Shown: piece by piece, positions 1 to 64,000 of the stretch
Numbering within the stretch: the stretch's first letter is position 1
How the letters are laid out: each line of letters begins with the position of its first letter
Source of the DNA: Eubacteriales bacterium
GTDB lineage: Bacteria; Bacillota; Clostridia; Lachnospirales; Lachnospiraceae
Reading direction: 5' to 3'
DNA: 64,000 bases
Assembly (NCBI GenBank): GCA_030539395.1
Contig: JAUNSC010000003.1
Location: 124,001-188,000 of the forward strand
The notes under the pieces: generated by a model
Seen by the model: only the letters and a program-made list of their open reading frames with translations
Databases searched by the model: none
What the model was told of the DNA's origin: nothing
Program-made: the position numbers and the translations under genes

Positions 1-2
1 AC

Positions 3-749
3 TCTTTTGTGGTTTCGGCAAAAAAGACCCGGCCGGCAAAAGAGGGGGAGACCGGGGAAAAAGCTGACAGTGCGGATGGAGATAATTCGTCTGTTGGTTC
101 TGCAAATTCCGGCGGTTCACAAAGCAGCGGTTCATCATCAGGAAGCAGTGGCAGCAGTTCATCAGGCAGCGGTTCCGGTGGATCTGATTCAGGAATTAAG
201 TATGATGAAAACGGCGGTTACTATGACAGCAATGGAAATTATTACGATGGAAATGGCGGATATTATGCTCCAAACGGCAATTATTACAGCAGTGATGGAA
301 CATATTCAGACCCGTATGGTAACTGGTATGACGGCAGCGGCGGTTACTATGATGTAAATGGCAATTACCATACCGGAACTTACGATCCGAACAGTGGTTC
401 ATCAGGAGGCGGTTCGTCAGATAATTCATCCGGCACAAGCTCGTCGGGCGGTTCATCTTCAGGCTGGGATGATTCTTACATGCTGTATGATATAAATCAG
501 CGTTATATATCTGAGGATGAATTGAGCGGATGGTCTTTATCTGATCTTGCAAAACTCCGAAATGAAATTTTTGCCCGCCATGGCAGAGTTTTTACAACTC
601 AGAAATGGATTGATTATTTTTCACAGAAATCATGGTATGTACCAACTTACGATGCATCTTATTTTGACGATAATATGGGAAGCTTCCTGAATGATTATGA
701 ATGGAAGAACTTGAATGTCATTCTGAAGCTGGAAGAAAAGCTGAGTTAA
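3..749 (+). CDS. YARHG-domain surface protein with Gly/Ser and YYD-NGN repeats (5' end outside window)
   Basis: The frame is open to the left edge, so the N-terminus is probably outside the window; a GTG at 9 is the first possible internal start. After about 60 Ser/Gly-rich residues there are short repeats of the form GGYYDxNGNYY (about residues 63-125), another Ser/Gly linker, and a C-terminal YARHG domain (about 160-246, core NEIFARHG). YARHG domains occur in extracellular parts of Firmicutes envelope proteins; their function is unclear. The stop lies 13 bases before the next gene, which is also an envelope protein. A second YARHG protein lies at 44524-45735. The domain call is firm; the function is not known. 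Confidence 0.75.
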   Translation, partial: SFVVSAKKTRPAKEGETGEKADSADGDNSSVGSANSGGSQSSGSSSGSSGSSSSGSGSGGSDSGIKYDENGGYYDSNGNYYDGNGGYYAPNGNYYSSDGTYSDPYGNWYDGSGGYYDVNGNYHTGTYDPNSGSSGGGSSDNSSGTSSSGGSSSGWDDSYMLYDINQRYISEDELSGWSLSDLAKLRNEIFARHGRVFTTQKWIDYFSQKSWYVPTYDASYFDDNMGSFLNDYEWKNLNVILKLEEKLS

Positions 750-762
750 GGGGGTATATATT

Positions 763-1854
763 ATGGATAATCAGCAGCAATATATGTGGAGACAGAGAAA
801 AAAGAGGAATACCCGTATAACGATCTGGATTCTTCTGGTGATTCTCTTATCTGCAGGCGGAACATTTGCATATGAAGGAATGAAAAACAGTAATCCGCTG
901 AATGTGGCAAAAAATTATATCAGCCAGACAATAGGTGTGAAAGATATGGATGTGGAGACCGGTGACCGTTCACTTAACAGCGACAACCAGTTTGTACAGG
1001 ATTATACGATCACATACACGGCGGACGGCAGGGAAACAAAACAGAAAATTAATATGGTTCAGCAGAAAGAAAAGAGATTTGGGCTGTTTGACCAATGGAA
1101 TGTGCAGACTGCAGGTTCCGGCAAATCAGATATGGAACTGATCGTTCCGGTCGGATCACAGGTTCTGATTGACGGTGTGGCACCGGAAGCAGACAGTGCA
1201 AAAGAGGATGATACTCTTTCACCCGGAGCAGTATGTTATCAGTTGACAGGCGTGGACAAAGAAAACAGTAAACTGCAGGTGAATGGACTTCCGTTTGACT
1301 CTTATGAGGGAACACTGGAAGGAAATGGTTCAGTGATAGATATCCGTGATACTCTGAATGTCAGCGAAAATGCGAAAGTTCAGATGGAAGAGATTGGAAA
1401 AAGCATGATCAATGAGCTGTTCACAGCTGTTGTTGAAAACAAAGAGGCATCTTCACTGGGAAGCCAGTTTGATAAAGTTGCCAATAAAGCAAACCTGTAT
1501 AAAGCAATTTATGATAATCTCTATGAAGAAAATGAGCTGAAAGTCAGCAGTATTACATTTGAAGGATTTGAACCGGTCTTTGGAGAGATTTTTTATCCGG
1601 GAAAGAACGAGGAAAGCTATATCGGAATCGATATGACACTTTCTTATTCATGTAAGTATGAACCGTCTGAGGCAGAGAGTGAGACAGAAGAAGATGAGGT
1701 CTCTGAGGAAGAGACGGCTGAATCGGAGTCTGAATCAGAAACCGGGAGTAAGACGGATTCAGATAAAGAACAAAAGAAAGAAGCAAAATTCTCTTTCCGT
1801 TATCAGAATGGAAATTGCATTGTAACTTCGGTTGAAGTACCGGGTGTAATCTAG
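763..1854 (+). CDS. Membrane-anchored extracellular protein of unknown function
   Basis: 363 residues. A basic N-terminus is followed by one hydrophobic segment (about residues 19-36) without a clear cleavage site, which suggests a type II anchored protein with an external C-terminal part. The ectodomain is mixed alpha/beta-like. A strongly acidic Glu/Ser/Thr stretch (about 305-335) precedes the last 30 residues. A clear ribosome binding site (AAGGGGG) precedes the ATG. It lies between a YARHG protein and a cell-wall amidase with gaps of about 12 bases, so it is probably cotranscribed and acts at the envelope. I do not recognise the family; the layout resembles TcaA-like anchored proteins but without a zinc ribbon. 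Confidence 0.7.
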   Translation: MDNQQQYMWRQRKKRNTRITIWILLVILLSAGGTFAYEGMKNSNPLNVAKNYISQTIGVKDMDVETGDRSLNSDNQFVQDYTITYTADGRETKQKINMVQQKEKRFGLFDQWNVQTAGSGKSDMELIVPVGSQVLIDGVAPEADSAKEDDTLSPGAVCYQLTGVDKENSKLQVNGLPFDSYEGTLEGNGSVIDIRDTLNVSENAKVQMEEIGKSMINELFTAVVENKEASSLGSQFDKVANKANLYKAIYDNLYEENELKVSSITFEGFEPVFGEIFYPGKNEESYIGIDMTLSYSCKYEPSEAESETEEDEVSEEETAESESESETGSKTDSDKEQKKEAKFSFRYQNGNCIVTSVEVPGVI

Positions 1855-1866
1855 GAGCTGAAAATC

Positions 1867-2973
1867 ATGAAAAGATTTATAAGATATCTGGCTGTGTTTC
1901 TGGTATTTTGCATGGTTGGAAGTGCTGTTCCGGTAAGTGCGATGCTTACAAAAGAAGAACAGGAATATTATAAAAAAAGGAAAGAAGAACAGGATAAGGA
2001 ACAGACAGTCCGGACATCTGGCGGGGCGGTTGTAACAGAACCTGTCAGAGAGATGGTCACATCATCTGGTGTGCATGTTGAAATTGAAGATTTGAATCCA
2101 ACGGCTCAGGGAAATGATCTGTCTGCTGCAGATGCGACAGAATTGCAGACAGAGACAGCGACGGAAACGGAACAGACAAATCAGGAAACAGAAAGTGAAG
2201 CATTGCCTGTGCAGGAGACGGAAGCGGAGACAACATCGGAAACAGAAAGTGATGCAGCGTCTGCACAGGAAACGGAAACAGAGACAGAGCTGCTGACGGA
2301 AAGTGAAACAGAAACGGAAGCAGATGCGGAGCAGGGCGATGGCCCGCTTGTGGCGATCGATCCGGGACATCAGTCCTGTGCAGTGGATCTGTCTGCGATG
2401 GAGCCAAATGGGCCGGGTTCTGATAAAATGAAAGCCTGCTATACAGAAGGAACAAAAGGTGTTGAGTCTGGTCTGGCTGAATATGAATTAAATCTTGTGA
2501 TTGCGCAAAAACTGAAAAAAGAGTTGGAAAAACGCGGATATCGTGTTCTTTTAACAAGAGAGACTAATGATGTAGAAATCAGCGAATCACAGCGAAGCCA
2601 GAAGGCGAATGAAGCAGGCGCTGATATTTATATCAGACTTCATGCCAACAGTGATGAAGACAGTGAACGTAAGGGGGCGGTCACAGGGGCTCCCTCGTCA
2701 GAAAATCCGTATTTGCAAGATATTTACAATAGCTGTATCAAACTGGCAGATGATATTCTTAACGAGTATTGTGAAACTACAGGATTGGATAGCAGGGGAA
2801 TTTGGATCACAGACAATCTGACAGGTTCAAATTGGAGTGAGATGCCGGTAACCTTGCTGGAGATGGGGTATATGACTAATCCGGAAGAAGATGCTTATAT
2901 GGCAGATGAGGCAAATCAGGACACAATGGTGGAAGGAATCGCCAATGGTGTAGACAGATATTTTGGGAGATAG
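1867..2973 (+). CDS. N-acetylmuramoyl-L-alanine amidase (Amidase_3) with Glu/Thr-rich linker
   Basis: Cell-wall amidase that cleaves the bond between N-acetylmuramic acid and L-alanine. A signal peptide covers about residues 1-25. A linker rich in Glu, Thr and Ser (about 80-155) is made of imprecise TETESE-type repeats visible in the DNA. The catalytic domain (about 158-368) starts at VAIDPGHQ, carrying the first zinc His, followed by a Glu in the AEYELNL stretch, RLHANS with the second zinc His, and LLEMGYMTNPEED with the catalytic Glu. This is the CwlD/LytC-type fold. It may act in general wall turnover or spore cortex formation; the sequence alone does not decide. Confidence 0.9.
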   Translation: MKRFIRYLAVFLVFCMVGSAVPVSAMLTKEEQEYYKKRKEEQDKEQTVRTSGGAVVTEPVREMVTSSGVHVEIEDLNPTAQGNDLSAADATELQTETATETEQTNQETESEALPVQETEAETTSETESDAASAQETETETELLTESETETEADAEQGDGPLVAIDPGHQSCAVDLSAMEPNGPGSDKMKACYTEGTKGVESGLAEYELNLVIAQKLKKELEKRGYRVLLTRETNDVEISESQRSQKANEAGADIYIRLHANSDEDSERKGAVTGAPSSENPYLQDIYNSCIKLADDILNEYCETTGLDSRGIWITDNLTGSNWSEMPVTLLEMGYMTNPEEDAYMADEANQDTMVEGIANGVDRYFGR

Positions 2974-2979
2974 GACCGA

Positions 2980-3663
2980 ATGTTTTGGATGATTGCTGAT
3001 AAAGTGGGAAGAGTGCTGGCTCCGATTTTAATCCACTTTCTTGTTTCAAACGTAATTGGAATATGGTTTACAACGGGTGGGCTGCATGCAGATGCAGCCT
3101 TTCTGACAAGCATAACGGCAGTACTGGTACTGCCGTTGTTTCTATGGATGTATAAAAAGGACTGTGAGATACAAACCGGATCGGCTGATGAGAACCGGGA
3201 GAGGCGATCAGAAAAACGCCGGATGCGGTTATGGGATTATGTGTTTCTGGCCGTGCTGGGAACAATATGCAATATGGTACTGACATTCGTATTGAATTTT
3301 GTTTTGTATCACAGTGGTTTATCTAATGAAGTCCAGGAAGCGCTTTTTGGGAGCTCATTTATTGTACAGCTGACCGGACTGGGAATAATTATTCCTCTGA
3401 TGGAAGAAGTTTTATTTCGGGGACTTGTATATAAACGTCTTAAGGGGTATACTAAAAATGTATGGGCAGCCATACTTGGGGCATCTGCGTTATTTGCAGT
3501 ATATCATGGAAACATTATACAGATGATGTTTGCATTTCCGATGGGAATATTGTTGGTTATCCTGTATCGGAAGTGGGACAGTCTAAAAGCACCGGTCACA
3601 TTTCATGCGGCAGTCAATATCAGTTCCGTGCTGATTGCGGCATATACGCAGGGACTATTGTAA
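2980..3663 (+). CDS. CPBP family intramembrane glutamic endopeptidase
   Basis: 227 residues with several membrane segments. It contains the CPBP/Abi signature in order: EEVLFRG (about residue 142, the EExxxR motif), FAVYHG and HAAVN near the C-terminus. Members are membrane-embedded proteases related to eukaryotic CAAX protease Rce1; in Firmicutes some serve bacteriocin immunity and others have unknown substrates. The start is 7 bases after the amidase stop, and signal peptidase I follows, so the neighbourhood concerns protein export and the envelope. No bacteriocin precursor is visible nearby, which argues against a simple immunity role. Confidence 0.88.
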   Translation: MFWMIADKVGRVLAPILIHFLVSNVIGIWFTTGGLHADAAFLTSITAVLVLPLFLWMYKKDCEIQTGSADENRERRSEKRRMRLWDYVFLAVLGTICNMVLTFVLNFVLYHSGLSNEVQEALFGSSFIVQLTGLGIIIPLMEEVLFRGLVYKRLKGYTKNVWAAILGASALFAVYHGNIIQMMFAFPMGILLVILYRKWDSLKAPVTFHAAVNISSVLIAAYTQGLL

Positions 3664-3685
3664 TCTTACATTAAAGGAGAGGCTA

Positions 3686-4210
3686 ATGAAGAAAGAAATT
3701 TTAAGCTGGATTGGTTGTTTTGCAGTTGCCATACTGGCAGCACTTTTTATTGTGACATTTATAGGACAGAGAGTACAGGTGGATGGTCATTCCATGGAAG
3801 ATACCCTGCAGGACAGAGATAATCTGATCTGCGATAAACTCAGCTATCGGTTCAGTGAGCCGGAAAGGTTTGATGTGGTGGTTATTTATCCGACGGATGA
3901 AAAAAAGGACAGATGGATTAAGAGAATTATTGGTCTGCCAGGAGAAGAAGTTCGTATAGACGAAGACGGAAATATCTATATTAATGGTGAGATACTGGAA
4001 GAAGATTACGGTAAAGAGGTTTTGACAGATCCGGGACTTGCTGCCCAGCCGATACAGCTTGGTGAGGATGAATATTGGGTGATGGGGGATAACCGTAACC
4101 ACAGCAGTGACAGCCGTGTGATCGGACCGGTTCCCAAAGACCGGATTCTTGGAAAAGCATTTATCAGAATTTATCCGTTCAGCAAATTTGGGTTAATAAA
4201 ACACAAATAA
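3686..4210 (+). CDS. lepB: Signal peptidase I
   Basis: 174 residues. It removes signal peptides from secreted proteins at the outer face of the membrane. One N-terminal membrane segment (about residues 6-24) is followed by the catalytic Ser in GHSMEDTL, the catalytic Lys in RWIKRIIGLPGE, and the conserved MGDNRNHSSDSR box. The start at 3686 is chosen because AAGGAGAGG lies just upstream; the frame is open further upstream to an ATG at 3635, but that would overlap the protease gene and add an untypical N-terminus. Single-membrane-span type as in Gram-positives. Confidence 0.95.
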   Translation: MKKEILSWIGCFAVAILAALFIVTFIGQRVQVDGHSMEDTLQDRDNLICDKLSYRFSEPERFDVVVIYPTDEKKDRWIKRIIGLPGEEVRIDEDGNIYINGEILEEDYGKEVLTDPGLAAQPIQLGEDEYWVMGDNRNHSSDSRVIGPVPKDRILGKAFIRIYPFSKFGLIKHK

Positions 4211-4225
4211 AAGGAGTATTTAAGA

Positions 4226-5602
4226 ATGGAGAGAACGAATAGCTGGGGAAACTATGGTAAAAAACAGTTGACAGAACTTGAAAAGCTTTGCAAAAATTAT
4301 CGTCATTTTCTGGACAGGGGAAAGACAGAGCGGGAATGTGTGAAAGAGGCTGTGCATCTTGCACAGGACGCGGGATTTCGCAGTCTGGATGAAGTTATTA
4401 AAAAGAAAGAGACTTTAAAAGCCGGTGACAAAGTATATGCCGTTTGTATGGGAAAAACGATTGCTCTGTTTCACATCGGCTCAAAAGATATTGAAAAGGG
4501 TATGAATATTTTGGGGGCTCACGTGGATTCTCCGCGGTTGGATCTGAAACAGAATCCGCTTTATGAAGATACGGAGCTGGCATACCTGGATACACATTAT
4601 TACGGCGGAATTAAAAAATATCAGTGGGTGACGATTCCTCTGGCAATTCATGGTGTTGTGGTAAAAAAGGACGGCAGTGTGACAGATATCTGTATCGGTG
4701 AAAGGGAAGAGGATCCGGTATTTTGCATCACGGATCTTCTGGTGCATCTGTCAGGAGAACAGCTGGAAAAGAAAGCTGCAAAAGTGGTAGAGGGAGAGGC
4801 TTTGAATCTTCTGATTGGAAATATGCCGCTGGCTGATACGGAAAAGGATGCAGTGAAAGCGAATATTCTGAAACTTCTTCAGGAACAGTACGGGATTGAG
4901 GAAGAGGATTTTCTTTCAGCAGAGCTGGAGGTGGTGCCGGCAGGAAAAGCCCGTGATTGCGGACTTGACCGCAGTATGATTCTGGCATACGGTCATGATG
5001 ACAGAGTGTGTGCCTATACCTCCCTTGAGGCAATTTTAGATATGAAGAAGGTAAAAAGGACGGCCTGCTGTATTCTTGTTGATAAAGAAGAAATTGGCAG
5101 TGTGGGGGCTACAGGCATGCAGTCGAGATTTTTTGAAAATACTGTGGCGGAGCTCCTGAATTGCATGGGTGAATATTCGGAACTGAAACTTCGCCGTGTG
5201 CTGGCAAATTCCAGAATGCTGTCTTCTGATGTAAGTGCCGCATATGATCCGGAATTTGCAGGAGCTTTTGAAAAAAAGAATACGGCTTATTTCTCAAGAG
5301 GAATTGTGTTCAATAAATACACAGGCGCCAGAGGAAAATCGGGTTCTAATGATGCCAATGCAGAATATATGGCGCAGCTTCGTGCAGCAATGGAAAAACA
5401 TGAAGTGGCTTTCCAGACGGCGGAACTTGGGAAAGTGGATTTTGGCGGCGGAGGAACAATTGCCTACATTCTGGCGCTTTACGGCATGCAGGTGATTGAT
5501 TGCGGCGTGGCAGTTTTGAACATGCATGCACCGTGGGAAATTGTGAGCAAGGCAGATGTCTATGAGGCAAAACGATGCTATATGGCATTTCTTTCTGAGT
5601 AG
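4226..5602 (+). CDS. apeA: M18 family aminopeptidase
   Basis: 458 residues, cytosolic zinc metallopeptidase of the aspartyl aminopeptidase (M18) family that trims N-terminal residues, often acidic ones. Metal and catalytic residues are visible: GAHVDSPRLDLKQ (His-Asp), HDDRVCAY, DKEEIGSVGATG (Glu-Glu pair) and a C-terminal LNMHAPWE with the last metal His. Length fits the clostridial M18 type. An AAGGAG site precedes the ATG, 15 bases after the signal peptidase gene. It is likely a housekeeping peptidase; its place after export genes may be only operon drift. Confidence 0.92.
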   Translation: MERTNSWGNYGKKQLTELEKLCKNYRHFLDRGKTERECVKEAVHLAQDAGFRSLDEVIKKKETLKAGDKVYAVCMGKTIALFHIGSKDIEKGMNILGAHVDSPRLDLKQNPLYEDTELAYLDTHYYGGIKKYQWVTIPLAIHGVVVKKDGSVTDICIGEREEDPVFCITDLLVHLSGEQLEKKAAKVVEGEALNLLIGNMPLADTEKDAVKANILKLLQEQYGIEEEDFLSAELEVVPAGKARDCGLDRSMILAYGHDDRVCAYTSLEAILDMKKVKRTACCILVDKEEIGSVGATGMQSRFFENTVAELLNCMGEYSELKLRRVLANSRMLSSDVSAAYDPEFAGAFEKKNTAYFSRGIVFNKYTGARGKSGSNDANAEYMAQLRAAMEKHEVAFQTAELGKVDFGGGGTIAYILALYGMQVIDCGVAVLNMHAPWEIVSKADVYEAKRCYMAFLSE

Positions 5603-5635
5603 GAAGTGCAGTAATTTTACAGGAAAAAGGACGAT

Positions 5636-6277
5636 ATGAAATCAAAGATACCTATAGAGATATCTGCAAAGCATATTCATCTTTGCAGGGAAGATTTTGA
5701 GAAGTTGTTCGGAAAAGGAAGAGAACTTACTTTTGTCAAGGAACTGAGCCAGCCGGGGCAGTTCCTTGCACAGGAGCGTGTTACGATAGAAGGTCCGAGA
5801 GGACGAATGGAGCGAATTGCAGTTTTGGGGCCTTTTCGACGGGAAACACAGGTGGAGCTGGCCATAACAGATACCAGAAAACTGGGAATTGAAAAGGTCA
5901 TCAGGCAGTCTGGTGATATAGAAGGTACGCCGGGGTGCCGTCTGATCGGTCCTGAAGGAAGTATTGATCTGGAAAAAGGCGTAATTGTGGCAAAACGCCA
6001 TATACATATGACACCTCAGGATGCTTATCGCATGAGAGTGAAAGATAACGAGGAAGTTTTTGTAATTACACAAAGTTATGAGAGGGCGCTGATTTACGCT
6101 AACGTGGTGGTGCGTGTGCATCCTGATTTTGTGCTTGCCATGCATGTGGATACGGACGAGGGAAATGCGTTTGATCATGACGAAGAGCAATATGGTGTGA
6201 TACTGAAACTGTTTGACGGAAATGCGTACAGTCTGAGTGACTGGGCGGATGAACTGTTGGATGGGATACAGAGATAG
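5636..6277 (+). CDS. pduL: Phosphate propanoyltransferase-like protein (PduL family)
   Basis: 213 residues. PduL exchanges the CoA of acyl-CoA for phosphate to give acyl-phosphate and is unrelated in fold to Pta. Two related beta-barrel halves each carry a metal-binding HIH motif: AKHIHLCREDF near residue 12 and AKRHIHMTPQDA near 120; DEGNAFD lies near the C-terminus. No short N-terminal encapsulation helix is obvious, and no microcompartment shell genes are in the window, so this is probably a soluble housekeeping phosphotransacylase working with acetate kinase. The purL gene follows after 40 bases. Confidence 0.88.
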   Translation: MKSKIPIEISAKHIHLCREDFEKLFGKGRELTFVKELSQPGQFLAQERVTIEGPRGRMERIAVLGPFRRETQVELAITDTRKLGIEKVIRQSGDIEGTPGCRLIGPEGSIDLEKGVIVAKRHIHMTPQDAYRMRVKDNEEVFVITQSYERALIYANVVVRVHPDFVLAMHVDTDEGNAFDHDEEQYGVILKLFDGNAYSLSDWADELLDGIQR

Positions 6278-6317
6278 TACTATTATGACCCGATACGGGA
6301 AGACAAGAGGAGGAATT

Positions 6318-9300
6318 ATGAGTAACGTAAAAAGAGTTTATGTAGAAAAGAAACCACCCTTTGCCGTGCAGGCGAAAGACCTGAAACATGAGATCAGCAG
6401 CTATCTTGGAATTAAAGGGATGACCGGTGTGCGTGTCCTGATTCGTTATGATGTGGAAAACATCTCGGACGAAATTTTTGAGAAGGCATGTAAAACTGTA
6501 TTTTCAGAGCCGCCTGTAGATACTCTGTATCTGGAAGAGTTTAATACAAAAGAAGGCGATCGCGTTTTTTCAGTAGAATATTTGCCGGGACAGTTTGATC
6601 AGAGAGCAGATTCTGCAGAGCAGTGTGTAAAATTTCTGAATGAGGAAGAAAATCCGGTAATCCGGTCTGCAACTACATATGTGATTGAGGGTGGGATTTC
6701 GGATGAAGAATTTAATGCGATCAAGAATCACTGCATTAACCCGGTGGATTCAAGAGAAACCGGTATGGAAAAACCGGAAACACTGGTGACAAAGTTTGAG
6801 GAACCGGCAGATGTTATCATTTTTGACGGTTTTACCATTCTTCCGGAAGAGAAGCTTCAGGAACTGTATGCTTCTTTGAGCCTGGCAATGACGTTTAAGG
6901 ATTTTCAGCATATACAGAATTATTTCAGAGATGAGGAAAAACGTGATCCTTCCATGACGGAAATCCGCGTGCTGGATACTTACTGGTCAGATCACTGCCG
7001 TCATACGACTTTCTCCACGGAGCTGAAGGATATTGAATTTGGCGAAGGGGATTATAAAGAACCAATCACAGGTACTTATCAGAAATATCTGGCAGATCGT
7101 GCAGAAATTTTTAAAGGCCGTGATGATAAGTTTGTCTGCCTGATGGATCTGGCTCTGATGGCTATGCGTGTATTGAAAAAAGCAGGAAAGCTGGATGATC
7201 AGGAAGAATCTGATGAGATCAATGCCTGCAGTATTGTGGTTCCGGTGGAAATTGACGGTCAGACAGAAGAGTGGCTGGTAAACTTTAAAAACGAAACTCA
7301 CAACCATCCGACGGAGATTGAGCCTTTTGGTGGTGCGGCTACATGTCTTGGCGGCGCGATCCGTGACCCGCTTTCAGGAAGAACCTATGTATATCAGGCT
7401 ATGCGTGTAACAGGGGCAGCAGATCCCACAGTATCGGCAAAAGAGACATTGAAGGGAAAACTGCCGCAGAAGAAACTGGTACGCAGCGCAGCCCATGGTT
7501 ATTCTTCCTATGGAAATCAGATCGGTCTGGCTACCGGTTATGTAAAGGAAATCTATCATCCGGATTACGTGGCAAAACGTATGGAGATTGGTGCCGTTAT
7601 GGGGGCTGCTCCCAGAAAGGATGTAAAGCGCCTCACCTCTGATCCGGGAGACATCATTATTCTTCTTGGGGGACGTACCGGGCGTGACGGTATCGGCGGT
7701 GCCACAGGTTCTTCTAAAGTTCATACAGAAAGCTCCATTGAGGTCTGCGGTGCAGAAGTTCAGAAAGGAAATGCACCGACAGAGCGTAAGATCCAGCGTA
7801 TGTTCCGCCGTCCGGAGGTAAGCCGTCTGATCAAGAAGTGTAATGACTTTGGTGCAGGCGGAGTATCTGTTGCAATCGGTGAGCTTGCGGCAGGACTTCA
7901 GGTATATCTGGACAAAGTACCCAAGAAATATGCAGGTCTTGACGGAACGGAGATCGCGATCTCCGAATCTCAGGAGCGTATGGCAGTTGTAGTAGACCCG
8001 AAAGACGTGGATGAATTCCTGAAATATGCAAACGAAGAAAATCTGGAAGCGGTTGAAGTTGCGGTTGTTACAGAATCGCCGCGTCTTGTGTTGATCTGGA
8101 GAGATAAGGAAATAGTAAATATCAGCCGTGCATTCCTGGATACCAACGGAGCACACCAGGAGACTGGCGTTTATGTGGAAATTCCTTCAAAAGAAGATAA
8201 GTATTTCCGCAGAGATGAAGTACAGGACGTGGAAGCAAAGTGGCTGGACACTCTCAGTGACCTGAACGGCTGTTCCCAGAAAGGCCTTGTGGAGATGTTT
8301 GATTCCTCCATCGGAGCCGGCAGTGTGCTGATGCCTTATGGCGGTAAATATCAGTTGACAGAAACCCAGGCTATGGTGGCAAAACTTCCGGTATTGAAAG
8401 GAAAGACAGATACTGTTACAATGATGGCTTATGGATTTGATCCGTATCTGTCCAGCTGGAGTCCGTATCACGGTGCTATCTATGCTGTTCTGGAGTCTGT
8501 TGCTAAAATCGTGGCAGGCGGCGGTGATTACAGTAAAATCCGTCTCACATTCCAGGAGTATTTCCGCAGAATGACAGAAGACCCGCGGCGTTGGAGTCAG
8601 CCTTTTGCAGCGCTTCTTGGTGCATATGATGCTCAGCTTGGATTCGGCCTGCCTTCTATCGGCGGCAAGGATTCCATGTCCGGAACATTTAATGAAATTG
8701 ATGTGCCTCCCACGCTGGTCTCCTTTGCAGTTGATGTGGCAAGTGATAAGACAATCATTACACCGGAACTGAAAAAAGCAGGAAACAGGCTGGTACTTCT
8801 TACGATTGAAAAAGATAAATATGATCTGCCGGTATATGAGCAGATAAAAGACCAGTACGCAAAGTTCTTCAGTGATGTACAGGCAGGGAAAATCGTTTCT
8901 GCATATACGCTGGATGGTAAGGGGCTTGCACTTGCACTGGCCAAAATGGCATTTGGAAACGGTCTTGGCGTAAAAGTAGAGCATAATGTGGATGAGCGCG
9001 ACCTGTTTACAGCCGGTTTCGGTAATATCGTGGCAGAAGTTCCGGCAGATAAAGTGGGACAGCTTTCCATCGCCTACACGTTGATCGGTGAGGTACTGGA
9101 AGATGCCCATCTGGAATACAGGAATGTCAGAATTGAGCTGGAAGATGCATTAAATGCATGGAAAAGTCCTCTTGAAAAAGTCTTTAAGACACTTTCAGGT
9201 GAATATGGCGGCACAGCTTTCCTGGAAGAAATGGGAGAGGAAACAGAAACTGCTGACGGGCCGACCGCAGTATTCTTTGCCGGCGGTGATGAAGATGGTG

Positions 9301-10145
9301 TGTACCGCACAAAAGACATTTATGTGTGCAAACATAAAGTGGCAAAACCGCGTGTGTTCATTCCGGTATTCCCGGGCACAAACTGTGAATATGACAGTAC
9401 CAGGGCTTTTGAACGTGCGGGTGCCGAAGTGGATGTAAAGGTATTTAAGAATCTGACAGCAGAGGATATCCGTGATTCGGTGGAGATTTTTGAAAAATCT
9501 ATTGATCAGGCGCAGATCATTATGTTCCCGGGCGGATTTTCCGCAGGTGATGAACCGGATGGAAGTGCAAAATTCTTTGCAACGGCATTCCAGAATGCAA
9601 AAATGAAAGAGGCGGTAATGCGTCTGCTGAATGAAAGAGACGGTCTTGCACTTGGTATCTGTAACGGTTTCCAGGCTCTGATCAAACTGGGGCTGGTGCC
9701 GAACGGAGAAATCGTGGGACAGACAGCTGATTCACCGACGCTGACCTTTAATACGATTGGACGTCATATCTCAAGAATGGTTTATACAAAAGTAATGACA
9801 AACAAATCTCCGTGGCTGCAGCTTGCCGAGCCGGGTAAAGTATATTGCAATCCGGCATCCCACGGCGAGGGACGTTTTGTAGCCAATGTCCAGTGGCTGG
9901 CAAAACTGTTTGCCAACGGACAGGTGGCAACTCAGTACGTATCTCCGGATGGAGAACTGGATGTCAATAATGAAGAATGGAATATAAATGGTTCCTATAT
10001 GGCAATCGAAGGTATCACGAGTCCGGACGGACGTGTTCTCGGTAAAATGGCACATTCTGAACGCCGGGGCGACAGTGTGGCAATCAATATTTACGGTGAG
10101 CAGGATATGAAACTGTTTGAGTCTGGTGTGGCGTATTTTAAATAA
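6318..10145 (+). CDS. purL: Phosphoribosylformylglycinamidine synthase, single chain with glutaminase domain
   Basis: 1275 residues. It catalyses the fourth step of purine synthesis: FGAR plus glutamine and ATP to FGAM. Order: N-terminal PurS-like part, linker, two AIR-synthase-type ATP-binding halves (LDTYWSDHCRHTTF near residue 220, NETHNHPTEIEPFGGAATC near 335, FNEIDVPPTLVSFAVD near 790), then a class I glutaminase domain (VFPGTNCEYDST, GGFSAGDEPDGS, LGICNGFQALIKLG with the Cys nucleophile, SHGEGRF). The ATG at 6318 follows AAGAGGAGG at 6304-6312. This long single-chain form is typical of Clostridia and differs from the split PurLQS of Bacillus. No other purine gene is in the window. It ends in a terminator at 10242-10268. 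Confidence 0.97.
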   Translation: MSNVKRVYVEKKPPFAVQAKDLKHEISSYLGIKGMTGVRVLIRYDVENISDEIFEKACKTVFSEPPVDTLYLEEFNTKEGDRVFSVEYLPGQFDQRADSAEQCVKFLNEEENPVIRSATTYVIEGGISDEEFNAIKNHCINPVDSRETGMEKPETLVTKFEEPADVIIFDGFTILPEEKLQELYASLSLAMTFKDFQHIQNYFRDEEKRDPSMTEIRVLDTYWSDHCRHTTFSTELKDIEFGEGDYKEPITGTYQKYLADRAEIFKGRDDKFVCLMDLALMAMRVLKKAGKLDDQEESDEINACSIVVPVEIDGQTEEWLVNFKNETHNHPTEIEPFGGAATCLGGAIRDPLSGRTYVYQAMRVTGAADPTVSAKETLKGKLPQKKLVRSAAHGYSSYGNQIGLATGYVKEIYHPDYVAKRMEIGAVMGAAPRKDVKRLTSDPGDIIILLGGRTGRDGIGGATGSSKVHTESSIEVCGAEVQKGNAPTERKIQRMFRRPEVSRLIKKCNDFGAGGVSVAIGELAAGLQVYLDKVPKKYAGLDGTEIAISESQERMAVVVDPKDVDEFLKYANEENLEAVEVAVVTESPRLVLIWRDKEIVNISRAFLDTNGAHQETGVYVEIPSKEDKYFRRDEVQDVEAKWLDTLSDLNGCSQKGLVEMFDSSIGAGSVLMPYGGKYQLTETQAMVAKLPVLKGKTDTVTMMAYGFDPYLSSWSPYHGAIYAVLESVAKIVAGGGDYSKIRLTFQEYFRRMTEDPRRWSQPFAALLGAYDAQLGFGLPSIGGKDSMSGTFNEIDVPPTLVSFAVDVASDKTIITPELKKAGNRLVLLTIEKDKYDLPVYEQIKDQYAKFFSDVQAGKIVSAYTLDGKGLALALAKMAFGNGLGVKVEHNVDERDLFTAGFGNIVAEVPADKVGQLSIAYTLIGEVLEDAHLEYRNVRIELEDALNAWKSPLEKVFKTLSGEYGGTAFLEEMGEETETADGPTAVFFAGGDEDGVYRTKDIYVCKHKVAKPRVFIPVFPGTNCEYDSTRAFERAGAEVDVKVFKNLTAEDIRDSVEIFEKSIDQAQIIMFPGGFSAGDEPDGSAKFFATAFQNAKMKEAVMRLLNERDGLALGICNGFQALIKLGLVPNGEIVGQTADSPTLTFNTIGRHISRMVYTKVMTNKSPWLQLAEPGKVYCNPASHGEGRFVANVQWLAKLFANGQVATQYVSPDGELDVNNEEWNINGSYMAIEGITSPDGRVLGKMAHSERRGDSVAINIYGEQDMKLFESGVAYFK

Positions 10146-10241
10146 ACACCGGGATTGACTGCGAAGAGGTCAGTGCCTGTACCTTTAGAAAGGCAACATA
10201 TATAGAAACTGGAAATTGGATTGAAATATGTTTTATAAGAA

Positions 10242-10268
10242 CTGCCGGTGAAAAGCCGGCGGTTTTTT
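10242..10268 (+). terminator. Intrinsic terminator after purL
   Basis: A 7-bp stem (CTGCCGG with CCGGCGG, one G-U pair) and a 7-base loop are followed by a run of six T. It lies about 100 bases after the purL stop. Confidence 0.85.
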
Positions 10269-10465
10269 ATTTTTCCATGAGATTAATATACTTTCCAGGG
10301 TTGATTTTGTATTTTATTAAGAATATACTAGTGAATAAAAGGCAGTATTTTTGTGGTATGACGGGCATTAATCCGGATATGAAAACAGATGAATATCTTC
10401 TACTTTTGTTAAAAATACAGAGTTTTTCTTGATTAAAATATTAGTATTAAGCTAAATTTTTATAA

Positions 10466-10494
10466 TTGAGCTTCTTTGCTTTTCTCATTATACT
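10466..10494 (+). promoter_or_regulatory. Candidate sigma-A promoter of the secreted hydrolase
   Basis: TTGAGC at 10466-10471 and TATACT at 10489-10494 have 17-base spacing in an AT-rich stretch, 85 bases before the hydrolase start. The rest of the purL-hydrolase gap (10269-10465) shows nothing else I can identify. Confidence 0.5.
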
Positions 10495-10578
10495 AAATTT
10501 ATGAAACCCACTAACAAAAGAAGCTTCGAATATACAACCATGCAGGTACCTGTGATCAAAAACAGGAGGAAAATTGAT

Positions 10579-11664
10579 ATGAAAAAGAAAATAGTAATTT
10601 TACTGTGTACCATTTTAACGGCCATTTCCACTTATGTAGTATCAGCAGAGGATAATACCCCCAAATTTCCAACCTTTGATATCCAGCCTGCTTACAGCGA
10701 TGTTGTAGTTGATACTGTCAAATTAGATTTAATGGATGATAAAAGAGAACTCCGTATGAACATCTATAAACCTGAAGGACATGATGAACCCACTCCAGTT
10801 GTAATTTGGGTTCATGGCGGAAAATGGTGTGAAGGGGATTATTCTAATGAAAGACAGGTTAAGGGGCTGGTAGAAAACGGTAATTTCCTTAGCTGTATGA
10901 GCACACTTGATTTAGGCTGTACAGTCGTTACTGCAGATTACAGGCTCAGCCAGGAAGCTTTATATCCTGCTATGGTATGGGATTTAAAGGGTCAAATTAG
11001 ATTTCTAAGGGCAAATGCTGAAAAATACAATATTGATCCTGACAGGATCATTGTGTGGGGTGAATCTGCCGGAGGTCATCTGGTAAATCTTTTAGGTACC
11101 ACCGACGGAATAGAAGAACTGGAGGGCGATGTAGGTGGAAATTTGGAGTATTCCAGTAAGCCGACAGCTGTTATAGATTATTTCGGCATGACTGATATTC
11201 TTGAGCTTGCCCCTGATCAGTATGAGAGACCTTATATAATATCAGCAAAAGATATGTATGATCAGGTCGATGCTGCAGAATCAACCCGTTCACAGCTTCT
11301 TGGGTTTAACGGAGAAGGTGAAGGTATAGGTGTACTGAGGGCGAATTTGGGAAATCCCGGTAATCCTTATGAAAATCCGGATTCTCCCTATCAGGATGCA
11401 TTACATCGTGCATATTTATCCTGCCCATTGAACTTTGTCACGAAAGATGACTGCCCATTCTTTATCAGTCAGGGTGGACAAGATTACAGAGTCGCAGTTA
11501 ATCAATCTGTACGACTTTTCGAAGAATTGACAAAGAGTGGTGTTGAAGCGTATATGTTCGCTGATACATTAAAAGGTCACGGAACCCAGGGATCCTTTGC
11601 CGATGATGCTGCCTTTCGTTTTATCTGCGATCAGTTTAATATAGAAAGCAATAAAGGATTATAA
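10579..11664 (+). CDS. Secreted alpha/beta hydrolase, esterase-like
   Basis: 362 residues with a signal peptide (about residues 1-24, ending near VSAED). The fold markers of the carboxylesterase/hormone-sensitive-lipase group are present: oxyanion motif VHGGKW near residue 75, nucleophile elbow WGESAGGH near 158, and a late His in KGHGTQGS. It is likely an extracellular esterase, perhaps a carbohydrate esterase; the substrate cannot be read. The ATG at 10579 follows AGGAGGAAA and starts a clean signal peptide, so it is preferred to the upstream ATG at 10501. The gene stands alone between terminators with its own promoter, and its DNA looks more AT-rich than its neighbours, which may point to transfer. 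Confidence 0.85.
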   Translation: MKKKIVILLCTILTAISTYVVSAEDNTPKFPTFDIQPAYSDVVVDTVKLDLMDDKRELRMNIYKPEGHDEPTPVVIWVHGGKWCEGDYSNERQVKGLVENGNFLSCMSTLDLGCTVVTADYRLSQEALYPAMVWDLKGQIRFLRANAEKYNIDPDRIIVWGESAGGHLVNLLGTTDGIEELEGDVGGNLEYSSKPTAVIDYFGMTDILELAPDQYERPYIISAKDMYDQVDAAESTRSQLLGFNGEGEGIGVLRANLGNPGNPYENPDSPYQDALHRAYLSCPLNFVTKDDCPFFISQGGQDYRVAVNQSVRLFEELTKSGVEAYMFADTLKGHGTQGSFADDAAFRFICDQFNIESNKGL

Positions 11665-11706
11665 TAACACATTAGCATATAACAATACTCCTTAATATTA
11701 TGAACG

Positions 11707-11753
11707 CCTTGAGCCAAATCACGCCATCATACGATTTGGTTCAAGGTTTTTTT
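11707..11753 (+). terminator. Intrinsic terminator after the secreted hydrolase
   Basis: A 14-bp stem (CCTTGAGCCAAATC with GATTTGGTTCAAGG, one G-U pair) and a 12-base loop are followed by seven T. In the remaining gap, 11754-12052, I see no gene; it may be eroded sequence. Confidence 0.9.
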
Positions 11754-12052
11754 CATTTTCATCCAAACATTCTCCAATCTCCTGCACAGTTCTTCTTTCG
11801 AAGTTGATTTTGCCGACATTCACTGTAACGGCATGTACTGATGGTGTGAGGAAGGAAGAGAAAATCTCCCCTGCTTGATTTTATAGAGCATTGCTTTGCA
11901 TAGCTTAATACCGGATAAAGGGTATGCCGCAGCTATGGGAATAATGCCTGTTTTGATTTGCAACAGAATGTTTCATCAGAAGCAGGTGTAAATCAGAGCA
12001 TACTGCTTTAGAAAGCAATATGTTTCGAAATGTTTTGAATGAATAAAATGTG

Positions 12053-12081
12053 TTGAAAATGTAGTATATTATTAGTATTAT
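12053..12081 (+). promoter_or_regulatory. Candidate promoter of the transposase-like / SbcD / YhaN-like genes
   Basis: TTGAAA at 12053-12058 and TATTAT at 12076-12081 are 17 bases apart. TATAAT at 12079-12084 is an alternative -10. It lies about 75 bases upstream of the start at 12156. Confidence 0.5.
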
Positions 12082-12155
12082 AATAATATACAAATCATAA
12101 GGCAACATCCAGTGTGATTTTGCCCGAAATAATCTATATGAGGGGAGTGCTTTCA

Positions 12156-12746
12156 ATGCAACGTATTTGTGAGAATACGCAAATCTGTTACGCGGTTCTT
12201 CGCGGAAAATCCAATCTTTATATTTGGGGAAATGAAATCCAGAAAAAGAAGATGCTGGATGCTGCCAAAAAGTCTCAGGAGGAAATGCAGGTGCAGATTC
12301 TTGCCTACTGTGTACTTAATAATGAAATGCATTTATTGGTGCTGGCATCGCAGGAAGAAACAGAAGAATTTATCGATAAGACAAAGAAGTGTTATCTGGA
12401 ATTGATTGCGGAGGTATATCAAATAAAAAAATCGGTAATCTTTCGAAAAGATATCATTAAAATATTAAATGGAGCAGAGGCTGCGGAGCGTTATAGCATA
12501 AAACTTCATCTGCTTCCTGTGGATTACGGCATCGTAATGCAGGCAAAAGATTATTGGTGGTGCAGTTATTCGGATTATATGGGAAGGAAATGGATTGGAC
12601 TGGCAGACGTAGACTGGCTGCTTTGCCAGTATGATCAGAAAAGGAACCGGGCAGTGTCAATAATGCGGAAAAAGCACCTGGATTACATGCAAAAAAGAAC
12701 CTGTTCAAATTCGGGTAGGAAATATACTGAAAAGATGATACAATAG
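12156..12746 (+). CDS. Y1-transposase-like (RAYT-related) protein with degenerate HUH motif
   Basis: 196 residues. The layout matches Y1/REP-associated transposase-like proteins: AYCVLNNEMHLLV (about residues 47-59) aligns with the usual YCxMxNHxHLL block, and DYWWCSYSDYMG (about 140-151) aligns with the YPWSSYxxYxG block. The first His of the HUH pair is Glu here, so metal-dependent nicking is probably lost. Start chosen at 12156: AGGGGAG lies 8 bases upstream, while the in-frame ATG at 12138 precedes that site. No terminal repeats or target duplications are seen around it. Only 35 bases separate it from the SbcD-like gene. It may be a domesticated single-strand or hairpin DNA binding protein; that role is inference. 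Confidence 0.7.
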   Translation: MQRICENTQICYAVLRGKSNLYIWGNEIQKKKMLDAAKKSQEEMQVQILAYCVLNNEMHLLVLASQEETEEFIDKTKKCYLELIAEVYQIKKSVIFRKDIIKILNGAEAAERYSIKLHLLPVDYGIVMQAKDYWWCSYSDYMGRKWIGLADVDWLLCQYDQKRNRAVSIMRKKHLDYMQKRTCSNSGRKYTEKMIQ

Positions 12747-12781
12747 ACGTATTTGAAAGATTAATAAATGGAGAGAATGAT

Positions 12782-13846
12782 ATGAGATTTATTCATATTG
12801 CGGATGTTCATCTTGGAGCAGTGCCGGATAAAGGATATTCATGGTCCGGACAGCGGGGAGAAGAGATATGGAGGAGCTTTCGAAAGCTTCTTGATGAGGC
12901 AGAAAATCAACAGACAGATTTTTTGCTGATAGCGGGAGATCTTTTTCACCAGCCGCCGACTCTTCGCGAGCTGCGGGAAGCAAATTATCTTTTTGGAAAA
13001 CTGAGTCATACGCAGGTGGTACTGATAGCGGGAAACCATGATTTTCTTGGAGAAGATTCGCCGGAAATGACATTTCAGTGGAATGAAAATGTGGTTTTTC
13101 TGGATAAAGAATATTGCGAGTGTGTGTATTTTGAGGGTTTTAACACGTATATTTATGGTTTCAGCTATCACCGAAGGGAGATAACAGATCCTTTGTATGA
13201 TGAACTTCGGCCGGACCAGAGGGAAGGATGCCATATACTTTTGGCTCATGGTGGAGATGAGCATCATATTCCTTTTAATAAAAAGAAATTGGAGAAGAAT
13301 GGATTTGATTATATTGCTCTCGGGCATATTCATAAACCGCAGGAATTAATAACGAACCGGATGGCATATGCCGGAGCCCTGGAGCCCATAGATGTAAATG
13401 ATGTGGGACCTCATGGATATATCGCGGGAGAATTCGAGAATGGGAAGATTCACACAGAGTTTGTTGAGTTTGCCAGCAGGTCTTATGTTCATTTAGAACT
13501 GGAAAGTGATGCCGGGACTACTTCTTTTGCCATGCAGGAGCAAATAGAAGAGGCATTACGGGAACATGGAGATGAGAATATTTATCGTATAAAGATAAAA
13601 GGATTTCGAAGCCCGGATATCAGATGGAATACCCGGAGTTGGATGAATATGGGAAATATTCTGGACATCAGGGATGATTCCAAACCGGATTATGACCTTG
13701 AAGAGATTTATCGGGTACACAAGGATGATATTATCGGCAGATATATAGAAAAACTTCTTGGGAATGAGAAGCAGGAAATGCGGGAGAAATCTGTGCGCAT
13801 GCGGGCAGTATATTATGGAATACATGCATTGATGAAAGAAATTTGA
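12782..13846 (+). CDS. SbcD/YhaO-like metallophosphoesterase DNA repair nuclease
   Basis: 354 residues. Calcineurin-like phosphoesterase motifs occur in order: IADVHLG, AGDLFHQ, AGNHDFL, LAHGGDEHH and LGHIHKPQ. This set is typical of SbcD/Mre11-type exonucleases and of Bacillus YhaO. A C-terminal capping part follows from about residue 240. Its partner ATPase begins 13 bases downstream, as in sbcDC and yhaON operons. The pair should process DNA ends or hairpins in the cytosol. An AGAG site precedes the ATG. Confidence 0.88.
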   Translation: MRFIHIADVHLGAVPDKGYSWSGQRGEEIWRSFRKLLDEAENQQTDFLLIAGDLFHQPPTLRELREANYLFGKLSHTQVVLIAGNHDFLGEDSPEMTFQWNENVVFLDKEYCECVYFEGFNTYIYGFSYHRREITDPLYDELRPDQREGCHILLAHGGDEHHIPFNKKKLEKNGFDYIALGHIHKPQELITNRMAYAGALEPIDVNDVGPHGYIAGEFENGKIHTEFVEFASRSYVHLELESDAGTTSFAMQEQIEEALREHGDENIYRIKIKGFRSPDIRWNTRSWMNMGNILDIRDDSKPDYDLEEIYRVHKDDIIGRYIEKLLGNEKQEMREKSVRMRAVYYGIHALMKEI

Positions 13847-13859
13847 ATGGTGGAAATCA

Positions 13860-15455
13860 ATGGAAATACTGGAAATAATGATGAACAATTTCGGAAAATT
13901 TAATAATCAGAGTATGTCTTTTCATCCCGGGATTAATATCATCTACGGAGGAAACGAAACAGGCAAAACCACAATGGGGGCATTCGTGAAAGGCATGTTT
14001 TTTGGCATTGATAAAATGAGAGGACGTGGTGCGAATAAAGATGAATATTCTCTTCGGCAGCCATGGGAAAATGGCAGCTTTTTTTCAGGAACGATTCGTT
14101 TTAAAAGCGGCGGAAAAATATTCCGCCTTGACAGGAATTTTGATCGAAATCAAAAATCCGCAAGTCTTGTCTGTGAGACAGATGGAGAAGAGCTGGATAC
14201 AGAACGGGGAGATTTAGAGAATCTTTTGGAAGGAATGGATGAGACAGCCTTTGAGAATACAGTATTTATCAGCGGCCATTCGGGTGAGACAACACAGGCT
14301 CTTGGAGATTGTGTACGCAATTATATGATTAATACGAATAATACTGCTTCCGGACAGATTGATGTAAGTGCCGCGCTGGAAGAATTAAAAGAAGAACGTA
14401 AAAAACTGGAGCGGGAAAAGAAAGAAAAAATGGCGGAAAAAATTGAACGGCTTCAGGAAATATCCATGAAAATGGAGTATACGCACCAGGAGATAGATGA
14501 GATGATCCGGGAGGAGCAGAAATATCGGGAACTTCTGGAACAGTTTCCTGCCGATATGCCGGACGCAGGTCCTGATCAGTTTTATGAAGAGTTTGACAGC
14601 GCGGAAGAGCTGACCTATGGATCCGGAATATGGAAAGCCGGGAAAATTGCCATGGCTGTGCTTGCGTTTGTGGGAGTGTGCATGGGACTTTTGATGACAG
14701 TCTGGGAGGCGAGGGCTGCTGCGGCAGCCATTATTTTGGCAGCATGTTTTGGGGTACGGTTTTTCAGCGAACGTGATATGCAGAGAAAAGAATATCTTCG
14801 TGAGATGAAAATGGCCCACAGAGAAAAAGCTGTCCGGGCAGAGTATGAGCGGCAGCGGAGACGACTTCAGCAGCAGAGGGATGAACTTCCCAAAAGGCAG
14901 CGTATACTTATGAATATAGAGTGGGCGGTAAGTGCCAGAAAAGAGAAGAACCGGTATCTTGAACAGCTTCAAAGGGAGTATAAACGGGAGCAGGAAGGAA
15001 AGGAGGATATCCGTGATCTGGAGGAAAAAATTTCGGCAATTTATCTTGCGATAGATACTCTGAAAGAAGTGTCTGGGGAAATGTACAGCGAATATGCACG
15101 AAGATTAAATGGCAGTATTTCAGAGATTCTTTCTTTTATTACAGACGGAAAATATACAGGAGTATCCCTTGATGAAGAATTTCAGATCAGAATTCATACA
15201 TCCCGAAAAGTACTTTCCATCTGGCAGGTCAGCAGAGGGACCATGGAACAGATTTATTTTGCCATTCGGATGGCATGTCTTGATCTTATAGATGCAGGAA
15301 ATAGTATGCCGCTGATTTTAGATGATGCCTTTCTTACATATGATGATACCCGCCTGGAGCGCACATTAAAATGGCTGCACACAAGCGGGCATCAGGTACT
15401 GCTGTTTACCTGCCATAAGCGGGAACAGGAAATTATGCAGAAAATATACGGTTAG
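13860..15455 (+). CDS. Short SbcC/YhaN-like SMC-type ATPase with central hydrophobic segment
   Basis: 531 residues. Walker A GGNETGKTT is near residue 30; the C-terminal half of the ATP site includes a signature-like stretch (VSRGTMEQIYFAIRMA) and Walker B PLILDDAFLTYDD near 485. Coiled coils (about 170-230 and 310-400) flank a hydrophobic double segment at about 255-295, which looks membrane-inserting. Canonical SbcC (about 1000 residues) and YhaN (about 960) are much longer, so this is a compact form without a zinc hook. It pairs with the upstream SbcD-like nuclease. It ends one base before the convergent prs stop. Confidence 0.82.
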   Translation: MEILEIMMNNFGKFNNQSMSFHPGINIIYGGNETGKTTMGAFVKGMFFGIDKMRGRGANKDEYSLRQPWENGSFFSGTIRFKSGGKIFRLDRNFDRNQKSASLVCETDGEELDTERGDLENLLEGMDETAFENTVFISGHSGETTQALGDCVRNYMINTNNTASGQIDVSAALEELKEERKKLEREKKEKMAEKIERLQEISMKMEYTHQEIDEMIREEQKYRELLEQFPADMPDAGPDQFYEEFDSAEELTYGSGIWKAGKIAMAVLAFVGVCMGLLMTVWEARAAAAAIILAACFGVRFFSERDMQRKEYLREMKMAHREKAVRAEYERQRRRLQQQRDELPKRQRILMNIEWAVSARKEKNRYLEQLQREYKREQEGKEDIRDLEEKISAIYLAIDTLKEVSGEMYSEYARRLNGSISEILSFITDGKYTGVSLDEEFQIRIHTSRKVLSIWQVSRGTMEQIYFAIRMACLDLIDAGNSMPLILDDAFLTYDDTRLERTLKWLHTSGHQVLLFTCHKREQEIMQKIYG

Positions 15456-15456
15456 A

Positions 15457-16626
15457 TTATTTGTTGTTTTTTTCCATAAAACGATGGATACGGTCAACCG
15501 GATTCAATAACTGGCTGATGGAACCGTCATGATTCAGTGTATCGATGATATAAGCCAGATATTTGCTCAGATCACAGCTGGTATAATACGGCCTGGAAAG
15601 AAGTTCCGGAGTCTGATATACCAGATTGGTGGTCAGAAGATAATCAAATACACCATTTTCATAGGCCATGTCAAATTTATCCATGCCATTGGTAAACAGA
15701 CCAAAGGTAGAACACAGGAAAATCCGGCGGGCCTTTAACTGTTTTAAAGCAGATGCGACTTCCAGCATACTGTCACCGGACGAAATCATATCATCTATGA
15801 TAACCATATCTTTCCCTTCAACATTAGAACCAAGAAATTCGTGTGCGACAATAGGATTGCGTCCATCGATAATTTTTGAATAATCACGTCGCTTATAGAA
15901 CATACCCATATCAAGTCCCAGAACATTTGCCATATAAACGGCACGGCTCATACCGCCTTCATCCGGGCTGATGATCATCATAGTATCTTTGTCAATGTGA
16001 AGATTCGGTTCAGCTTTAAAAAGGCCTTTTATAAACTGATATACCGGCTGTATTGTCTCAAATCCGTGAAGAGGGATTGCGTTTTGTACACGGGGATCAT
16101 GGGCATCAAAGGTGAGAATATTATCTACGCCCATGTTTGTCAGCTCCTGAAGCGCCAGTGCACAGTCCAGTGATTCGCGTCCATTTCTTTTATGCTGACG
16201 GCCTTCGTAGAGGAAGGGCATAATGACATTGATGCGTTTTGCTTTCCCTTCAGCTGCGGCAATAATTCGTTTCAGATCCTGAAAATGATCATCCGGAGAC
16301 ATATGATTAAGCTGGCCGCTGAGAGAGTAGGTCAGACTATAATTGCAGACATCCACCAGAATATAAAGATCATCTCCGCGGACAGATTCCATGATGGTAC
16401 CTTTTGCTTCACCAGAGCCAAAACGGGGAACCTTTGCTTTTACAATATAGTTGTCTTTTGAATATTCGCGATATGCATGTCCCTTTTTTTCTTCTGAATC
16501 ACGCTTTTTACGCCAATCAACGAGATACTGATTGATTTTTTCGCCAATCGTCTTACAGCTTTCCAATGGTATAAGGGCAAGAGGGCCCACCGGTAAAAAG
16601 TCTGTATAATTTTCCTGTGTTTGCAT
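15457..16626 (-). CDS. prs: Ribose-phosphate pyrophosphokinase (PRPP synthetase), long variant
   Basis: 389 residues, longer than the usual 310-320. It makes PRPP from ribose 5-phosphate and ATP for nucleotide and NAD synthesis. Visible: FDAHDPRVQNA (metal site), flexible-loop region FYKRRDYSKI, and the PRPP-binding loop VIIDDMISSGDS. A highly charged N-terminal extension (about residues 30-75) and the loop sequence differ from the DDIIDTAGT of the classic Bacillus enzyme. Such variants are found in Clostridia. GGAGGAATT precedes the ATG. It lies downstream of dnaI on the same strand with a 55-base gap. Confidence 0.9.
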   Translation of the reverse strand: MQTQENYTDFLPVGPLALIPLESCKTIGEKINQYLVDWRKKRDSEEKKGHAYREYSKDNYIVKAKVPRFGSGEAKGTIMESVRGDDLYILVDVCNYSLTYSLSGQLNHMSPDDHFQDLKRIIAAAEGKAKRINVIMPFLYEGRQHKRNGRESLDCALALQELTNMGVDNILTFDAHDPRVQNAIPLHGFETIQPVYQFIKGLFKAEPNLHIDKDTMMIISPDEGGMSRAVYMANVLGLDMGMFYKRRDYSKIIDGRNPIVAHEFLGSNVEGKDMVIIDDMISSGDSMLEVASALKQLKARRIFLCSTFGLFTNGMDKFDMAYENGVFDYLLTTNLVYQTPELLSRPYYTSCDLSKYLAYIIDTLNHDGSISQLLNPVDRIHRFMEKNNK

Positions 16627-16681
16627 AAGAATTCCTCCGTATTTTTTTCAGCTACCATTATATATAGAACCATTTATTAAT

Positions 16682-17674
16682 TCAAGGCTTTTTTTGTTGA
16701 AGTCTTTTTAAAAGACGAATATCTTTCCCGAACATTTTGAGCATAGTGTAATTATTTGAAATCCGGGAGAAAATTCGCTCTGAATATGTATCTGCAAATG
16801 CCTGCAATGAGAGGTTGGTTGATATGATTGTTGACTTGTGGTTTATCAGCCGTTCATTAATGCAGAAGAATAATTCGGAATTTACAAATGTATTCGTTAA
16901 TTCTGTTCCCAGATCATCAATGATCAGCAGATCGCAGGAATAGATAGCATCGGTCGAGATGCTGGTCTGCTCTGCGCGGGAAAAGCGTTTTTCCGCAAAT
17001 GTCTCAAAAAGATCTCTGGCGGAAAAATATACTACGGAATGAGTGCTGTCCAGCAATTCTTTTGCAATACAGTGGGAAAGAAATGTCTTTCCTACACCGG
17101 TATCTCCAAAAAAGAAAAGGTTTGCCGGTGTATTGTCAAAATCCTGAACAGCATTGCGGCAAAGAGCAATGATCCGATGAATATTTTCGAGGGAAGAAAT
17201 TCCCCTGGCAGGATCGATTATTTCATCTGAATAATAATCATAGGAAAAAGTATCAAAATTTTCAACGGCGAGAACGTCCTGGAGATGAGACTGGGTATAA
17301 AGAAGATCAATTTCAGCCTTTTTGAAACAATGACACTTTACACCGTCTATATACCCTGTATCTTTGCAATCCGGACAATCGTAAGTCATTTCCAGATAGC
17401 TGGCGGGATAACCGCCGCTGCAAAGTACGATACGCCGTTCTTCGGAGAGCGCGGCAATTTGTTTTTTTGATTCTGCCAGGGCAGATTCGTCACCGGCTAA
17501 CAACCTCCGTACAGTTTGGGTACTTGCGGACGCTATTTCACGGTCAATTTCCTCAAGACGAGGCAATACGGCAAAAACAGATGCTCTCCGTTCCTCCAGA
17601 GCATGGCGGTGGACAATCTGTTTGCGGTTATATTCACGTATAATGGAATCATATTGGAAATTATTTAATGACAC
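16682..17674 (-). CDS. dnaI: DnaI/DnaC-like helicase loader ATPase
   Basis: 330 residues. An N-terminal coiled part (1-100) carries a zinc-binding motif CPDCKDTGYIDGVKCHC (about 110-126), as in Bacillus DnaI. The AAA+ domain has Walker A FFGDTGVGKTFLSH near 190 and Walker B LLIIDDLGTE near 250. It loads the replicative helicase on DNA. The GTG start is supported by AAGGAGG 6 bases upstream, which overlaps the stop region of dnaD 11 bases away. The dnaD-dnaI order parallels primosome operons such as dnaB-dnaI of Bacillus. Confidence 0.93.
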   Translation of the reverse strand: MSLNNFQYDSIIREYNRKQIVHRHALEERRASVFAVLPRLEEIDREIASASTQTVRRLLAGDESALAESKKQIAALSEERRIVLCSGGYPASYLEMTYDCPDCKDTGYIDGVKCHCFKKAEIDLLYTQSHLQDVLAVENFDTFSYDYYSDEIIDPARGISSLENIHRIIALCRNAVQDFDNTPANLFFFGDTGVGKTFLSHCIAKELLDSTHSVVYFSARDLFETFAEKRFSRAEQTSISTDAIYSCDLLIIDDLGTELTNTFVNSELFFCINERLINHKSTIISTNLSLQAFADTYSERIFSRISNNYTMLKMFGKDIRLLKRLQQKKP

Positions 17675-17685
17675 GCTGTGCCTCC

Positions 17686-18735
17686 TTAATAATCAAGCAG
17701 CTTTTTCTCTAACTGATTAAAATCGTATTTACGCTGTGGGAAGTTGTTAAATCGGTTTTGAGCCCCGGTTTTGGAAGCGGTGTTCTCAGCCTGTCTGGAA
17801 GACGCTTCTTTGTCCAGTTTTTCAATATCAGACAGTGTTTTTACGTTTTTCTTTTTCCAGGACTTCAGGATGCTGTCTGCGTATTCAAAACTGGGTTTAT
17901 GGGTTCGCATAATGGTTCTCTGGCAGGCTTCCAGCACAATTTCCAGGGAAAAGGCCATCTGGTCAAGCCATTTTGACATCCATTTACATTCAATGGGAGT
18001 GGGAGCATGGTCTTTGATACCCAGGGCGTTCATAATGGCATAGTAATCTTTTTGAAAAAGATTACTGTCTTTCTTTGCTTCTTCAACAGTGGAGATTCCT
18101 CTTTTGGACCATTCCATGGCTACGGTACTGATATAATGAATGCTCTTCTTTCCTTTTGAAACACAATATTCCACCAGGTATTCAATTAAGTCAGGAGAAA
18201 AGTGCAGTTCATCATAAAAATAGAGAATATGTGTCACTTCCGTACTGCTGAGAATTTTCCCCAGATATTGTTGTGCGATATAGATCAGCTGCTGAATATC
18301 TTCCTGCTCGGAAAGTTCCTTTTTGCGTGCAGCTGAAACAGAAATACGTTCGGGCATCTGGACTGTTTTCCCTGTGTTTTCACGCTCATTTAATAAAGAC
18401 GCATAACTCTTGACGCGCTCAGTCTGTTCTTTTGCAGGATCAATATCACTTGTCAGGACAATATCTGTCAGAATCCCATCATCGTTGAAAGAAAGCTGGA
18501 GAAGCTTTTTGCGGTTCCAATAGGACAGGGCACGCTTTACGTCTCCCTCCGTGTGGTTCAGGGCGTCTGCGATAGAAGCAATGGAAATCTCACGCTCTGC
18601 AGAAGAACAGCGCAATAAATAAAGGTAAATTTTTACAAATTCACCATTAGCAGAAATCATATATTCATCAAGAAATCGGTTTTGGACCAGCGTAAAATCG
18701 CCGGCAGTATATTTATGTAATGTCAATGTCTTCAC
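17686..18735 (-). CDS. dnaD: DnaD-domain primosome protein
   Basis: 349 residues. The N-terminal winged-helix part (about 1-100) is followed by a linker and a DnaD C-terminal domain (about 125-300: an LIYIAQQYLGKILSSTEV region, then a YAIMNALG and SFEYADSILKSW region typical of the DDBH2 fold). A basic, flexible tail follows. It acts with DnaI in loading helicase at the origin or stalled forks. The start is GTG with a weak ribosome binding site; the N-terminal sequence fits the family from residue 3 onward. DnaA-box arrays lie 106-280 bases upstream. Confidence 0.92.
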   Translation of the reverse strand: MKTLTLHKYTAGDFTLVQNRFLDEYMISANGEFVKIYLYLLRCSSAEREISIASIADALNHTEGDVKRALSYWNRKKLLQLSFNDDGILTDIVLTSDIDPAKEQTERVKSYASLLNERENTGKTVQMPERISVSAARKKELSEQEDIQQLIYIAQQYLGKILSSTEVTHILYFYDELHFSPDLIEYLVEYCVSKGKKSIHYISTVAMEWSKRGISTVEEAKKDSNLFQKDYYAIMNALGIKDHAPTPIECKWMSKWLDQMAFSLEIVLEACQRTIMRTHKPSFEYADSILKSWKKKNVKTLSDIEKLDKEASSRQAENTASKTGAQNRFNNFPQRKYDFNQLEKKLLDY

Positions 18736-18840
18736 CCGTTTACTTTGCTATAATTTAGAAGTGGTCGTATCATAGAGTATAACACAGCTTTTTTAAAAAG
18801 GAAACAAGCACTTATACCGTTATAATGCGGGGAAAACGGC

Positions 18841-18867
18841 GGTGGATAATGTGGATAGTGTGGATAA
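18841..18867 (+). promoter_or_regulatory. Three directly abutting DnaA-box 9-mers upstream of dnaD
   Basis: Three consecutive 9-mers without spacers: GGTGGATAA, TGTGGATAG, TGTGGATAA. The third matches the DnaA box (reverse form of TTATCCACA) exactly, the others with one mismatch. They lie about 106 bases upstream of the dnaD start. Confidence 0.65.
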
Positions 18868-18969
18868 TTAGAATCAAAAGAAAAATCAGAAATATGTGAA
18901 TGTCAAAAAAAGATTGATTCTGTCGAATTATAAAGGAGTATGGAAAGGACAGAAAAGATATCCCGGTTT

Positions 18970-19023
18970 GTATAAAAAATCCACACGCTTTTCAGAAGAA
19001 TTTGTGAATAAGCGTGTGGATAA
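18970..19023 (-). terminator. Intrinsic terminator of murC overlapping a DnaA box
   Basis: Read on the minus strand, an 11-bp stem (TCCACACGCTT with AAGCGTGTGGA, arms at 19010-19020 and 18980-18990) is followed by a run of six T. The upstream arm overlaps the first box of the DnaA pair at 19015-19032. Confidence 0.8.
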
Positions 19024-19032
19024 TGTGGATAA
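19015..19032 (+). promoter_or_regulatory. Two perfect tandem DnaA boxes next to the murC stop codon
   Basis: TGTGGATAA occurs twice in direct succession (19015-19023, 19024-19032), ending at the base before the murC stop. With the triple array at 18841-18867 this gives five boxes in about 190 bases, in a gap with no dnaA or dnaN gene. Confidence 0.7.
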
Positions 19033-20412
19033 TTATTTTCCGAGAAGTTTTTCACCCACTTTTACAATATCTCCGGCGCCCATGGTTATCAACAAATCAC
19101 CTTGAACACATTTTTCCAGAAGAAATGTTTCAATCTCATCAAAGGACGGAAAATAATATGCATCGGTACCAAGGGTCAGAATATGTTCCTGAAGAGTCCG
19201 GGAACTGATTCCAAGGGTATCCGTTTCCCGGGCGGCATAAATATCCGCCAGAACTACTTTGTCGGCTAAAGCGAGGGCTTTTGCAAAATCATCCATAAGA
19301 GCCTTTGTTCTGGTATATGTATGAGGCTGGAACACACACCAGAGAGTGTTGTGGGGGCATTGTTTTGCAGCGTTTAGGGTTGCAGTGATTTCTGTGGGAT
19401 GATGTGCGTAATCGTCAATGACGGTAACACCGCCGATTTCACCTTTATGCTGGAAACGCCGGTCAGTTCCGGTGAATTCCAGAAGCCCCTGCCGAAGTGT
19501 CTCTTCCGGGATTTCCAGAAGGTGTCCCAGAGTCAAAGAAGCAACCGCATTATCAATGTTGTGGCTTCCCGGAACTTTCAGTTCATAGCGGCCCAGAACC
19601 TCGTTGTCCCTGACAAGGTCAAAGGAACCGCAGGCATGCTCATCATATACAATGTTTTCTGCATGGTAGGAAGCCAGAGGACCTTCACCATAATATACCA
19701 CACGACAGGACAGATCTCTGGTAATTTCTTCCACATCGGGAATAGCACTGTTTATTATAAGAATACCGTCTTCCGGCAGTTTTTGCGCAAACAGACGGAA
19801 AGAATGGCGTATGTCATCCAGGTCTTTGAAAAAGTCCAGATGATCCGCGTCAATATTCAGGATTAGACTTATTTTTGGAAAGAAGTCGAGAAAACTATTG
19901 GTATATTCACAGGCTTCAGTCACAAAATAGCGGCTGCCGCCCACACGGATATTTCCGCCTATGGCCGGAAGGATTCCGCCTACAGAAATGGTCGGGTCCG
20001 CATCCTGCGCCAGAAGAATGTGAGAGACCATGGATGTTGTAGTTGTTTTGCCATGGGTACCGGAAATGGCAATAGGGAGCTGGTAGTTCGTCATTAACTG
20101 GCCAAGCAGTTCAGCTCTTGTGAGCATCGGAATGCCTGCGGATACAGCGGCCGCATATTCCGGATTATCCGGATGGATGGCAGCAGTATATACTACGACA
20201 CCAATACCGTCTTCAATATTGGATGCACGCTGGCCGTAAAAAATTTTTGCGCCTGACTGTTCCAGCCAGACAGTTAATTCAGATTCGGCACGGTCAGAAC
20301 CGGATACCGGAAAGCCACGGTCAAGCAAAATAGCGGCAAGACCGCTCATACTGATACCGCCAATGCCAATAAAGTGAATGCGTACCGGATTTTCAAAGTC
20401 TATTTTATACAT
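19033..20412 (-). CDS. murC: UDP-N-acetylmuramate--L-alanine ligase
   Basis: 459 residues. It adds L-alanine to UDP-N-acetylmuramic acid in the cytosol, the first amino acid of the peptidoglycan stem. Motifs in order: FIGIGGISMSGLA (nucleotide fold near residue 12), SGTHGKTTTTSM (P-loop near 110), DADHLDFFKD, DRRFQHKGE and DDYAHHPTEI near 335. The ATG at 20412 is preceded by TAAGGAGCG; an upstream TTG-type extension is not needed. It faces the dnaD-dnaI unit across the DnaA-box region and is transcribed away from glgC. Confidence 0.96.
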   Translation of the reverse strand: MYKIDFENPVRIHFIGIGGISMSGLAAILLDRGFPVSGSDRAESELTVWLEQSGAKIFYGQRASNIEDGIGVVVYTAAIHPDNPEYAAAVSAGIPMLTRAELLGQLMTNYQLPIAISGTHGKTTTTSMVSHILLAQDADPTISVGGILPAIGGNIRVGGSRYFVTEACEYTNSFLDFFPKISLILNIDADHLDFFKDLDDIRHSFRLFAQKLPEDGILIINSAIPDVEEITRDLSCRVVYYGEGPLASYHAENIVYDEHACGSFDLVRDNEVLGRYELKVPGSHNIDNAVASLTLGHLLEIPEETLRQGLLEFTGTDRRFQHKGEIGGVTVIDDYAHHPTEITATLNAAKQCPHNTLWCVFQPHTYTRTKALMDDFAKALALADKVVLADIYAARETDTLGISSRTLQEHILTLGTDAYYFPSFDEIETFLLEKCVQGDLLITMGAGDIVKVGEKLLGK

Positions 20413-20572
20413 GATATAAACGCTCCTTAAAAATTGGTTCAAAAGCAAATTTCTTTTCCGTATATTCTACCGCAAAAAAGAAAAAAAGGAAAGTGTAATG
20501 AGAGAAATAGTTTTGCTTATGACAAAAATAGACAAAAAAATGTTGACAATTCAAAATTTTTTGTAAAAAGTG

Positions 20573-20601
20573 TTCACTATTTTAAAAACCTGTGCTATAA
20601 T
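20573..20601 (+). promoter_or_regulatory. Promoter of the glgC-glgD-spoVG unit
   Basis: TTCACT at 20573-20578 and TATAAT at 20596-20601 with 17-base spacing and an extended TGC before the -10. The 5' leader of about 60 bases leads to the GTG start of glgC. Confidence 0.65.
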
Positions 20602-20665
20602 GGGAACATTAAAGAGAGGTCCCGGCAGGACTTGACTCTAAAGTAAAACAGCGAGAGGTGATAGC

Positions 20666-21940
20666 GTGATTAAGAAAGAAATGATAGCAATGCTGCTTGC
20701 GGGCGGACAGGGAAGCCGCCTTGGAGTATTGACATCAAAGGTGGCAAAGCCGGCAGTTACGTTTGGGGGAAAGTACCGTATTATTGATTTTCCGCTTAGT
20801 AACTGTATTAATTCCGGTGTGGATACGGTAGGTGTACTTACCCAGTATCAGCCACTTCGGCTTAATACTCATATCGGTATTGGTATCCCGTGGGATCTGG
20901 ACAGAAATATTGGAGGTGTCAGCATTCTTCCTCCGTATGAGAAAAGTACGGATACGGAATGGTATACAGGTACGGCAAATGCCATATATCAGAATCTTAC
21001 TTATATGGAAATGTTTAATCCGGAATATGTCCTGATTCTTGGCGGTGATCATATATATAAAATGGATTACGAAGTGATGCTGGATTTCCACAAAGCGAAC
21101 GGCGCTGCCTGCACGATTGCTGCCATGCCGGTTCCCTGGGAAGAGGCAAGCAGGTTTGGAGTGGTGGTAACGGATGAGACCAGCCGTATTACCGAGTTTC
21201 AGGAAAAGCCGAAGGAACCGAAGAGTAATCTTGCATCCATGGGTATTTACATATTTACGTGGAGTGTTCTCAGGGACGCATTGATTGCAAATGCAAGTGT
21301 TCCGGGATGTGATTTTGGTAAACATATCATACCGTATTGCCACGAGAAAGGTATGAAGCTTGTAGCTTATGAGTATAACGGATATTGGAAAGATGTCGGT
21401 ACCCTGAGCTCTTACTGGGAAGCAAATATGGAGTTGATCGATATTATTCCTGAGTTCAATCTATATGAAGAATTCTGGAAAATTTATACCTCCAGCGAGA
21501 TTATTCCGCCGCAGTATATTTCTGCAGAGGCGAAGATTGAAAAGAGCATCATAGGCGATGGTACGGAAATATACGGCGAGGTAAGGAATTCCGTTATCGG
21601 TGCCGGAGTTACTATCGGAAAAGGTGCTGTGGTCCGGGACTCCATCATCATGAAAGGGACAAACATCTGTGAAAATGCGGTAATTGACCGTGCGATCATT
21701 GCTGAAAATGTCCAGATAGGTGAAGGTGCTGTTATGGGTATCGGTGAGGAGGTTCCCAATAAATTTAAGCCGAATGTATATGCGGGCGGTCTGGTCACAA
21801 TCGGAGAAAACAGTGTTGTTCCGGCACATGTAAAGATTGGAAAAAATACTGCAATTTCAGGGGTGACAGGAGCAGAAGATTATCCTGACGGCATTTTGGA
21901 GAGCGGAGAATCTATTATTAAGGATGGTGACATGGCATGA
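20666..21940 (+). CDS. glgC: Glucose-1-phosphate adenylyltransferase
   Basis: 424 residues. It makes ADP-glucose from glucose 1-phosphate and ATP, the committed step of glycogen synthesis. The nucleotide-binding start [11 protein letters not shown], the substrate-binding [10 protein letters not shown] and FQEKPKEP, and a C-terminal left-handed beta helix of hexapeptide repeats (about 290-400) are visible. GTG start with GAGAGGTG upstream. It overlaps glgD by four bases (ATGA), indicating translational coupling. Confidence 0.95.
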
Positions 21941-23055
21941 GAGCGGTAGGTGTAATTTTAGCGGGCGGTAATAATCAGAAAATGAGAGAACTGTCGCATA
22001 AAAGAGCGATTGCAGCCATGCCCATGGCCGGAAGTTTTCGCGGTATCGACTTTGCTCTCAGTAACATGACGAATTCCGGAATTCAGAAAGTTGCTGTCTT
22101 GACACAGTATAACTCCAGATCATTAAACGAACATCTGAGTTCATCTAAATGGTGGGATTTCGGAAGAAAACAGGGCGGTCTTTATGTGTTTACACCGACA
22201 ATTACTGTCGGCAATAATTTCTGGTATCGTGGAACGGCAGATGCTATTGCACAGAATCTGGATTTCCTGAAGAGATGCCATGAACCGTATGTGGTGATTG
22301 TATCCGGTGACGGAATCTATAAACTTGATTATAATAAGGTTCTGGAATATCATATTGAAAAGAAAGCGGATATCACGGTTGTCTGCGCTGATGTGCCGGA
22401 GGGCGATGATGCCAGCAGATTCGGTGTCATTAAAGCAGGCGAGGACGGAAGAGTAGAGAATTTTGAAGAAAAACCGGTAGTTACTTCTGAGACTGTTGTT
22501 TCCGCCGGTATCTATGTTATCCGCCGCAGGCAGCTGATAGAGCTGATAGAAAAAGCTGCATCTGAAGAGCGCTATGATTTTGTAAATGATATTCTTGTGC
22601 GCTATAAAGATCTGAAACGTATCTATGCATATAAGATGGATACATATTGGGCAAATATTTCTACAGTAGAGGCATATTACAAAACAAATATGGACTTCCT
22701 GAAGCCGGATGTGAGAGATTATTTCTTCCGGCAGTATCCGGATGTGTATTCTAAAATTGAAGATATGCCGCCGGCAAAATATAATCCGGGTGCAGAAGTA
22801 AAGAACAGCCTTGTTTCAGCGGGATGTATCCTGAACGGAAAAGTAGAAAATTCTATTTTGTTTAAAAAAGTATTTATAGGCGAAAACTGTGTGATCAAAA
22901 ATTCCATCATTTTGAATGATGTATATATTGGTGATAACACATATATTGAAAACTGTATTGTGGAAAGCCACGATACGATTTGTGCAAATTCCCGTCATGT
23001 TGGAGAAAATGGCGTGAAGCTTGTGGTGGAAACAAACGAAAGATATGTGCTGTAA
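21937..23055 (+). CDS. glgD: GlgD subunit of glucose-1-phosphate adenylyltransferase
   Basis: 372 residues, homologous to GlgC but with a changed nucleotide loop ([17 protein letters not shown] instead of the GGxGxRL loop), which marks the regulatory/poorly active GlgD partner found in Firmicutes such as Bacillus. [10 protein letters not shown] and FEEKPV are kept. The hexapeptide-repeat C-terminus is present. It forms a heteromer with GlgC; the 4-base overlap fits that. glgB and glgA are not in the window. Confidence 0.93.
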
Positions 23056-23079
23056 CGGCAGGGAGAAGGGAGGATGTTT

Positions 23080-23355
23080 ATGAATATCACTGATGTGAGA
23101 GTCCGCAAAGTATCAAAAGAAGGTAAAATGAAAGCTGTGGTATCAATTACGATCGATGATGAATTTGTAATTCATGACATTAAGGTGATTGAGGGTGAAA
23201 AAGGTTTGTTTATCGCCATGCCAAGCAGAAAAGCAACGGACGGAGAATACCGTGACATTGCGCATCCGATCAATTCCGGTACGAGAGAGAAAATTCAGAG
23301 TCTGATTCTGGCGAAATATGAAGATGCAGCCAGAGCGGAAGAAGACATACTGTAA
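23080..23355 (+). CDS. spoVG: SpoVG family RNA/DNA-binding regulator
   Basis: 91 residues. Starts [10 protein letters not shown] and contains [18 protein letters not shown] and [19 protein letters not shown], the hallmark block of SpoVG. SpoVG binds nucleic acid and influences septation, sporulation and virulence genes in Firmicutes. Start decision: GAAGGGAGG ends at 23073, so the ATG at 23080 has proper 6-base spacing while the in-frame ATG at 23074 directly abuts the site. It follows glgD by 24 bases and precedes a strong terminator. Confidence 0.95.
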
Positions 23356-23374
23356 AAGGGGTTTTACAGGTGAA

Positions 23375-23405
23375 GGGCTGCGGCAGACAGTGCGCAGCCC
23401 TTTTT
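23375..23405 (+). terminator. Intrinsic terminator after spoVG
   Basis: An 8-bp GC-rich stem (GGGCTGCG with CGCAGCCC) and a 10-base loop are followed by five T. Confidence 0.9.
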
Positions 23406-23475
23406 CGGCCTTAAAAAATTTATAGAATCCACATATGGATAATTATCGCGAAATCTTATGATGAGGAGAATAAAA

Positions 23476-24231
23476 ATGAAACTGATTTCCTGGAACGTAA
23501 ATGGAATACGGGCATGTATGCAAAAGGGGTTTATGGATTTCTTTGAAAGGACTGACGCAGATATATTTTGCCTGCAGGAGACAAAACTTCAGGAAGGGCA
23601 GATTGAGCTGGATTTGCCGGGATATCATCAATACTGGAATTATGCCGAGAAGAAAGGATATTCCGGAACGGCAGTGTTTACTAAAAAAGAACCGTTGGCA
23701 GTAACATATGGGATCGGCGTGGAAGAGCATGATCATGAAGGAAGAGTTATCACATGCGAATTTGAAGAGTTTTATTTTGTTACAGTTTACACACCAAATT
23801 CCCAGGATGGTTTAAAGCGGCTTAATTACCGCATGCAGTGGGAGGATGATTTTCGGGCATATTTAAAGAGCCTTGAGAAAAAGAAACCGGTTATTGTGAC
23901 TGGTGATATGAATGTGGCACATAAGGAAATCGATTTGAAAAACCCGAAAACGAATCGAAAGAATGCCGGATTTACCGATGAGGAACGTGGAAAATTTACA
24001 GAGCTTCTTGAAGATGGATTTATTGATACCTTCCGCTATTTCTATCCGGAGCAGGAAGGCATTTATTCCTGGTGGTCCTATCGATTCCGGGCGAGAGAGA
24101 AAAATGCGGGATGGCGTATTGATTATTTTTGTGTGTCAAAAGGGTTGAAAGAAAATCTTGAAGATGCTAAAATTTTGACAGATGTGACGGGCTCAGACCA
24201 TTGCCCGGTAGAACTGGATATTTGTCTGTAA
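23476..24231 (+). CDS. xth: Exodeoxyribonuclease III
   Basis: 251 residues, exonuclease III/AP endonuclease of base excision repair. Motifs: [15 protein letters not shown] (metal Glu), [31 protein letters not shown] and SDHCPVELD with the catalytic His. Start at 23476 rather than the earlier ATG at 23458 because AGGAGA lies at 23464-23469 and homologues begin [10 protein letters not shown]. It is the ExoA type of Firmicutes. Confidence 0.96.
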
Positions 24232-24273
24232 GTAAATGACAGTTTATAAGATGCGACGGAGGAGGAAAAGAAA

Positions 24274-25137
24274 ATGGAACTTAGAACAGCAGCATCGCCG
24301 AGAGATGTGAAGCATTATACGACTGAAAGGCTGAGGGAGGAATTTCTTATTCAGAACGTTTTTGTTTCGGACGAAATAAAACTGGTCTACAGTCACATTG
24401 ACCGTATCATTACGGGCTCCGCAATGCCGGTAAACAAAGAATTGGAACTTCTTGCTGGAGACGAACTGCGTGCAGAATATTTTTTGCAGAGAAGGGAAAT
24501 GGGTGTTATTAATATCGGCGGTGCCGGGATCATCTGCATTGATGGAAGGAAATATGAAGTGGCTCCCAGAGATGGCATGTATATTGGAATGGGCAGCAGA
24601 AAGATTACATTTGGTTGTACAGACCCGCAAAATCCGCCTAAATTTTATATCAACAGTGCACCGGCTCATATGACGTATCCTACAGTATTGATCAAAAGAG
24701 AGGGTACGCCTTCTGAGGGTGTTGTGATCGTACAGGATAAGAACAAGGTGGAACTGGGAAGTCTTGAGGAATCCAATCACAGAACGATCTGTAAATATAT
24801 TCTGCCGGGACAGGTAGAGAGCTGCCAGCTTGAGATGGGCATGACCAGCCTGGAACCGGGCAGCGTGTGGAATACCATGCCGTGCCATACCCATGACCGC
24901 AGAATGGAAGTATATCTGTATTTTGATATGCCGGCGGATGCATTTGTAATGCATTATATGGGGGAACCGCAGGAGACGAGACATATTGTAGTAAGAAATG
25001 AAGAAGCGGTAATTTCACCCAGCTGGTCCATCCATGCGGGAAGCGGCTCCAGAAATTATACATTTATCTGGGGAATGGTGGGAGAAAATCAGGACTTTGA
25101 TGATATGGATGGAGTCGATATGAAGGATTTGATGTAG
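24274..25137 (+). CDS. kduI: 5-dehydro-4-deoxy-D-glucuronate isomerase
   Basis: 287 residues. It converts 5-keto-4-deoxyuronate to 2,5-diketo-3-deoxygluconate in breakdown of pectin and glycosaminoglycans. The cupin metal site is visible: NTMPCHTHDRRMEVYLYFD (His, His, Glu). The N-terminus (AASPRDVKHYTTERLREEFLI) matches the family. Usual partners such as kduD, kdgK or a uronyl hydrolase are not in the window, so it is an orphan here. GGAGGAGG precedes the ATG. A terminator follows. Confidence 0.94.
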   Translation: MELRTAASPRDVKHYTTERLREEFLIQNVFVSDEIKLVYSHIDRIITGSAMPVNKELELLAGDELRAEYFLQRREMGVINIGGAGIICIDGRKYEVAPRDGMYIGMGSRKITFGCTDPQNPPKFYINSAPAHMTYPTVLIKREGTPSEGVVIVQDKNKVELGSLEESNHRTICKYILPGQVESCQLEMGMTSLEPGSVWNTMPCHTHDRRMEVYLYFDMPADAFVMHYMGEPQETRHIVVRNEEAVISPSWSIHAGSGSRNYTFIWGMVGENQDFDDMDGVDMKDLM

Positions 25138-25154
25138 GGTAATTTGATTTGCTG

Positions 25155-25185
25155 CCCCGGGGAAAACAACGATCCCCGGGGTTTA
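25155..25185 (+). terminator. Intrinsic terminator after kduI
   Basis: A 9-bp stem (CCCCGGGGA with TCCCCGGGG) and a 9-base loop are followed by TTTATTTC. Confidence 0.85.
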
Positions 25186-25205
25186 TTTCTTTTCCGCTTA
25201 CCGTA

Positions 25206-25233
25206 TTGACACCAATTTTTTCTATGATACAAT
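25206..25233 (+). promoter_or_regulatory. Candidate promoter of cardiolipin synthase
   Basis: TTGACA at 25206-25211 and TACAAT at 25228-25233 with 16-base spacing; the ATGATACAAT segment is repeated just downstream. A small hairpin (CTCCCACA...TGTGGGAAG) lies in the leader near 25290-25310. Confidence 0.5.
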
Positions 25234-25362
25234 ATGATACAATAATGGTTCAGGTATCAAAACTGGTCTGCGGATTGCTTTGTGCAATGCGCTCCCACAA
25301 TCCTGTGGGAAGTTTGTCTGTTATGGTCCGGGAACATGGTTTTAGATGAAAGAGAGGAAAAT

Positions 25363-26946
25363 ATGGTGCAGGAAAATTGTGAAGAGAGTATGGGATTGCT
25401 TTTGCTGAAAAAGGGGCAGAAAGGAATCCTCCACGCAGTCTTCAGCCGGTTGGGACTGTTCCTGATCCTGCTGGTGATCCAGATTTTTGTGCTGTTGGGC
25501 ATTTTCCGCTGGTTTGCAGGAATTCTGCCATATACTTTAGGCGGAACGGCTCTGTTTGTTGTGTGCATGGTGATTTATCTGCTTAACAGCAGGATGGATC
25601 CCTGTGTAAAAATCACATGGCTGATCATTGTCATGCTGGTCCCGGTTTTTGGTGCGCTTCTTTTTTGGTTTATGCAGAGCGATATTGGACACCGTGCCCT
25701 GAAACAGCGTTTGAATATGCTTAAGATTCAGACGGAGGAGATTATCCCTCAGTCTGAGAAAACGATGAAAGCTTTGGCCCGGGAAAATCCAGGCGTGGCG
25801 TCGCTGGGGCATTATATAAAAAGAACCGGAGATTATCCGGTGTTTGACCGGACATCGGTTACTTATTTTTCATGCGGAGAGGATAAATGGGAAGAAATGC
25901 TAAAACAGCTGAAGCAGGCACAGCACTTTATCTTTCTGGAGTACTTCATTATTGATGAAGGCCTGATGTGGGGCAAGGTTCTGGAAATACTGGCGCAGAA
26001 GGCAATGGAAGGTGTCGATGTCCGTGTAATGTATGACGGGACCTGTGAATTTTCTACTCTTCCCCATGATTATCCAAAACGTCTGAAAGCATTGGGCATT
26101 CAATGCAAAATGTTTGCACCTGTGCAGCCGTTTATTTCTACCCATTACAATTATCGGGATCATCGCAAAATTCTTGTGATAGACGGGCATACTGCTTTTA
26201 GCGGCGGTGTGAATCTGGCAGATGAATATATCAATCATATTTCAAAATACGGGCATTGGAAAGATGCGGCAGTTATGTTAAAAGGTGAGGCCGTGAAAAG
26301 CTTTACCCTGATGTTTCTTCAAATGTGGAATATAGATGAAAAAATGCCGGAGTTTGAGCGGTATCTCGATTATTCCGGTTCTGTGTCCGGCCAGATTTCA
26401 GGTTATGTGATACCATATGGTGACAGCCCCCTGGATGATGATAAAGTGGGAGAGCGGGTATATATGGACATATTAAATCGGGCGAAAAAGTATGTACATA
26501 TTATGTCTCCCTACCTGATTCTGGATGGCGAGATGGAAGCAGCGCTGAAATTTGCCGCGGAGCGGGGAATCGATGTAAAACTGATTCTGCCGGGTATACC
26601 GGATAAAATAGCTCCATATGCATTGGCAAAAACTCATTATGCTTCTTTGATGGATTCAGGAGTGAAGATTTACGAGTATATACCAGGATTTGTTCATGCG
26701 AAAGTGTTTGTCAGTGATGATACGGAAGCTGTTGTTGGCACGATTAATTTGGATTACCGGAGCCTGTACCATCATTTTGAATGTGCCACTTATATGTATC
26801 AAGTGGAATGTATATGTGAAATAGAAGCAGACTTTCAAAACACATTGGAAAAGTGCCGTACTGTTACGGCCCGGACAATTCGCCGGGAAAAATGGACACT
26901 GAAACTGATGGGTAAGGTTTTGAAAGCAATAGCACCTTTGATGTGA
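25363..26946 (+). CDS. cls: Cardiolipin synthase, phospholipase D type
   Basis: 527 residues. It makes cardiolipin from two phosphatidylglycerols at the membrane. Two N-terminal membrane segments (about residues 25-95) precede two PLD motifs: HRKILVIDGHTAFSGG near 260 and HAKVFVSDDTEAVVGTINLD near 445, each with the HxK(x)4D signature. Length is close to the Gram-positive Cls. Start at 25363, since AGAGAGGA precedes it and the frame upstream to 25282 adds an untypical segment. The transporter gene begins 9 bases after the stop. Confidence 0.94.
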   Translation: MVQENCEESMGLLLLKKGQKGILHAVFSRLGLFLILLVIQIFVLLGIFRWFAGILPYTLGGTALFVVCMVIYLLNSRMDPCVKITWLIIVMLVPVFGALLFWFMQSDIGHRALKQRLNMLKIQTEEIIPQSEKTMKALARENPGVASLGHYIKRTGDYPVFDRTSVTYFSCGEDKWEEMLKQLKQAQHFIFLEYFIIDEGLMWGKVLEILAQKAMEGVDVRVMYDGTCEFSTLPHDYPKRLKALGIQCKMFAPVQPFISTHYNYRDHRKILVIDGHTAFSGGVNLADEYINHISKYGHWKDAAVMLKGEAVKSFTLMFLQMWNIDEKMPEFERYLDYSGSVSGQISGYVIPYGDSPLDDDKVGERVYMDILNRAKKYVHIMSPYLILDGEMEAALKFAAERGIDVKLILPGIPDKIAPYALAKTHYASLMDSGVKIYEYIPGFVHAKVFVSDDTEAVVGTINLDYRSLYHHFECATYMYQVECICEIEADFQNTLEKCRTVTARTIRREKWTLKLMGKVLKAIAPLM

Positions 26947-26955
26947 GGAGAAAAT

Positions 26956-28071
26956 ATGGAATTGAAATGGAAGAGCTGCCTGCGGGCAGGTGTCACAGTT
27001 GGAATATTATTTTTGCTGATACATTATTGGACTGCATTTACAAAGATGGCGGGAGTCGCTTTTGGTGCTGCTCTGCCGCTGCTTTTAGGGTGCGGCATAG
27101 CATATGTCGTCAATATTCTTATGACATTTTTTGAACAGAGGATTGTGGTTAAGAGCAAAAAATCCATGGTGAAAAAGTTTGGCCGTCCGATATGTATGGT
27201 ATTTGCATTTATCAGTATCATTTGTATTGCTCTTTTTATCGTACAAATGATTGTACCGGAACTTTTTCACTGTCTGCAGATTCTGCTGGAAGAGCTGCCC
27301 AAGGCTTTGGAAACAGCATTTCGCTGGTTAGAAGAGAACTTTCATATCAGTTCTTTTCTTCAAAATGACAGCAATTTATTGTTAAACAATGAAGCACAGT
27401 GGCAGGATATGATTAAAAAGGCATTAGACATTTTCTTCGCCGGGCTGGGCGGTGTGATGGATGTGGCAGCCAATATTATATCTTCTATAGTTTCGACGGC
27501 AGTTACTGTTCTGGTTGCAGTGATTTTTTCAATTTATCTATTACTTGGAAAAGAAAAAATCAGTGGACAGATTCTTCTGCTTATGAAAAGCTATCTGCCA
27601 AAGAAAGTAACAGACGGCGTGCTTTATGTTTTGCAGGTGCTTGATCAGTCTTTCCACAGTTTTATTGTGGGGCAATGTACGGAGGCTGTTATTTTAGGAA
27701 TGCTGTGTATGACAGGCATGCTTCTGCTGCAGATCCCATATGCTGCAATGATTGGGTGCCTGATCGGTTTTACTGCATTGATCCCTGTTGCGGGCGCATA
27801 TATTGGTGCGATTGTCGGTGCGTTTATGATTTTTACAGTCTCTCCGGTAAAGGCTGTTATTTTCCTTGTATTTTTGGGGATTTTGCAGCAGCTGGAAGGA
27901 AATCTGATTTATCCCCGCGTGGTTGGCTCATCTATTGGGCTGCCGGGAATATGGGTGCTTGCAGCCGTGACGATAGGCGGCGGTGTAATGGGAATCGGCG
28001 GTATGCTGCTTGGTGTCCCGCTGACAGCGGCTGTTTATCAGCTGGTGAAAAATGATGTGGCGAAGAGATGA
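26956..28071 (+). CDS. AI-2E family transporter
   Basis: 371 residues with about seven to eight membrane segments. The C-terminal block GNLIYPRVVGSSIGLPGIWV and GGMLLGVPLTAA is the conserved part of the AI-2E transporter family (formerly UPF0118). Members range from autoinducer-2 export to Na+/H+ antiport, so the substrate is open. A GAGGAG site precedes the ATG. It is probably cotranscribed with cls. The following 99 bases hold an 11-bp imperfect hairpin (about 28091-28133) without a T run. Confidence 0.9.
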   Translation: MELKWKSCLRAGVTVGILFLLIHYWTAFTKMAGVAFGAALPLLLGCGIAYVVNILMTFFEQRIVVKSKKSMVKKFGRPICMVFAFISIICIALFIVQMIVPELFHCLQILLEELPKALETAFRWLEENFHISSFLQNDSNLLLNNEAQWQDMIKKALDIFFAGLGGVMDVAANIISSIVSTAVTVLVAVIFSIYLLLGKEKISGQILLLMKSYLPKKVTDGVLYVLQVLDQSFHSFIVGQCTEAVILGMLCMTGMLLLQIPYAAMIGCLIGFTALIPVAGAYIGAIVGAFMIFTVSPVKAVIFLVFLGILQQLEGNLIYPRVVGSSIGLPGIWVLAAVTIGGGVMGIGGMLLGVPLTAAVYQLVKNDVAKR

Positions 28072-28170
28072 GAGATTTTTTTAAATATGATGATGCCAGG
28101 GTCAAAAGGTCATGATTTTGGGACTCTGCATCACCAAATATAGAAAATGTAATATCAGGAGAAGTGAACG

Positions 28171-28740
28171 ATGTATATTATAGCAGGGCTTGGAAATCCG
28201 GGGAAAAAATATGAAAATACAAGACATAATGCAGGCTTTATGTCAGTGGAGACATTGGCAGACAAGTGCCGTATCGATATAGAAACAAAGAAATTTAAAG
28301 CGCTGGTGGGAAATGGTGTATGCGAAGGGCAGAAGGTGGTGCTGGCCAGGCCGCAGACATTCATGAATCTGAGCGGTGAAAGTGTGCGGGAACTGGTAGA
28401 TTTTTATAAGATAGATGTGGCGAGTGAACTGATCATTATTTATGATGATATCAGTCTTGAACCGGGGCAGCTGCGCATCCGCAAAAAAGGGAGCGCCGGC
28501 GGGCACAATGGTATGAAGAGTATTATCCGGCATTTGGGAACTCAGGAGTTCCTTCGCATTAAAGTGGGCGTGGGAGAAAAACCGGAGGGATATGATCTGG
28601 CGGATTACGTTTTGGGACATTTCCATGGAGATGAAAAAATTACGATGATTAATGCATATGAGCGTGCAGCAGAGGCGGCAAAAGCTATTTTGAGAGAGGG
28701 TGCAGACAGTGCCATGAATGAATATAACAGGAAGGTATAA
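28171..28740 (+). CDS. pth: Peptidyl-tRNA hydrolase
   Basis: 189 residues. It frees tRNA from prematurely released peptidyl-tRNA. The N-terminal GLGNPGKKYENTRHNAGFM block carries the catalytic His and Asn; QTFMNLSG, IIYDDISLEPG and GSAGGHNGMKSI are all present. Length is normal. It lies one base upstream of mfd, the order known from many Firmicutes (pth-mfd). Confidence 0.97.
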   Translation: MYIIAGLGNPGKKYENTRHNAGFMSVETLADKCRIDIETKKFKALVGNGVCEGQKVVLARPQTFMNLSGESVRELVDFYKIDVASELIIIYDDISLEPGQLRIRKKGSAGGHNGMKSIIRHLGTQEFLRIKVGVGEKPEGYDLADYVLGHFHGDEKITMINAYERAAEAAKAILREGADSAMNEYNRKV

Positions 28741-28741
28741 C

Positions 28742-31700
28742 ATGACAATGAAAGCGTTTACCGCCCCCTTGAAAGGGTTGGAAGAGTTTGAGCAAATACG
28801 GTCCGGGTTAAAAAAGAATTGTGGAATTTTGCAGATTTCAGGGTGTATTGAGTCCCAGAAGTCTCACCTTATGTACTGTGCGGGAGAAGATTATTCCAGA
28901 AAACTTATCATTACCTACAGTGATCTGCGTGCCAGGGAAATTTATGAAAATTACAGCTTTTTTGATCGGAAAGTTTTGTTTTATCCGGCAAGGGACCTGA
29001 TGTTTTACAATGCAGATGTTCAGAGCCATCAGATCGCACAGCAGAGGATGGGTGTTCTGCGCTCCCTTCTGGAAGAAGAAAATGTGACGGTCATAACCAC
29101 TCTTCCGGGCTGCATGGAACGGGTGCTGCCATTATCGGTCATGAGAGAACATGTGTTGGAATTCGATCAGACAAGTGAAATGGATCTGCAGAAACTGTCT
29201 GTGCAGCTTACAGAAATGGGATATGAAAAGACAACACAGGTAGAAAGTCCCGGACAGTTTGCCATCCGGGGAGGAATCCTTGATATTTTTCCGCTGACGG
29301 AGGAGATGCCGGTGCGGATTGAACTGTGGGGAGATGAGATTGATTCTATCCGAAGCTTTGATGTCCAAAGCCAACGCTCAATCGAGAATCTGGAAACAGT
29401 GAGGATTTATCCGGCAGGTGAAGTAATAATTTCTGCGCAGCAGGCATTAAAAGCGGCAGATAAAATAAAGAAAGAAGCCGCAAAGCAGGAGAAAGTGTTC
29501 CGGGATGCCATGAAGACAGAAGAAGCTCATCGGGTGAAAGAGACGGCAAAAGAAGTCTGTGAGCGTCTTCTGGAATTTGAGGAACGGATTGGCCTTGATG
29601 GCTTTACACCTTATTTTTATAGTGAAACAGTATCTTTTTTGGATTATTTTTCGAAAGATGATCTTATTCTGCTGGATGAACCGAATCGTATTTCTGAAGA
29701 GGGCAAGGCGGTTGAGACGGAATTCGGGGATAATATGGAAAACCGTCTTGTAAAGGGATATATTCTTCCGGGACAAAGTGGTCTTTTATATGATTGCCAG
29801 ACCATAATTGGTATTCTGAACAGACGAAACTGTCTTGGATTATGTATCATGGATCTGCCCAGAGATGAATGGAATGTTACAGGCAGGTACAGTATGACGG
29901 TGCGTTCTGTCAGTTCTTATAATAATAGTTTCGAACAGCTGGTAAAAGACTTGAAGCGATGGAAGAGGGAAGGTTATCAGGTGGCGCTTCTTTGTGCGTC
30001 CCGCACGAGGGCAAAACGTCTGGCAGAAGATTTGCGGGATCAGGAGCTGAACAGCTTTTTTACAGAAGATATGGACAGGGAGATCATGCCGGGTGAGATC
30101 ATGCTTGTAAAAGGTAATACTCACAGGGGATATGAATATCCGCTGATACGCTTTGCTGTGATCGCTGAAAGTGATATTTTCGGGAAAACCCGTAAAAAAA
30201 GGCGGAGGCATCAGGCATATGAGGGTAAGAAGATTGCCAGTCTGACAGAACTGAATGTGGGAGATTATGTGGTACATGAAAGCCATGGACTGGGCATCTA
30301 CCGTGGGATTGAGAAAATTGAAGTTGACAGGGTCATGAAGGACTATATGAAGATTGAGTACAGCGGCGGCAGCAATCTGTATGTGCTGGCTACTCAGTCA
30401 GATGTAATCCAGAAATATGCCGGGGCCGATGCAAAAGCACCGAAGCTGAACAAGCTGGGTACTCAGGAGTGGAATAAGACACGGACAAGGGTACGGACAG
30501 CTGTAAAAAACATTGCTGAGGATCTGGTAGCTCTCTATGCCCAGAGACAGGAAAAAGAGGGCTTTGCATATGGAAAAGATACTGTGTGGCAGCGTGAATT
30601 TGAAGAGATGTTTGAATATGAGGAGACAGAGGACCAGCTGACGGCGATTGAAGCGACTAAACGGGATATGGAAAGCACCAGAATCATGGATCGTCTCATT
30701 TGCGGTGATGTGGGATTCGGTAAAACGGAGATTGCAATCCGTGCGGCATTTAAAGCAGTGCAGGAAGGCAAGCAGGTGGTATATCTTGTGCCTACCACCA
30801 TTCTTGCGCAGCAGCACTATAATACCTTTGTCCAGCGAATGAAGGATTTTCCGGTGAGGGTGGATCTGCTGTGCAGATTTCGAACGCCTGCCGAGCAGAA
30901 GAAGACACTGACGGATTTAAAAAAAGGTCTGGTGGATATTCTTGTCGGAACACATCGGGTTTTGTCGAAAGATGTGGAATATAAAGACCTTGGGCTTCTC
31001 ATAGTGGATGAGGAGCAGCGTTTTGGAGTGGCTCATAAAGAAAAAATAAAGCAGCTGAAAACGAATGTGGATGTATTGACACTTACAGCTACACCGATTC
31101 CCAGAACACTTCATATGAGCCTTATCGGAATTCGGGATATGAGTGTTTTGGAAGAGCCGCCTATGGAGCGTATGGAAATCCAGACCTATGTGATGGAATA
31201 TAATGAAGAGATGGTGCGCGAGGCCATCAGCCGTGAACTTGCAAGAGGAGGCCAGGTATATTATGTGTATAACCGTGTAAATACCATTGTAGAAATGACG
31301 AACACGGTTGCAAAACTGGTTCCGCAGGCAAATGTGGCATTTGCTCACGGGCAGATGAAAGAACGGGAACTGGAAAAGATCATGTATGATTTTATTAATG
31401 GAGATATTGATGTGCTTGTTTCCACTACAATCATTGAAACGGGCCTGGATATTTCTAATGTTAACACCATGATTATTCATGATGCGGATAACATGGGCCT
31501 GTCCCAGCTGTATCAGCTGAGGGGCCGCGTGGGGCGCTCCAACCGTACAGCCTATGCATTTTTGATGTACCGCAGGAATAAGATGCTCAAAGAAGTGGCA
31601 GAAAAGCGGCTCCATGCTATCCGGGAGTTTACACAGCTTGGGAGTGGTTTTAAGATAGCCATGCGTGACCTGGAAATCAGAGGAGCCGGAAATCTTCTGG

Positions 31701-32284
31701 GGGCGGAACAGCATGGGCATATGGAGGCTGTTGGATATGACCTGTACTGCAAAATGCTGAACGAATCAGTTAAAGAGCTGAAGGGCGAGATAAAGCCGGA
31801 AGAAAAATTTGAGACAGTGATCGATCTGGATATTGATGCCTATATTCCTGAAAAATATATCCGCAATGAATACCAGAAGCTGGATATATATAAACGCATT
31901 GCCGGAATTGAAAATCAGGAGGAATATGATGATATGCTGGAAGAGTTGATGGACCGTTTCGGGGAACCGCCGAAAGCTGTGCAGAATCTGCTTGCGATTG
32001 CACATTTAAAGGCAATTGCAAATGCAGCATATGTGACAGAGCTGACCCAGAAAGGAGATTATATCAAGGCAGTCATGTTTGAAAAGGCGCCTGTGGATGC
32101 AAAAAAGATTGAGGCAATGATTGGAAAATACAAAGGAAAAATGAAATTTGTAGTGGAAAACAACCCTTATTTTCTTTATTCTAAGCCGAGAGTCAGTGCC
32201 AGAGATAATGCTGATGTGTTAATGGTCACAAGGGAGCTTTTGGAAGATATCGGAGGACTTTCAGAAAAAAGTTGCGTGATTTAA
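28742..32284 (+). CDS. mfd: Transcription-repair coupling factor
   Basis: 1180 residues. It removes stalled RNA polymerase from damaged DNA and recruits UvrAB. Order: UvrB-like N-terminal part ([15 protein letters not shown] style block, residues 1-330), RNA polymerase interaction domain ([17 protein letters not shown] near 505), helicase motifs (Walker [13 protein letters not shown] near 660, [30 protein letters not shown]), then a C-terminal TRCF domain. The start at 28742 has AGGAAGG 6 bases upstream; the ATG at 28748 is a possible alternative. A cre-like sequence covers the first codons. Confidence 0.97.
28749..28762 (+). promoter_or_regulatory. cre-like sequence at the mfd start codon
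   Basis: TGAAAGCGTTTACC matches 13 of 14 positions of the CcpA operator consensus TGWAANCGNTNWCA. It lies in the first codons of mfd. It could be chance; the reading frame constrains it. Confidence 0.3.
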
Positions 32285-32341
32285 AAAAAGGAGATATACT
32301 AATCATTAGTTATATTTTAGAAAGTTTGAAGGAGAATACGT

Positions 32342-33526
32342 ATGAATAAATTTAGTAAAAGAGTGCTGGCAGCGGGAATCTGTGCAGGAATGTCCATACT
32401 GGCACTGACCGGATGCTCATCTGATAATAAAAAAACGGTGGTTACAACAGTAGACGGCACAGACATCACACTTGGAGAACTTAACTTTTCACTGCGCTAT
32501 CAGCAGGCGGTAATGGAGAACGCGCTTGGAGTTATGTTTGGCAGCAGTAATATGTGGGAACAGGATCTGACAGGACAGGGGGTTCCTTATGGAACAGTTA
32601 TGAAAGAATCTGTACTTGAGGATTATGAAGAAATGGTTCTTCTGGAAAAACACATGGCAGATTATAATGTGGAAGTGACAGAAGAAGATAAAGCGGCAAT
32701 TGGCGAAGCGGCAGCAGCATTTGTGGCAGGCAATGACGAAAAGACTTTGAAAGCGATGACGGCAGATGAGGAGACTGTCAGCAGAGTACTGACACTGTAT
32801 ACTATCCGCAGCAAAATGACGACAGCCATTGAGGCAGATGTGGATACTGAGGTCAGCGATGAGGAAGCTGCGCAGAAGACGATTCAGTATGTCGCATTCA
32901 GCACAGCGGATAAACAGGATGAGGAAGGAAATACGGTCGCTCTTACAGATGAAGAAATTGCTGAAATAAAACAGCAGGCACAGGATGTCATCGATGCAGT
33001 AAAAGACGGAGAGACACTGGAAGATGCTGCAAAGGAAGTGGATGAAAATAAAAGTGTTACTACTTATTCCTATGGTTCAGATGAAACTATCTTAAATGAA
33101 AATCTGAAAGAAACAGCAGATAAACTCCAGGATGGTGAAGTGGCAGAGGAGCCGGTAGAAGGCGAAAAAATGTTTTACGTTGTTCAGATGCAGAGTACAT
33201 TTGACGAAGAAGCAACTGAAACACGCAAAGAGGAAATCGTTGATGAGCGTAAGAACGATCTGTATAAGGAAGTAATTGACGGATGGATGCCGGAAGATGT
33301 TGAGATAAATGAAAAAGTGTGGGATGCTCTTACATTTAATATAAAATTTGAGGCACCGGAGGAAGAGACAACGTCTGAAGCAGATACAGAAGCAGAGGCA
33401 GTTTCTGAAGCGGAATCTGAGTCTGAAACAGTCTCAGAAGCAGAAGAGGCATCAGAAGCAGAGACAACATCTGAGACGGAGTCTGAAACAGAAACAGTTT
33501 CTGAGACAGAAAGTGAGACAAAATAA
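32342..33526 (+). CDS. PrsA-like lipoprotein foldase with Glu/Ser/Thr repeat tail
   Basis: 394 residues. Lipoprotein signal with lipobox LTGCSS (Cys at residue 26). A SurA/PrsA-like N-terminal helical part is followed by a parvulin-like segment (about 170-285, IQYVAFSTADKQ through EKMFYVVQMQS). From about 340 to the end the protein is almost only Glu, Ser, Thr and Ala in imperfect SETESE repeats. It probably helps exported proteins fold at the membrane surface. It follows mfd by 57 bases, as in related Lachnospiraceae. The active-site residues of classic parvulins are not all obvious, so it may be a chaperone without isomerase activity. Confidence 0.78.
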   Translation: MNKFSKRVLAAGICAGMSILALTGCSSDNKKTVVTTVDGTDITLGELNFSLRYQQAVMENALGVMFGSSNMWEQDLTGQGVPYGTVMKESVLEDYEEMVLLEKHMADYNVEVTEEDKAAIGEAAAAFVAGNDEKTLKAMTADEETVSRVLTLYTIRSKMTTAIEADVDTEVSDEEAAQKTIQYVAFSTADKQDEEGNTVALTDEEIAEIKQQAQDVIDAVKDGETLEDAAKEVDENKSVTTYSYGSDETILNENLKETADKLQDGEVAEEPVEGEKMFYVVQMQSTFDEEATETRKEEIVDERKNDLYKEVIDGWMPEDVEINEKVWDALTFNIKFEAPEEETTSEADTEAEAVSEAESESETVSEAEEASEAETTSETESETETVSETESETK

Positions 33527-33541
33527 AAAAGGCAGGAGAAG

Positions 33542-33579
33542 AGCTCTGATGACTGGCAAAGCGGTTGTCAGAGCTTTTT
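33542..33579 (+). terminator. Intrinsic terminator after the PrsA-like gene
   Basis: An 8-bp stem (AGCTCTGA with TCAGAGCT) with an 18-base loop that may pair internally, followed by TTTTT. Confidence 0.75.
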
Positions 33580-33689
33580 GTTTGTGTGGACGGATGCAAA
33601 TGGCATTTTATTGCTTCACAATATGCGTCCGGTGTGGCAAAAGTTTACAAAAAAATAAAGCAGATTACATTTTTGTTAAAAAAATCATA

Positions 33690-33718
33690 TTGTTATCACA
33701 TTCATTTCGTAATATAAT
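33690..33718 (+). promoter_or_regulatory. Promoter of the sulfotransferase-like operon
   Basis: TTGTTA at 33690-33695 and TATAAT at 33713-33718 with 17-base spacing, about 70 bases before the first start codon. Confidence 0.6.
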
Positions 33719-33790
33719 CGGAATGAAACCATGATTTTTCAGTGAAGAAAATTTTTGGTACTGGTAATCAAATATAGAAAGGATGAAAAA

Positions 33791-34345
33791 ATGAAAAAAA
33801 GAAATTTGATTTTAACAGCATGCATGATGGGCTGCCTGATACTTGGAAGCTATGGAAGTATAGAAGCAGCAGAAAAAGAAACGACAGAAGTATCTCAGGA
33901 GGCTGCTGACGGGTCTGAAGTAATTGCAGATGAAACAATTGCCGGATGGCATATTGTTGTAGAGGAATTCAGAGTTGATAAATCACTGGAAAATATCAGT
34001 GTAGACCTGGGTTATACCGGAGTAGAAACAAGTGATTTTAAAAAGGAGGCAGAAGAAGGAAAAGTGTTCTGTCTTGTAAAACTTGTAATGGAGAAAGAAG
34101 GCAGCAAAGAGGTAATTGACTGGGAGAAAATGAAACTGACGGATAAAGAAGAAAATGAGTACGCAAGAATAGAAGATGCATTCCTGACGGATCTGGGAAT
34201 GATGCGTATGCCTGGAACTTCTTTAAATTTTGGTTCTAATGAGGGCTGGATTGTTTTTGAAATCAATGAAGGTGCAGAGGAATTGACACTGTCATATCCG
34301 TTTGAGGCAGAAGAATTCAGTAAGGAGTTAACAGATGAAGAATAA
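33791..34345 (+). CDS. Small exported protein, DUF4352-like, upstream of sulfotransferases
   Basis: 184 residues. A signal peptide (about 1-27) is followed by a short Glu/Thr-rich spacer and a single beta-rich domain of about 130 residues. The pattern (a strand with a VCLVKLVMEKEG-like core, DWEKMKLTDKEE, then an FGSNEGWIVFEI-like strand) resembles DUF4352 immunoglobulin-like domains, but I am not sure. The start at 33791 has AGAAAGGATG upstream and gives a proper signal peptide. Its last 11 bases overlap the first sulfotransferase-like gene, so the two are translationally coupled. Confidence 0.65.
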   Translation: MKKRNLILTACMMGCLILGSYGSIEAAEKETTEVSQEAADGSEVIADETIAGWHIVVEEFRVDKSLENISVDLGYTGVETSDFKKEAEEGKVFCLVKLVMEKEGSKEVIDWEKMKLTDKEENEYARIEDAFLTDLGMMRMPGTSLNFGSNEGWIVFEINEGAEELTLSYPFEAEEFSKELTDEE

Positions 34346-36296
34346 AAACTTGTTAAAAGGATTTCTGGTTGCAATAACAGCAGGTATGCTGGCTATTTCG
34401 GCTACAGCATCAGCGGAGACGCTGGAACAGACAGATGTATTTGAACAGCAGAACGGTGTAGATGAAGCGTTGATTCAGGAAATGGGCAACGGCTATACGC
34501 TTGAGGAGCCGCTGGTTATTTTAAATCCATATGGAACCTCACCTCTGACTGCAGTTGTAATATTTGACACAGAAGAGGAAACAGGCGGTACAATTACAGT
34601 AAAAGGCAAAAGTGCGGAGAATGATATTAACGGAACTTTTGAATCTGCAAAGAATCATTTGATTCCGGTGTATGGGTTGTATAACGGTGATACGACGGAA
34701 GTAGAAATCACTCTGGATAACGGTGATTGCAAGACTCTGGAAATTACCACGGAAGCTATGGAAATACAGCCGGGTGAAATTAAGGTTGAGATGCTGGATG
34801 ACAGTGCGTATGATTATTCAGAACTGACGATTGTCTGCTCTACAGGAGGCTCGCTTTGTGCTTTAGATTCTGCGGGGGATATACGCTGGTATTATGCAGA
34901 GGGCGGCACTTTGGGTGTACATCAGCTGGCAAACGGTCATTTGATGGTACCGTCTAAGTTTCTTTTAAAGCAGTCCTATTATAAGTCCGGTCTTACAGAA
35001 ATTGATTTATCCGGAAAAATATATCGGGAATATGCTATCCCGGGCGGTATGCACCATGATTTTCAGGAACTTCCCAATGGAAACCTGCTGGTGGCCTCAG
35101 ACAGTCCGGATCTGACCTGTGTGGAAGATTATGTGGTTGAGATTGACCGTGCTACCGGAGAGGTGGTATGGGAACTGGATATGCGGGATGTGATGGATAT
35201 TGACGACGGCGCATCTGCATCTATCGAATCAGACGGCTCAGAAAGCGTAGACTGGTTCCATAATAATTCTTTGTGGTATGACGAGGAAAATGATCTGGTA
35301 CTGCTTTCTGCGAGACATAAAGATGCAATTGTGGCTGTTCATAAAGAGGACAAGACTCTGGCCTGGATTCTGGGAGATCCGGAAGGTTGGGAAAAAAAAT
35401 CTGAGGAATATTTCTTTACACCTGTAGGGGATAATTTTGAGTGGCAGTATGCCCAGCACCAGGTGACGATGCTGGATAACGGCGATATTATGATGTTTGA
35501 TAATGGAACCGCAAAGGTAAAGGCTGTTAATGCTGAAGAAAGAGTGACTGGTGATGATGTTTATTCCAGAGCGGTCATTTATCATATAGATACAGAGAAT
35601 ATGACGGTTGAACAGGTTTTTGAATATGGAAAGGAACGGGGACCTCAGTGGTATTCTGACTGGATATCCGGAGTGGAATCTCTTGATGGAACACAGGATA
35701 ACCTGTGGATAACAGCCGGTTCAAATTTGTATAATTCAGAAGAAGACAGTCATGATTATGGACCGGCAGGAATGTTCATTCCGGGGCTGATCAAGAGTAC
35801 ACATATTGATCATGTGGTAAACGGTGAACTTGCTTTTGAAATTATTATATCAGGAGAAAATTATCAGGCGCTTACCTTCCGTTCACTGCGTATGCCGCTG
35901 TATACAGGGGCGGATCTTGATGTGCAGGCAGTTCCGGAAGTTCTGGGCTCATTGGGCGTGACAGTGGCAGAAGATGTCTCACAGTATGTTGAGGGACAGG
36001 AAGAAGAGACGGACATGACCGGATGGTCTGTTCAGAGGGACGATGTTAAGATTTCCGTGTCGGGTACGTATGTAACCGAAAATACACCGGACACATTGCA
36101 GGATGCATGGCTGGTTCTGAAGACAGACGGTCAGTTAAATGGATATAAGCTGGTTCAGAATGCTTCGGAAAAAGAGGGTGAGACCAGTGTATTGGCCAGT
36201 GGATGGGTATCTCTGGAAGGACTTGAGGATCAGAGATCAGAAATCTGTCTGCTGCTTGATGGAATAATGTATAATACAGGATTTGAATTGGAGTAG
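34335..36296 (+). CDS. Secreted arylsulfate sulfotransferase-like protein
   Basis: 653 residues with a signal peptide (about 1-27). An N-terminal ASST Ig-like domain (about 50-135, LVILNPYGTSPLTAVV) precedes a beta-propeller with the family blocks MHHDFQELPNGNLLVAS (near 238), DWFHNNSLWYDEEND, LSARHKDAIVAVHKE, WILGDPEGW and YAQHQVTMLDNGDIMMFDN (near 373). In the E. coli enzyme a His in the last block carries the sulfuryl group during PAPS-independent transfer between phenols. It is likely exported. Its acceptors in this organism are unknown. No dsbL/dsbI-like genes are nearby, unlike enterobacterial loci. Confidence 0.85.
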   Translation: MKNKNLLKGFLVAITAGMLAISATASAETLEQTDVFEQQNGVDEALIQEMGNGYTLEEPLVILNPYGTSPLTAVVIFDTEEETGGTITVKGKSAENDINGTFESAKNHLIPVYGLYNGDTTEVEITLDNGDCKTLEITTEAMEIQPGEIKVEMLDDSAYDYSELTIVCSTGGSLCALDSAGDIRWYYAEGGTLGVHQLANGHLMVPSKFLLKQSYYKSGLTEIDLSGKIYREYAIPGGMHHDFQELPNGNLLVASDSPDLTCVEDYVVEIDRATGEVVWELDMRDVMDIDDGASASIESDGSESVDWFHNNSLWYDEENDLVLLSARHKDAIVAVHKEDKTLAWILGDPEGWEKKSEEYFFTPVGDNFEWQYAQHQVTMLDNGDIMMFDNGTAKVKAVNAEERVTGDDVYSRAVIYHIDTENMTVEQVFEYGKERGPQWYSDWISGVESLDGTQDNLWITAGSNLYNSEEDSHDYGPAGMFIPGLIKSTHIDHVVNGELAFEIIISGENYQALTFRSLRMPLYTGADLDVQAVPEVLGSLGVTVAEDVSQYVEGQEEETDMTGWSVQRDDVKISVSGTYVTENTPDTLQDAWLVLKTDGQLNGYKLVQNASEKEGETSVLASGWVSLEGLEDQRSEICLLLDGIMYNTGFELE

Positions 36297-36301
36297 AAAA
36301 G

Positions 36302-38377
36302 ATGGTTGCGAAAAATGGAAACAATAAGAAAAGAGTATTGTTTTTGGCCGGTTTGATTCTTTTGATTATTTTTGCCTGCCTGTGTTACTGGAAAAGGCGC
36401 GGTATACGTAATACATTTTACCGTATGACCATCGGTCATGTTCCCATTGAAATCAAAGAAAAGGAGCAGATGAAAATCTATGGTTTTTATAAGCAGGTAA
36501 TAAATGTAGGAACAGATTTGGATAATGTGTCGGTTATCACTGAAAAAGATAACACGGCAGATATGTTTGAAACAACAATTCCTGTGGAAAATACGCTGGT
36601 GGCAGACAGCTGTGAAATTGACAGTCTGGTTGAGGCAGAACTGGATAATGATTATACATGGGAAGAACCTATGGTAATCTTAAATCCTTACAGGATTTCG
36701 CCCCTGACAGGACTCATACTTTTCCAGACAGAAGAGGAAGTGGGCGTCAGGGTTACAGTTAAGGGAAAAACGGAAGCAGCAGATATTGTGGGAGAACTGG
36801 AACCGGCAACCCGCCACCGTGTTCCCATGGTGGGACTGTATCCAAATATGGAAAACACGGTAGTCCTGGAACTTCTGGATGCCCGGGGAGAAGTAAAAGA
36901 GAGTCAGGAGATAAAGGTGCAGACAGGCGATCTCCCTGAGAAACTGAAAGGGAAAGTGACACCGGTCGAGACTTCCGGAGAATCGGCTTATGCTCTTACT
37001 GCTGTATATGGTCAGGACTGCAAACTGCCCTTTGCCTATGACTGCAATGGTGATATCCGATGGTATTTTGAAAAGGAATCCGGAAGCTATGGCCTGTATA
37101 ATCTGTCAGACGGAAGAATTATTTTTCATGATACGGCGGCATATATACCAAGCCAGGAGCAGCCGCAGGCTACAAATCTTTATGAGATGGATTATCTTGG
37201 AAGAGCGTATAAGCTTTATTATATTCCCAACGGAAGCCATCATGATGTAATTGAAAAAGAACCGGGCGGAAATCTTCTGGTGCTGACAGGATCTTTAGAA
37301 AATTCTTACAAAGAGAAAATTGTAGAATTGGACAGAGAGACAGGGGAAATTGTTAATGAACTGGAGCTGGCAGATATTTTCGGAAGAACTTATGTAGATG
37401 CCATTGACTGGGCACATTTGAATACAGTTTCTTATCAGCCGGATGGAGATACGATCATTATCAGTGCGCGAAATCTTCATTCTGCAATAAAAATTAACTG
37501 GACAACTCATGAACTTGTGTGGATTCTCTGTGATCCTCAGTTTTGGAAAGGCACAAAATTCGAAGAGTATGTGCTTCAGCCTGAGGGTGATTTTGTGTAC
37601 CATTTCCAGCAGCATTCGACCTATCAGCTGGAAGCTGATCTGGATGGAAATCCTGAAACAGTAGAATTGAGCCTTTTTGATAATCATCAGATGGATCACA
37701 GAAAAGTGGACTACTATGATAATAATGATGCGTCTTATGCGATTGTTTACTCCATAGATGAAAAAGCTGGAACGGTAAAACAGATAAAGAAGCTGGCAGT
37801 GCAGTTTTCGCATATAACATCAAATACGGTGTATGATGCAGAAAGCAATCATATTTTTGGAATGTGCGGGAAGATTATAAATGATGCCGGAAAAGAAGCG
37901 GGGATGACCTATGAATTTGATTATGACTCAGGAGAATTATTGAATCAGTTTTATATCAATGAAGACTTTTACCGTGCGGCGGAGCTGACATTGAATTTCG
38001 AAGACCTGTCACGGAAGATGGAAGAACAGGACGAATACATTGTTGGTTCTTTAAGAGCCCCTGTCAAGACAACAGAAAAAGCCGGTGAGCCTGAAGAAAT
38101 GATCGGTGATGAAGTGAGCTTTAAAATGGTGGGCAGCGTATTATATGTGGGTGCACTGGATCACCATATTTCACAGATTATCTTTAAGGGAAATGATAAT
38201 ACCTACGTTTATGACTCGACAGATATCCGTCTGCATGCCAAAGCATATTTAAAGCATTATCAGAATATTCCGGTTCCGTTGTCGGATCTTGAAGCAGACA
38301 CTTATGAGATCTATTGTGTATATGATGATGTGTATTATCAGACAGGACAAAGCTTTACCAGGAAATTTTTATTATGA
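36302..38377 (+). CDS. Membrane-anchored arylsulfate sulfotransferase-like paralogue
   Basis: 691 residues. It is a paralogue of the preceding gene: MVILNPYRISPLTGLI, SHHDVIEKEPGGNLLVLT, DAIDWAHLNTVSY, IISARNLHSAIKINW, WILCDPQFW and YHFQQHSTYQL align with its blocks, including the putative catalytic His. It differs by an N-terminal anchor (about residues 10-28) with no clear cleavage site and a longer spacer before the first domain. It begins 5 bases after the first paralogue, so the two come from one mRNA. The pair would act outside the membrane, one free and one tethered; this division of labour is inference. Confidence 0.83.
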   Translation: MVAKNGNNKKRVLFLAGLILLIIFACLCYWKRRGIRNTFYRMTIGHVPIEIKEKEQMKIYGFYKQVINVGTDLDNVSVITEKDNTADMFETTIPVENTLVADSCEIDSLVEAELDNDYTWEEPMVILNPYRISPLTGLILFQTEEEVGVRVTVKGKTEAADIVGELEPATRHRVPMVGLYPNMENTVVLELLDARGEVKESQEIKVQTGDLPEKLKGKVTPVETSGESAYALTAVYGQDCKLPFAYDCNGDIRWYFEKESGSYGLYNLSDGRIIFHDTAAYIPSQEQPQATNLYEMDYLGRAYKLYYIPNGSHHDVIEKEPGGNLLVLTGSLENSYKEKIVELDRETGEIVNELELADIFGRTYVDAIDWAHLNTVSYQPDGDTIIISARNLHSAIKINWTTHELVWILCDPQFWKGTKFEEYVLQPEGDFVYHFQQHSTYQLEADLDGNPETVELSLFDNHQMDHRKVDYYDNNDASYAIVYSIDEKAGTVKQIKKLAVQFSHITSNTVYDAESNHIFGMCGKIINDAGKEAGMTYEFDYDSGELLNQFYINEDFYRAAELTLNFEDLSRKMEEQDEYIVGSLRAPVKTTEKAGEPEEMIGDEVSFKMVGSVLYVGALDHHISQIIFKGNDNTYVYDSTDIRLHAKAYLKHYQNIPVPLSDLEADTYEIYCVYDDVYYQTGQSFTRKFLL

Positions 38378-38473
38378 AAGCTTCGGGGGCTTTTAAGATT
38401 CCGGAAAATATTTGGGATAGAATGAGAAAGATGGAAAGACCGTAGCAGAAATCAGGAAAAAACGCATAAAATC

Positions 38474-38524
38474 CCTCCATTTACAGATACTAATTCCAGT
38501 AACGGACAGTACAGTAAATGGAGG
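38474..38524 (+). promoter_or_regulatory. Inverted repeat covering the ribosome binding site of the spoVT-like gene
   Basis: CCTCCATTTAC at 38474-38484 is the exact reverse complement of GTAAATGGAGG at 38514-38524. The right arm contains the GGAGG that lies 7 bases before the ATG at 38532. Folding would hide the ribosome binding site; followed by ATTTTT it could also act as a weak terminator. Confidence 0.7.
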
Positions 38525-38531
38525 AATTTTT

Positions 38532-39077
38532 ATGAAAGCTACGGGAATCGTGAGAAGAATCGATGATCTTGGCCGTGTCGTCATTCCGAAAGAAATCAGA
38601 AAAACTCTTCGCATCAGGGAATCTGATCCATTGGAAATATTTACTGACAGAGAAGGCGAGATTATTTTAAAAAAATATTCTCCTATTGGAGAACTTGGGA
38701 GCTTTGCAAAGGAATATGCGGAATCCCTGGCACAGACCACCGGACATAGTATTTGCATAACAGATAAGGACCAGATTATAGCAACAGCCGGAGGAATGAA
38801 GAGGGATTATGTTGGAAAGCCCATCAGCGGATCACTGGAAAATCTGATTGGAGAACGGGAAAATGTTCTTTACAATATGTCGGATAGAGAATATATTCAG
38901 ATATTCGAGAGTAATGAGGAAAAAAGACCACAGGTGATCAGTCCGATTATCTGTGAAGGTGACGCAATCGGTGCAGTAGTGATGATGGGAAAAACAGAGA
39001 GAGTGCAGATGGGCGAAACGGAAAAAGTGGTAGCCAGATGTGCGGCAAATTTCATGGGAAAACAGATGGAAGCATAA
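38532..39077 (+). CDS. spoVT: SpoVT-like transcription regulator (AbrB domain plus GAF-like domain)
   Basis: 181 residues. The N-terminal AbrB swapped-hairpin DNA-binding domain (MKATGIVRRIDDLGRVVIPKE) is followed by a C-terminal GAF-like domain (about 58-178). This is the SpoVT/AbrB layout; SpoVT in Bacillus adjusts late forespore genes. Lachnospiraceae often have more than one such protein, so equivalence to SpoVT is probable, not proven. The ribosome binding site sits inside an 11-bp inverted repeat, which suggests control of translation. Confidence 0.9.
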   Translation: MKATGIVRRIDDLGRVVIPKEIRKTLRIRESDPLEIFTDREGEIILKKYSPIGELGSFAKEYAESLAQTTGHSICITDKDQIIATAGGMKRDYVGKPISGSLENLIGERENVLYNMSDREYIQIFESNEEKRPQVISPIICEGDAIGAVVMMGKTERVQMGETEKVVARCAANFMGKQMEA

Positions 39078-39116
39078 AAATTCCGGGCAGCGGATTTGTT
39101 CGCTGCCCGGAATTTT
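39077..39116. terminator. Bidirectional terminator between the spoVT-like gene and pncB
   Basis: A long stem of at least 12 bp (TTCCGGGCAGCG with CGCTGCCCGGAA, loop GATTTGTT) is flanked by A runs on the left and T runs on the right. It serves both convergent genes and starts in the spoVT-like stop codon. Confidence 0.9.
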
Positions 39117-40571
39117 TTATGCCTCTTTATTCATTTCCTGAAGGATTCTTTTCTTCATATCATAAAGTTTGTCGGAAAGATCCACATACATTTCGTGCGG
39201 ATTTACGAGGCGTCTTGTTTCATCCCAAAGAGTATCCAGCTCTTTTGCGCAGATGTCACGGATTTCCATAACACTTGGGGAGGTATAGACGCATTCACCG
39301 TTTTTGAAGACCGGTACCAGCAGTTCACGCATGGTGTAAGTGCCGCCTTTGAGCTTTGTGCGTTTCCATGTCTCAATCGGATCGAAAATTACGATATCCT
39401 GAGATTCATCGAAAGTCTCATCGGCGAGAGTGATGAGGTCGGCTTTTACTTTGTGGACATCTTTTTCGTAAATGCGGTATACAGTTTTATTGCCTGGATT
39501 TGTAATTTTAACGGTGTTCTCAGAAAGTTTGATCTTCGGGATAAAGTTACCGTCCTTATCCTGGATTGCAGCCAGTTTGTATACACCGCCGAAAGCAGGG
39601 CAGTCTTTGGAAGTGATCAGATTGGTTCCCACTCCCCAGGAAGTAATTTTACAGCCCTGAGTTTTCAGGCTGTCAATCAGATATTCATCCAGATCGCTGG
39701 AAGCAGAGATGAAGGCATCTGTAAATCCGGCAGCATCCAGCATTTTACGGGCACGTTTGGACATATATGCCAGGTCTCCGCTGTCAAGACGGATACCGTA
39801 ATTCTTAAGCTCAATGCCGGATTCACGCATTTCTTTAAATACACGGATTGCATTTGGAACGCCGGATTTTAAAGTATCATAGGTATCTACCAATAGACAG
39901 CATGCGCCCGGATACATGTCAGCATATGTTTTGAAGGCTGTATATTCATCCGGGAAGCTCATAATCCAGCTGTGGGCGTGTGTACCTTTCACAGGTACAT
40001 CGAACAGCTGACCGGCCAGAACATTTGATGTACCGATACAGCCGCCGATCATAGCGGCACGGGCACCGTAAACACCGGCGTCAGGCCCCTGAGCACGGCG
40101 CAGACCAAATTCCATAATGCCGTCCCCCTGAGCCGCATAGACTACTCGAGATGCCTTAGTGGCAATGAGACACTGGTGGTTCAAAATAGTCAGCACCGCA
40201 GTTTCCACCAACTGAGCCTCCATTATAGGAGCAACCACTTTTAACAGCGGTTCTCTTGGGAAAATAACAGTTCCTTCCGGAATGCCATAGATATCACCGC
40301 TGAAGCGGAAAGTACTCAGATAATCAAGAAAATCCTGATCAAAGATTCCCAGACCTCCAAGGTAGGCAATATCGTCTTTGTCGAACCGAAGATTTTTAAT
40401 ATAGTCAATCACCTGATCAAGTCCGGCAGAAATGGCATATCCGCCACCGCTGGGATTTGTGCGGTAAAATACATCAAATACGACCACTTCGTCACTATGG
40501 CTTTTGAAATATCCCTGCATCATGGTCAACTCATAGAAATCGGTCAGTAAACTGATATTCATTGTACTCAT
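39117..40571 (-). CDS. pncB: Nicotinate phosphoribosyltransferase
   Basis: 484 residues. It joins nicotinate and PRPP to nicotinate mononucleotide in NAD salvage. Motifs: LLTDFYELTMMQGYF at the N-terminus, EFGLRRAQGPD, GTHAHSWIMSFPDE, IRLDSGDLAYMSKRAR, SWGVGTNL and GGVYKLAAI. It is the long bacterial type. Start at 40571: AAAGGAG lies 8 bases upstream, while the ATG at 40577 would have only two bases of spacing. A candidate promoter precedes it at 40606-40634. Confidence 0.95.
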   Translation of the reverse strand: MSTMNISLLTDFYELTMMQGYFKSHSDEVVVFDVFYRTNPSGGGYAISAGLDQVIDYIKNLRFDKDDIAYLGGLGIFDQDFLDYLSTFRFSGDIYGIPEGTVIFPREPLLKVVAPIMEAQLVETAVLTILNHQCLIATKASRVVYAAQGDGIMEFGLRRAQGPDAGVYGARAAMIGGCIGTSNVLAGQLFDVPVKGTHAHSWIMSFPDEYTAFKTYADMYPGACCLLVDTYDTLKSGVPNAIRVFKEMRESGIELKNYGIRLDSGDLAYMSKRARKMLDAAGFTDAFISASSDLDEYLIDSLKTQGCKITSWGVGTNLITSKDCPAFGGVYKLAAIQDKDGNFIPKIKLSENTVKITNPGNKTVYRIYEKDVHKVKADLITLADETFDESQDIVIFDPIETWKRTKLKGGTYTMRELLVPVFKNGECVYTSPSVMEIRDICAKELDTLWDETRRLVNPHEMYVDLSDKLYDMKKRILQEMNKEA

Positions 40572-40605
40572 TTTCATTTCTCCTTTGAAAGAGTTTTTTT
40601 CATTG

Positions 40606-40634
40606 ATTATACACCTGTAAAGACAAAAATGTTA
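40606..40634 (-). promoter_or_regulatory. Candidate promoter of pncB
   Basis: On the minus strand an extended TG-TATAAT (TATAAT at 40611-40606) with a poor -35 (TAACAT at 40634-40629). Confidence 0.45.
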
Positions 40635-40681
40635 GTCTTTTTTGAAAAAGATAAAAAATAAAAAAAATTTAAAAAAAGTAC

Positions 40682-40710
40682 TTGCATTTTTGAGGGACAT
40701 GGTCTATAAT
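40682..40710 (+). promoter_or_regulatory. Promoter of tRNA-Gln
   Basis: TTGCAT at 40682-40687 and TATAAT at 40705-40710 with 17-base spacing, 17 bases before the mature tRNA. Confidence 0.7.
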
Positions 40711-40727
40711 ACACTATGTTGTGACTT

Positions 40728-40799
40728 AGGGCTATCGCCAAACGGTAAGGCAACGGACTCTGACTCCGTCATTTCAAGGTTCGAATCCTTGTAGCCCTG
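40728..40799 (+). tRNA. tRNA-Gln (anticodon CTG)
   Basis: 72 bases. The acceptor arms AGGGCTA and TAGCCCT pair, with discriminator G. The D-arm contains CGCCAAACGGTAAGGC, the anticodon stem ACGGA/TCCGT encloses loop CTCTGAC (anticodon CTG, reads CAG), and the T-arm contains GGTTCGAATCC. No CCA is encoded. Its 3' 48 bases are the left attachment site of the island that follows. Confidence 0.95.
40752..40799 (+). repeat. attL: left copy of the 48-bp direct repeat (3' part of tRNA-Gln)
   Basis: These bases, from the anticodon stem to the discriminator base, recur without mismatch at 50337-50384. The flanking bases differ on both sides, so the repeat is exactly 48 bp. Confidence 0.95.
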
Positions 40800-40802
40800 C
40801 TA

Positions 40803-40829
40803 AGAGGTACTTAGATAAGTACCTCTTTT
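40803..40829 (+). terminator. Terminator after tRNA-Gln (inside the island)
   Basis: A 10-bp stem (AGAGGTACTT with AAGTACCTCT) with a 4-base loop is followed by a T run. Confidence 0.9.
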
Positions 40830-40930
40830 TGTTGTATTTAAAGGCTATGCATGCGTTTTGAAGAACAAAGGAAGCGGGGAAGATTTCCGGATTTTTCCGG
40901 TTGGAGAGGAGATTCTACGAAGCGATAGGT

Positions 40931-40975
40931 CAATCATTTTAAATGATTGCATTTTCCGATAGATGATGCTATTCT
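40931..40975 (+). promoter_or_regulatory. rtcB promoter with overlapping palindromic operator
   Basis: A perfect 19-base palindrome (arms CAATCATTT and AAATGATTG, centre T at 40940) occupies 40931-40949. It overlaps the -35 TTGCAT at 40947-40952, which is 17 bases from the extended -10 TG-C-TATTCT (TATTCT at 40970-40975). The layout suggests control of the rtcB unit by a dimeric DNA-binding protein. Confidence 0.6.
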
Positions 40976-41022
40976 TTCAGAAGAACAATTCAACTTGTAG
41001 TCGAAAGAAAGGAGGATAAGCC

Positions 41023-41103
41023 ATGAGTAATTATAAAAACAATACACATATGAGAACTGAAAACAGAGGGGATCGGGCTGTCCTCAGAGTAGCTTTACGA
41101 TAA
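41023..41103 (+). CDS. Candidate 26-residue leader peptide upstream of rtcB
   Basis: ATG to TAA, 26 codons, with a perfect AAAGGAGG site 7 bases upstream. The peptide is basic: it begins MSNYKNNTHMR and ends RAVLRVALR. The last codons lie in the 5' arm of a predicted hairpin (41078-41133), so translation of the peptide could change folding ahead of rtcB. No homology is recognised; it may be a regulatory leader or a real small protein. Confidence 0.5.
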   Translation: MSNYKNNTHMRTENRGDRAVLRVALR

Positions 41104-41161
41104 CAGGTCTTTATTTATCTGACCGTGGGACAGTCTGGTTTCACCAAATCTTATTTGGAGG
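41078..41161 (+). promoter_or_regulatory. Structured leader of rtcB
   Basis: CTGTCC (41078-41083) pairs with GGACAG (41128-41133) and TCAGA (41084-41088) with TCTGA (41118-41122), leaving a 5-base bulge. A second hairpin, CCAAAT (41144-41149) with ATTTGG (41153-41158), takes in part of the GGAGG ribosome binding site at 41157-41161. The stop codon of the small peptide lies in the first loop. Confidence 0.5.
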
Positions 41162-41165
41162 AATC

Positions 41166-42281
41166 ATGAAAGTTGTAAACGGAATCTATACTTCTGCAAC
41201 AATATTCACAGACAAAGTAGAGGATTATGCGATTGCACAGATTGAATTTCTGTGTAATCAGGAGACATTTAAGGATTGCTGCATCCGCGTGATGCCTGAT
41301 GTGCATCCGGGGAAAGTCGGTACGATCGGATTTACTTCCACAGTAGGTGATAAAATCATGCCTGATGTGGTGGGAATTGACATTGGCTGCGGCATTACAT
41401 TAGCAAAATTGAAACAGAGAAAAGCGGAATATCAGAGACTGGATAAAATTATCCGGGAACAGATACCGTGCGGGAGCCGGAACAGGAAAACCCCACATCA
41501 TAAAGCAGAAGAAATTGATTTCTCCGGCTTACGCTGCAGGAAACATGTGAGCGCAGAGAAAGCCATGTCCGGACTCGGTACGCTTGGAGGCGGTAACCAT
41601 TTCATTGAGCTTAATCAGGATGGAGAAGGCTGTCTGTATGTGGCAATTCACAGTGGGAGCCGGAGTTTTGGAAAAGCAGTAACAGAATATTATCTGGCTG
41701 CAGGGCAGAAAGCACTGAAAGAGAAGGAGATAGATGTTCCATATGAATTGACATATCTGGAGAGCGCTCTTATGGAAGATTATGTCCATGATATCCGGAT
41801 TGTACAGGAATATGCAAGGTTAAACCGTGAAATCATGCTTAATGAACTGGTAAAGGGAATGAAATGGAAGGTGCTGGAATTGACGGATATCCCACATAAT
41901 TATCTGGAAGCATCAGTAGATGGCCTTATGCTGCGAAAAGGGGCGATTTCCGCGAAGAAAGATGAGCCGGTAGTTATCCCCATCAACATGAAGGAAGGAA
42001 TCCTGCTGGGGAAAGGTCTGGGAAACCCGGACTGGAATGTCTCTGCACCGCACGGGGCAGGACGGATCTTAAAACGTGAGGCGGTAAAAGAACAATATAC
42101 GGTTTCGCAGTTTAAGCAGGAGATGAAAGGCATTTATTGTTCCTGTATCAGTAACGATACGCTCGATGAGGCCCCATTCGCATACCGCGGATTGGAGGAC
42201 ATCAGGGAAGCCGTGAAAGAAACCGTCGATATTCAGAAAGTAATCACCCCGGTCTATAATTTTAAAGCCGGGAGCAGATAG
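41166..42281 (+). CDS. rtcB: RtcB-type RNA-splicing ligase
   Basis: 371 residues, the short RtcB form. RtcB joins RNA 2',3'-cyclic phosphate or 3'-phosphate ends to 5'-hydroxyl ends using GTP and Mn2+. Metal and catalytic residues are visible: MPDVHPGKVGTIGFT, VVGIDIGCG (metal Cys), LGGGNHFIEL, IHSGSRSFG and SAPHGAGR with the guanylated His. The long insert of the 480-residue archaeal/E. coli type is shortened. No archease or rtcA/rtcR is adjacent; instead a small Cys-rich protein follows by 11 bases. It lies inside the tRNA-Gln island. Confidence 0.95.
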   Translation: MKVVNGIYTSATIFTDKVEDYAIAQIEFLCNQETFKDCCIRVMPDVHPGKVGTIGFTSTVGDKIMPDVVGIDIGCGITLAKLKQRKAEYQRLDKIIREQIPCGSRNRKTPHHKAEEIDFSGLRCRKHVSAEKAMSGLGTLGGGNHFIELNQDGEGCLYVAIHSGSRSFGKAVTEYYLAAGQKALKEKEIDVPYELTYLESALMEDYVHDIRIVQEYARLNREIMLNELVKGMKWKVLELTDIPHNYLEASVDGLMLRKGAISAKKDEPVVIPINMKEGILLGKGLGNPDWNVSAPHGAGRILKREAVKEQYTVSQFKQEMKGIYCSCISNDTLDEAPFAYRGLEDIREAVKETVDIQKVITPVYNFKAGSR

Positions 42282-42292
42282 GAGGATGTGCC

Positions 42293-42508
42293 ATGGCGAA
42301 GTACAGGGAGGTACCGTGCAAGTATTATATTGCTCTTGGACAGTGTAAAAAAGGCAGGGAAGCGGTCCATAAGAAATACTGCCAGCATTGCGAAAAATAC
42401 TATCCAAGGGCAAAGGTAAGGAACATCAATAAGAAAAGGACATATAATGAAAAAATGAGAGCGTCATCCGGGAAGGATGGCGCTTTTGGTATTTATAAAT
42501 TTAGATAA
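42293..42508 (+). CDS. Small Cys/Lys-rich protein linked to rtcB
   Basis: 71 residues, very basic, with Cys residues at about 9, 18, 30 and 33 (VPCKYY, GQCKKG, YCQHCEKYYPRAK), which could form a zinc-binding knuckle. I believe similar small proteins follow short rtcB genes in other Clostridia, so a functional link with the ligase (RNA binding or accessory) is plausible. AGGAGG precedes the ATG, and the gap to rtcB is 11 bases. The last 16 codons run through an intrinsic terminator, so part of the C-terminus may be a recent extension. Confidence 0.7.
   Translation: MAKYREVPCKYYIALGQCKKGREAVHKKYCQHCEKYYPRAKVRNINKKRTYNEKMRASSGKDGAFGIYKFR
42460..42487 (+). terminator. Terminator of the rtcB unit, inside the 3' end of the small gene
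   Basis: A 10-bp stem (AGCGTCATCC with GGATGGCGCT, one G-U pair) and loop GGGAA are followed by TTTT. It resembles the hairpin at the right attachment site (50385-50418). Confidence 0.75.
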
Positions 42509-42524
42509 AAAATAGTTTTCATTT

Positions 42525-42740
42525 TTAGTCATTCTCTGTATCGTCAGTGATTTCAAATAGCTCACTTATAGAACAATTTAAAAGTCGACTAAGTATTTCT
42601 AAATTTTTAAAATGTATAGAAGATGTTTCATTGTTAAGAAGTTTGGATAAATTTTGGTAACTCATGTCCATTTGCTTATATAACCAATATTTTGTATGAT
42701 TTTGTTCTTTTAGGATTTCTTTAATACGCAAACGAATCAT
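42525..42740 (-). CDS. XRE-family DNA-binding protein
   Basis: 71 residues with one Cro/C1-type helix-turn-helix (about residues 15-60: KYWLYKQMDMSYQNLSKLLN, then ILSRLLNCSISELFEI). It has no further domain. GGAGGTGA precedes the ATG. It is transcribed away from the surface-protein genes on the right, with a 15-base palindrome in between, so it probably represses its own promoter and perhaps the divergent one. Confidence 0.88.
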   Translation of the reverse strand: MIRLRIKEILKEQNHTKYWLYKQMDMSYQNLSKLLNNETSSIHFKNLEILSRLLNCSISELFEITDDTEND

Positions 42741-42766
42741 TAAATTGAATCACCTCCAATATTTCT

Positions 42767-42816
42767 ATTATAGATTAAATCTATTTCTTGCATAACTCAT
42801 TTATACGTTATATAAT
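42767..42816. promoter_or_regulatory. Divergent promoters with palindromic operator beside the XRE gene
   Basis: A perfect palindrome ATAGATTAAATCTAT occupies 42770-42784. On the minus strand it overlaps a TATAAT (42772-42767) for the XRE gene. On the plus strand TTGCAT (42788-42793) and TATAAT (42811-42816) have 17-base spacing and face the genes at 42894 and 43160. Confidence 0.6.
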
Positions 42817-42893
42817 GTAGACATTAGATAATTTGAAAATAACTAATAAAGAAAAAAAGGAGGATGTGGGAATAGGGTCTCATAAAGAGAAAA

Positions 42894-43067
42894 ATGTTTG
42901 CAATTTATATTATTTTAGGATATTGGGCAACTGGAAGAACGATTTATAGAAACAAGATATTATTTGGAACAGCAGAAGGTATTTTTATACAGCGGTTAAT
43001 GCTGGGATTCATATTGGGCTGGGCGTTAATTCCGATTGCAATAATTGGGATGCTATTTGGAAAATAA
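42894..43067 (+). CDS. Candidate small membrane protein
   Basis: 57 residues with two hydrophobic stretches (residues 2-12 and 36-55) around a short basic segment. No good ribosome binding site lies directly upstream; an AAGGAGG is about 30 bases away and serves only a three-codon frame (ATG at 42864). It follows the promoter at 42788-42816. It could be real or chance; family unknown. Confidence 0.4.
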   Translation: MFAIYIILGYWATGRTIYRNKILFGTAEGIFIQRLMLGFILGWALIPIAIIGMLFGK

Positions 43068-43159
43068 GTACTGGATAAATTGAAAATCAGTATTTGTTGT
43101 ATAAAAGGACTGCTGCTTTAAATAAAAGTGGTAGACCAGGGAGTAACAAGGAGGAAAGA

Positions 43160-44499
43160 ATGGAAGAGAAGAGAGTAGTAAAAAGTACATGGATTAAGGT
43201 TATTTGGATAACGCTGATATTAACACTGATGTTTTCGTGCAATGTGTTTGCGGCGCAGCATGTGAAGTTGACAAAGATCGGAAGCCCGGCGGATGTGGAG
43301 CGTATGGCAGAAAATGGTAATGGATTGCTTTTCCGACTGGATCCGTGGGAGGATATACATACATACCTATCATTTACCATTAAAGAACGAAGTTGGGTAT
43401 ATTTTAAAGCAGATGACCTACAGGGAAGTATAATGGTATATGAAGATGCAGAACTGAAGATTCAGGCTAACGGCAGGCTGCATAATCGTTATTATTTAGA
43501 TGCAGGAACATATTATGCAGAAATAAAATATTCAGCAGGACATTGTGATGGAGAATATGTAGAAGGTTATGGCTATTTCATGCCTGCATCGGCGGTATTA
43601 GATGCTGAAGTGGTTCTAGATTCCACAAAAACATATGCAACAATAGACTGCATTACAGCAATGTCGGAACCGGGAATAACATATAGAGTTGTAAAGGGAC
43701 AAGTGTCCGTGCGTGATACAGATAGGTTTTATTCTGATGGGAAAAAGAATGTATCTGGCAGCATAAAAGTTACTGAAAATGGGATTTATTCAATACAAGT
43801 GTCAACAGGTGCAGCGGATTGGACGCAGTGTTCTGTTCATGTTCAGGTTAAAGTAAACGGGATCGGAAAACCAAAGTCTATTTCCAAAATGAAAGCCAAG
43901 TTAAACAAAACTACTTACTATTATGATGGAAAATATAAAAAACCGACTGTTACGATAAGCGGGCTAAAACAGGGAAAAGATTATACAGTCAGCTATAAAA
44001 ATAATAAAAATATTGGGACAGCAACTGTAACAATTAAAGGAAAAGGGAATTATACCGGCACGCTGACCAAAAAGTTTAAAATTACAATAAAAAAAGGTGC
44101 AGTCTATAAAATTGGGAATTTGAAATATAGGATAAAGAAGGCGTCGATAACAGGACTGGAACAGTTGCGGTAATAGGATTAGTAAATAAGAAAAAAACAA
44201 GTGTTACTATTCCGGCAATAATTAAAATTAGTGGAAAAAAATTTACAGTAACAGATATTGCGCCAAAAGCGTTTAAAAATTGTGCTAAATTGACTACAGT
44301 TACAATAGGAACACAAATCAGAACGATTGAAAGTTATGCATTTTATAACTGTCGGAAGTTGAAAAAAGTAAATATTAAATCATTAAAGCTTAGTAAGATT
44401 GGGAAATCCGCTTTTAAAAACAATCACCCAAAATTGAAGTTATACGTACCGAATTCTAAAAAGAAAAAATATAACAGTCTTTTTAACAATGCACGCTAA
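43160..44499 (+). pseudogene. BspA-like surface protein interrupted by a frameshift
   Basis: A signal peptide (about residues 1-32), a unique N-terminal domain, a repeat with YDGKYKKPTVTISGL and GKDYTVSYKNNKN (common in Lachnospiraceae surface proteins), then a stop at 44171-44173. Shifting frame at about 44154 continues the expected text (TGTVAVIGLVNKKK, then VTIPA, DIAPKAFKNCAKL and ESYAFYNCRKL leucine-rich BspA repeats) to 44499. One missing base after GG at 44153-44154 explains it. The first 337 residues could still be made as a truncated product. AAGGAGG precedes the ATG at 43160. The protein would bind host or bacterial surfaces; sequencing error is the alternative to a real mutation. 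Confidence 0.8.
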
Positions 44500-44523
44500 G
44501 AAACAAAAATGAGGAGGAGCCGA

Positions 44524-45735
44524 ATGTGCTGCCCAAATTGTAATCGAAAAATTGAGACTACATGGGTGCGCTGTCCGTATTGCGGCAGCGCACTCAAAAG
44601 AACTGTATATAACAACTGTTCGGATAGGAGGAACGGCAGCAGAAAAGCACGCGAAAGGCGTAATGCAATAATCGCGCTTATCATAGGTGTGATCCTTGCA
44701 CTGCTACTTCTTTTTGGGATATGGCTTGTATTTGGAATGGTTACTTCAAAGGAGAATGATACAGAAAGCCATTCAAAAGTGGTTCAGACAGAAACGACCA
44801 CGGAGAAGGTAACTGAAAAAATTGAAGAAAAGTCGACCGAAAAAGAGACGCAGCCAGCATCGAAGAAGCAGACGGAGAAAACAACAGAGAGCACAAAAGA
44901 CGGATTATATATCCTAAACGGAAGTGATACCAGAGCTTTAACCAGCCAGGAAGTGGCAGCGCTTTCTTCGGAAGAAAGGCAGATGGCGATCAATGAAATC
45001 TATGCGCGGCATGGAAGAAGATTTAATGACAGTTCCATACAGGCATACTTTGATTCCAGGAGCTGGTATAAGGGAACCGTTGCACCGGAAAACTTCAGTG
45101 ATAGTGTATTCAGCCAGACTGAATTAGATAATATCAATCTTCTTGCGTCAGATACATCATCCGCTTCGGACTCGTCGGGGATTAGCTTTATCGGACTGGA
45201 TGTTTCCCCATATTATGGTACATACACAAATGGTTCCGGGGCAATATTGGAAATCGGATATGCAACAGGTCCGGGAAAAGATTATATCAGATTGTCCGGT
45301 TATGGAGATTTTACAGATACGGCGGAAACGGTACAGTCGGGTTATTTTGTGACAAGCGGATCTGAAATATGGATTTGTGTAAATAGTGACGGTTCCATAA
45401 ATGTGGACGATCGGGAAAGCGGAACTTATACGGGAAATTATTATGCAGGCGGATATACTGCAGAAAATACATATACTAATACCGAAAGCGAATATGTTGG
45501 TTATTACGTGGACTATGAAAGCGGTATGACATTGTCCGTTTCCAGCAATGGTGATGGGACATATACAGTATTATGCTATTATGAAGACGGCAGACCGTAT
45601 GGGGAGCACTATGACTGCACTGACAAGGGAGGCTACATAGCAAATCCCTATATTAACGTTTGTCGTAATGATGTGGGAAATGTTGGCGTGACATCCGGTA
45701 TAGGTGGCGTCTGGGGAAACTTTATCAAACAGTAG
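44524..45735 (+). CDS. Zinc-ribbon, membrane-anchored YARHG-domain protein
   Basis: 403 residues. An N-terminal zinc ribbon (CCPNC, then CPYCG) is followed by one membrane segment (about residues 46-70), a Thr/Glu/Lys/Ser linker, a YARHG domain (about 140-205, NEIYARHGRRFND) and a C-terminal beta-rich tail of about 190 residues with repeated G-Y-Y strands. Start at 44524 because GAGGAGG (44511-44517) lies just upstream; the ATG at 44509 precedes that site. It shares its domain with the gene at the left edge of the window. The topology suggests a cytoplasmic ribbon and an external sensor or binding domain; function unknown. Confidence 0.8.
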   Translation: MCCPNCNRKIETTWVRCPYCGSALKRTVYNNCSDRRNGSRKARERRNAIIALIIGVILALLLLFGIWLVFGMVTSKENDTESHSKVVQTETTTEKVTEKIEEKSTEKETQPASKKQTEKTTESTKDGLYILNGSDTRALTSQEVAALSSEERQMAINEIYARHGRRFNDSSIQAYFDSRSWYKGTVAPENFSDSVFSQTELDNINLLASDTSSASDSSGISFIGLDVSPYYGTYTNGSGAILEIGYATGPGKDYIRLSGYGDFTDTAETVQSGYFVTSGSEIWICVNSDGSINVDDRESGTYTGNYYAGGYTAENTYTNTESEYVGYYVDYESGMTLSVSSNGDGTYTVLCYYEDGRPYGEHYDCTDKGGYIANPYINVCRNDVGNVGVTSGIGGVWGNFIKQ

Positions 45736-45874
45736 CAGTGCATGGATATTCTTGTGCGGAAGAACCCCGACTCTCGGATTTGCGGTGTAAAATCGTCTGG
45801 AATACTCAAGAAGACGAAAAATGTAAATTTTATGGTTGCATATTATTATAACGAAATAAGATATATCACACACG

Positions 45875-45900
45875 GCAGAGCTGCTTGCGGCTCTGCTTTT
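45875..45900 (+). terminator. Intrinsic terminator after the YARHG gene
   Basis: A 7-bp stem (GCAGAGC with GCTCTGC) is followed by four T. The stretch 45736-45874 shows no gene. Confidence 0.75.
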
Positions 45901-45930
45901 CCTATGCCCCAATGAAGGGAGGCGGGTACA

Positions 45931-46041
45931 ATGCGGGGCAGAGGCAGGAAAAAGTTTTTATTGCACCGTGCCGGTACAGGAGCTTACCGGCAGATGGACG
46001 ATCAGCGGGACGCAGACAGCGTCCCATATTTCATGCAGTGA
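45931..46041 (+). CDS. Small basic protein upstream of the DUF932 gene
   Basis: 36 residues starting MRGRGRKKFLLHRAG, with GAAGGGAGG upstream at suitable spacing. It lies between a terminator and the DUF932 gene, typical of tightly packed phage or plasmid genes. No family recognised. Confidence 0.45.
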   Translation: MRGRGRKKFLLHRAGTGAYRQMDDQRDADSVPYFMQ

Positions 46042-46054
46042 AAGGCAGGTTGGG

Positions 46055-46129
46055 ATGAAGAAGATTATACTGGCAATACTGGATGTTTTAAGCCTGATAG
46101 CAGACAGGATTTTTGACGAGAATGATTAA
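46055..46129 (+). CDS. Very small protein upstream of the DUF932 gene
   Basis: 24 residues: MKKIILAILDVLSLIADRIF and four more. Hydrophobic with a basic start; preceded by a weak GGTTGGG site. It is 20 bases before the DUF932 gene. It may be a small membrane peptide or chance. Confidence 0.35.
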   Translation: MKKIILAILDVLSLIADRIFDEND

Positions 46130-46149
46130 AAATAAAGGAGGAAACGATT

Positions 46150-47082
46150 ATGGCAGCAAATGTAGAAACAATGTTTTCCGTAAGGGAAAAACCGTGGCAC
46201 GGATTAGGGACAATTGTAGCGCAGGCAGTATCATCGAAGGAAGCACTGCAGCTTGCAGGGCTTGACTGGAAGGTGGAACAGACGGAAGTCTACACTGCGG
46301 GCGGGACAAGGGCAGAGGGATATAAGGCGAACGTACGCAGTTCGGATGGGGCAGTTCTGGGCATTGTATCGGACCGTTACCGCATTGTACAGAACGAAGA
46401 GGCGTTCGCTTTTACAGACGCGCTTCTGGGCGAAGGGGTGCGCTATGAGACAGCCGGTGCCCTGCAGGGCGGGAAAAAAACATGGATACTCGCCCATCTG
46501 CCGCACGAATATATTATTACCGGGGAGCGCATCAGCCCGTACCTTGTGTTTGCAAATTCCCACGACGGTTCGGCAGCGATGAAAGTAGCGGTTACGCCTG
46601 TCCGTGTGGTGTGCCAGAATACACTGAACCTTGCGCTGCAGAAAGCAAAACGTTCATGGTCAGCGGTACATTCGGGCAGCATCACTGCAAAGCTGGACGA
46701 GGCGCACAAAACGCTTTTCATGGCGGAAAAATACATGGATGCTCTGGGAAAAGAGATTGAGGAACTGCAGCGGGTGAAAATGACGGATGCCAGAGTACTG
46801 GATTTTATAGAAGAATTACTCCCCTGTGGTTTGGAGGTTTCAACGGTCCAGAAAAGGAATGTTGAAAAACTGCGTGAGGATATGAAAGCACGGTATTTTG
46901 ACGCGCCGGACCTGCAGGAAGTGGAAAGGAACGCTTACCGCTTCATTAATGCAGTATCAGACTTTGCGACCCACGCAAAGCCGCTGCGCCAGACGGACCG
47001 CTATAAGGAAAATCTGTTCCTGCGCACACTGGACGGCAATCCGATGATAGATAAAGCGTACCAGATGATATGCGCCGCATAA
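46150..47082 (+). CDS. DUF932 (phage/plasmid-like) protein
   Basis: 310 residues. It matches the DUF932/TIGR03299 family by its start (VETMFSVREKPWHGLGT), the middle block (SPYLVFANSHDGSAAMKVAVTPVRVVCQNTLNLAL) and general length. These proteins occur on plasmids, phages and integrative elements; their function is not settled, though a role in DNA maintenance or replication is often assumed. A perfect AAAGGAGG precedes the ATG. The gene is GC-richer than the surface genes to the left. Confidence 0.88.
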   Translation: MAANVETMFSVREKPWHGLGTIVAQAVSSKEALQLAGLDWKVEQTEVYTAGGTRAEGYKANVRSSDGAVLGIVSDRYRIVQNEEAFAFTDALLGEGVRYETAGALQGGKKTWILAHLPHEYIITGERISPYLVFANSHDGSAAMKVAVTPVRVVCQNTLNLALQKAKRSWSAVHSGSITAKLDEAHKTLFMAEKYMDALGKEIEELQRVKMTDARVLDFIEELLPCGLEVSTVQKRNVEKLREDMKARYFDAPDLQEVERNAYRFINAVSDFATHAKPLRQTDRYKENLFLRTLDGNPMIDKAYQMICAA

Positions 47083-47163
47083 GGGAAGAAATACGGATGG
47101 ACAGGGAATTCATGAAAATGAAGGGGCATTCAGAAGATAAACCACAGGAGAGGAGAAAAAGAG

Positions 47164-47424
47164 ATGAGGAAACTGGCAATCACAACCGGGCTGCCGCATG
47201 AAGAGTGGCTGCGGCTGCGCAGGCAGGGGATCGGTGGTTCAGATGCTGCCGCGATCTGTGACCTGCACCCGTACCGCAGCGCCTTTCAGGTATACATGGA
47301 CAAGACCACGGAAGTGGCTGAGAGTCTTGATAGCGAATCTATGCGGCACATCTCCTTGGGGAATACGCCCACTGTAGGGGATTCTGGAACAATCAAGATC
47401 TTCAGACATTCTGCGAGAACGTAG
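47164..47424 (+). pseudogene. Truncated YqaJ-type exonuclease (N-terminal part only)
   Basis: 86 residues. The first about 55 match the start of YqaJ viral recombinase nucleases (EEWLRLRRQGIGGSDAAAICDLHPYRSAFQVYMDK). After ESLDSE the sequence no longer fits the family, and the frame stops soon after. Full-length members have 200-330 residues with the active site further on, so nuclease activity is lost. A deletion has joined the 5' end of this gene to unrelated sequence. AGGAGAGG lies upstream. Confidence 0.8.
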
Positions 47425-47453
47425 CAACGATAATCTGTGTAGAACTGAAAAAC

Positions 47454-47876
47454 ATGAGCGAGCGCTTCCAAGAAAGAGACAAGGCAACTGTTGCGTTGGC
47501 AGCATTTGCGGATGCCATGGGAACAGGAAAGCTGGAACCAATACCGCTAACAATAGAAAATGCCGCCTGCCAGTTTGACTGCTACAGCGACGAAAGCTTT
47601 ATATACATACGAACAGAGATTATTAAAAAGATCGTTGCGGATTATTGCAAGGAGATGTTGGAGAACTGCTATATTTTGAATACCGATGAGCTTTTGGGGC
47701 TGTTGGAAAGAAAAAACGCGATTCATGTGATACGAAAAAATGATGACGATCAAACGCAGATTCCTGGAAAGAAAGATATGAGACGGACACAGCGTTCTAT
47801 GAAGCTTCCTGTGGGTGCAAGCAAAAATCCGAAACGGTATGTAAGAGTGTATAAAACAGCGTTGATAGAGCCGTAA
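47454..47876 (+). CDS. Unrecognised remnant protein downstream of the truncated YqaJ gene
   Basis: 140 residues from the ATG, but the frame is open leftwards to about 47334 without a start or ribosome binding site. It is likely the 3' part of a longer gene joined to the YqaJ fragment by a deletion. It looks like a soluble, charged protein with a basic C-terminus (MRRTQRSMKLPVGASKNPKR). No family recognised. Confidence 0.45.
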   Translation: MSERFQERDKATVALAAFADAMGTGKLEPIPLTIENAACQFDCYSDESFIYIRTEIIKKIVADYCKEMLENCYILNTDELLGLLERKNAIHVIRKNDDDQTQIPGKKDMRRTQRSMKLPVGASKNPKRYVRVYKTALIEP

Positions 47877-48043
47877 TGTACCACTATGACGCGTATACCG
47901 CAGTATTCAACAGCGCAAATAGTATGATTCTGCCACAATCGGATATGGCGGTATGCGCGGCATTGGTGGGAGGTTGAAAGGGCTTGGATGGTTTTTGATT
48001 ATCTTGGAAAATATTTTGGTATATGGATTGAGGAGGTGCATAT

Positions 48044-48238
48044 ATGGAGGATACCACACTCGTTTTGGATGTAAAAGGTCTGCAGTCGGCATTGGGGATA
48101 GGGCGGGACCTTGCTTACGGCTTGATGCATAGCCGATCGTTCCCATCCATACGTATCGGCAATCGTTACGTTGTAGAGAAAGAAGCACTCAGAAACTGGC
48201 TCAAGCGCAATGAAGGAAGAGAAATTTCTCTGTCGTAA
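48044..48238 (+). CDS. xis: Excisionase-like helix-turn-helix protein
   Basis: 64 residues of the MerR-like/HTH_17 type used by integrative elements (LDVKGLQSALGIGRDLAYGLMHSRSFPSIRIGNRYVVEKEAL). It probably directs the integrase toward excision. GAGGAGG precedes the ATG; the integrase follows by 60 bases. Confidence 0.85.
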   Translation: MEDTTLVLDVKGLQSALGIGRDLAYGLMHSRSFPSIRIGNRYVVEKEALRNWLKRNEGREISLS

Positions 48239-48297
48239 GACCAGGAGAAAGGGAAGGCTGTGAGGCTTTCCCTTTCAAAAAAACTTTGGAGGGCTAT

Positions 48298-49521
48298 ATG
48301 GAAGTAAAAAAACGTAATGCCAGAGGAGAGGGCAGTTTTAAGAAAAATCCAGATGGAACAATTACGCATAGAAAAGGAGTAGGATATAAGCCTAACGGAA
48401 AGAGAAAAACGCTTACAGTAACGGCAGCTACGAAAACGGCATGTATCAAGGCTATGAAGAAACTTGAAGCTGAATGGAATGCTAAGAAATCCGAAACGAT
48501 GATAGATGGGAAGGATACAGTGTATGATTTGTGTTATCGTCATCTCAAATACCAGATTTCTAATGGAGATTTGAAACATAAGTCTATTGATCGCAGAGAA
48601 TGTACTATTGAGAACCAGATAAAGGGATATGACGTGGGGTATTTTCAGTGCAGGTCAGTTACATCTGTTGATATAGAGCAGCATGTAAAGCATTTGATTG
48701 CAGAAGGAAAAGTTGGAGCATCTTCTATTATAAAAACAGTGGATGTTCTAAATGCGGCTTATGCCTGGGCAGTGCGTTGCGGTGATTTGACGAACAACCC
48801 AGTTGTACCAGTAAAAGCAGAACTGGTAAAAAAGATAAGTAAAATATCTGGCAAGGGTGCAAATGATGCAGATGTATCGGTTTTATCGGAAGAAGAACTG
48901 AGACGGTTTAAAATGGAGGCATTATCTTTTGCAGAGAATGGTAAAAGAAAATATAGTGCAGGGTTGTATTGCTTACTGTTGGTTAATACAGGAATGCGTG
49001 TGGGAGAAATGATTGCGCTCAGATGGAGTGACTGGAAAGGCGATGTACTGGTAATTGATAAAAGTATTTCTGTGGCTAAGAACAGGGATAAGGTGCGGGA
49101 AGAGGACAACCATTATGTTTCGATTGAAGGCACCACCAAAAACCAGAAAGCGCGAATAATTCAGCTTACCGTGGAAGCAAAAAGCATTCTGGAACAAATT
49201 AAATCAGAAGCCGTACATTATGCCCCGGATAATTTTATCACTCCGACCAAAACAGGGAGAGTGAATACTGCCTCAAATCTGGAACACAGGTTAAAAACGA
49301 TTTTGAAAAATACCGGAATCGAGGATGTAGAGGGCGGATTACATATTTTGCGAAAAACTTTTGCGACTCAGATGTATGAGAATGGAGCGAGAGTAGAAGA
49401 AATTGCGGCATATATTGGTGATCTGGAATCAACGACGAGGAAGTATTATATTGCAATACGAAGGAAAATGCTTGCTGATGGTGAATTCCGGCAGGTAGTA
49501 AAGTTACCGGTCAAGCCGTAA
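48298..49521 (+). CDS. int: Tyrosine integrase of the tRNA-Gln island
   Basis: 407 residues. An N-terminal AP2-like arm-binding part (RNARGEGSFKKNPDG) is followed by a SAM-like core-binding domain (about 65-165) and the catalytic domain with Arg in TGMRVGEMIALRW (about 237), HILRKTFATQ (His and Arg, about 354) and the nucleophile Tyr in TRKYYIAI (about 386). It appears complete. The ATG at 48298 has GGAGG 5 bases upstream; a TTG at 48286 is unlikely. It should recombine the 48-bp tRNA-derived sites. Confidence 0.95.
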   Translation: MEVKKRNARGEGSFKKNPDGTITHRKGVGYKPNGKRKTLTVTAATKTACIKAMKKLEAEWNAKKSETMIDGKDTVYDLCYRHLKYQISNGDLKHKSIDRRECTIENQIKGYDVGYFQCRSVTSVDIEQHVKHLIAEGKVGASSIIKTVDVLNAAYAWAVRCGDLTNNPVVPVKAELVKKISKISGKGANDADVSVLSEEELRRFKMEALSFAENGKRKYSAGLYCLLLVNTGMRVGEMIALRWSDWKGDVLVIDKSISVAKNRDKVREEDNHYVSIEGTTKNQKARIIQLTVEAKSILEQIKSEAVHYAPDNFITPTKTGRVNTASNLEHRLKTILKNTGIEDVEGGLHILRKTFATQMYENGARVEEIAAYIGDLESTTRKYYIAIRRKMLADGEFRQVVKLPVKP

Positions 49522-49566
49522 ACTTAATTTTTGAAAAAATTCATAGAATGTAGCAGAAAAAAGTGT

Positions 49567-49584
49567 TATACTATTACGTAATAG
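49567..49584 (+). promoter_or_regulatory. Promoter and palindromic operator of the mntA-hepT pair
   Basis: An extended -10, TG-T-TATACT (TATACT at 49567-49572), overlaps a perfect 14-base palindrome CTATTACGTAATAG (49571-49584). The -35 is poor. The ATG of mntA follows at 49600. Confidence 0.6.
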
Positions 49585-49599
49585 AAGGAAGGTGCTATT

Positions 49600-49905
49600 A
49601 TGGGAAATCTGTTGAAAGTGAGTGACATACGGAAAAAGGTTGCCGTTCTTGGTCAGCAGTATGGTGCTGAGCGTATTTTCCTGTTTGGTTCCTATGCCAA
49701 AGGCGAAGCAGATGAAGATAGCGATATTGATTTAAGAATTGACAGAGGAGATGTTCGTGGGCTTATGATGGGAGGCCTGCAGGTCGATTTGGAAGATGCG
49801 CTTGGAAAGAAGGTTGACCTGATCTCAACAAAGGCATTACGGAAAGACTTTTTAGAAAATATAAGAGAAGAAGAGGTATTGTTATATGACCGAACGAGAT
49901 CATAA
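49600..49905 (+). CDS. mntA: MntA-type minimal nucleotidyltransferase antitoxin
   Basis: 101 residues. The GSYAKGEADEDSDIDL motif (about residues 29-44) is the polymerase-beta-type nucleotidyltransferase site with its Asp pair; a third Asp lies in LQVDLEDALG. MntA antitoxins inactivate HepT toxins by adding AMP to a Tyr near the HEPN active site. It overlaps the HEPN gene by 20 bases, so the two are coupled. AGGAAGGTG precedes the ATG. Confidence 0.9.
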   Translation: MGNLLKVSDIRKKVAVLGQQYGAERIFLFGSYAKGEADEDSDIDLRIDRGDVRGLMMGGLQVDLEDALGKKVDLISTKALRKDFLENIREEEVLLYDRTRS

Positions 49906-50227
49906 CATTCTCTTGCACATTGTTGAATACTGTGATAGGCTGAATGCATTTACAGCCAATATGGAGTATGAGCAGTTTGAAAATAGTGAGCTGCATAAAG
50001 ATGCATGTTCGATGTGCATACTTCAGATAGGCGAATTAGTAAGGAATCTTACGGACGAATTTAAGGAGAAGCATTCCAATATCCCGTGGCGCCAGATCCG
50101 CTCTATGAGAAATATCGTGGCACATCATTATGGTGTGGTAGATGCGGAAACATTATGGGATACGGTCGTTTCGGATATCCCCTCTCTGAAAGTTTATTGT
50201 TTGGATATCATACATTCTATAGGATGA
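49886..50227 (+). CDS. hepT: HepT-like HEPN ribonuclease toxin
   Basis: 113 residues, all-helical HEPN protein. The motif RNIVAHHY (about residues 73-80) is the R-x4-H-x-Y site needed for RNase activity and for modification by MntA at the Tyr. It forms a type VII toxin-antitoxin pair with the upstream gene. It sits between the integrase and the right attachment site, a place that could favour retention of the island. The RNA target is unknown. Confidence 0.9.
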   Translation: MTERDHNILLHIVEYCDRLNAFTANMEYEQFENSELHKDACSMCILQIGELVRNLTDEFKEKHSNIPWRQIRSMRNIVAHHYGVVDAETLWDTVVSDIPSLKVYCLDIIHSIG

Positions 50228-50336
50228 TTGAGAGCAGAATAACGAGGATTTTAACCGTTTAGGTCAATATGTAGGTCATTTTACAAATGCAATGCTTAGA
50301 AACTCGCGGTTTTACAAGAAAAAATGCCTTTGAAAT

Positions 50337-50384
50337 AACGGACTCTGACTCCGTCATTTCAAGGTTCGAATCCTTGTAGCCCTG
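50337..50384 (+). repeat. attR: right copy of the 48-bp tRNA-Gln repeat
   Basis: Exact copy of 40752-40799. It lacks the 5' part of the tRNA, so it cannot be a functional tRNA. It marks the right end of the island. Confidence 0.95.
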
Positions 50385-50437
50385 TTGAGAGCATCATCCG
50401 GGAGGATGATGCTCTCAACAGGGCTACAAGGATTCGA
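50366..50437. repeat. Perfect 34-bp inverted repeat on attR
   Basis: Arms 50366-50399 and 50404-50437 are exact reverse complements around the loop GGGA. The inner 15 bp look like the former tRNA terminator stem; the outer 19 bp are the 3' end of the tRNA fragment and an inverted copy of it. No T run follows the right arm. Confidence 0.95.
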
Positions 50438-50474
50438 CATTGTTTTAGAAAAAAGAGGTTAAAAGGAGGAAAGC

Positions 50475-51197
50475 ATGCCATATCAGTTTGGAGGGCGCAT
50501 TAGATACAGCGAAGTAGATGAGCGGCGGCATCTGACCTTGCCGGGTATTGTAGATTATTTTCAGGATTGCAGCACCTTTCAGTCAGAAAAACTGGGGGTG
50601 GGGCTGGATGAAATGCAGAAACGAAAAAGGGCATGGATTCTGGCATACTGGGAGATTGAGGTGAGACGTTTTCCGGTGCTGGGGGAAGAAATCACAACAG
50701 AAACATGGCCCTGTGCATTCGGCGGTTTTATGGGACAACGAAATTTCCGCATGAAAGATGAAAATGGCGAGACACTGGCATGTGCTAATTCCATATGGGT
50801 TTTTATGGATACGGAAAGAGGAAAGATTGCAAAGATAGATCAGGATATTTTGAATGCATATGTTATGGAAGACGCGCTTCCTATGGGGAATGCGGGACGA
50901 AAAGTCATGGTGCCGCAAGAGAGTGAGGATCAGGAATCTTTCGTGGTTATGAGATGTCATCTGGATACAAACCACCATGTAAATAACGGACAGTACATTT
51001 TAATGGCAGAAGAATACCTGCCGGAATATTTTGAAGTGAAGAGAGTGCGGGCAGAATACAGAAAATCGGCCGTGCTGCATGATATAATCGTGCCTGTGGC
51101 GGCGGTGACAGACAGTAAGTGTACTGTGGCATTATGTGACACGGATCACAAACCATATGCTATAATTGAATTTTCGGGAGAGCAGAGAACAAAATAA
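50475..51197 (+). CDS. Acyl-ACP thioesterase
   Basis: 240 residues of the FatA/FatB-like family (double hot-dog fold). It releases fatty acids from acyl carrier protein. Visible: RIRYSEVDERRHLTLPGIVDYFQD at the start, a WPCAFGGFMGQRNF block, and the second half starting RCHLDTNHHVNNGQYI. These enzymes are common in Lachnospiraceae. AAAGGAGG precedes the ATG. First gene outside the island; its own promoter is not clear. Confidence 0.9.
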   Translation: MPYQFGGRIRYSEVDERRHLTLPGIVDYFQDCSTFQSEKLGVGLDEMQKRKRAWILAYWEIEVRRFPVLGEEITTETWPCAFGGFMGQRNFRMKDENGETLACANSIWVFMDTERGKIAKIDQDILNAYVMEDALPMGNAGRKVMVPQESEDQESFVVMRCHLDTNHHVNNGQYILMAEEYLPEYFEVKRVRAEYRKSAVLHDIIVPVAAVTDSKCTVALCDTDHKPYAIIEFSGEQRTK

Positions 51198-51224
51198 CAC
51201 AGAACGGAATAACAGGAGAAGAAT

Positions 51225-52061
51225 ATGTTGGATTTAGGAAAAAAACAGACATTACAGATTATCAGAGAGACAGATTTTGGTGTATATCTTGCCCAGGAAG
51301 GAGAGGCACAGGAAAGAGTACTTCTTCCGGCAAAGGAAGTTCCGGAAGGGGCAGGAATTGGAACAGATTTAGAAGTATTTTTGTACAGGGATTCAAAAGA
51401 CCGGCTGATCGCAACAACAAAAGAGCCGCTTCTTACAATGGATGCACCGGCAGTCCTTCAGGTAAAAGAAGTGACAAAAATAGGGGCATTTCTGGACTGG
51501 GGGCTTCCCAAAGATCTCTTGCTGCCTTTTAAACAACAGACCAGAAAGGTCCGGGCCGGTGAATCGTGTCTGGTATCTCTTTATGTGGATAAGAGCAGCA
51601 GGCTTTGTGCTACAATGAATGTATATGAAAACCTTCGGACGGATTCTCCCTATAAAAAAGAAGATCATGTAACGGGAACTGTCTATCAGACCAGTGAACA
51701 GTTTGGAGTTTTTGTGGCAGTAGACAACAAGTATTCAGCTCTTATTCCGAGGAAGGACGCTGCCGGCAAATATCAGATTGGAGAGACGATACAGGCTCGG
51801 GTAACGGCAGTCAAATCGGATGGAAAACTGGATCTTTCCACCAGAGAAAAGGCATATCTGCAGATGGACGAAGATGCAGAGATGATCATGGGTGTGATAG
51901 AGGAATTTTCAGGGGTGCTTCCGTTTAATGACAAAGCATCGCCGGAAGTGATAAAAAGAGAATTCGGATTAAGTAAAAATGCCTTTAAACGCGGCGTTGG
52001 AAGACTCTTAAAAGAAGGAAGAATAGAAATAACAGAACATGCGATACGCAAAATAAAATAG
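51225..52061 (+). CDS. cvfB: CvfB-type S1-domain RNA-binding protein
   Basis: 278 residues. Three S1-like segments (about 1-65, 70-140, 143-210) precede a winged-helix C-terminus (about 220-278, PEVIKREFGLSKNAFKRGVGRLLKEGRIE). This layout is that of CvfB/YitL, a regulator of virulence or RNA metabolism in Firmicutes. AGGAGA precedes the ATG. The gap to the thioesterase gene is 27 bases. Confidence 0.9.
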   Translation: MLDLGKKQTLQIIRETDFGVYLAQEGEAQERVLLPAKEVPEGAGIGTDLEVFLYRDSKDRLIATTKEPLLTMDAPAVLQVKEVTKIGAFLDWGLPKDLLLPFKQQTRKVRAGESCLVSLYVDKSSRLCATMNVYENLRTDSPYKKEDHVTGTVYQTSEQFGVFVAVDNKYSALIPRKDAAGKYQIGETIQARVTAVKSDGKLDLSTREKAYLQMDEDAEMIMGVIEEFSGVLPFNDKASPEVIKREFGLSKNAFKRGVGRLLKEGRIEITEHAIRKIK

Positions 52062-52079
52062 GAATGGAGATGTTAAAAG

Positions 52080-52454
52080 ATGAAAAAAGTGATCATTACA
52101 GATAAAGCGCCGGCGGCGATCGGACCATATTCACAGGCAATAGAGGTAAACGGTCTTGTATATACTTCGGGAGTGATTCCGGTGGTACCATCTACAGGAG
52201 AGATACCGGAAGGGGTAGAGGCGCAGGCAAAGCAGGCGCTTACAAATCTTTCAAATCTGCTTCAGGCGGCAGGAACATCCATGGATAATGTGATCAAAAC
52301 AACAGTATTTATAAAAGAGATGAATGATTTTGGAAAAATCAACGAAATCTATTCCACCTTTTTTGGGGGTGCTTTTCCGGCAAGATCCTGTGTGGAAGTG
52401 GCAAGGCTGCCCAAAGATGTTTTGCTTGAGATAGAGGCAATTGCGGAGAAATGA
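52080..52454 (+). CDS. ridA: RidA family enamine/imine deaminase
   Basis: 124 residues. It hydrolyses reactive enamines and imines from amino acid metabolism. APAAIGPYSQAIEVNGLVYTSG, the FPARSCVEVARLPKD signature with the key Arg, and the LEIEAIA end are all present. It lies 18 bases after cvfB. Cytosolic trimer in the family. Confidence 0.95.
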   Translation: MKKVIITDKAPAAIGPYSQAIEVNGLVYTSGVIPVVPSTGEIPEGVEAQAKQALTNLSNLLQAAGTSMDNVIKTTVFIKEMNDFGKINEIYSTFFGGAFPARSCVEVARLPKDVLLEIEAIAEK

Positions 52455-52523
52455 TGTTACTGTTCACTACGGTCACAGCAGCGAGATGATTTCATGATTT
52501 TTGTGCAAGGCTTAAAAAAATAC

Positions 52524-52552
52524 TTGCAAATAATGGAAGAGTATGCTATACA
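52524..52552 (+). promoter_or_regulatory. Candidate promoter of the HPr-like gene
   Basis: TTGCAA at 52524-52529 and TATACA at 52547-52552 with 17-base spacing and an extended TGC before the -10. Confidence 0.55.
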
Positions 52553-52619
52553 GGTGGTGTACACGGAAAATGAATGTTGAGCAAATCATGCATGGAAGGC
52601 ATGAGGAAGGAGTATTAAA

Positions 52620-52853
52620 ATGAAAGTTCAGAACATTACAGATGTACCCAAGTTTTTTGAAGTTGTAGACAGCTGCAAAGGAAAAGTTGAACTGGTAACA
52701 GGTGAAGGTGACAGATTAAATCTTAAATCAAAACTCTGCCAGTATGTATCTTTGGCAAATATTTTCTCCGGCGGAGAGATTCCGGAACTGGAAATCATCG
52801 CTTACGAAAAAGAAGATATTGATAAGCTGATTTCTTTCATGATTCAGGGATAA
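52620..52853 (+). CDS. HPr-like protein without the phosphorylated His
   Basis: 77 residues. The pattern VELVTGEGDRLNLKSKLCQYVSLANIF, then LEIIAYEKEDIDKLISFM, fits the second half of the HPr fold, including the NLKS stretch around the regulatory Ser site. The usual N-terminal His motif of HPr is absent: no His occurs in the protein. It may be a regulatory HPr-fold protein rather than a phosphocarrier. AGGAAGGAG precedes the ATG. A strong hairpin follows before dnaE. Confidence 0.65.
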   Translation: MKVQNITDVPKFFEVVDSCKGKVELVTGEGDRLNLKSKLCQYVSLANIFSGGEIPELEIIAYEKEDIDKLISFMIQG

Positions 52854-52881
52854 TCGAAAAAATAAAATAGGTAGTGAAATG

Positions 52882-52932
52882 ACCGCCATAAAATGATATA
52901 CTGTGGTATATACATTTTAAGGCGGTTTTTTT
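52882..52932 (+). terminator. Long terminator-like hairpin directly before the dnaE start codon
   Basis: ACCGCC (52882-52887) pairs with GGCGGT (52921-52926), TAAAATG (52889-52895) with CATTTTA (52913-52919) and ATATAC (52896-52901) with GTATAT (52906-52911), loop TGTG. Seven T (52926-52932) lead straight into the ATG at 52933. The only AAGGCGG-like ribosome binding site is in the right arm. Confidence 0.8.
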
Positions 52933-57433
<4,501 letters not shown>

Positions 57434-57456
57434 AACAGAAGATGATGAGACAAAAA

Positions 57457-57488
57457 CGGCTGCCGCGGATTGTGGCAGCCGAATTTTA
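57457..57488 (+). terminator. Intrinsic terminator after pfkA
   Basis: An 8-bp stem (CGGCTGCC with GGCAGCCG) and a 9-base loop are followed by AATTTT. Confidence 0.8.
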
Positions 57489-57534
57489 TGGAGCAGAAAA
57501 TTTTGGCGGACGGATTTCTATATAAGGAGGAATC

Positions 57535-58317
57535 ATGATAAACAGTACTTCAAATAAGCAGATAAAAAATCTTATACAGCTGCAGGCAAAGTCTAAGGTC
57601 AGAAAAGAGCAGGGATTGTTTGTGACAGAAGGTATAAAAATGTACCGGGAGGTTCCTGAAAGAAGACTGATAAAAACCTATGTTTCCGAAAGCTTTTATA
57701 ATAAAGAAGAGAATAGAAAACTTCTGGAGGGGATTTCAGAAAGAAATCTGGAAATAGTAGCGGATCATGTATTTGAAGCAGCGGCAGATACGAAGACTCC
57801 CCAGGGAATTTTGTGCCTTGTAAAACAGGAAGAATATGTACTGGATGACATATTAAATGACAAAAAACCGCTCCTTCTTTTACTGGAGGATATCCAGGAT
57901 CCGGGTAATCTGGGGACAATTTTCCGTACAGCAGAAGGTGCCGGTATTACCGGGATCATTATGAGCAGCAAAACGGCAGATATTTATAATCCGAAAACAA
58001 TCCGCTCGACAATGGGATCACTTTATAGGATGCCTTTTTTGCAGGTGAAGGAATTTGAACCTGTACTGGACGAATTGAAAAAAAGAGAAATCCGTACTTA
58101 TGCGGCCCATTTGCAGGGAAGCGTGGATTATACGGCTGAGGACTATACAGGCGGAAGTGCATTCATGATAGGAAATGAGGGAAACGGACTGTCGGAAAAG
58201 CTGGCTTCACAGGCAGATGTATATATAAAAATTCCAATGTCCGGACAGCTGGAATCATTGAATGCAGCCATAGCAGCTGCAATACTTATGTTTGAGGCGC
58301 GCCGTCAGCGGGGATAG
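57535..58317 (+). CDS. TrmH/SpoU family RNA 2'-O-methyltransferase
   Basis: 260 residues. An N-terminal substrate-binding domain (about 1-100) precedes the SPOUT knot: DPGNLGTIFRTAEGAG, IGNEGNGLSE and IPMSGQLESLNAAIAAAI, the three family motifs that bind S-adenosylmethionine. It methylates a ribose in rRNA or tRNA; the exact site cannot be read. AAGGAGG precedes the ATG. It resembles YsgA/RlmB-type enzymes of Firmicutes. Confidence 0.92.
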   Translation: MINSTSNKQIKNLIQLQAKSKVRKEQGLFVTEGIKMYREVPERRLIKTYVSESFYNKEENRKLLEGISERNLEIVADHVFEAAADTKTPQGILCLVKQEEYVLDDILNDKKPLLLLLEDIQDPGNLGTIFRTAEGAGITGIIMSSKTADIYNPKTIRSTMGSLYRMPFLQVKEFEPVLDELKKREIRTYAAHLQGSVDYTAEDYTGGSAFMIGNEGNGLSEKLASQADVYIKIPMSGQLESLNAAIAAAILMFEARRQRG

Positions 58318-58347
58318 AACCTGTGTATTATTTTCGGAAACTGCCTG

Positions 58348-58376
58348 TTGACAAAAGTGATAAAGTATATTACAAT
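58348..58376 (+). promoter_or_regulatory. Promoter of the SleB-like hydrolase gene
   Basis: TTGACA at 58348-58353 and TACAAT at 58371-58376 with 17-base spacing. The leader is about 90 bases and AT-rich. Confidence 0.65.
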
Positions 58377-58475
58377 GTTTGCGTAACAAAAGTTAACAAA
58401 TTTGTAATAATTAGAAGTATTTTGACAAAAAAGTGTAAAAAATATTGAATTTTGTCGAATTGCCAGGAGGTAGTA

Positions 58476-59879
58476 ATGAAGAAAAGAACGTTAAAGACAA
58501 TTTGCTGTACGGTATCAGCGTTGACGATCACTGCGGTTAGCGCAGGCGCTGTTTTGGCAGCACCTGTGTCGGGTAATAATAAATGTGGCGGTAAAAATAT
58601 TGCAGTTGCCGATGTGGAAAATGAACTGTTGATCAGGGAAACAGCATCTGCTACCGGAGAAGTAGTGGGATATCTTCCGAAAGCTGCAGGCATGATCGTT
58701 GAGAGCATGAATGAAAAATGGTCAAAAATCAGATCCGGAAATATTTCCGGATATGTAAAAACGGATTATCTGGCCACCGGAGAAGAAGCGGAAGAATTTA
58801 AAAACACATATGGAGTCATGGGCGCGGTTGCAGCTTGGGATGGCGTAAAAGTATTTTCTGATTATGAAGATACATCTTCTATTATCGGTACCCTCGACGA
58901 AGGAGAAGGATTTGAAGTGGCAGGAAGTACGAATAACTGGGTTGAAGTCGTGCTTTCGGATGAAAGTATTGGATATGTCGCATTAGAAGATGTAGAGATG
59001 ACATTGGTGCTTGATACAGCGGTTTCTGTAGATGAATATGCCGGAGATACGGCTTCCGATACACAGGAAGAGGCGGATACTGATCAGGTGGTTTATGAAA
59101 GCGAACAGCCGGTTCAGGAGCCTGTATCGGAATATACTGAATATGAGGCACCGCAGACAGAAGCTTATGTGGCTGAAACGGAAGCTTCTTATACAGATGA
59201 TTCTTATACGGACGATTCTTATACGGATGCCGGAGAAGATACAACAGGTACAGAAGATTATTCGGATGCATCAGATGATTCCCAGGAAGAAGATAATACA
59301 GGATTAGAGATAACTGATACGACAGATACAGCGGATACTGAAGGGGATACGTCGGACGGAGAGTATTATGAAGAAGAAGGTACATACGAGACCGAAGTTA
59401 TTGATGAGACAGTAACAGCAAATGAATATAATGCTGCATTATATGATGCGGATACGACAGTGGACAACGATGGACTGACAGATGATGAGTATATTGATCC
59501 GGAAACAGAGGCAGCAGATGATACTGCTTCTACCGCATCTTACAGTGCAGATGATGCATCTCTTCTGGCAGCATTGATTTATTGTGAGGCAGGAAATCAG
59601 AGTGAAGAAGGAAAAATTGCGGTAGGACAGGTTGTTATGAACCGTGTGGAAAGTGATTCCTTTGCAAACTCTGTCCGGGATGTTATTTATGAGTCCGGCC
59701 AGTTTACACCGGCAATGAGCGGATGGCTTGATCAGGTACTTGCAAGCGGAGAGACACCGTCTTCCTGCTATGATGCGGCTGTGGCTGCTTTGAACGGTGA
59801 AGGTACGGTAGGAGATGCACTGTACTTTAATGGCGGTTCAGGTCAGGGACAGCAGATTGGAGATCATCAGTTTTATTAA
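58476..59879 (+). CDS. Secreted SleB-like cell wall hydrolase with two SH3-like domains
   Basis: 467 residues. A signal peptide (about 1-29) is followed by two SH3-like wall-binding segments (about 42-105 and 115-175), a long linker rich in Asp, Thr, Glu and Tyr (about 185-350, with TDDSY repeats), and a C-terminal hydrolase_2 domain (about 360-467: LLAALIYCEAGNQSEEGKIAVGQVVMNRV, GQFTPAMSGW, ALYFNGGSGQG). SleB-type enzymes are lytic transglycosylases used in spore cortex breakdown, and similar domains act on the vegetative wall. Start at 58476 with AGGAGG 5 bases upstream gives the signal peptide. Confidence 0.9.
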   Translation: MKKRTLKTICCTVSALTITAVSAGAVLAAPVSGNNKCGGKNIAVADVENELLIRETASATGEVVGYLPKAAGMIVESMNEKWSKIRSGNISGYVKTDYLATGEEAEEFKNTYGVMGAVAAWDGVKVFSDYEDTSSIIGTLDEGEGFEVAGSTNNWVEVVLSDESIGYVALEDVEMTLVLDTAVSVDEYAGDTASDTQEEADTDQVVYESEQPVQEPVSEYTEYEAPQTEAYVAETEASYTDDSYTDDSYTDAGEDTTGTEDYSDASDDSQEEDNTGLEITDTTDTADTEGDTSDGEYYEEEGTYETEVIDETVTANEYNAALYDADTTVDNDGLTDDEYIDPETEAADDTASTASYSADDASLLAALIYCEAGNQSEEGKIAVGQVVMNRVESDSFANSVRDVIYESGQFTPAMSGWLDQVLASGETPSSCYDAAVAALNGEGTVGDALYFNGGSGQGQQIGDHQFY

Positions 59880-59895
59880 AAACAGAAATTATTTG

Positions 59896-59923
59896 GGCTG
59901 TGGTTTTTACCGCAGCCTTTTTT
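59896..59923 (+). terminator. Intrinsic terminator after the SleB-like gene
   Basis: A 7-bp stem (GGCTGTG with CGCAGCC, one G-U pair) is followed by six T. Confidence 0.85.
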
Positions 59924-59962
59924 GTCTCACAGGAAATTCTTTCGGATTTCCTGTGAGACAAA
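59921..59962. repeat. Perfect 17-bp inverted repeat, second (bidirectional) terminator or intergenic repeat
   Basis: TTTGTCTCACAGGAAAT (59921-59937) and its reverse complement (59946-59962) are separated by 8 bases. T runs on the left and A runs on the right allow termination in either direction. The following stretch to about 60025, CGCTCCGCGGGG and onward, looks like part of a longer intergenic unit. Confidence 0.8.
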
Positions 59963-60029
59963 AAACGCTCCGCGGGGATGCGCAATAGCAAAATTCCTGT
60001 TCCACGAAAATCATTTTATTTAAAAACAG

Positions 60030-60058
60030 TTTACCTGAGAAATACTTTAGTGTATAAT
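60030..60058 (+). promoter_or_regulatory. Promoter of the nfeD-SPFH genes
   Basis: TTTACC at 60030-60035 and TATAAT at 60053-60058 with 17-base spacing and an extended TG. Confidence 0.6.
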
Positions 60059-60111
60059 ATTTTTTGTAATAATTGAGTATTCTGTTATTGAAGATAGAAA
60101 GGGGAGCTGCT

Positions 60112-60546
60112 ATGGAACCGATGTATTGGCTGATATTGTTTATCATTCTGCTGATCATTGAACTGCTCACGATGGGACTTACAACAATCTGGTTTGCGGG
60201 CGGCGCAATGGCCGCAATGGCGGCAAATCTTCTGGGGGCAAATATCTGGGTCCAGATGATTGTTTTTTTGGCCATTTCTTTTGTATTGCTGATGTTCACG
60301 CGGCCCTTTGCGGCGAAATATATTAATGGCGGAAAAGTTAAAACCAACCTGGATGAGCTGATTGGGAAAGAAGCAGTGGTAATAGAGCCGATTGATAATT
60401 TAAATGGGACTGGCAGGGTGCTGCTGAAAGGACTTGAGTGGACTGCAAGGACAGAAAAGGCGGATATGATAATTGAAAAAGAAAGTATTGTGGATATACT
60501 GAAGATAGAAGGCGTAAAACTGATAGTAAAGGAAAAAGGAGAGTAA
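60112..60546 (+). CDS. NfeD-like membrane protein
   Basis: 144 residues. Two to three membrane segments (about 4-75) precede an OB-fold domain (about 85-140, ELIGKEAVVIEPIDNLNGTGRVLLKGLEWTAR). It is the short NfeD1b form that pairs with SPFH proteins in membrane microdomains. Start at 60112 with AAAGGGGAG upstream; the ATG at 60073 is too far from that site. The SPFH gene follows after two bases. Confidence 0.92.
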   Translation: MEPMYWLILFIILLIIELLTMGLTTIWFAGGAMAAMAANLLGANIWVQMIVFLAISFVLLMFTRPFAAKYINGGKVKTNLDELIGKEAVVIEPIDNLNGTGRVLLKGLEWTARTEKADMIIEKESIVDILKIEGVKLIVKEKGE

Positions 60547-60548
60547 AA

Positions 60549-61475
60549 ATGAACAATTATCTGTGGATTATTCTGGTAGTTATTATCTTGTTGATTCTTG
60601 CGGCGAATGTAAGAGTAGTGCCGCAGGCACATGCCATGGTCATTGAGAGGCTGGGCGGTTACCGCGCGACCTGGGGAGTAGGTATCCATTTTAAAGTACC
60701 GATTCTTGACCGTGTGGCAAAGAGGGTACTTTTAAAGGAGCAGGTTGTTGATTTCCCGCCGCAGCCGGTTATCACAAAAGATAATGTAACCATGCAGATC
60801 GATACGGTCGTTTTTTTCCAGATTACAGATCCGAAACTGTATGCGTATGGTGTGGAAAATCCGATCATGGCGATTGAAAACCTGACGGCAACCACTCTTC
60901 GAAACATTATTGGTGATCTGGAATTGGATGAAACGCTGACTTCCAGAGAAACGATCAATACAAAGATGAGAGCATCTCTTGACATTGCAACAGACCCGTG
61001 GGGAATCAAGGTGAACCGTGTGGAACTGAAGAACATTATTCCGCCGGCAGCCATTCAGGAAGCCATGGAGAAACAGATGAAAGCCGAGCGTGAACGCCGT
61101 GAGACGATTCTGGTGGCAGAGGGTGAAAAGAAATCGGCTATTCTGATTGCGGAAGGTAAGAAGCAGTCTATCATTCTGGATGCGGAAGCGTCAAAGCAGG
61201 CAGCTATTTTGAAAGCAGAAGCAGAAAAAGAAAAGATGATCAAAGAGGCAGAAGGTCAGGCAGAGGCTATTTTGAAGGTGCAGCAGGCAAATGCGGATGG
61301 TATCCGCTTCCTGAAAGAAGCCGGAGCAGATTCCAGTGTACTTGCGCTTAAGAGCTTTGAAGCCATGACAAAGGTGGCGGACGGAAAATCTACCAAGATT
61401 ATTATTCCGTCTGATATGCAGAATATGGCATCACTGGTTACTGCAGCAGCAGAGATCGCAAAAGAAAGTAAATAA
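60549..61475 (+). CDS. qmcA: SPFH/band 7 membrane protein, QmcA type
   Basis: 308 residues. One N-terminal membrane segment (about 4-22) is followed by the SPFH domain (VPQAHAMVIERLGGYRATWGVGIHFKVP) and a long Ala/Glu/Lys coiled coil (about 180-245). The C-terminal part (LKSFEAMTKVADGKSTKIIIPSD) is typical of stomatin-like proteins. It likely forms oligomeric scaffolds at the membrane with NfeD. AAGGAGAG precedes the ATG. Confidence 0.94.
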   Translation: MNNYLWIILVVIILLILAANVRVVPQAHAMVIERLGGYRATWGVGIHFKVPILDRVAKRVLLKEQVVDFPPQPVITKDNVTMQIDTVVFFQITDPKLYAYGVENPIMAIENLTATTLRNIIGDLELDETLTSRETINTKMRASLDIATDPWGIKVNRVELKNIIPPAAIQEAMEKQMKAERERRETILVAEGEKKSAILIAEGKKQSIILDAEASKQAAILKAEAEKEKMIKEAEGQAEAILKVQQANADGIRFLKEAGADSSVLALKSFEAMTKVADGKSTKIIIPSDMQNMASLVTAAAEIAKESK

Positions 61476-61511
61476 AATGGCGGGGACATCCGCCTGAGGA
61501 GAGGACGTATT

Positions 61512-62504
61512 ATGGAAAGCTTAAAAGGACGCAATTTTTTGACATTAAAAGATTTTACACCGGAAGAGATCACATACATGCTGGATCTTGCAGCAGATTT
61601 GAAGGATAAGAAAAAGAAAGGGATTCCGGTTGACACTTTAAGAGGAAAGAATGTGGCACTGATTTTTGAAAAGACCAGCACACGTACGCGCTGTTCTTTT
61701 GAGGTGGCAGCTCATGATCTGGGCATGGGAACCACCTATCTTGAACCGACAGGCTCACAGATTGGAAAAAAGGAGAGCATTGCTGATACGGCGCGTGTTC
61801 TTGGCAGAATGTATGAGGGAATCGAATATCGTGGCTTCGGTCAGGAAATTGTGGAAGAACTGGCAAAGCATGCCGGTGTTCCGGTATGGAACGGACTGAC
61901 AAATGAATTTCATCCTACGCAGATGCTGGCAGACTTGCTGACAATCCGGGAGCATTTTGGAGATTTGAAAGGCCGGAAGCTGGTTTATATGGGAGATGCC
62001 AGATACAATATGGGTAATTCTTTAATGATCGCCTGCACAAAGATGGGAATGCATTTTGTGGCATGTACGACAAAGAAATATTTCCCGGAAGAGGAACTTG
62101 TAAAGTTATGCGAGAGTTATGCACAGCAGTCCGGTGGTTCTGTTACATTGACGGAAGATGTGAAAACAGGAACGGCTGATGCGGATGTGGTCTACACAGA
62201 TGTATGGGTATCTATGGGTGAACCGGATGAAATATGGGAAGAACGCATCAGAGAGCTTTCTCCTTACAAGGTTACAAAAGAAGTAATGGAAAATGCAGGA
62301 GAGAAGGCGATCTTTCTTCACTGCCTGCCGGCATTTCATGACCTGAAGACCAGGATTGGCAAAGAGATGTATGAACGCTTTGGTGTGACTGATATGGAAG
62401 TGACGGACGAAGTATTCGAATCTGCCCAGTCCAGGGTATTTGATGAGGCTGAGAACAGAATGCATACGATTAAAGCTGTTATGGCAGCTACGTTGGGAGC
62501 ATAA
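61512..62504 (+). CDS. argF: Ornithine carbamoyltransferase
   Basis: 330 residues. It makes citrulline from ornithine and carbamoyl phosphate. [13 protein letters not shown] (carbamoyl phosphate site), [27 protein letters not shown] (SMG loop that selects ornithine) and HCLPAFHD are present. Without other arg or arc genes nearby, I cannot tell whether it serves synthesis or the arginine deiminase route. GAGGAGAGG precedes the ATG. birA follows after 6 bases. Confidence 0.95.
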
Positions 62505-62510
62505 AATCAT

Positions 62511-63491
62511 ATGAAAAGTAAAATTCTGAGTATACTTCGCAACCGGGAGGGGTATGTGTCCGGTCAGGAACTGTGTGAGCAGTTTGAAGTGACAAGAACA
62601 GCTATATGGAAAGGTATCAAACAACTGAAAGAGGATGGTTACGTGATTGAGGCGGTACAGAACAAAGGGTACCGCCTCACCGGATATCCGGATGTTATAT
62701 CAAAGGCGGAATTGGAAAGCCGCATGGACACCAGATGGGCAGGCCGGGAAGTAGTTTATTTTTATGAGACAGATTCAACCAATAATGATGCAAAAAAACT
62801 GGCAGAAGGAGGAGCGAAGGAAGGAACCCTTGTAGTGGCGGATTTTCAGGGAAAGGGAAAAGGCCGCAGAGGACGCGCCTGGGTAACACCTCATAAAGCT
62901 GCCATTGCCATGAGCATTATTGTCAGACCGCAGATACGGCCGGAAAAGGCGTCCATGATGACGCTGGTCATCGGTATGGCGGCAGCCCGTGCCATTCAGA
63001 AAAACACAGGATTGGATGCTAAGATAAAATGGCCCAATGATGTGGTGGTAAACGGAAAAAAAGTTTCCGGAACCCTGACAGAGATGAGTATGGAAATGGA
63101 AGGAATCCATTATGTAGTGATTGGGACAGGCATTAATGCCAATGTTGCAGAATTTCCGGAGGAATTAAGAGACATAGCGACATCCCTGATGCTGGAAACG
63201 GGGAAAATGGCAGATCGGGCAGCTGTCATCTGCGATACCATGAAATATTTTGAAGAATATTATGAAAAATTCATGCAGACGCAGGATATGACTTACTTAC
63301 AGGAGGACTACAGCAGACTCCTGGCAAATATGGACCGTCAGGTACGGGTGTTGGAACCGGGGAATGAATTTGACGGTGTGGCAAGGGGAATTGATGAACT
63401 GGGACAGCTTCTGGTTGAGACGGAAGATGGTACGGTAAAGAAAATATATGCCGGAGAGGTTTCGGTGAGAGGAATATACAATTATGTATGA
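62511..63491 (+). CDS. birA: Biotin--protein ligase with repressor domain
   Basis: 326 residues. An N-terminal winged helix (GYVSGQELCEQFEVTRTAIWKGIKQL) precedes the ligase domain (TDSTNNDAKKLAEGG, GKGRRGRAWVTP biotin loop, KWPNDVVVNGKK) and a C-terminal SH3-like domain (DGVARGIDELGQLLVE). It joins biotin to carboxylase subunits and represses biotin genes as in Bacillus. No BirA operator is evident in the window. It overlaps the next gene by 8 bases. Confidence 0.96.
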   Translation: MKSKILSILRNREGYVSGQELCEQFEVTRTAIWKGIKQLKEDGYVIEAVQNKGYRLTGYPDVISKAELESRMDTRWAGREVVYFYETDSTNNDAKKLAEGGAKEGTLVVADFQGKGKGRRGRAWVTPHKAAIAMSIIVRPQIRPEKASMMTLVIGMAAARAIQKNTGLDAKIKWPNDVVVNGKKVSGTLTEMSMEMEGIHYVVIGTGINANVAEFPEELRDIATSLMLETGKMADRAAVICDTMKYFEEYYEKFMQTQDMTYLQEDYSRLLANMDRQVRVLEPGNEFDGVARGIDELGQLLVETEDGTVKKIYAGEVSVRGIYNYV

Positions 63492-63810
63492 TCAGAATAT
63501 TGTGCTCTGCGGGGCCAATGCGTATAATGAGAAATTTTATTTGAATGAAGATTTTACTTCTCTTCCTGACAGGGTAAAGGATGAGCTGAAAATTATGTGT
63601 GTATTATATACCCAGGATGTGGGAGGTATCCTGACACTGGAGTTTGATGAGGAGGGAAACCTGAATTTTCATACAGAGGCAGCATCTGACGATTTTTCTT
63701 ATGATGAAATCGGAAGCGTGCTGAAGATCCGGGAGATTCAGAGAAATAAAGCGGAACTTCTGGAGTCACTGGAAACATATTATCGCGTTTTCTTTATGCA
63801 GGAGCAATAG
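63484..63810 (+). CDS. DUF6145 family protein
   Basis: 108 residues, acidic, no membrane segment. It starts in the end of birA (8-base overlap) and lies two bases before the dus gene. The block NIVLCGANAYNEKFYLNEDF and the end YYRVFFMQEQ match a small Clostridia family of unknown function (DUF6145) that often sits between birA and dusB. It is therefore probably cotranscribed with both. Confidence 0.8.
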   Translation: MYDQNIVLCGANAYNEKFYLNEDFTSLPDRVKDELKIMCVLYTQDVGGILTLEFDEEGNLNFHTEAASDDFSYDEIGSVLKIREIQRNKAELLESLETYYRVFFMQEQ

Positions 63811-63812
63811 AT

Positions 63813-64000
63813 ATGAAATGGAAGATTGGAAATGTTGAATTGCCGAACCGATATATATTGGCTCCCATGGCAGGCGTTACAGACCTGCCATTTCGTTTGC
63901 TTTGCAGTGAGATGGGAGCAGGGCTTTTGAGCATGGAGATGATCAGCGCTAAAGCGATTACTTTCCACAATAAAAATACAGAGCGGCTTATGGAGATTGC
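63813..64000 (+). CDS. dusB: tRNA-dihydrouridine synthase, 3' end outside window
   Basis: The first 62 codons are visible and the gene runs off the right edge. NRYILAPMAGVTDLPFRLLCSE is the FMN-binding start of the Dus family, which reduces uridine to dihydrouridine in tRNA. The following MGAGLLSMEMISAKAI fits DusB. AGGAG lies upstream of the ATG. The visible part is too short to exclude another Dus subgroup. Confidence 0.9.
   Translation, partial: MKWKIGNVELPNRYILAPMAGVTDLPFRLLCSEMGAGLLSMEMISAKAITFHNKNTERLMEI

Follow-up and report, generated by a model that had tools for sequence, protein, structure and literature searches.

The region upstream of rtcB in the window (the whole stretch of DNA analysed, 64,000 nucleotides) is probably a ribosome-mediated attenuator of trp-like logic placed before RNA-repair genes, in which slowing of a ribosome on an Asn-rich leader relieves repression. 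Support for attenuation by alternative RNA structures is good for the family of related leaders and fair for the window itself, and decoding of Asn is the likely trigger. Because the genes controlled are repair genes, we infer that damage to tRNA or to ribosomes is the natural signal. The palindrome, the 26-codon open reading frame (ORF) with its Shine-Dalgarno (SD) sequence, rtcB, the miniprotein ORF and the terminator that a first-pass annotation had listed were all found in place (Table 1).

Table 1 Features of the rtcB unit and of the surrounding element in the window
Feature	Position	Strand	Evidence or remark
tRNA-Gln (CTG)	40728..40800	+	ARAGORN, Rfam; integration target of the element
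attL-like copy of a 48-nt direct repeat (tRNA-Gln 3' part)	40752..40799	+	exact repeat at 50337-50384
palindrome CAATCATTTTAAATGATTG, 19 bases, over the -35 region	40931..40949	.	sequence reading
possible promoter TTGCAT-17-TATTCT	40947..40975	+	sequence reading only
leader SD AAAGGAGG and spacer, core of segment 1	41008..41022	+	sequence, folding
segment 1	41011..41026	+	pairs with 41072-41086 of segment 2, -16.8 kcal/mol
leader ORF MSNYKNNTHMRTENRGDRAVLRVALR, 26 aa	41023..41103	+	ORF list, covariance model match
segment 2, 3' portion of the leader ORF	41065..41089	+	partner of segment 1 or 3
segment 3	41117..41146	+	pairs with segment 2 (-29 kcal/mol), or 5' arm of 3:4
hairpin 3:4 over the rtcB SD	41136..41166	+	-10.5 kcal/mol
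rtcB, short RtcB-family RNA ligase, 371 aa	41166..42281	+	Pfam RtcB E 2.2e-57
Cys/Lys-rich miniprotein ORF, 71 aa	42293..42508	+	beside rtcB in some relatives too
intrinsic terminator, overlaps 3' end of miniprotein ORF	42456..42488	+	terminator scan
tyrosine recombinase (integrase) of the element	48286..49521	+	Pfam Phage_integrase E 1.7e-18; PHROGs integrase
attR-like copy of the tRNA-Gln repeat	50337..50384	+	exact repeat

In the leaders, segment 1 (the leader SD) can pair with segment 2 (codons ~16-22), and segment 2 can alternatively pair with segment 3, which contributes one arm to a terminator or, in the window, to the hairpin over the rtcB SD. In the proposed mechanism, a leader without a ribosome would form helix 1:2, and expression would be kept low by 3:4, which is a terminator in most relatives and in the window a hairpin covering the rtcB SD. 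A ribosome traversing the ORF would cover segment 2, and 3:4 would form again. A ribosome slowed near the start on Asn codons would occupy segment 1 and leave segment 2 free, so that 2:3 would form, 3:4 would be broken and rtcB would be made, in relatives together with the ribosome-rescue gene prfH and/or the AAA-VWA genes. The stall would be caused by tRNA-Asn that is broken or uncharged, or by ribosomes whose decoding centre is damaged; RtcB-type enzymes repair both.

When 397 genomes of the window's family were searched with the protein, 47 had an RtcB match at E <= 1e-60, the window's included. The 31 other rtcB loci closest to the window's comprised 29 from this search and two more, L004 and L005 (set L012-L040, L004, L005). 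As in the window, a strong SD followed by a short ORF was present upstream of rtcB in 21 of these 31; 20 were found by a search for an SD and ATG alone within 700 nt, their ORFs of 24-42 codons lying 139-272 nt before rtcB, and the 21st (L034) was added by eye. Translation of the leader is itself a prediction, consistent with this arrangement and with Asn codons that are specific to the reading frame. The SD-ATG match at L033 was the miniprotein gene and was left out of the count. The leader was not found near L021, L024, L028, L032, L033, L037, L039, L040 and L044, and a search farther upstream of L021, L028 and L032 still revealed none. Further loci brought the total to 36 leaders, the window's included; L116, in which no clear pairing was seen, was not scored, and L036, a near copy of L035 with an identical leader peptide, was excluded from the leader statistics. 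Rfam gave no family at the window leader, where weak matches far below the gathering score were judged to be chance, and none at the leader in the 17 relatives' loci scanned.

The leader peptides diverge, and many share an Asn-rich start and a (R/K)G..(V/I)L end, the codons of which form segment 2. No conserved leader peptide was detected by tblastn. A conserved peptide with synonymous changes only had been anticipated in the first-pass annotation, and this was contradicted by the close pair L017/L121, which differs by two replacements and one silent change. What the leaders of relatives keep is the Asn codons and the base pairing, not the peptide sequence. This bears on a rather unlikely alternative, that the leader is a general sensor of translation stress or antibiotics which keeps the attenuator logic and responds to drug- or nascent-peptide stalling, as in erm/toiL-type leaders. 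The 1:2/2:3 logic would serve such a sensor equally, Thr codons are enriched as well as Asn codons, and E. coli toiL responds to several drugs that act on ribosomes, according to the available portion of PMC12121999. Stalling by a nascent chain should however fix the positions of residues, whereas here the peptides diverge.

Asn accounted for 84 of 420 residues (20.0%) at codons 2-16 of 28 leaders, and for 4.5% at the same codons of 122 longer SD-bearing ORFs in the same loci. In the other frames of the leaders AAY made up 10/392 (2.6%) and 45/392 (11.5%) of triplets, and shuffles gave a mean of 37.9 Asn (sd 5.8), with 56 as the maximum of 2000. At codons 17-26 the number fell to 6 of 260 (2.3%); as expected of control codons, Asn is thus abundant before the antagonist segment and scarce after it. 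Seven leaders found afterwards carried 20 Asn among 105 codons, and the window leader has 4 in codons 2-16. Most of the 28 leaders were picked by SD and ORF alone, while sequence played a part in picking L079, L083, L089 and L094, through the covariance model, and L065, through a DNA pattern. Lys fell below expectation in codons 2-16 (35 vs 56.5) although the stretch is A-rich. Thr was above expectation (58 vs 30.8), and Asn may therefore not be the sole signal. The frame dependence argues against a structured RNA or protein-binding leader, by which RtcB or the miniprotein would regulate its own synthesis and in which the ORF would be incidental. Conserved paired helices would suit such a leader, but the excess of AAY is found chiefly in the coding frame and ends before codon 17, and the leaders found carry a strong SD, though the SD was a search criterion; we regard this explanation as very unlikely.

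Competing helices were detected in the leaders, although 4 of 24 (1:2) and 7 of 24 (2:3) did not reach significance. Helix 1:2 was stronger than dinucleotide shuffles (500; p <= 0.05) in 20 of the 24 leaders, and helix 2:3 was significant against 400 shuffles in 17 (mean z -2.6; segment 2 of L030 was placed by hand before this test). When each segment was tried against partners from other loci, its own partner ranked on average 5.8 (1:2) and 3.9 (2:3) of 24, ranks that are not fully independent; swapped partners fit worse, indicating that the two strands have changed together. In the window, 1:2 gave p 0.008 against shuffles, with its own partner at rank 6 of 24, and 2:3 gave z -4.2, with its own partner at rank 1 of 24, and was the third strongest of 24 at -29.2 kcal/mol. 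An alignment of 19 leaders, from which L023 was excluded because MAFFT had misplaced its start codon, showed two-sided changes at 4 of the 9 pairs of helix 1:2, as many as in 0 of 500 shuffles, and 85.7% of cells paired compared with 29-48% when the strands were slid. Further pair types were no more numerous than in shuffles (314 of 500), and the structure was drawn from the same sequences. The covarying stems foreseen for this region were thus seen as paired helices with two-sided changes, but not in the number of further pair types, which stayed at shuffle level. Taken whole, the window leader has no unusual stability (z -0.70, matched by 49 of 200 shuffles); the alternative pairings common to relatives are what counts, not the minimum free energy (MFE) of the whole leader.

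A terminator-like hairpin between leader and gene, equalled by at most 5% of shuffles, was present in 25 of 32 leaders, and visual inspection shows segment 3 overlapping the terminator's 5' arm in most relatives; L017, L030 and L054 are among the few in which the best hairpin found differs from 3:4. L079 was left out of the folding and terminator tests as its gene start was not placed. In the window no terminator above chance lies between the leader and rtcB (40% of shuffles were as good), and the locus does not classify as a transcription attenuator. Its segment 3 instead shares GGTTTC with the hairpin over the rtcB SD. The second hairpin of the first-pass annotation is real and covers the rtcB SD, but it had been overlooked that the 5' arm is shared with a longer helix reaching the end of the leader ORF. 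L004 and L054 resemble the window arrangement by eye.

The switch was modelled for 32 leaders by equilibrium folding in which the ribosome was represented as a mask. Mean P(2:3)/P(3:4) was 0.32/0.43 without a ribosome, 0.62/0.21 with the SD to codon 9 covered, and 0.11/0.47 when the ribosome stood at the stop codon; 3:4 beat 2:3 in 17, 7 and 26 of the 32 leaders, respectively. In the model these means shift as an attenuator requires, but only about half of the leaders are OFF in the free state. The 3:4 pairs of L117 could not be defined. For the window, P(2:3)/P(3:4) was 0.02/0.91 free, 0.75/0.17 stalled and 0.65/0.06 with the ribosome at the stop. The probability that its rtcB SD (GGAGG) is unpaired was 0.20 in the free leader, 0.47 with an initiating ribosome and 0.51 with the SD to codon 9 covered; it was 0.20-0.21 with the ribosome at codons 17-23, as expected, and 0.44 at codon 26, which is not OFF. 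The window thus behaves as the switch requires in the free leader, at an early stall and in mid-ORF, and not at the last codon. A single ribosome at codons 3-5 gave 0.40-0.44, the MFE structure still containing 3:4, and one at codons 7-13 left 1:2 intact in this model, which ignores sterics. In the model the hairpin would sequester the rtcB SD, and 2:3 would free it only partly.

The palindrome overlaps the first three bases of the -35-like TTGCAT, and the TTGCAT/TATTCT pair was absent from the output of a promoter scan with a cut-off of 9-of-12. Eight distinct perfect palindromes with arms of at least 9 and spacers of at most 4 occur in the window (12 hits, some at the same site), compared with 0-3 hits in each of five shuffled windows; the palindrome at rtcB is thus unusual but not unique. 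Its conservation, which had been predicted, was not borne out: the same palindrome occurs in none of the other leader regions (33 leader regions compared), and a role as a conserved operator was rejected on this ground. Other inverted repeats were seen in a few leader regions, for example L117, L013, L017 and L121. The earlier proposal of two layers of control is supported for the RNA layer, with its leader ORF and folded leader, and not supported for the palindrome layer, which relatives do not share.

In this strain a repressor could nevertheless act at the palindrome, with a leader that is only the decayed remnant of the attenuator seen in relatives. This is unlikely, though it would accommodate a perfect palindrome on the -35, the lack of a terminator in the window, a switch that is partial in the folding model and an adjacent HTH_26 gene (42525-42740). 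Against it, 2:3 of the window (-29.2 kcal/mol) is among the three strongest and prefers its own partner, and 3:4 overlaps the rtcB SD, a pairing that decay would be unlikely to build.

An exact DNA pattern matched 8 places in the 397 genomes, 7 of them before rtcB and the remaining one before an AAA ATPase; the reversed pattern, used as a control, gave 0 matches in the same genomes, and the window's own leader does not match the pattern. With a covariance model at E <= 1e-3, 28 places were identified, 21 preceding rtcB (a truncated one in G336 and G326), 4 before an AAA gene and 3 at ordinary gene starts. Six of the 25 places that precede rtcB or AAA are not in the model; the window leader, matched at E 9.4e-7, is part of it. 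The AAA protein is AAA_5/MoxR-like and is followed by a DUF2201 metallopeptidase-VWA protein where the flank is long enough (L103, L104, L105, L107, L108). The operons seen were leader-rtcB-prfH, leader-rtcB-miniprotein and leader-AAA-VWA, with composite forms in L102 (leader-rtcB-miniprotein-AAA/VWA remnant-prfH), L112/L123 (leader-AAA-VWA-rtcB), L029/L124 (the same order plus prfH) and L108 (leader-rtcB remnant-miniprotein-AAA-VWA). L040/L107 carry rtcB-AAA-VWA without the leader. In 15 leader loci a tblastn search with PrfH of L102 placed prfH behind rtcB; the query itself is a TIGR03072 equivalog (193.2 bits, cut-off 166.65). The description of the unit as self-contained therefore suits the window only, many relatives having prfH or AAA-VWA genes in the operon.

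Behind the leader, then, rtcB, prfH, miniprotein, AAA and VWA genes were seen and none of asparagine metabolism. Amino-acid attenuators classically carry their control codons before segment 2, and this is where the Asn codons lie, so the leader might be an asparagine-supply attenuator that happens to control these genes, with the logic unchanged and another trigger; the absence of asparagine-metabolism genes among those seen makes this improbable. Tentatively, the attenuator may be a self-reporting repair switch, in which a ribosome cut in the decoding centre, or one lacking intact tRNA-Asn because it has been cut, would stall on the Asn-rich leader; this would induce a ligase, a release factor and an AAA-VWA machine, which repair the damaged part or remove it. 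Such a switch would be portable among repair operons and, in the window, would be carried on a mobile element.

The window protein was assigned to the RtcB RNA ligases by its family profile (Table 1) and by alignment to P. horikoshii RtcB (1uc2) over the catalytic Cys/His motifs. The aligned Cys and His residues presumably have catalytic roles. A whole-genome search showed rtcB to be single-copy. The window locus is not an RtcB2-PrfH module: its score with the release_rtcB profile TIGR03073 is 111.9 bits against a cut-off of 271.8, it has no PrfH neighbour, and no PrfH above cut-off was found anywhere in the genome. Two weaker PrfH-profile matches, in frames of 353 and 370 codons, are probably RF2 and RF1. 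A close AAA homologue was not found in the genome (best 26% identity).

The 71-residue Cys/Lys-rich protein was confirmed as an ORF, but its last ~17 codons lie within or behind the terminator and are unmatched in five aligned relatives (61-63 aa). No family was found for it in Pfam, NCBIfam or PHROGs, one weak NCBIfam match (E 0.029) lying far below cut-off, and no solved structure matched convincingly (best E 0.19). From its Cys pattern and basic charge we guess that this small protein binds metal, associates with RNA and is probably a partner of RtcB. An HTH_26 gene adjoins the unit downstream of this ORF.

Like trp/his-type attenuators, the leaders combine an ORF bearing control codons with alternative helices and, in relatives, a terminator. 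They differ in that segment 1 is the leader SD itself, in that repair genes are controlled, and in that the window form would act on translation. The nearest upstream ORF in mechanism, among the literature searched, is toiL of E. coli topAI-yjhQ, proposed in the available text of PMC12121999 to sense translation stress by stalling and thereby to open the ribosome binding site of the next gene; it regulates a toxin-antitoxin pair, with a link to Rho-dependent termination (same text), and is likened here by mechanism only. In enterobacteria the rtcBA operon, controlled by RtcR and sigma-54, is switched on when the translation machinery is damaged by tRNA breakage, a type of signal also proposed here; RtcR responds to tRNA fragments (PMC7790460, in part). 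That system uses a protein sensor with a CARF domain, whereas RtcR was not matched in the genome of the window, and the 4.1 kb around rtcB contained no -24/-12 promoter within 2 mismatches. The earlier view that the unit is unlike the RtcR/sigma-54 system was thereby upheld, and sigma-54/RtcR control was rejected.

An RtcB-family ligase followed by PrfH, as in 15 leader loci, is the arrangement of the RtcB2-PrfH module (PMC9223846 and PMC1586002, portions of each), unlike the window, where rtcB has no such neighbour. The module protects E. coli from colicin E3 (PMC9223846, in part), and the first prfH paper described translational coupling with the upstream gene (PMC1586002, in part). In the portions of main text available, neither paper contains the word 'leader', and PMC1586002 also lacks 'attenuat'. 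PMC8632094 and PMC2965389 do not mention rtcB, and PMC12606134 contains neither 'leader' nor 'attenuat'. Among the matches listed in the open-licence literature no description of such a leader was found, which does not prove its absence in print.

To bacteria without RtcR the leader would offer a protein-free sensor of cut tRNA or rRNA that reads the failure of translation itself; if this is true, trouble in translation would switch on its own repair. It would tie RtcB, PrfH and the MoxR-AAA/VWA pair into one regulon, predicts loss of tRNA-Asn or damaged ribosomes as the inducer, and provides a handle on the purpose of the AAA-VWA genes and of the Cys-rich miniprotein.

On a tree of 65 RtcB sequences, leaders were confined to one clade of 41 (support 100/99) and were found in 0 of the 24 outside it. 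The clade includes 27 sequences marked as leader-bearing, the unmarked L036, and L112 and L029 with the leader at the operon head. Within it the leader is patchy, with 12 changes on the tree compared with a shuffled mean of 21. L004, labelled Lachnospiraceae, falls among the family's sequences, and the family is taken to be Lachnospiraceae on this basis. When the covariance model was run on 341 genomes of the class under strict filters, only the window and one marginal place (L122, E 0.0019) were returned, so the leader looks confined to the window's family at this sensitivity. Relatives in phages and plasmids numbered 649 and 151 records, all below 60% identity, and a viral scan gave 2 distant loci.

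In the window, the 48-nt repeat and the integrase mark a predicted 9.6-kb integrated element in the tRNA-Gln gene, of which the rtcB unit is the first cargo. ARAGORN found no tRNA gene in 28 other leader or operon loci, most with ~1.5 kb of flank, so carriage in a tRNA gene is seen for the window only. Among 8 genomes of the genus, the window's included, rtcB of the window type is present only in the window's; one other genome of the genus encodes a longer-type relative, 43-44% identical and in two pieces.

The first cargo of the 9.6-kb element integrated in tRNA-Gln is the rtcB unit, and DUF932 and YARHG proteins are among the element's other products.

Features in and beside the tRNA-Gln element (window coordinates)
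Feature	Position	Relation	Basis
9.6-kb element	40752-50384	in tRNA-Gln	48-nt direct repeats and integrase
HTH_26 regulator gene	42525-42740	convergent to the rtcB unit	
15-base palindrome ATAGATTAAATCTAT	42770-42784	before the HTH_26 gene start	read by eye
Perfect inverted repeat with arms of 34 and a spacer of 4	50366-50437		palindrome scan of the window

The arms of the inverted repeat correspond to the tRNA-Gln 3' end, and flank a terminator-like hairpin at and just outside attR, the attR-like copy of the tRNA-Gln 3' repeat. The repeat is perhaps a relic of an older insertion.

Loci in relatives showed several departures in gene order and content. The miniprotein homologue was located upstream of rtcB, not downstream, at L033, L051 and L057; at the latter two, the rtcB that follows it is less similar and falls outside the single RtcB clade on which leaders were found. 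A tandem pair of differing rtcB genes was found in genome G016 (L032/L126), with the ribosome rescue gene prfH after one of them. In G336 (L108/L083), rtcB lacks its middle (residues ~79-320), despite which the operon retains the leader, the miniprotein, and the AAA and VWA genes. Finally, a short leader-like ORF of 32 aa, with an SD and a T-rich hairpin, was observed at L097 (G349), scoring weakly against the leader covariance model (E 0.0015); the gene behind it was guessed from its sequence to be metallo-hydrolase-like.
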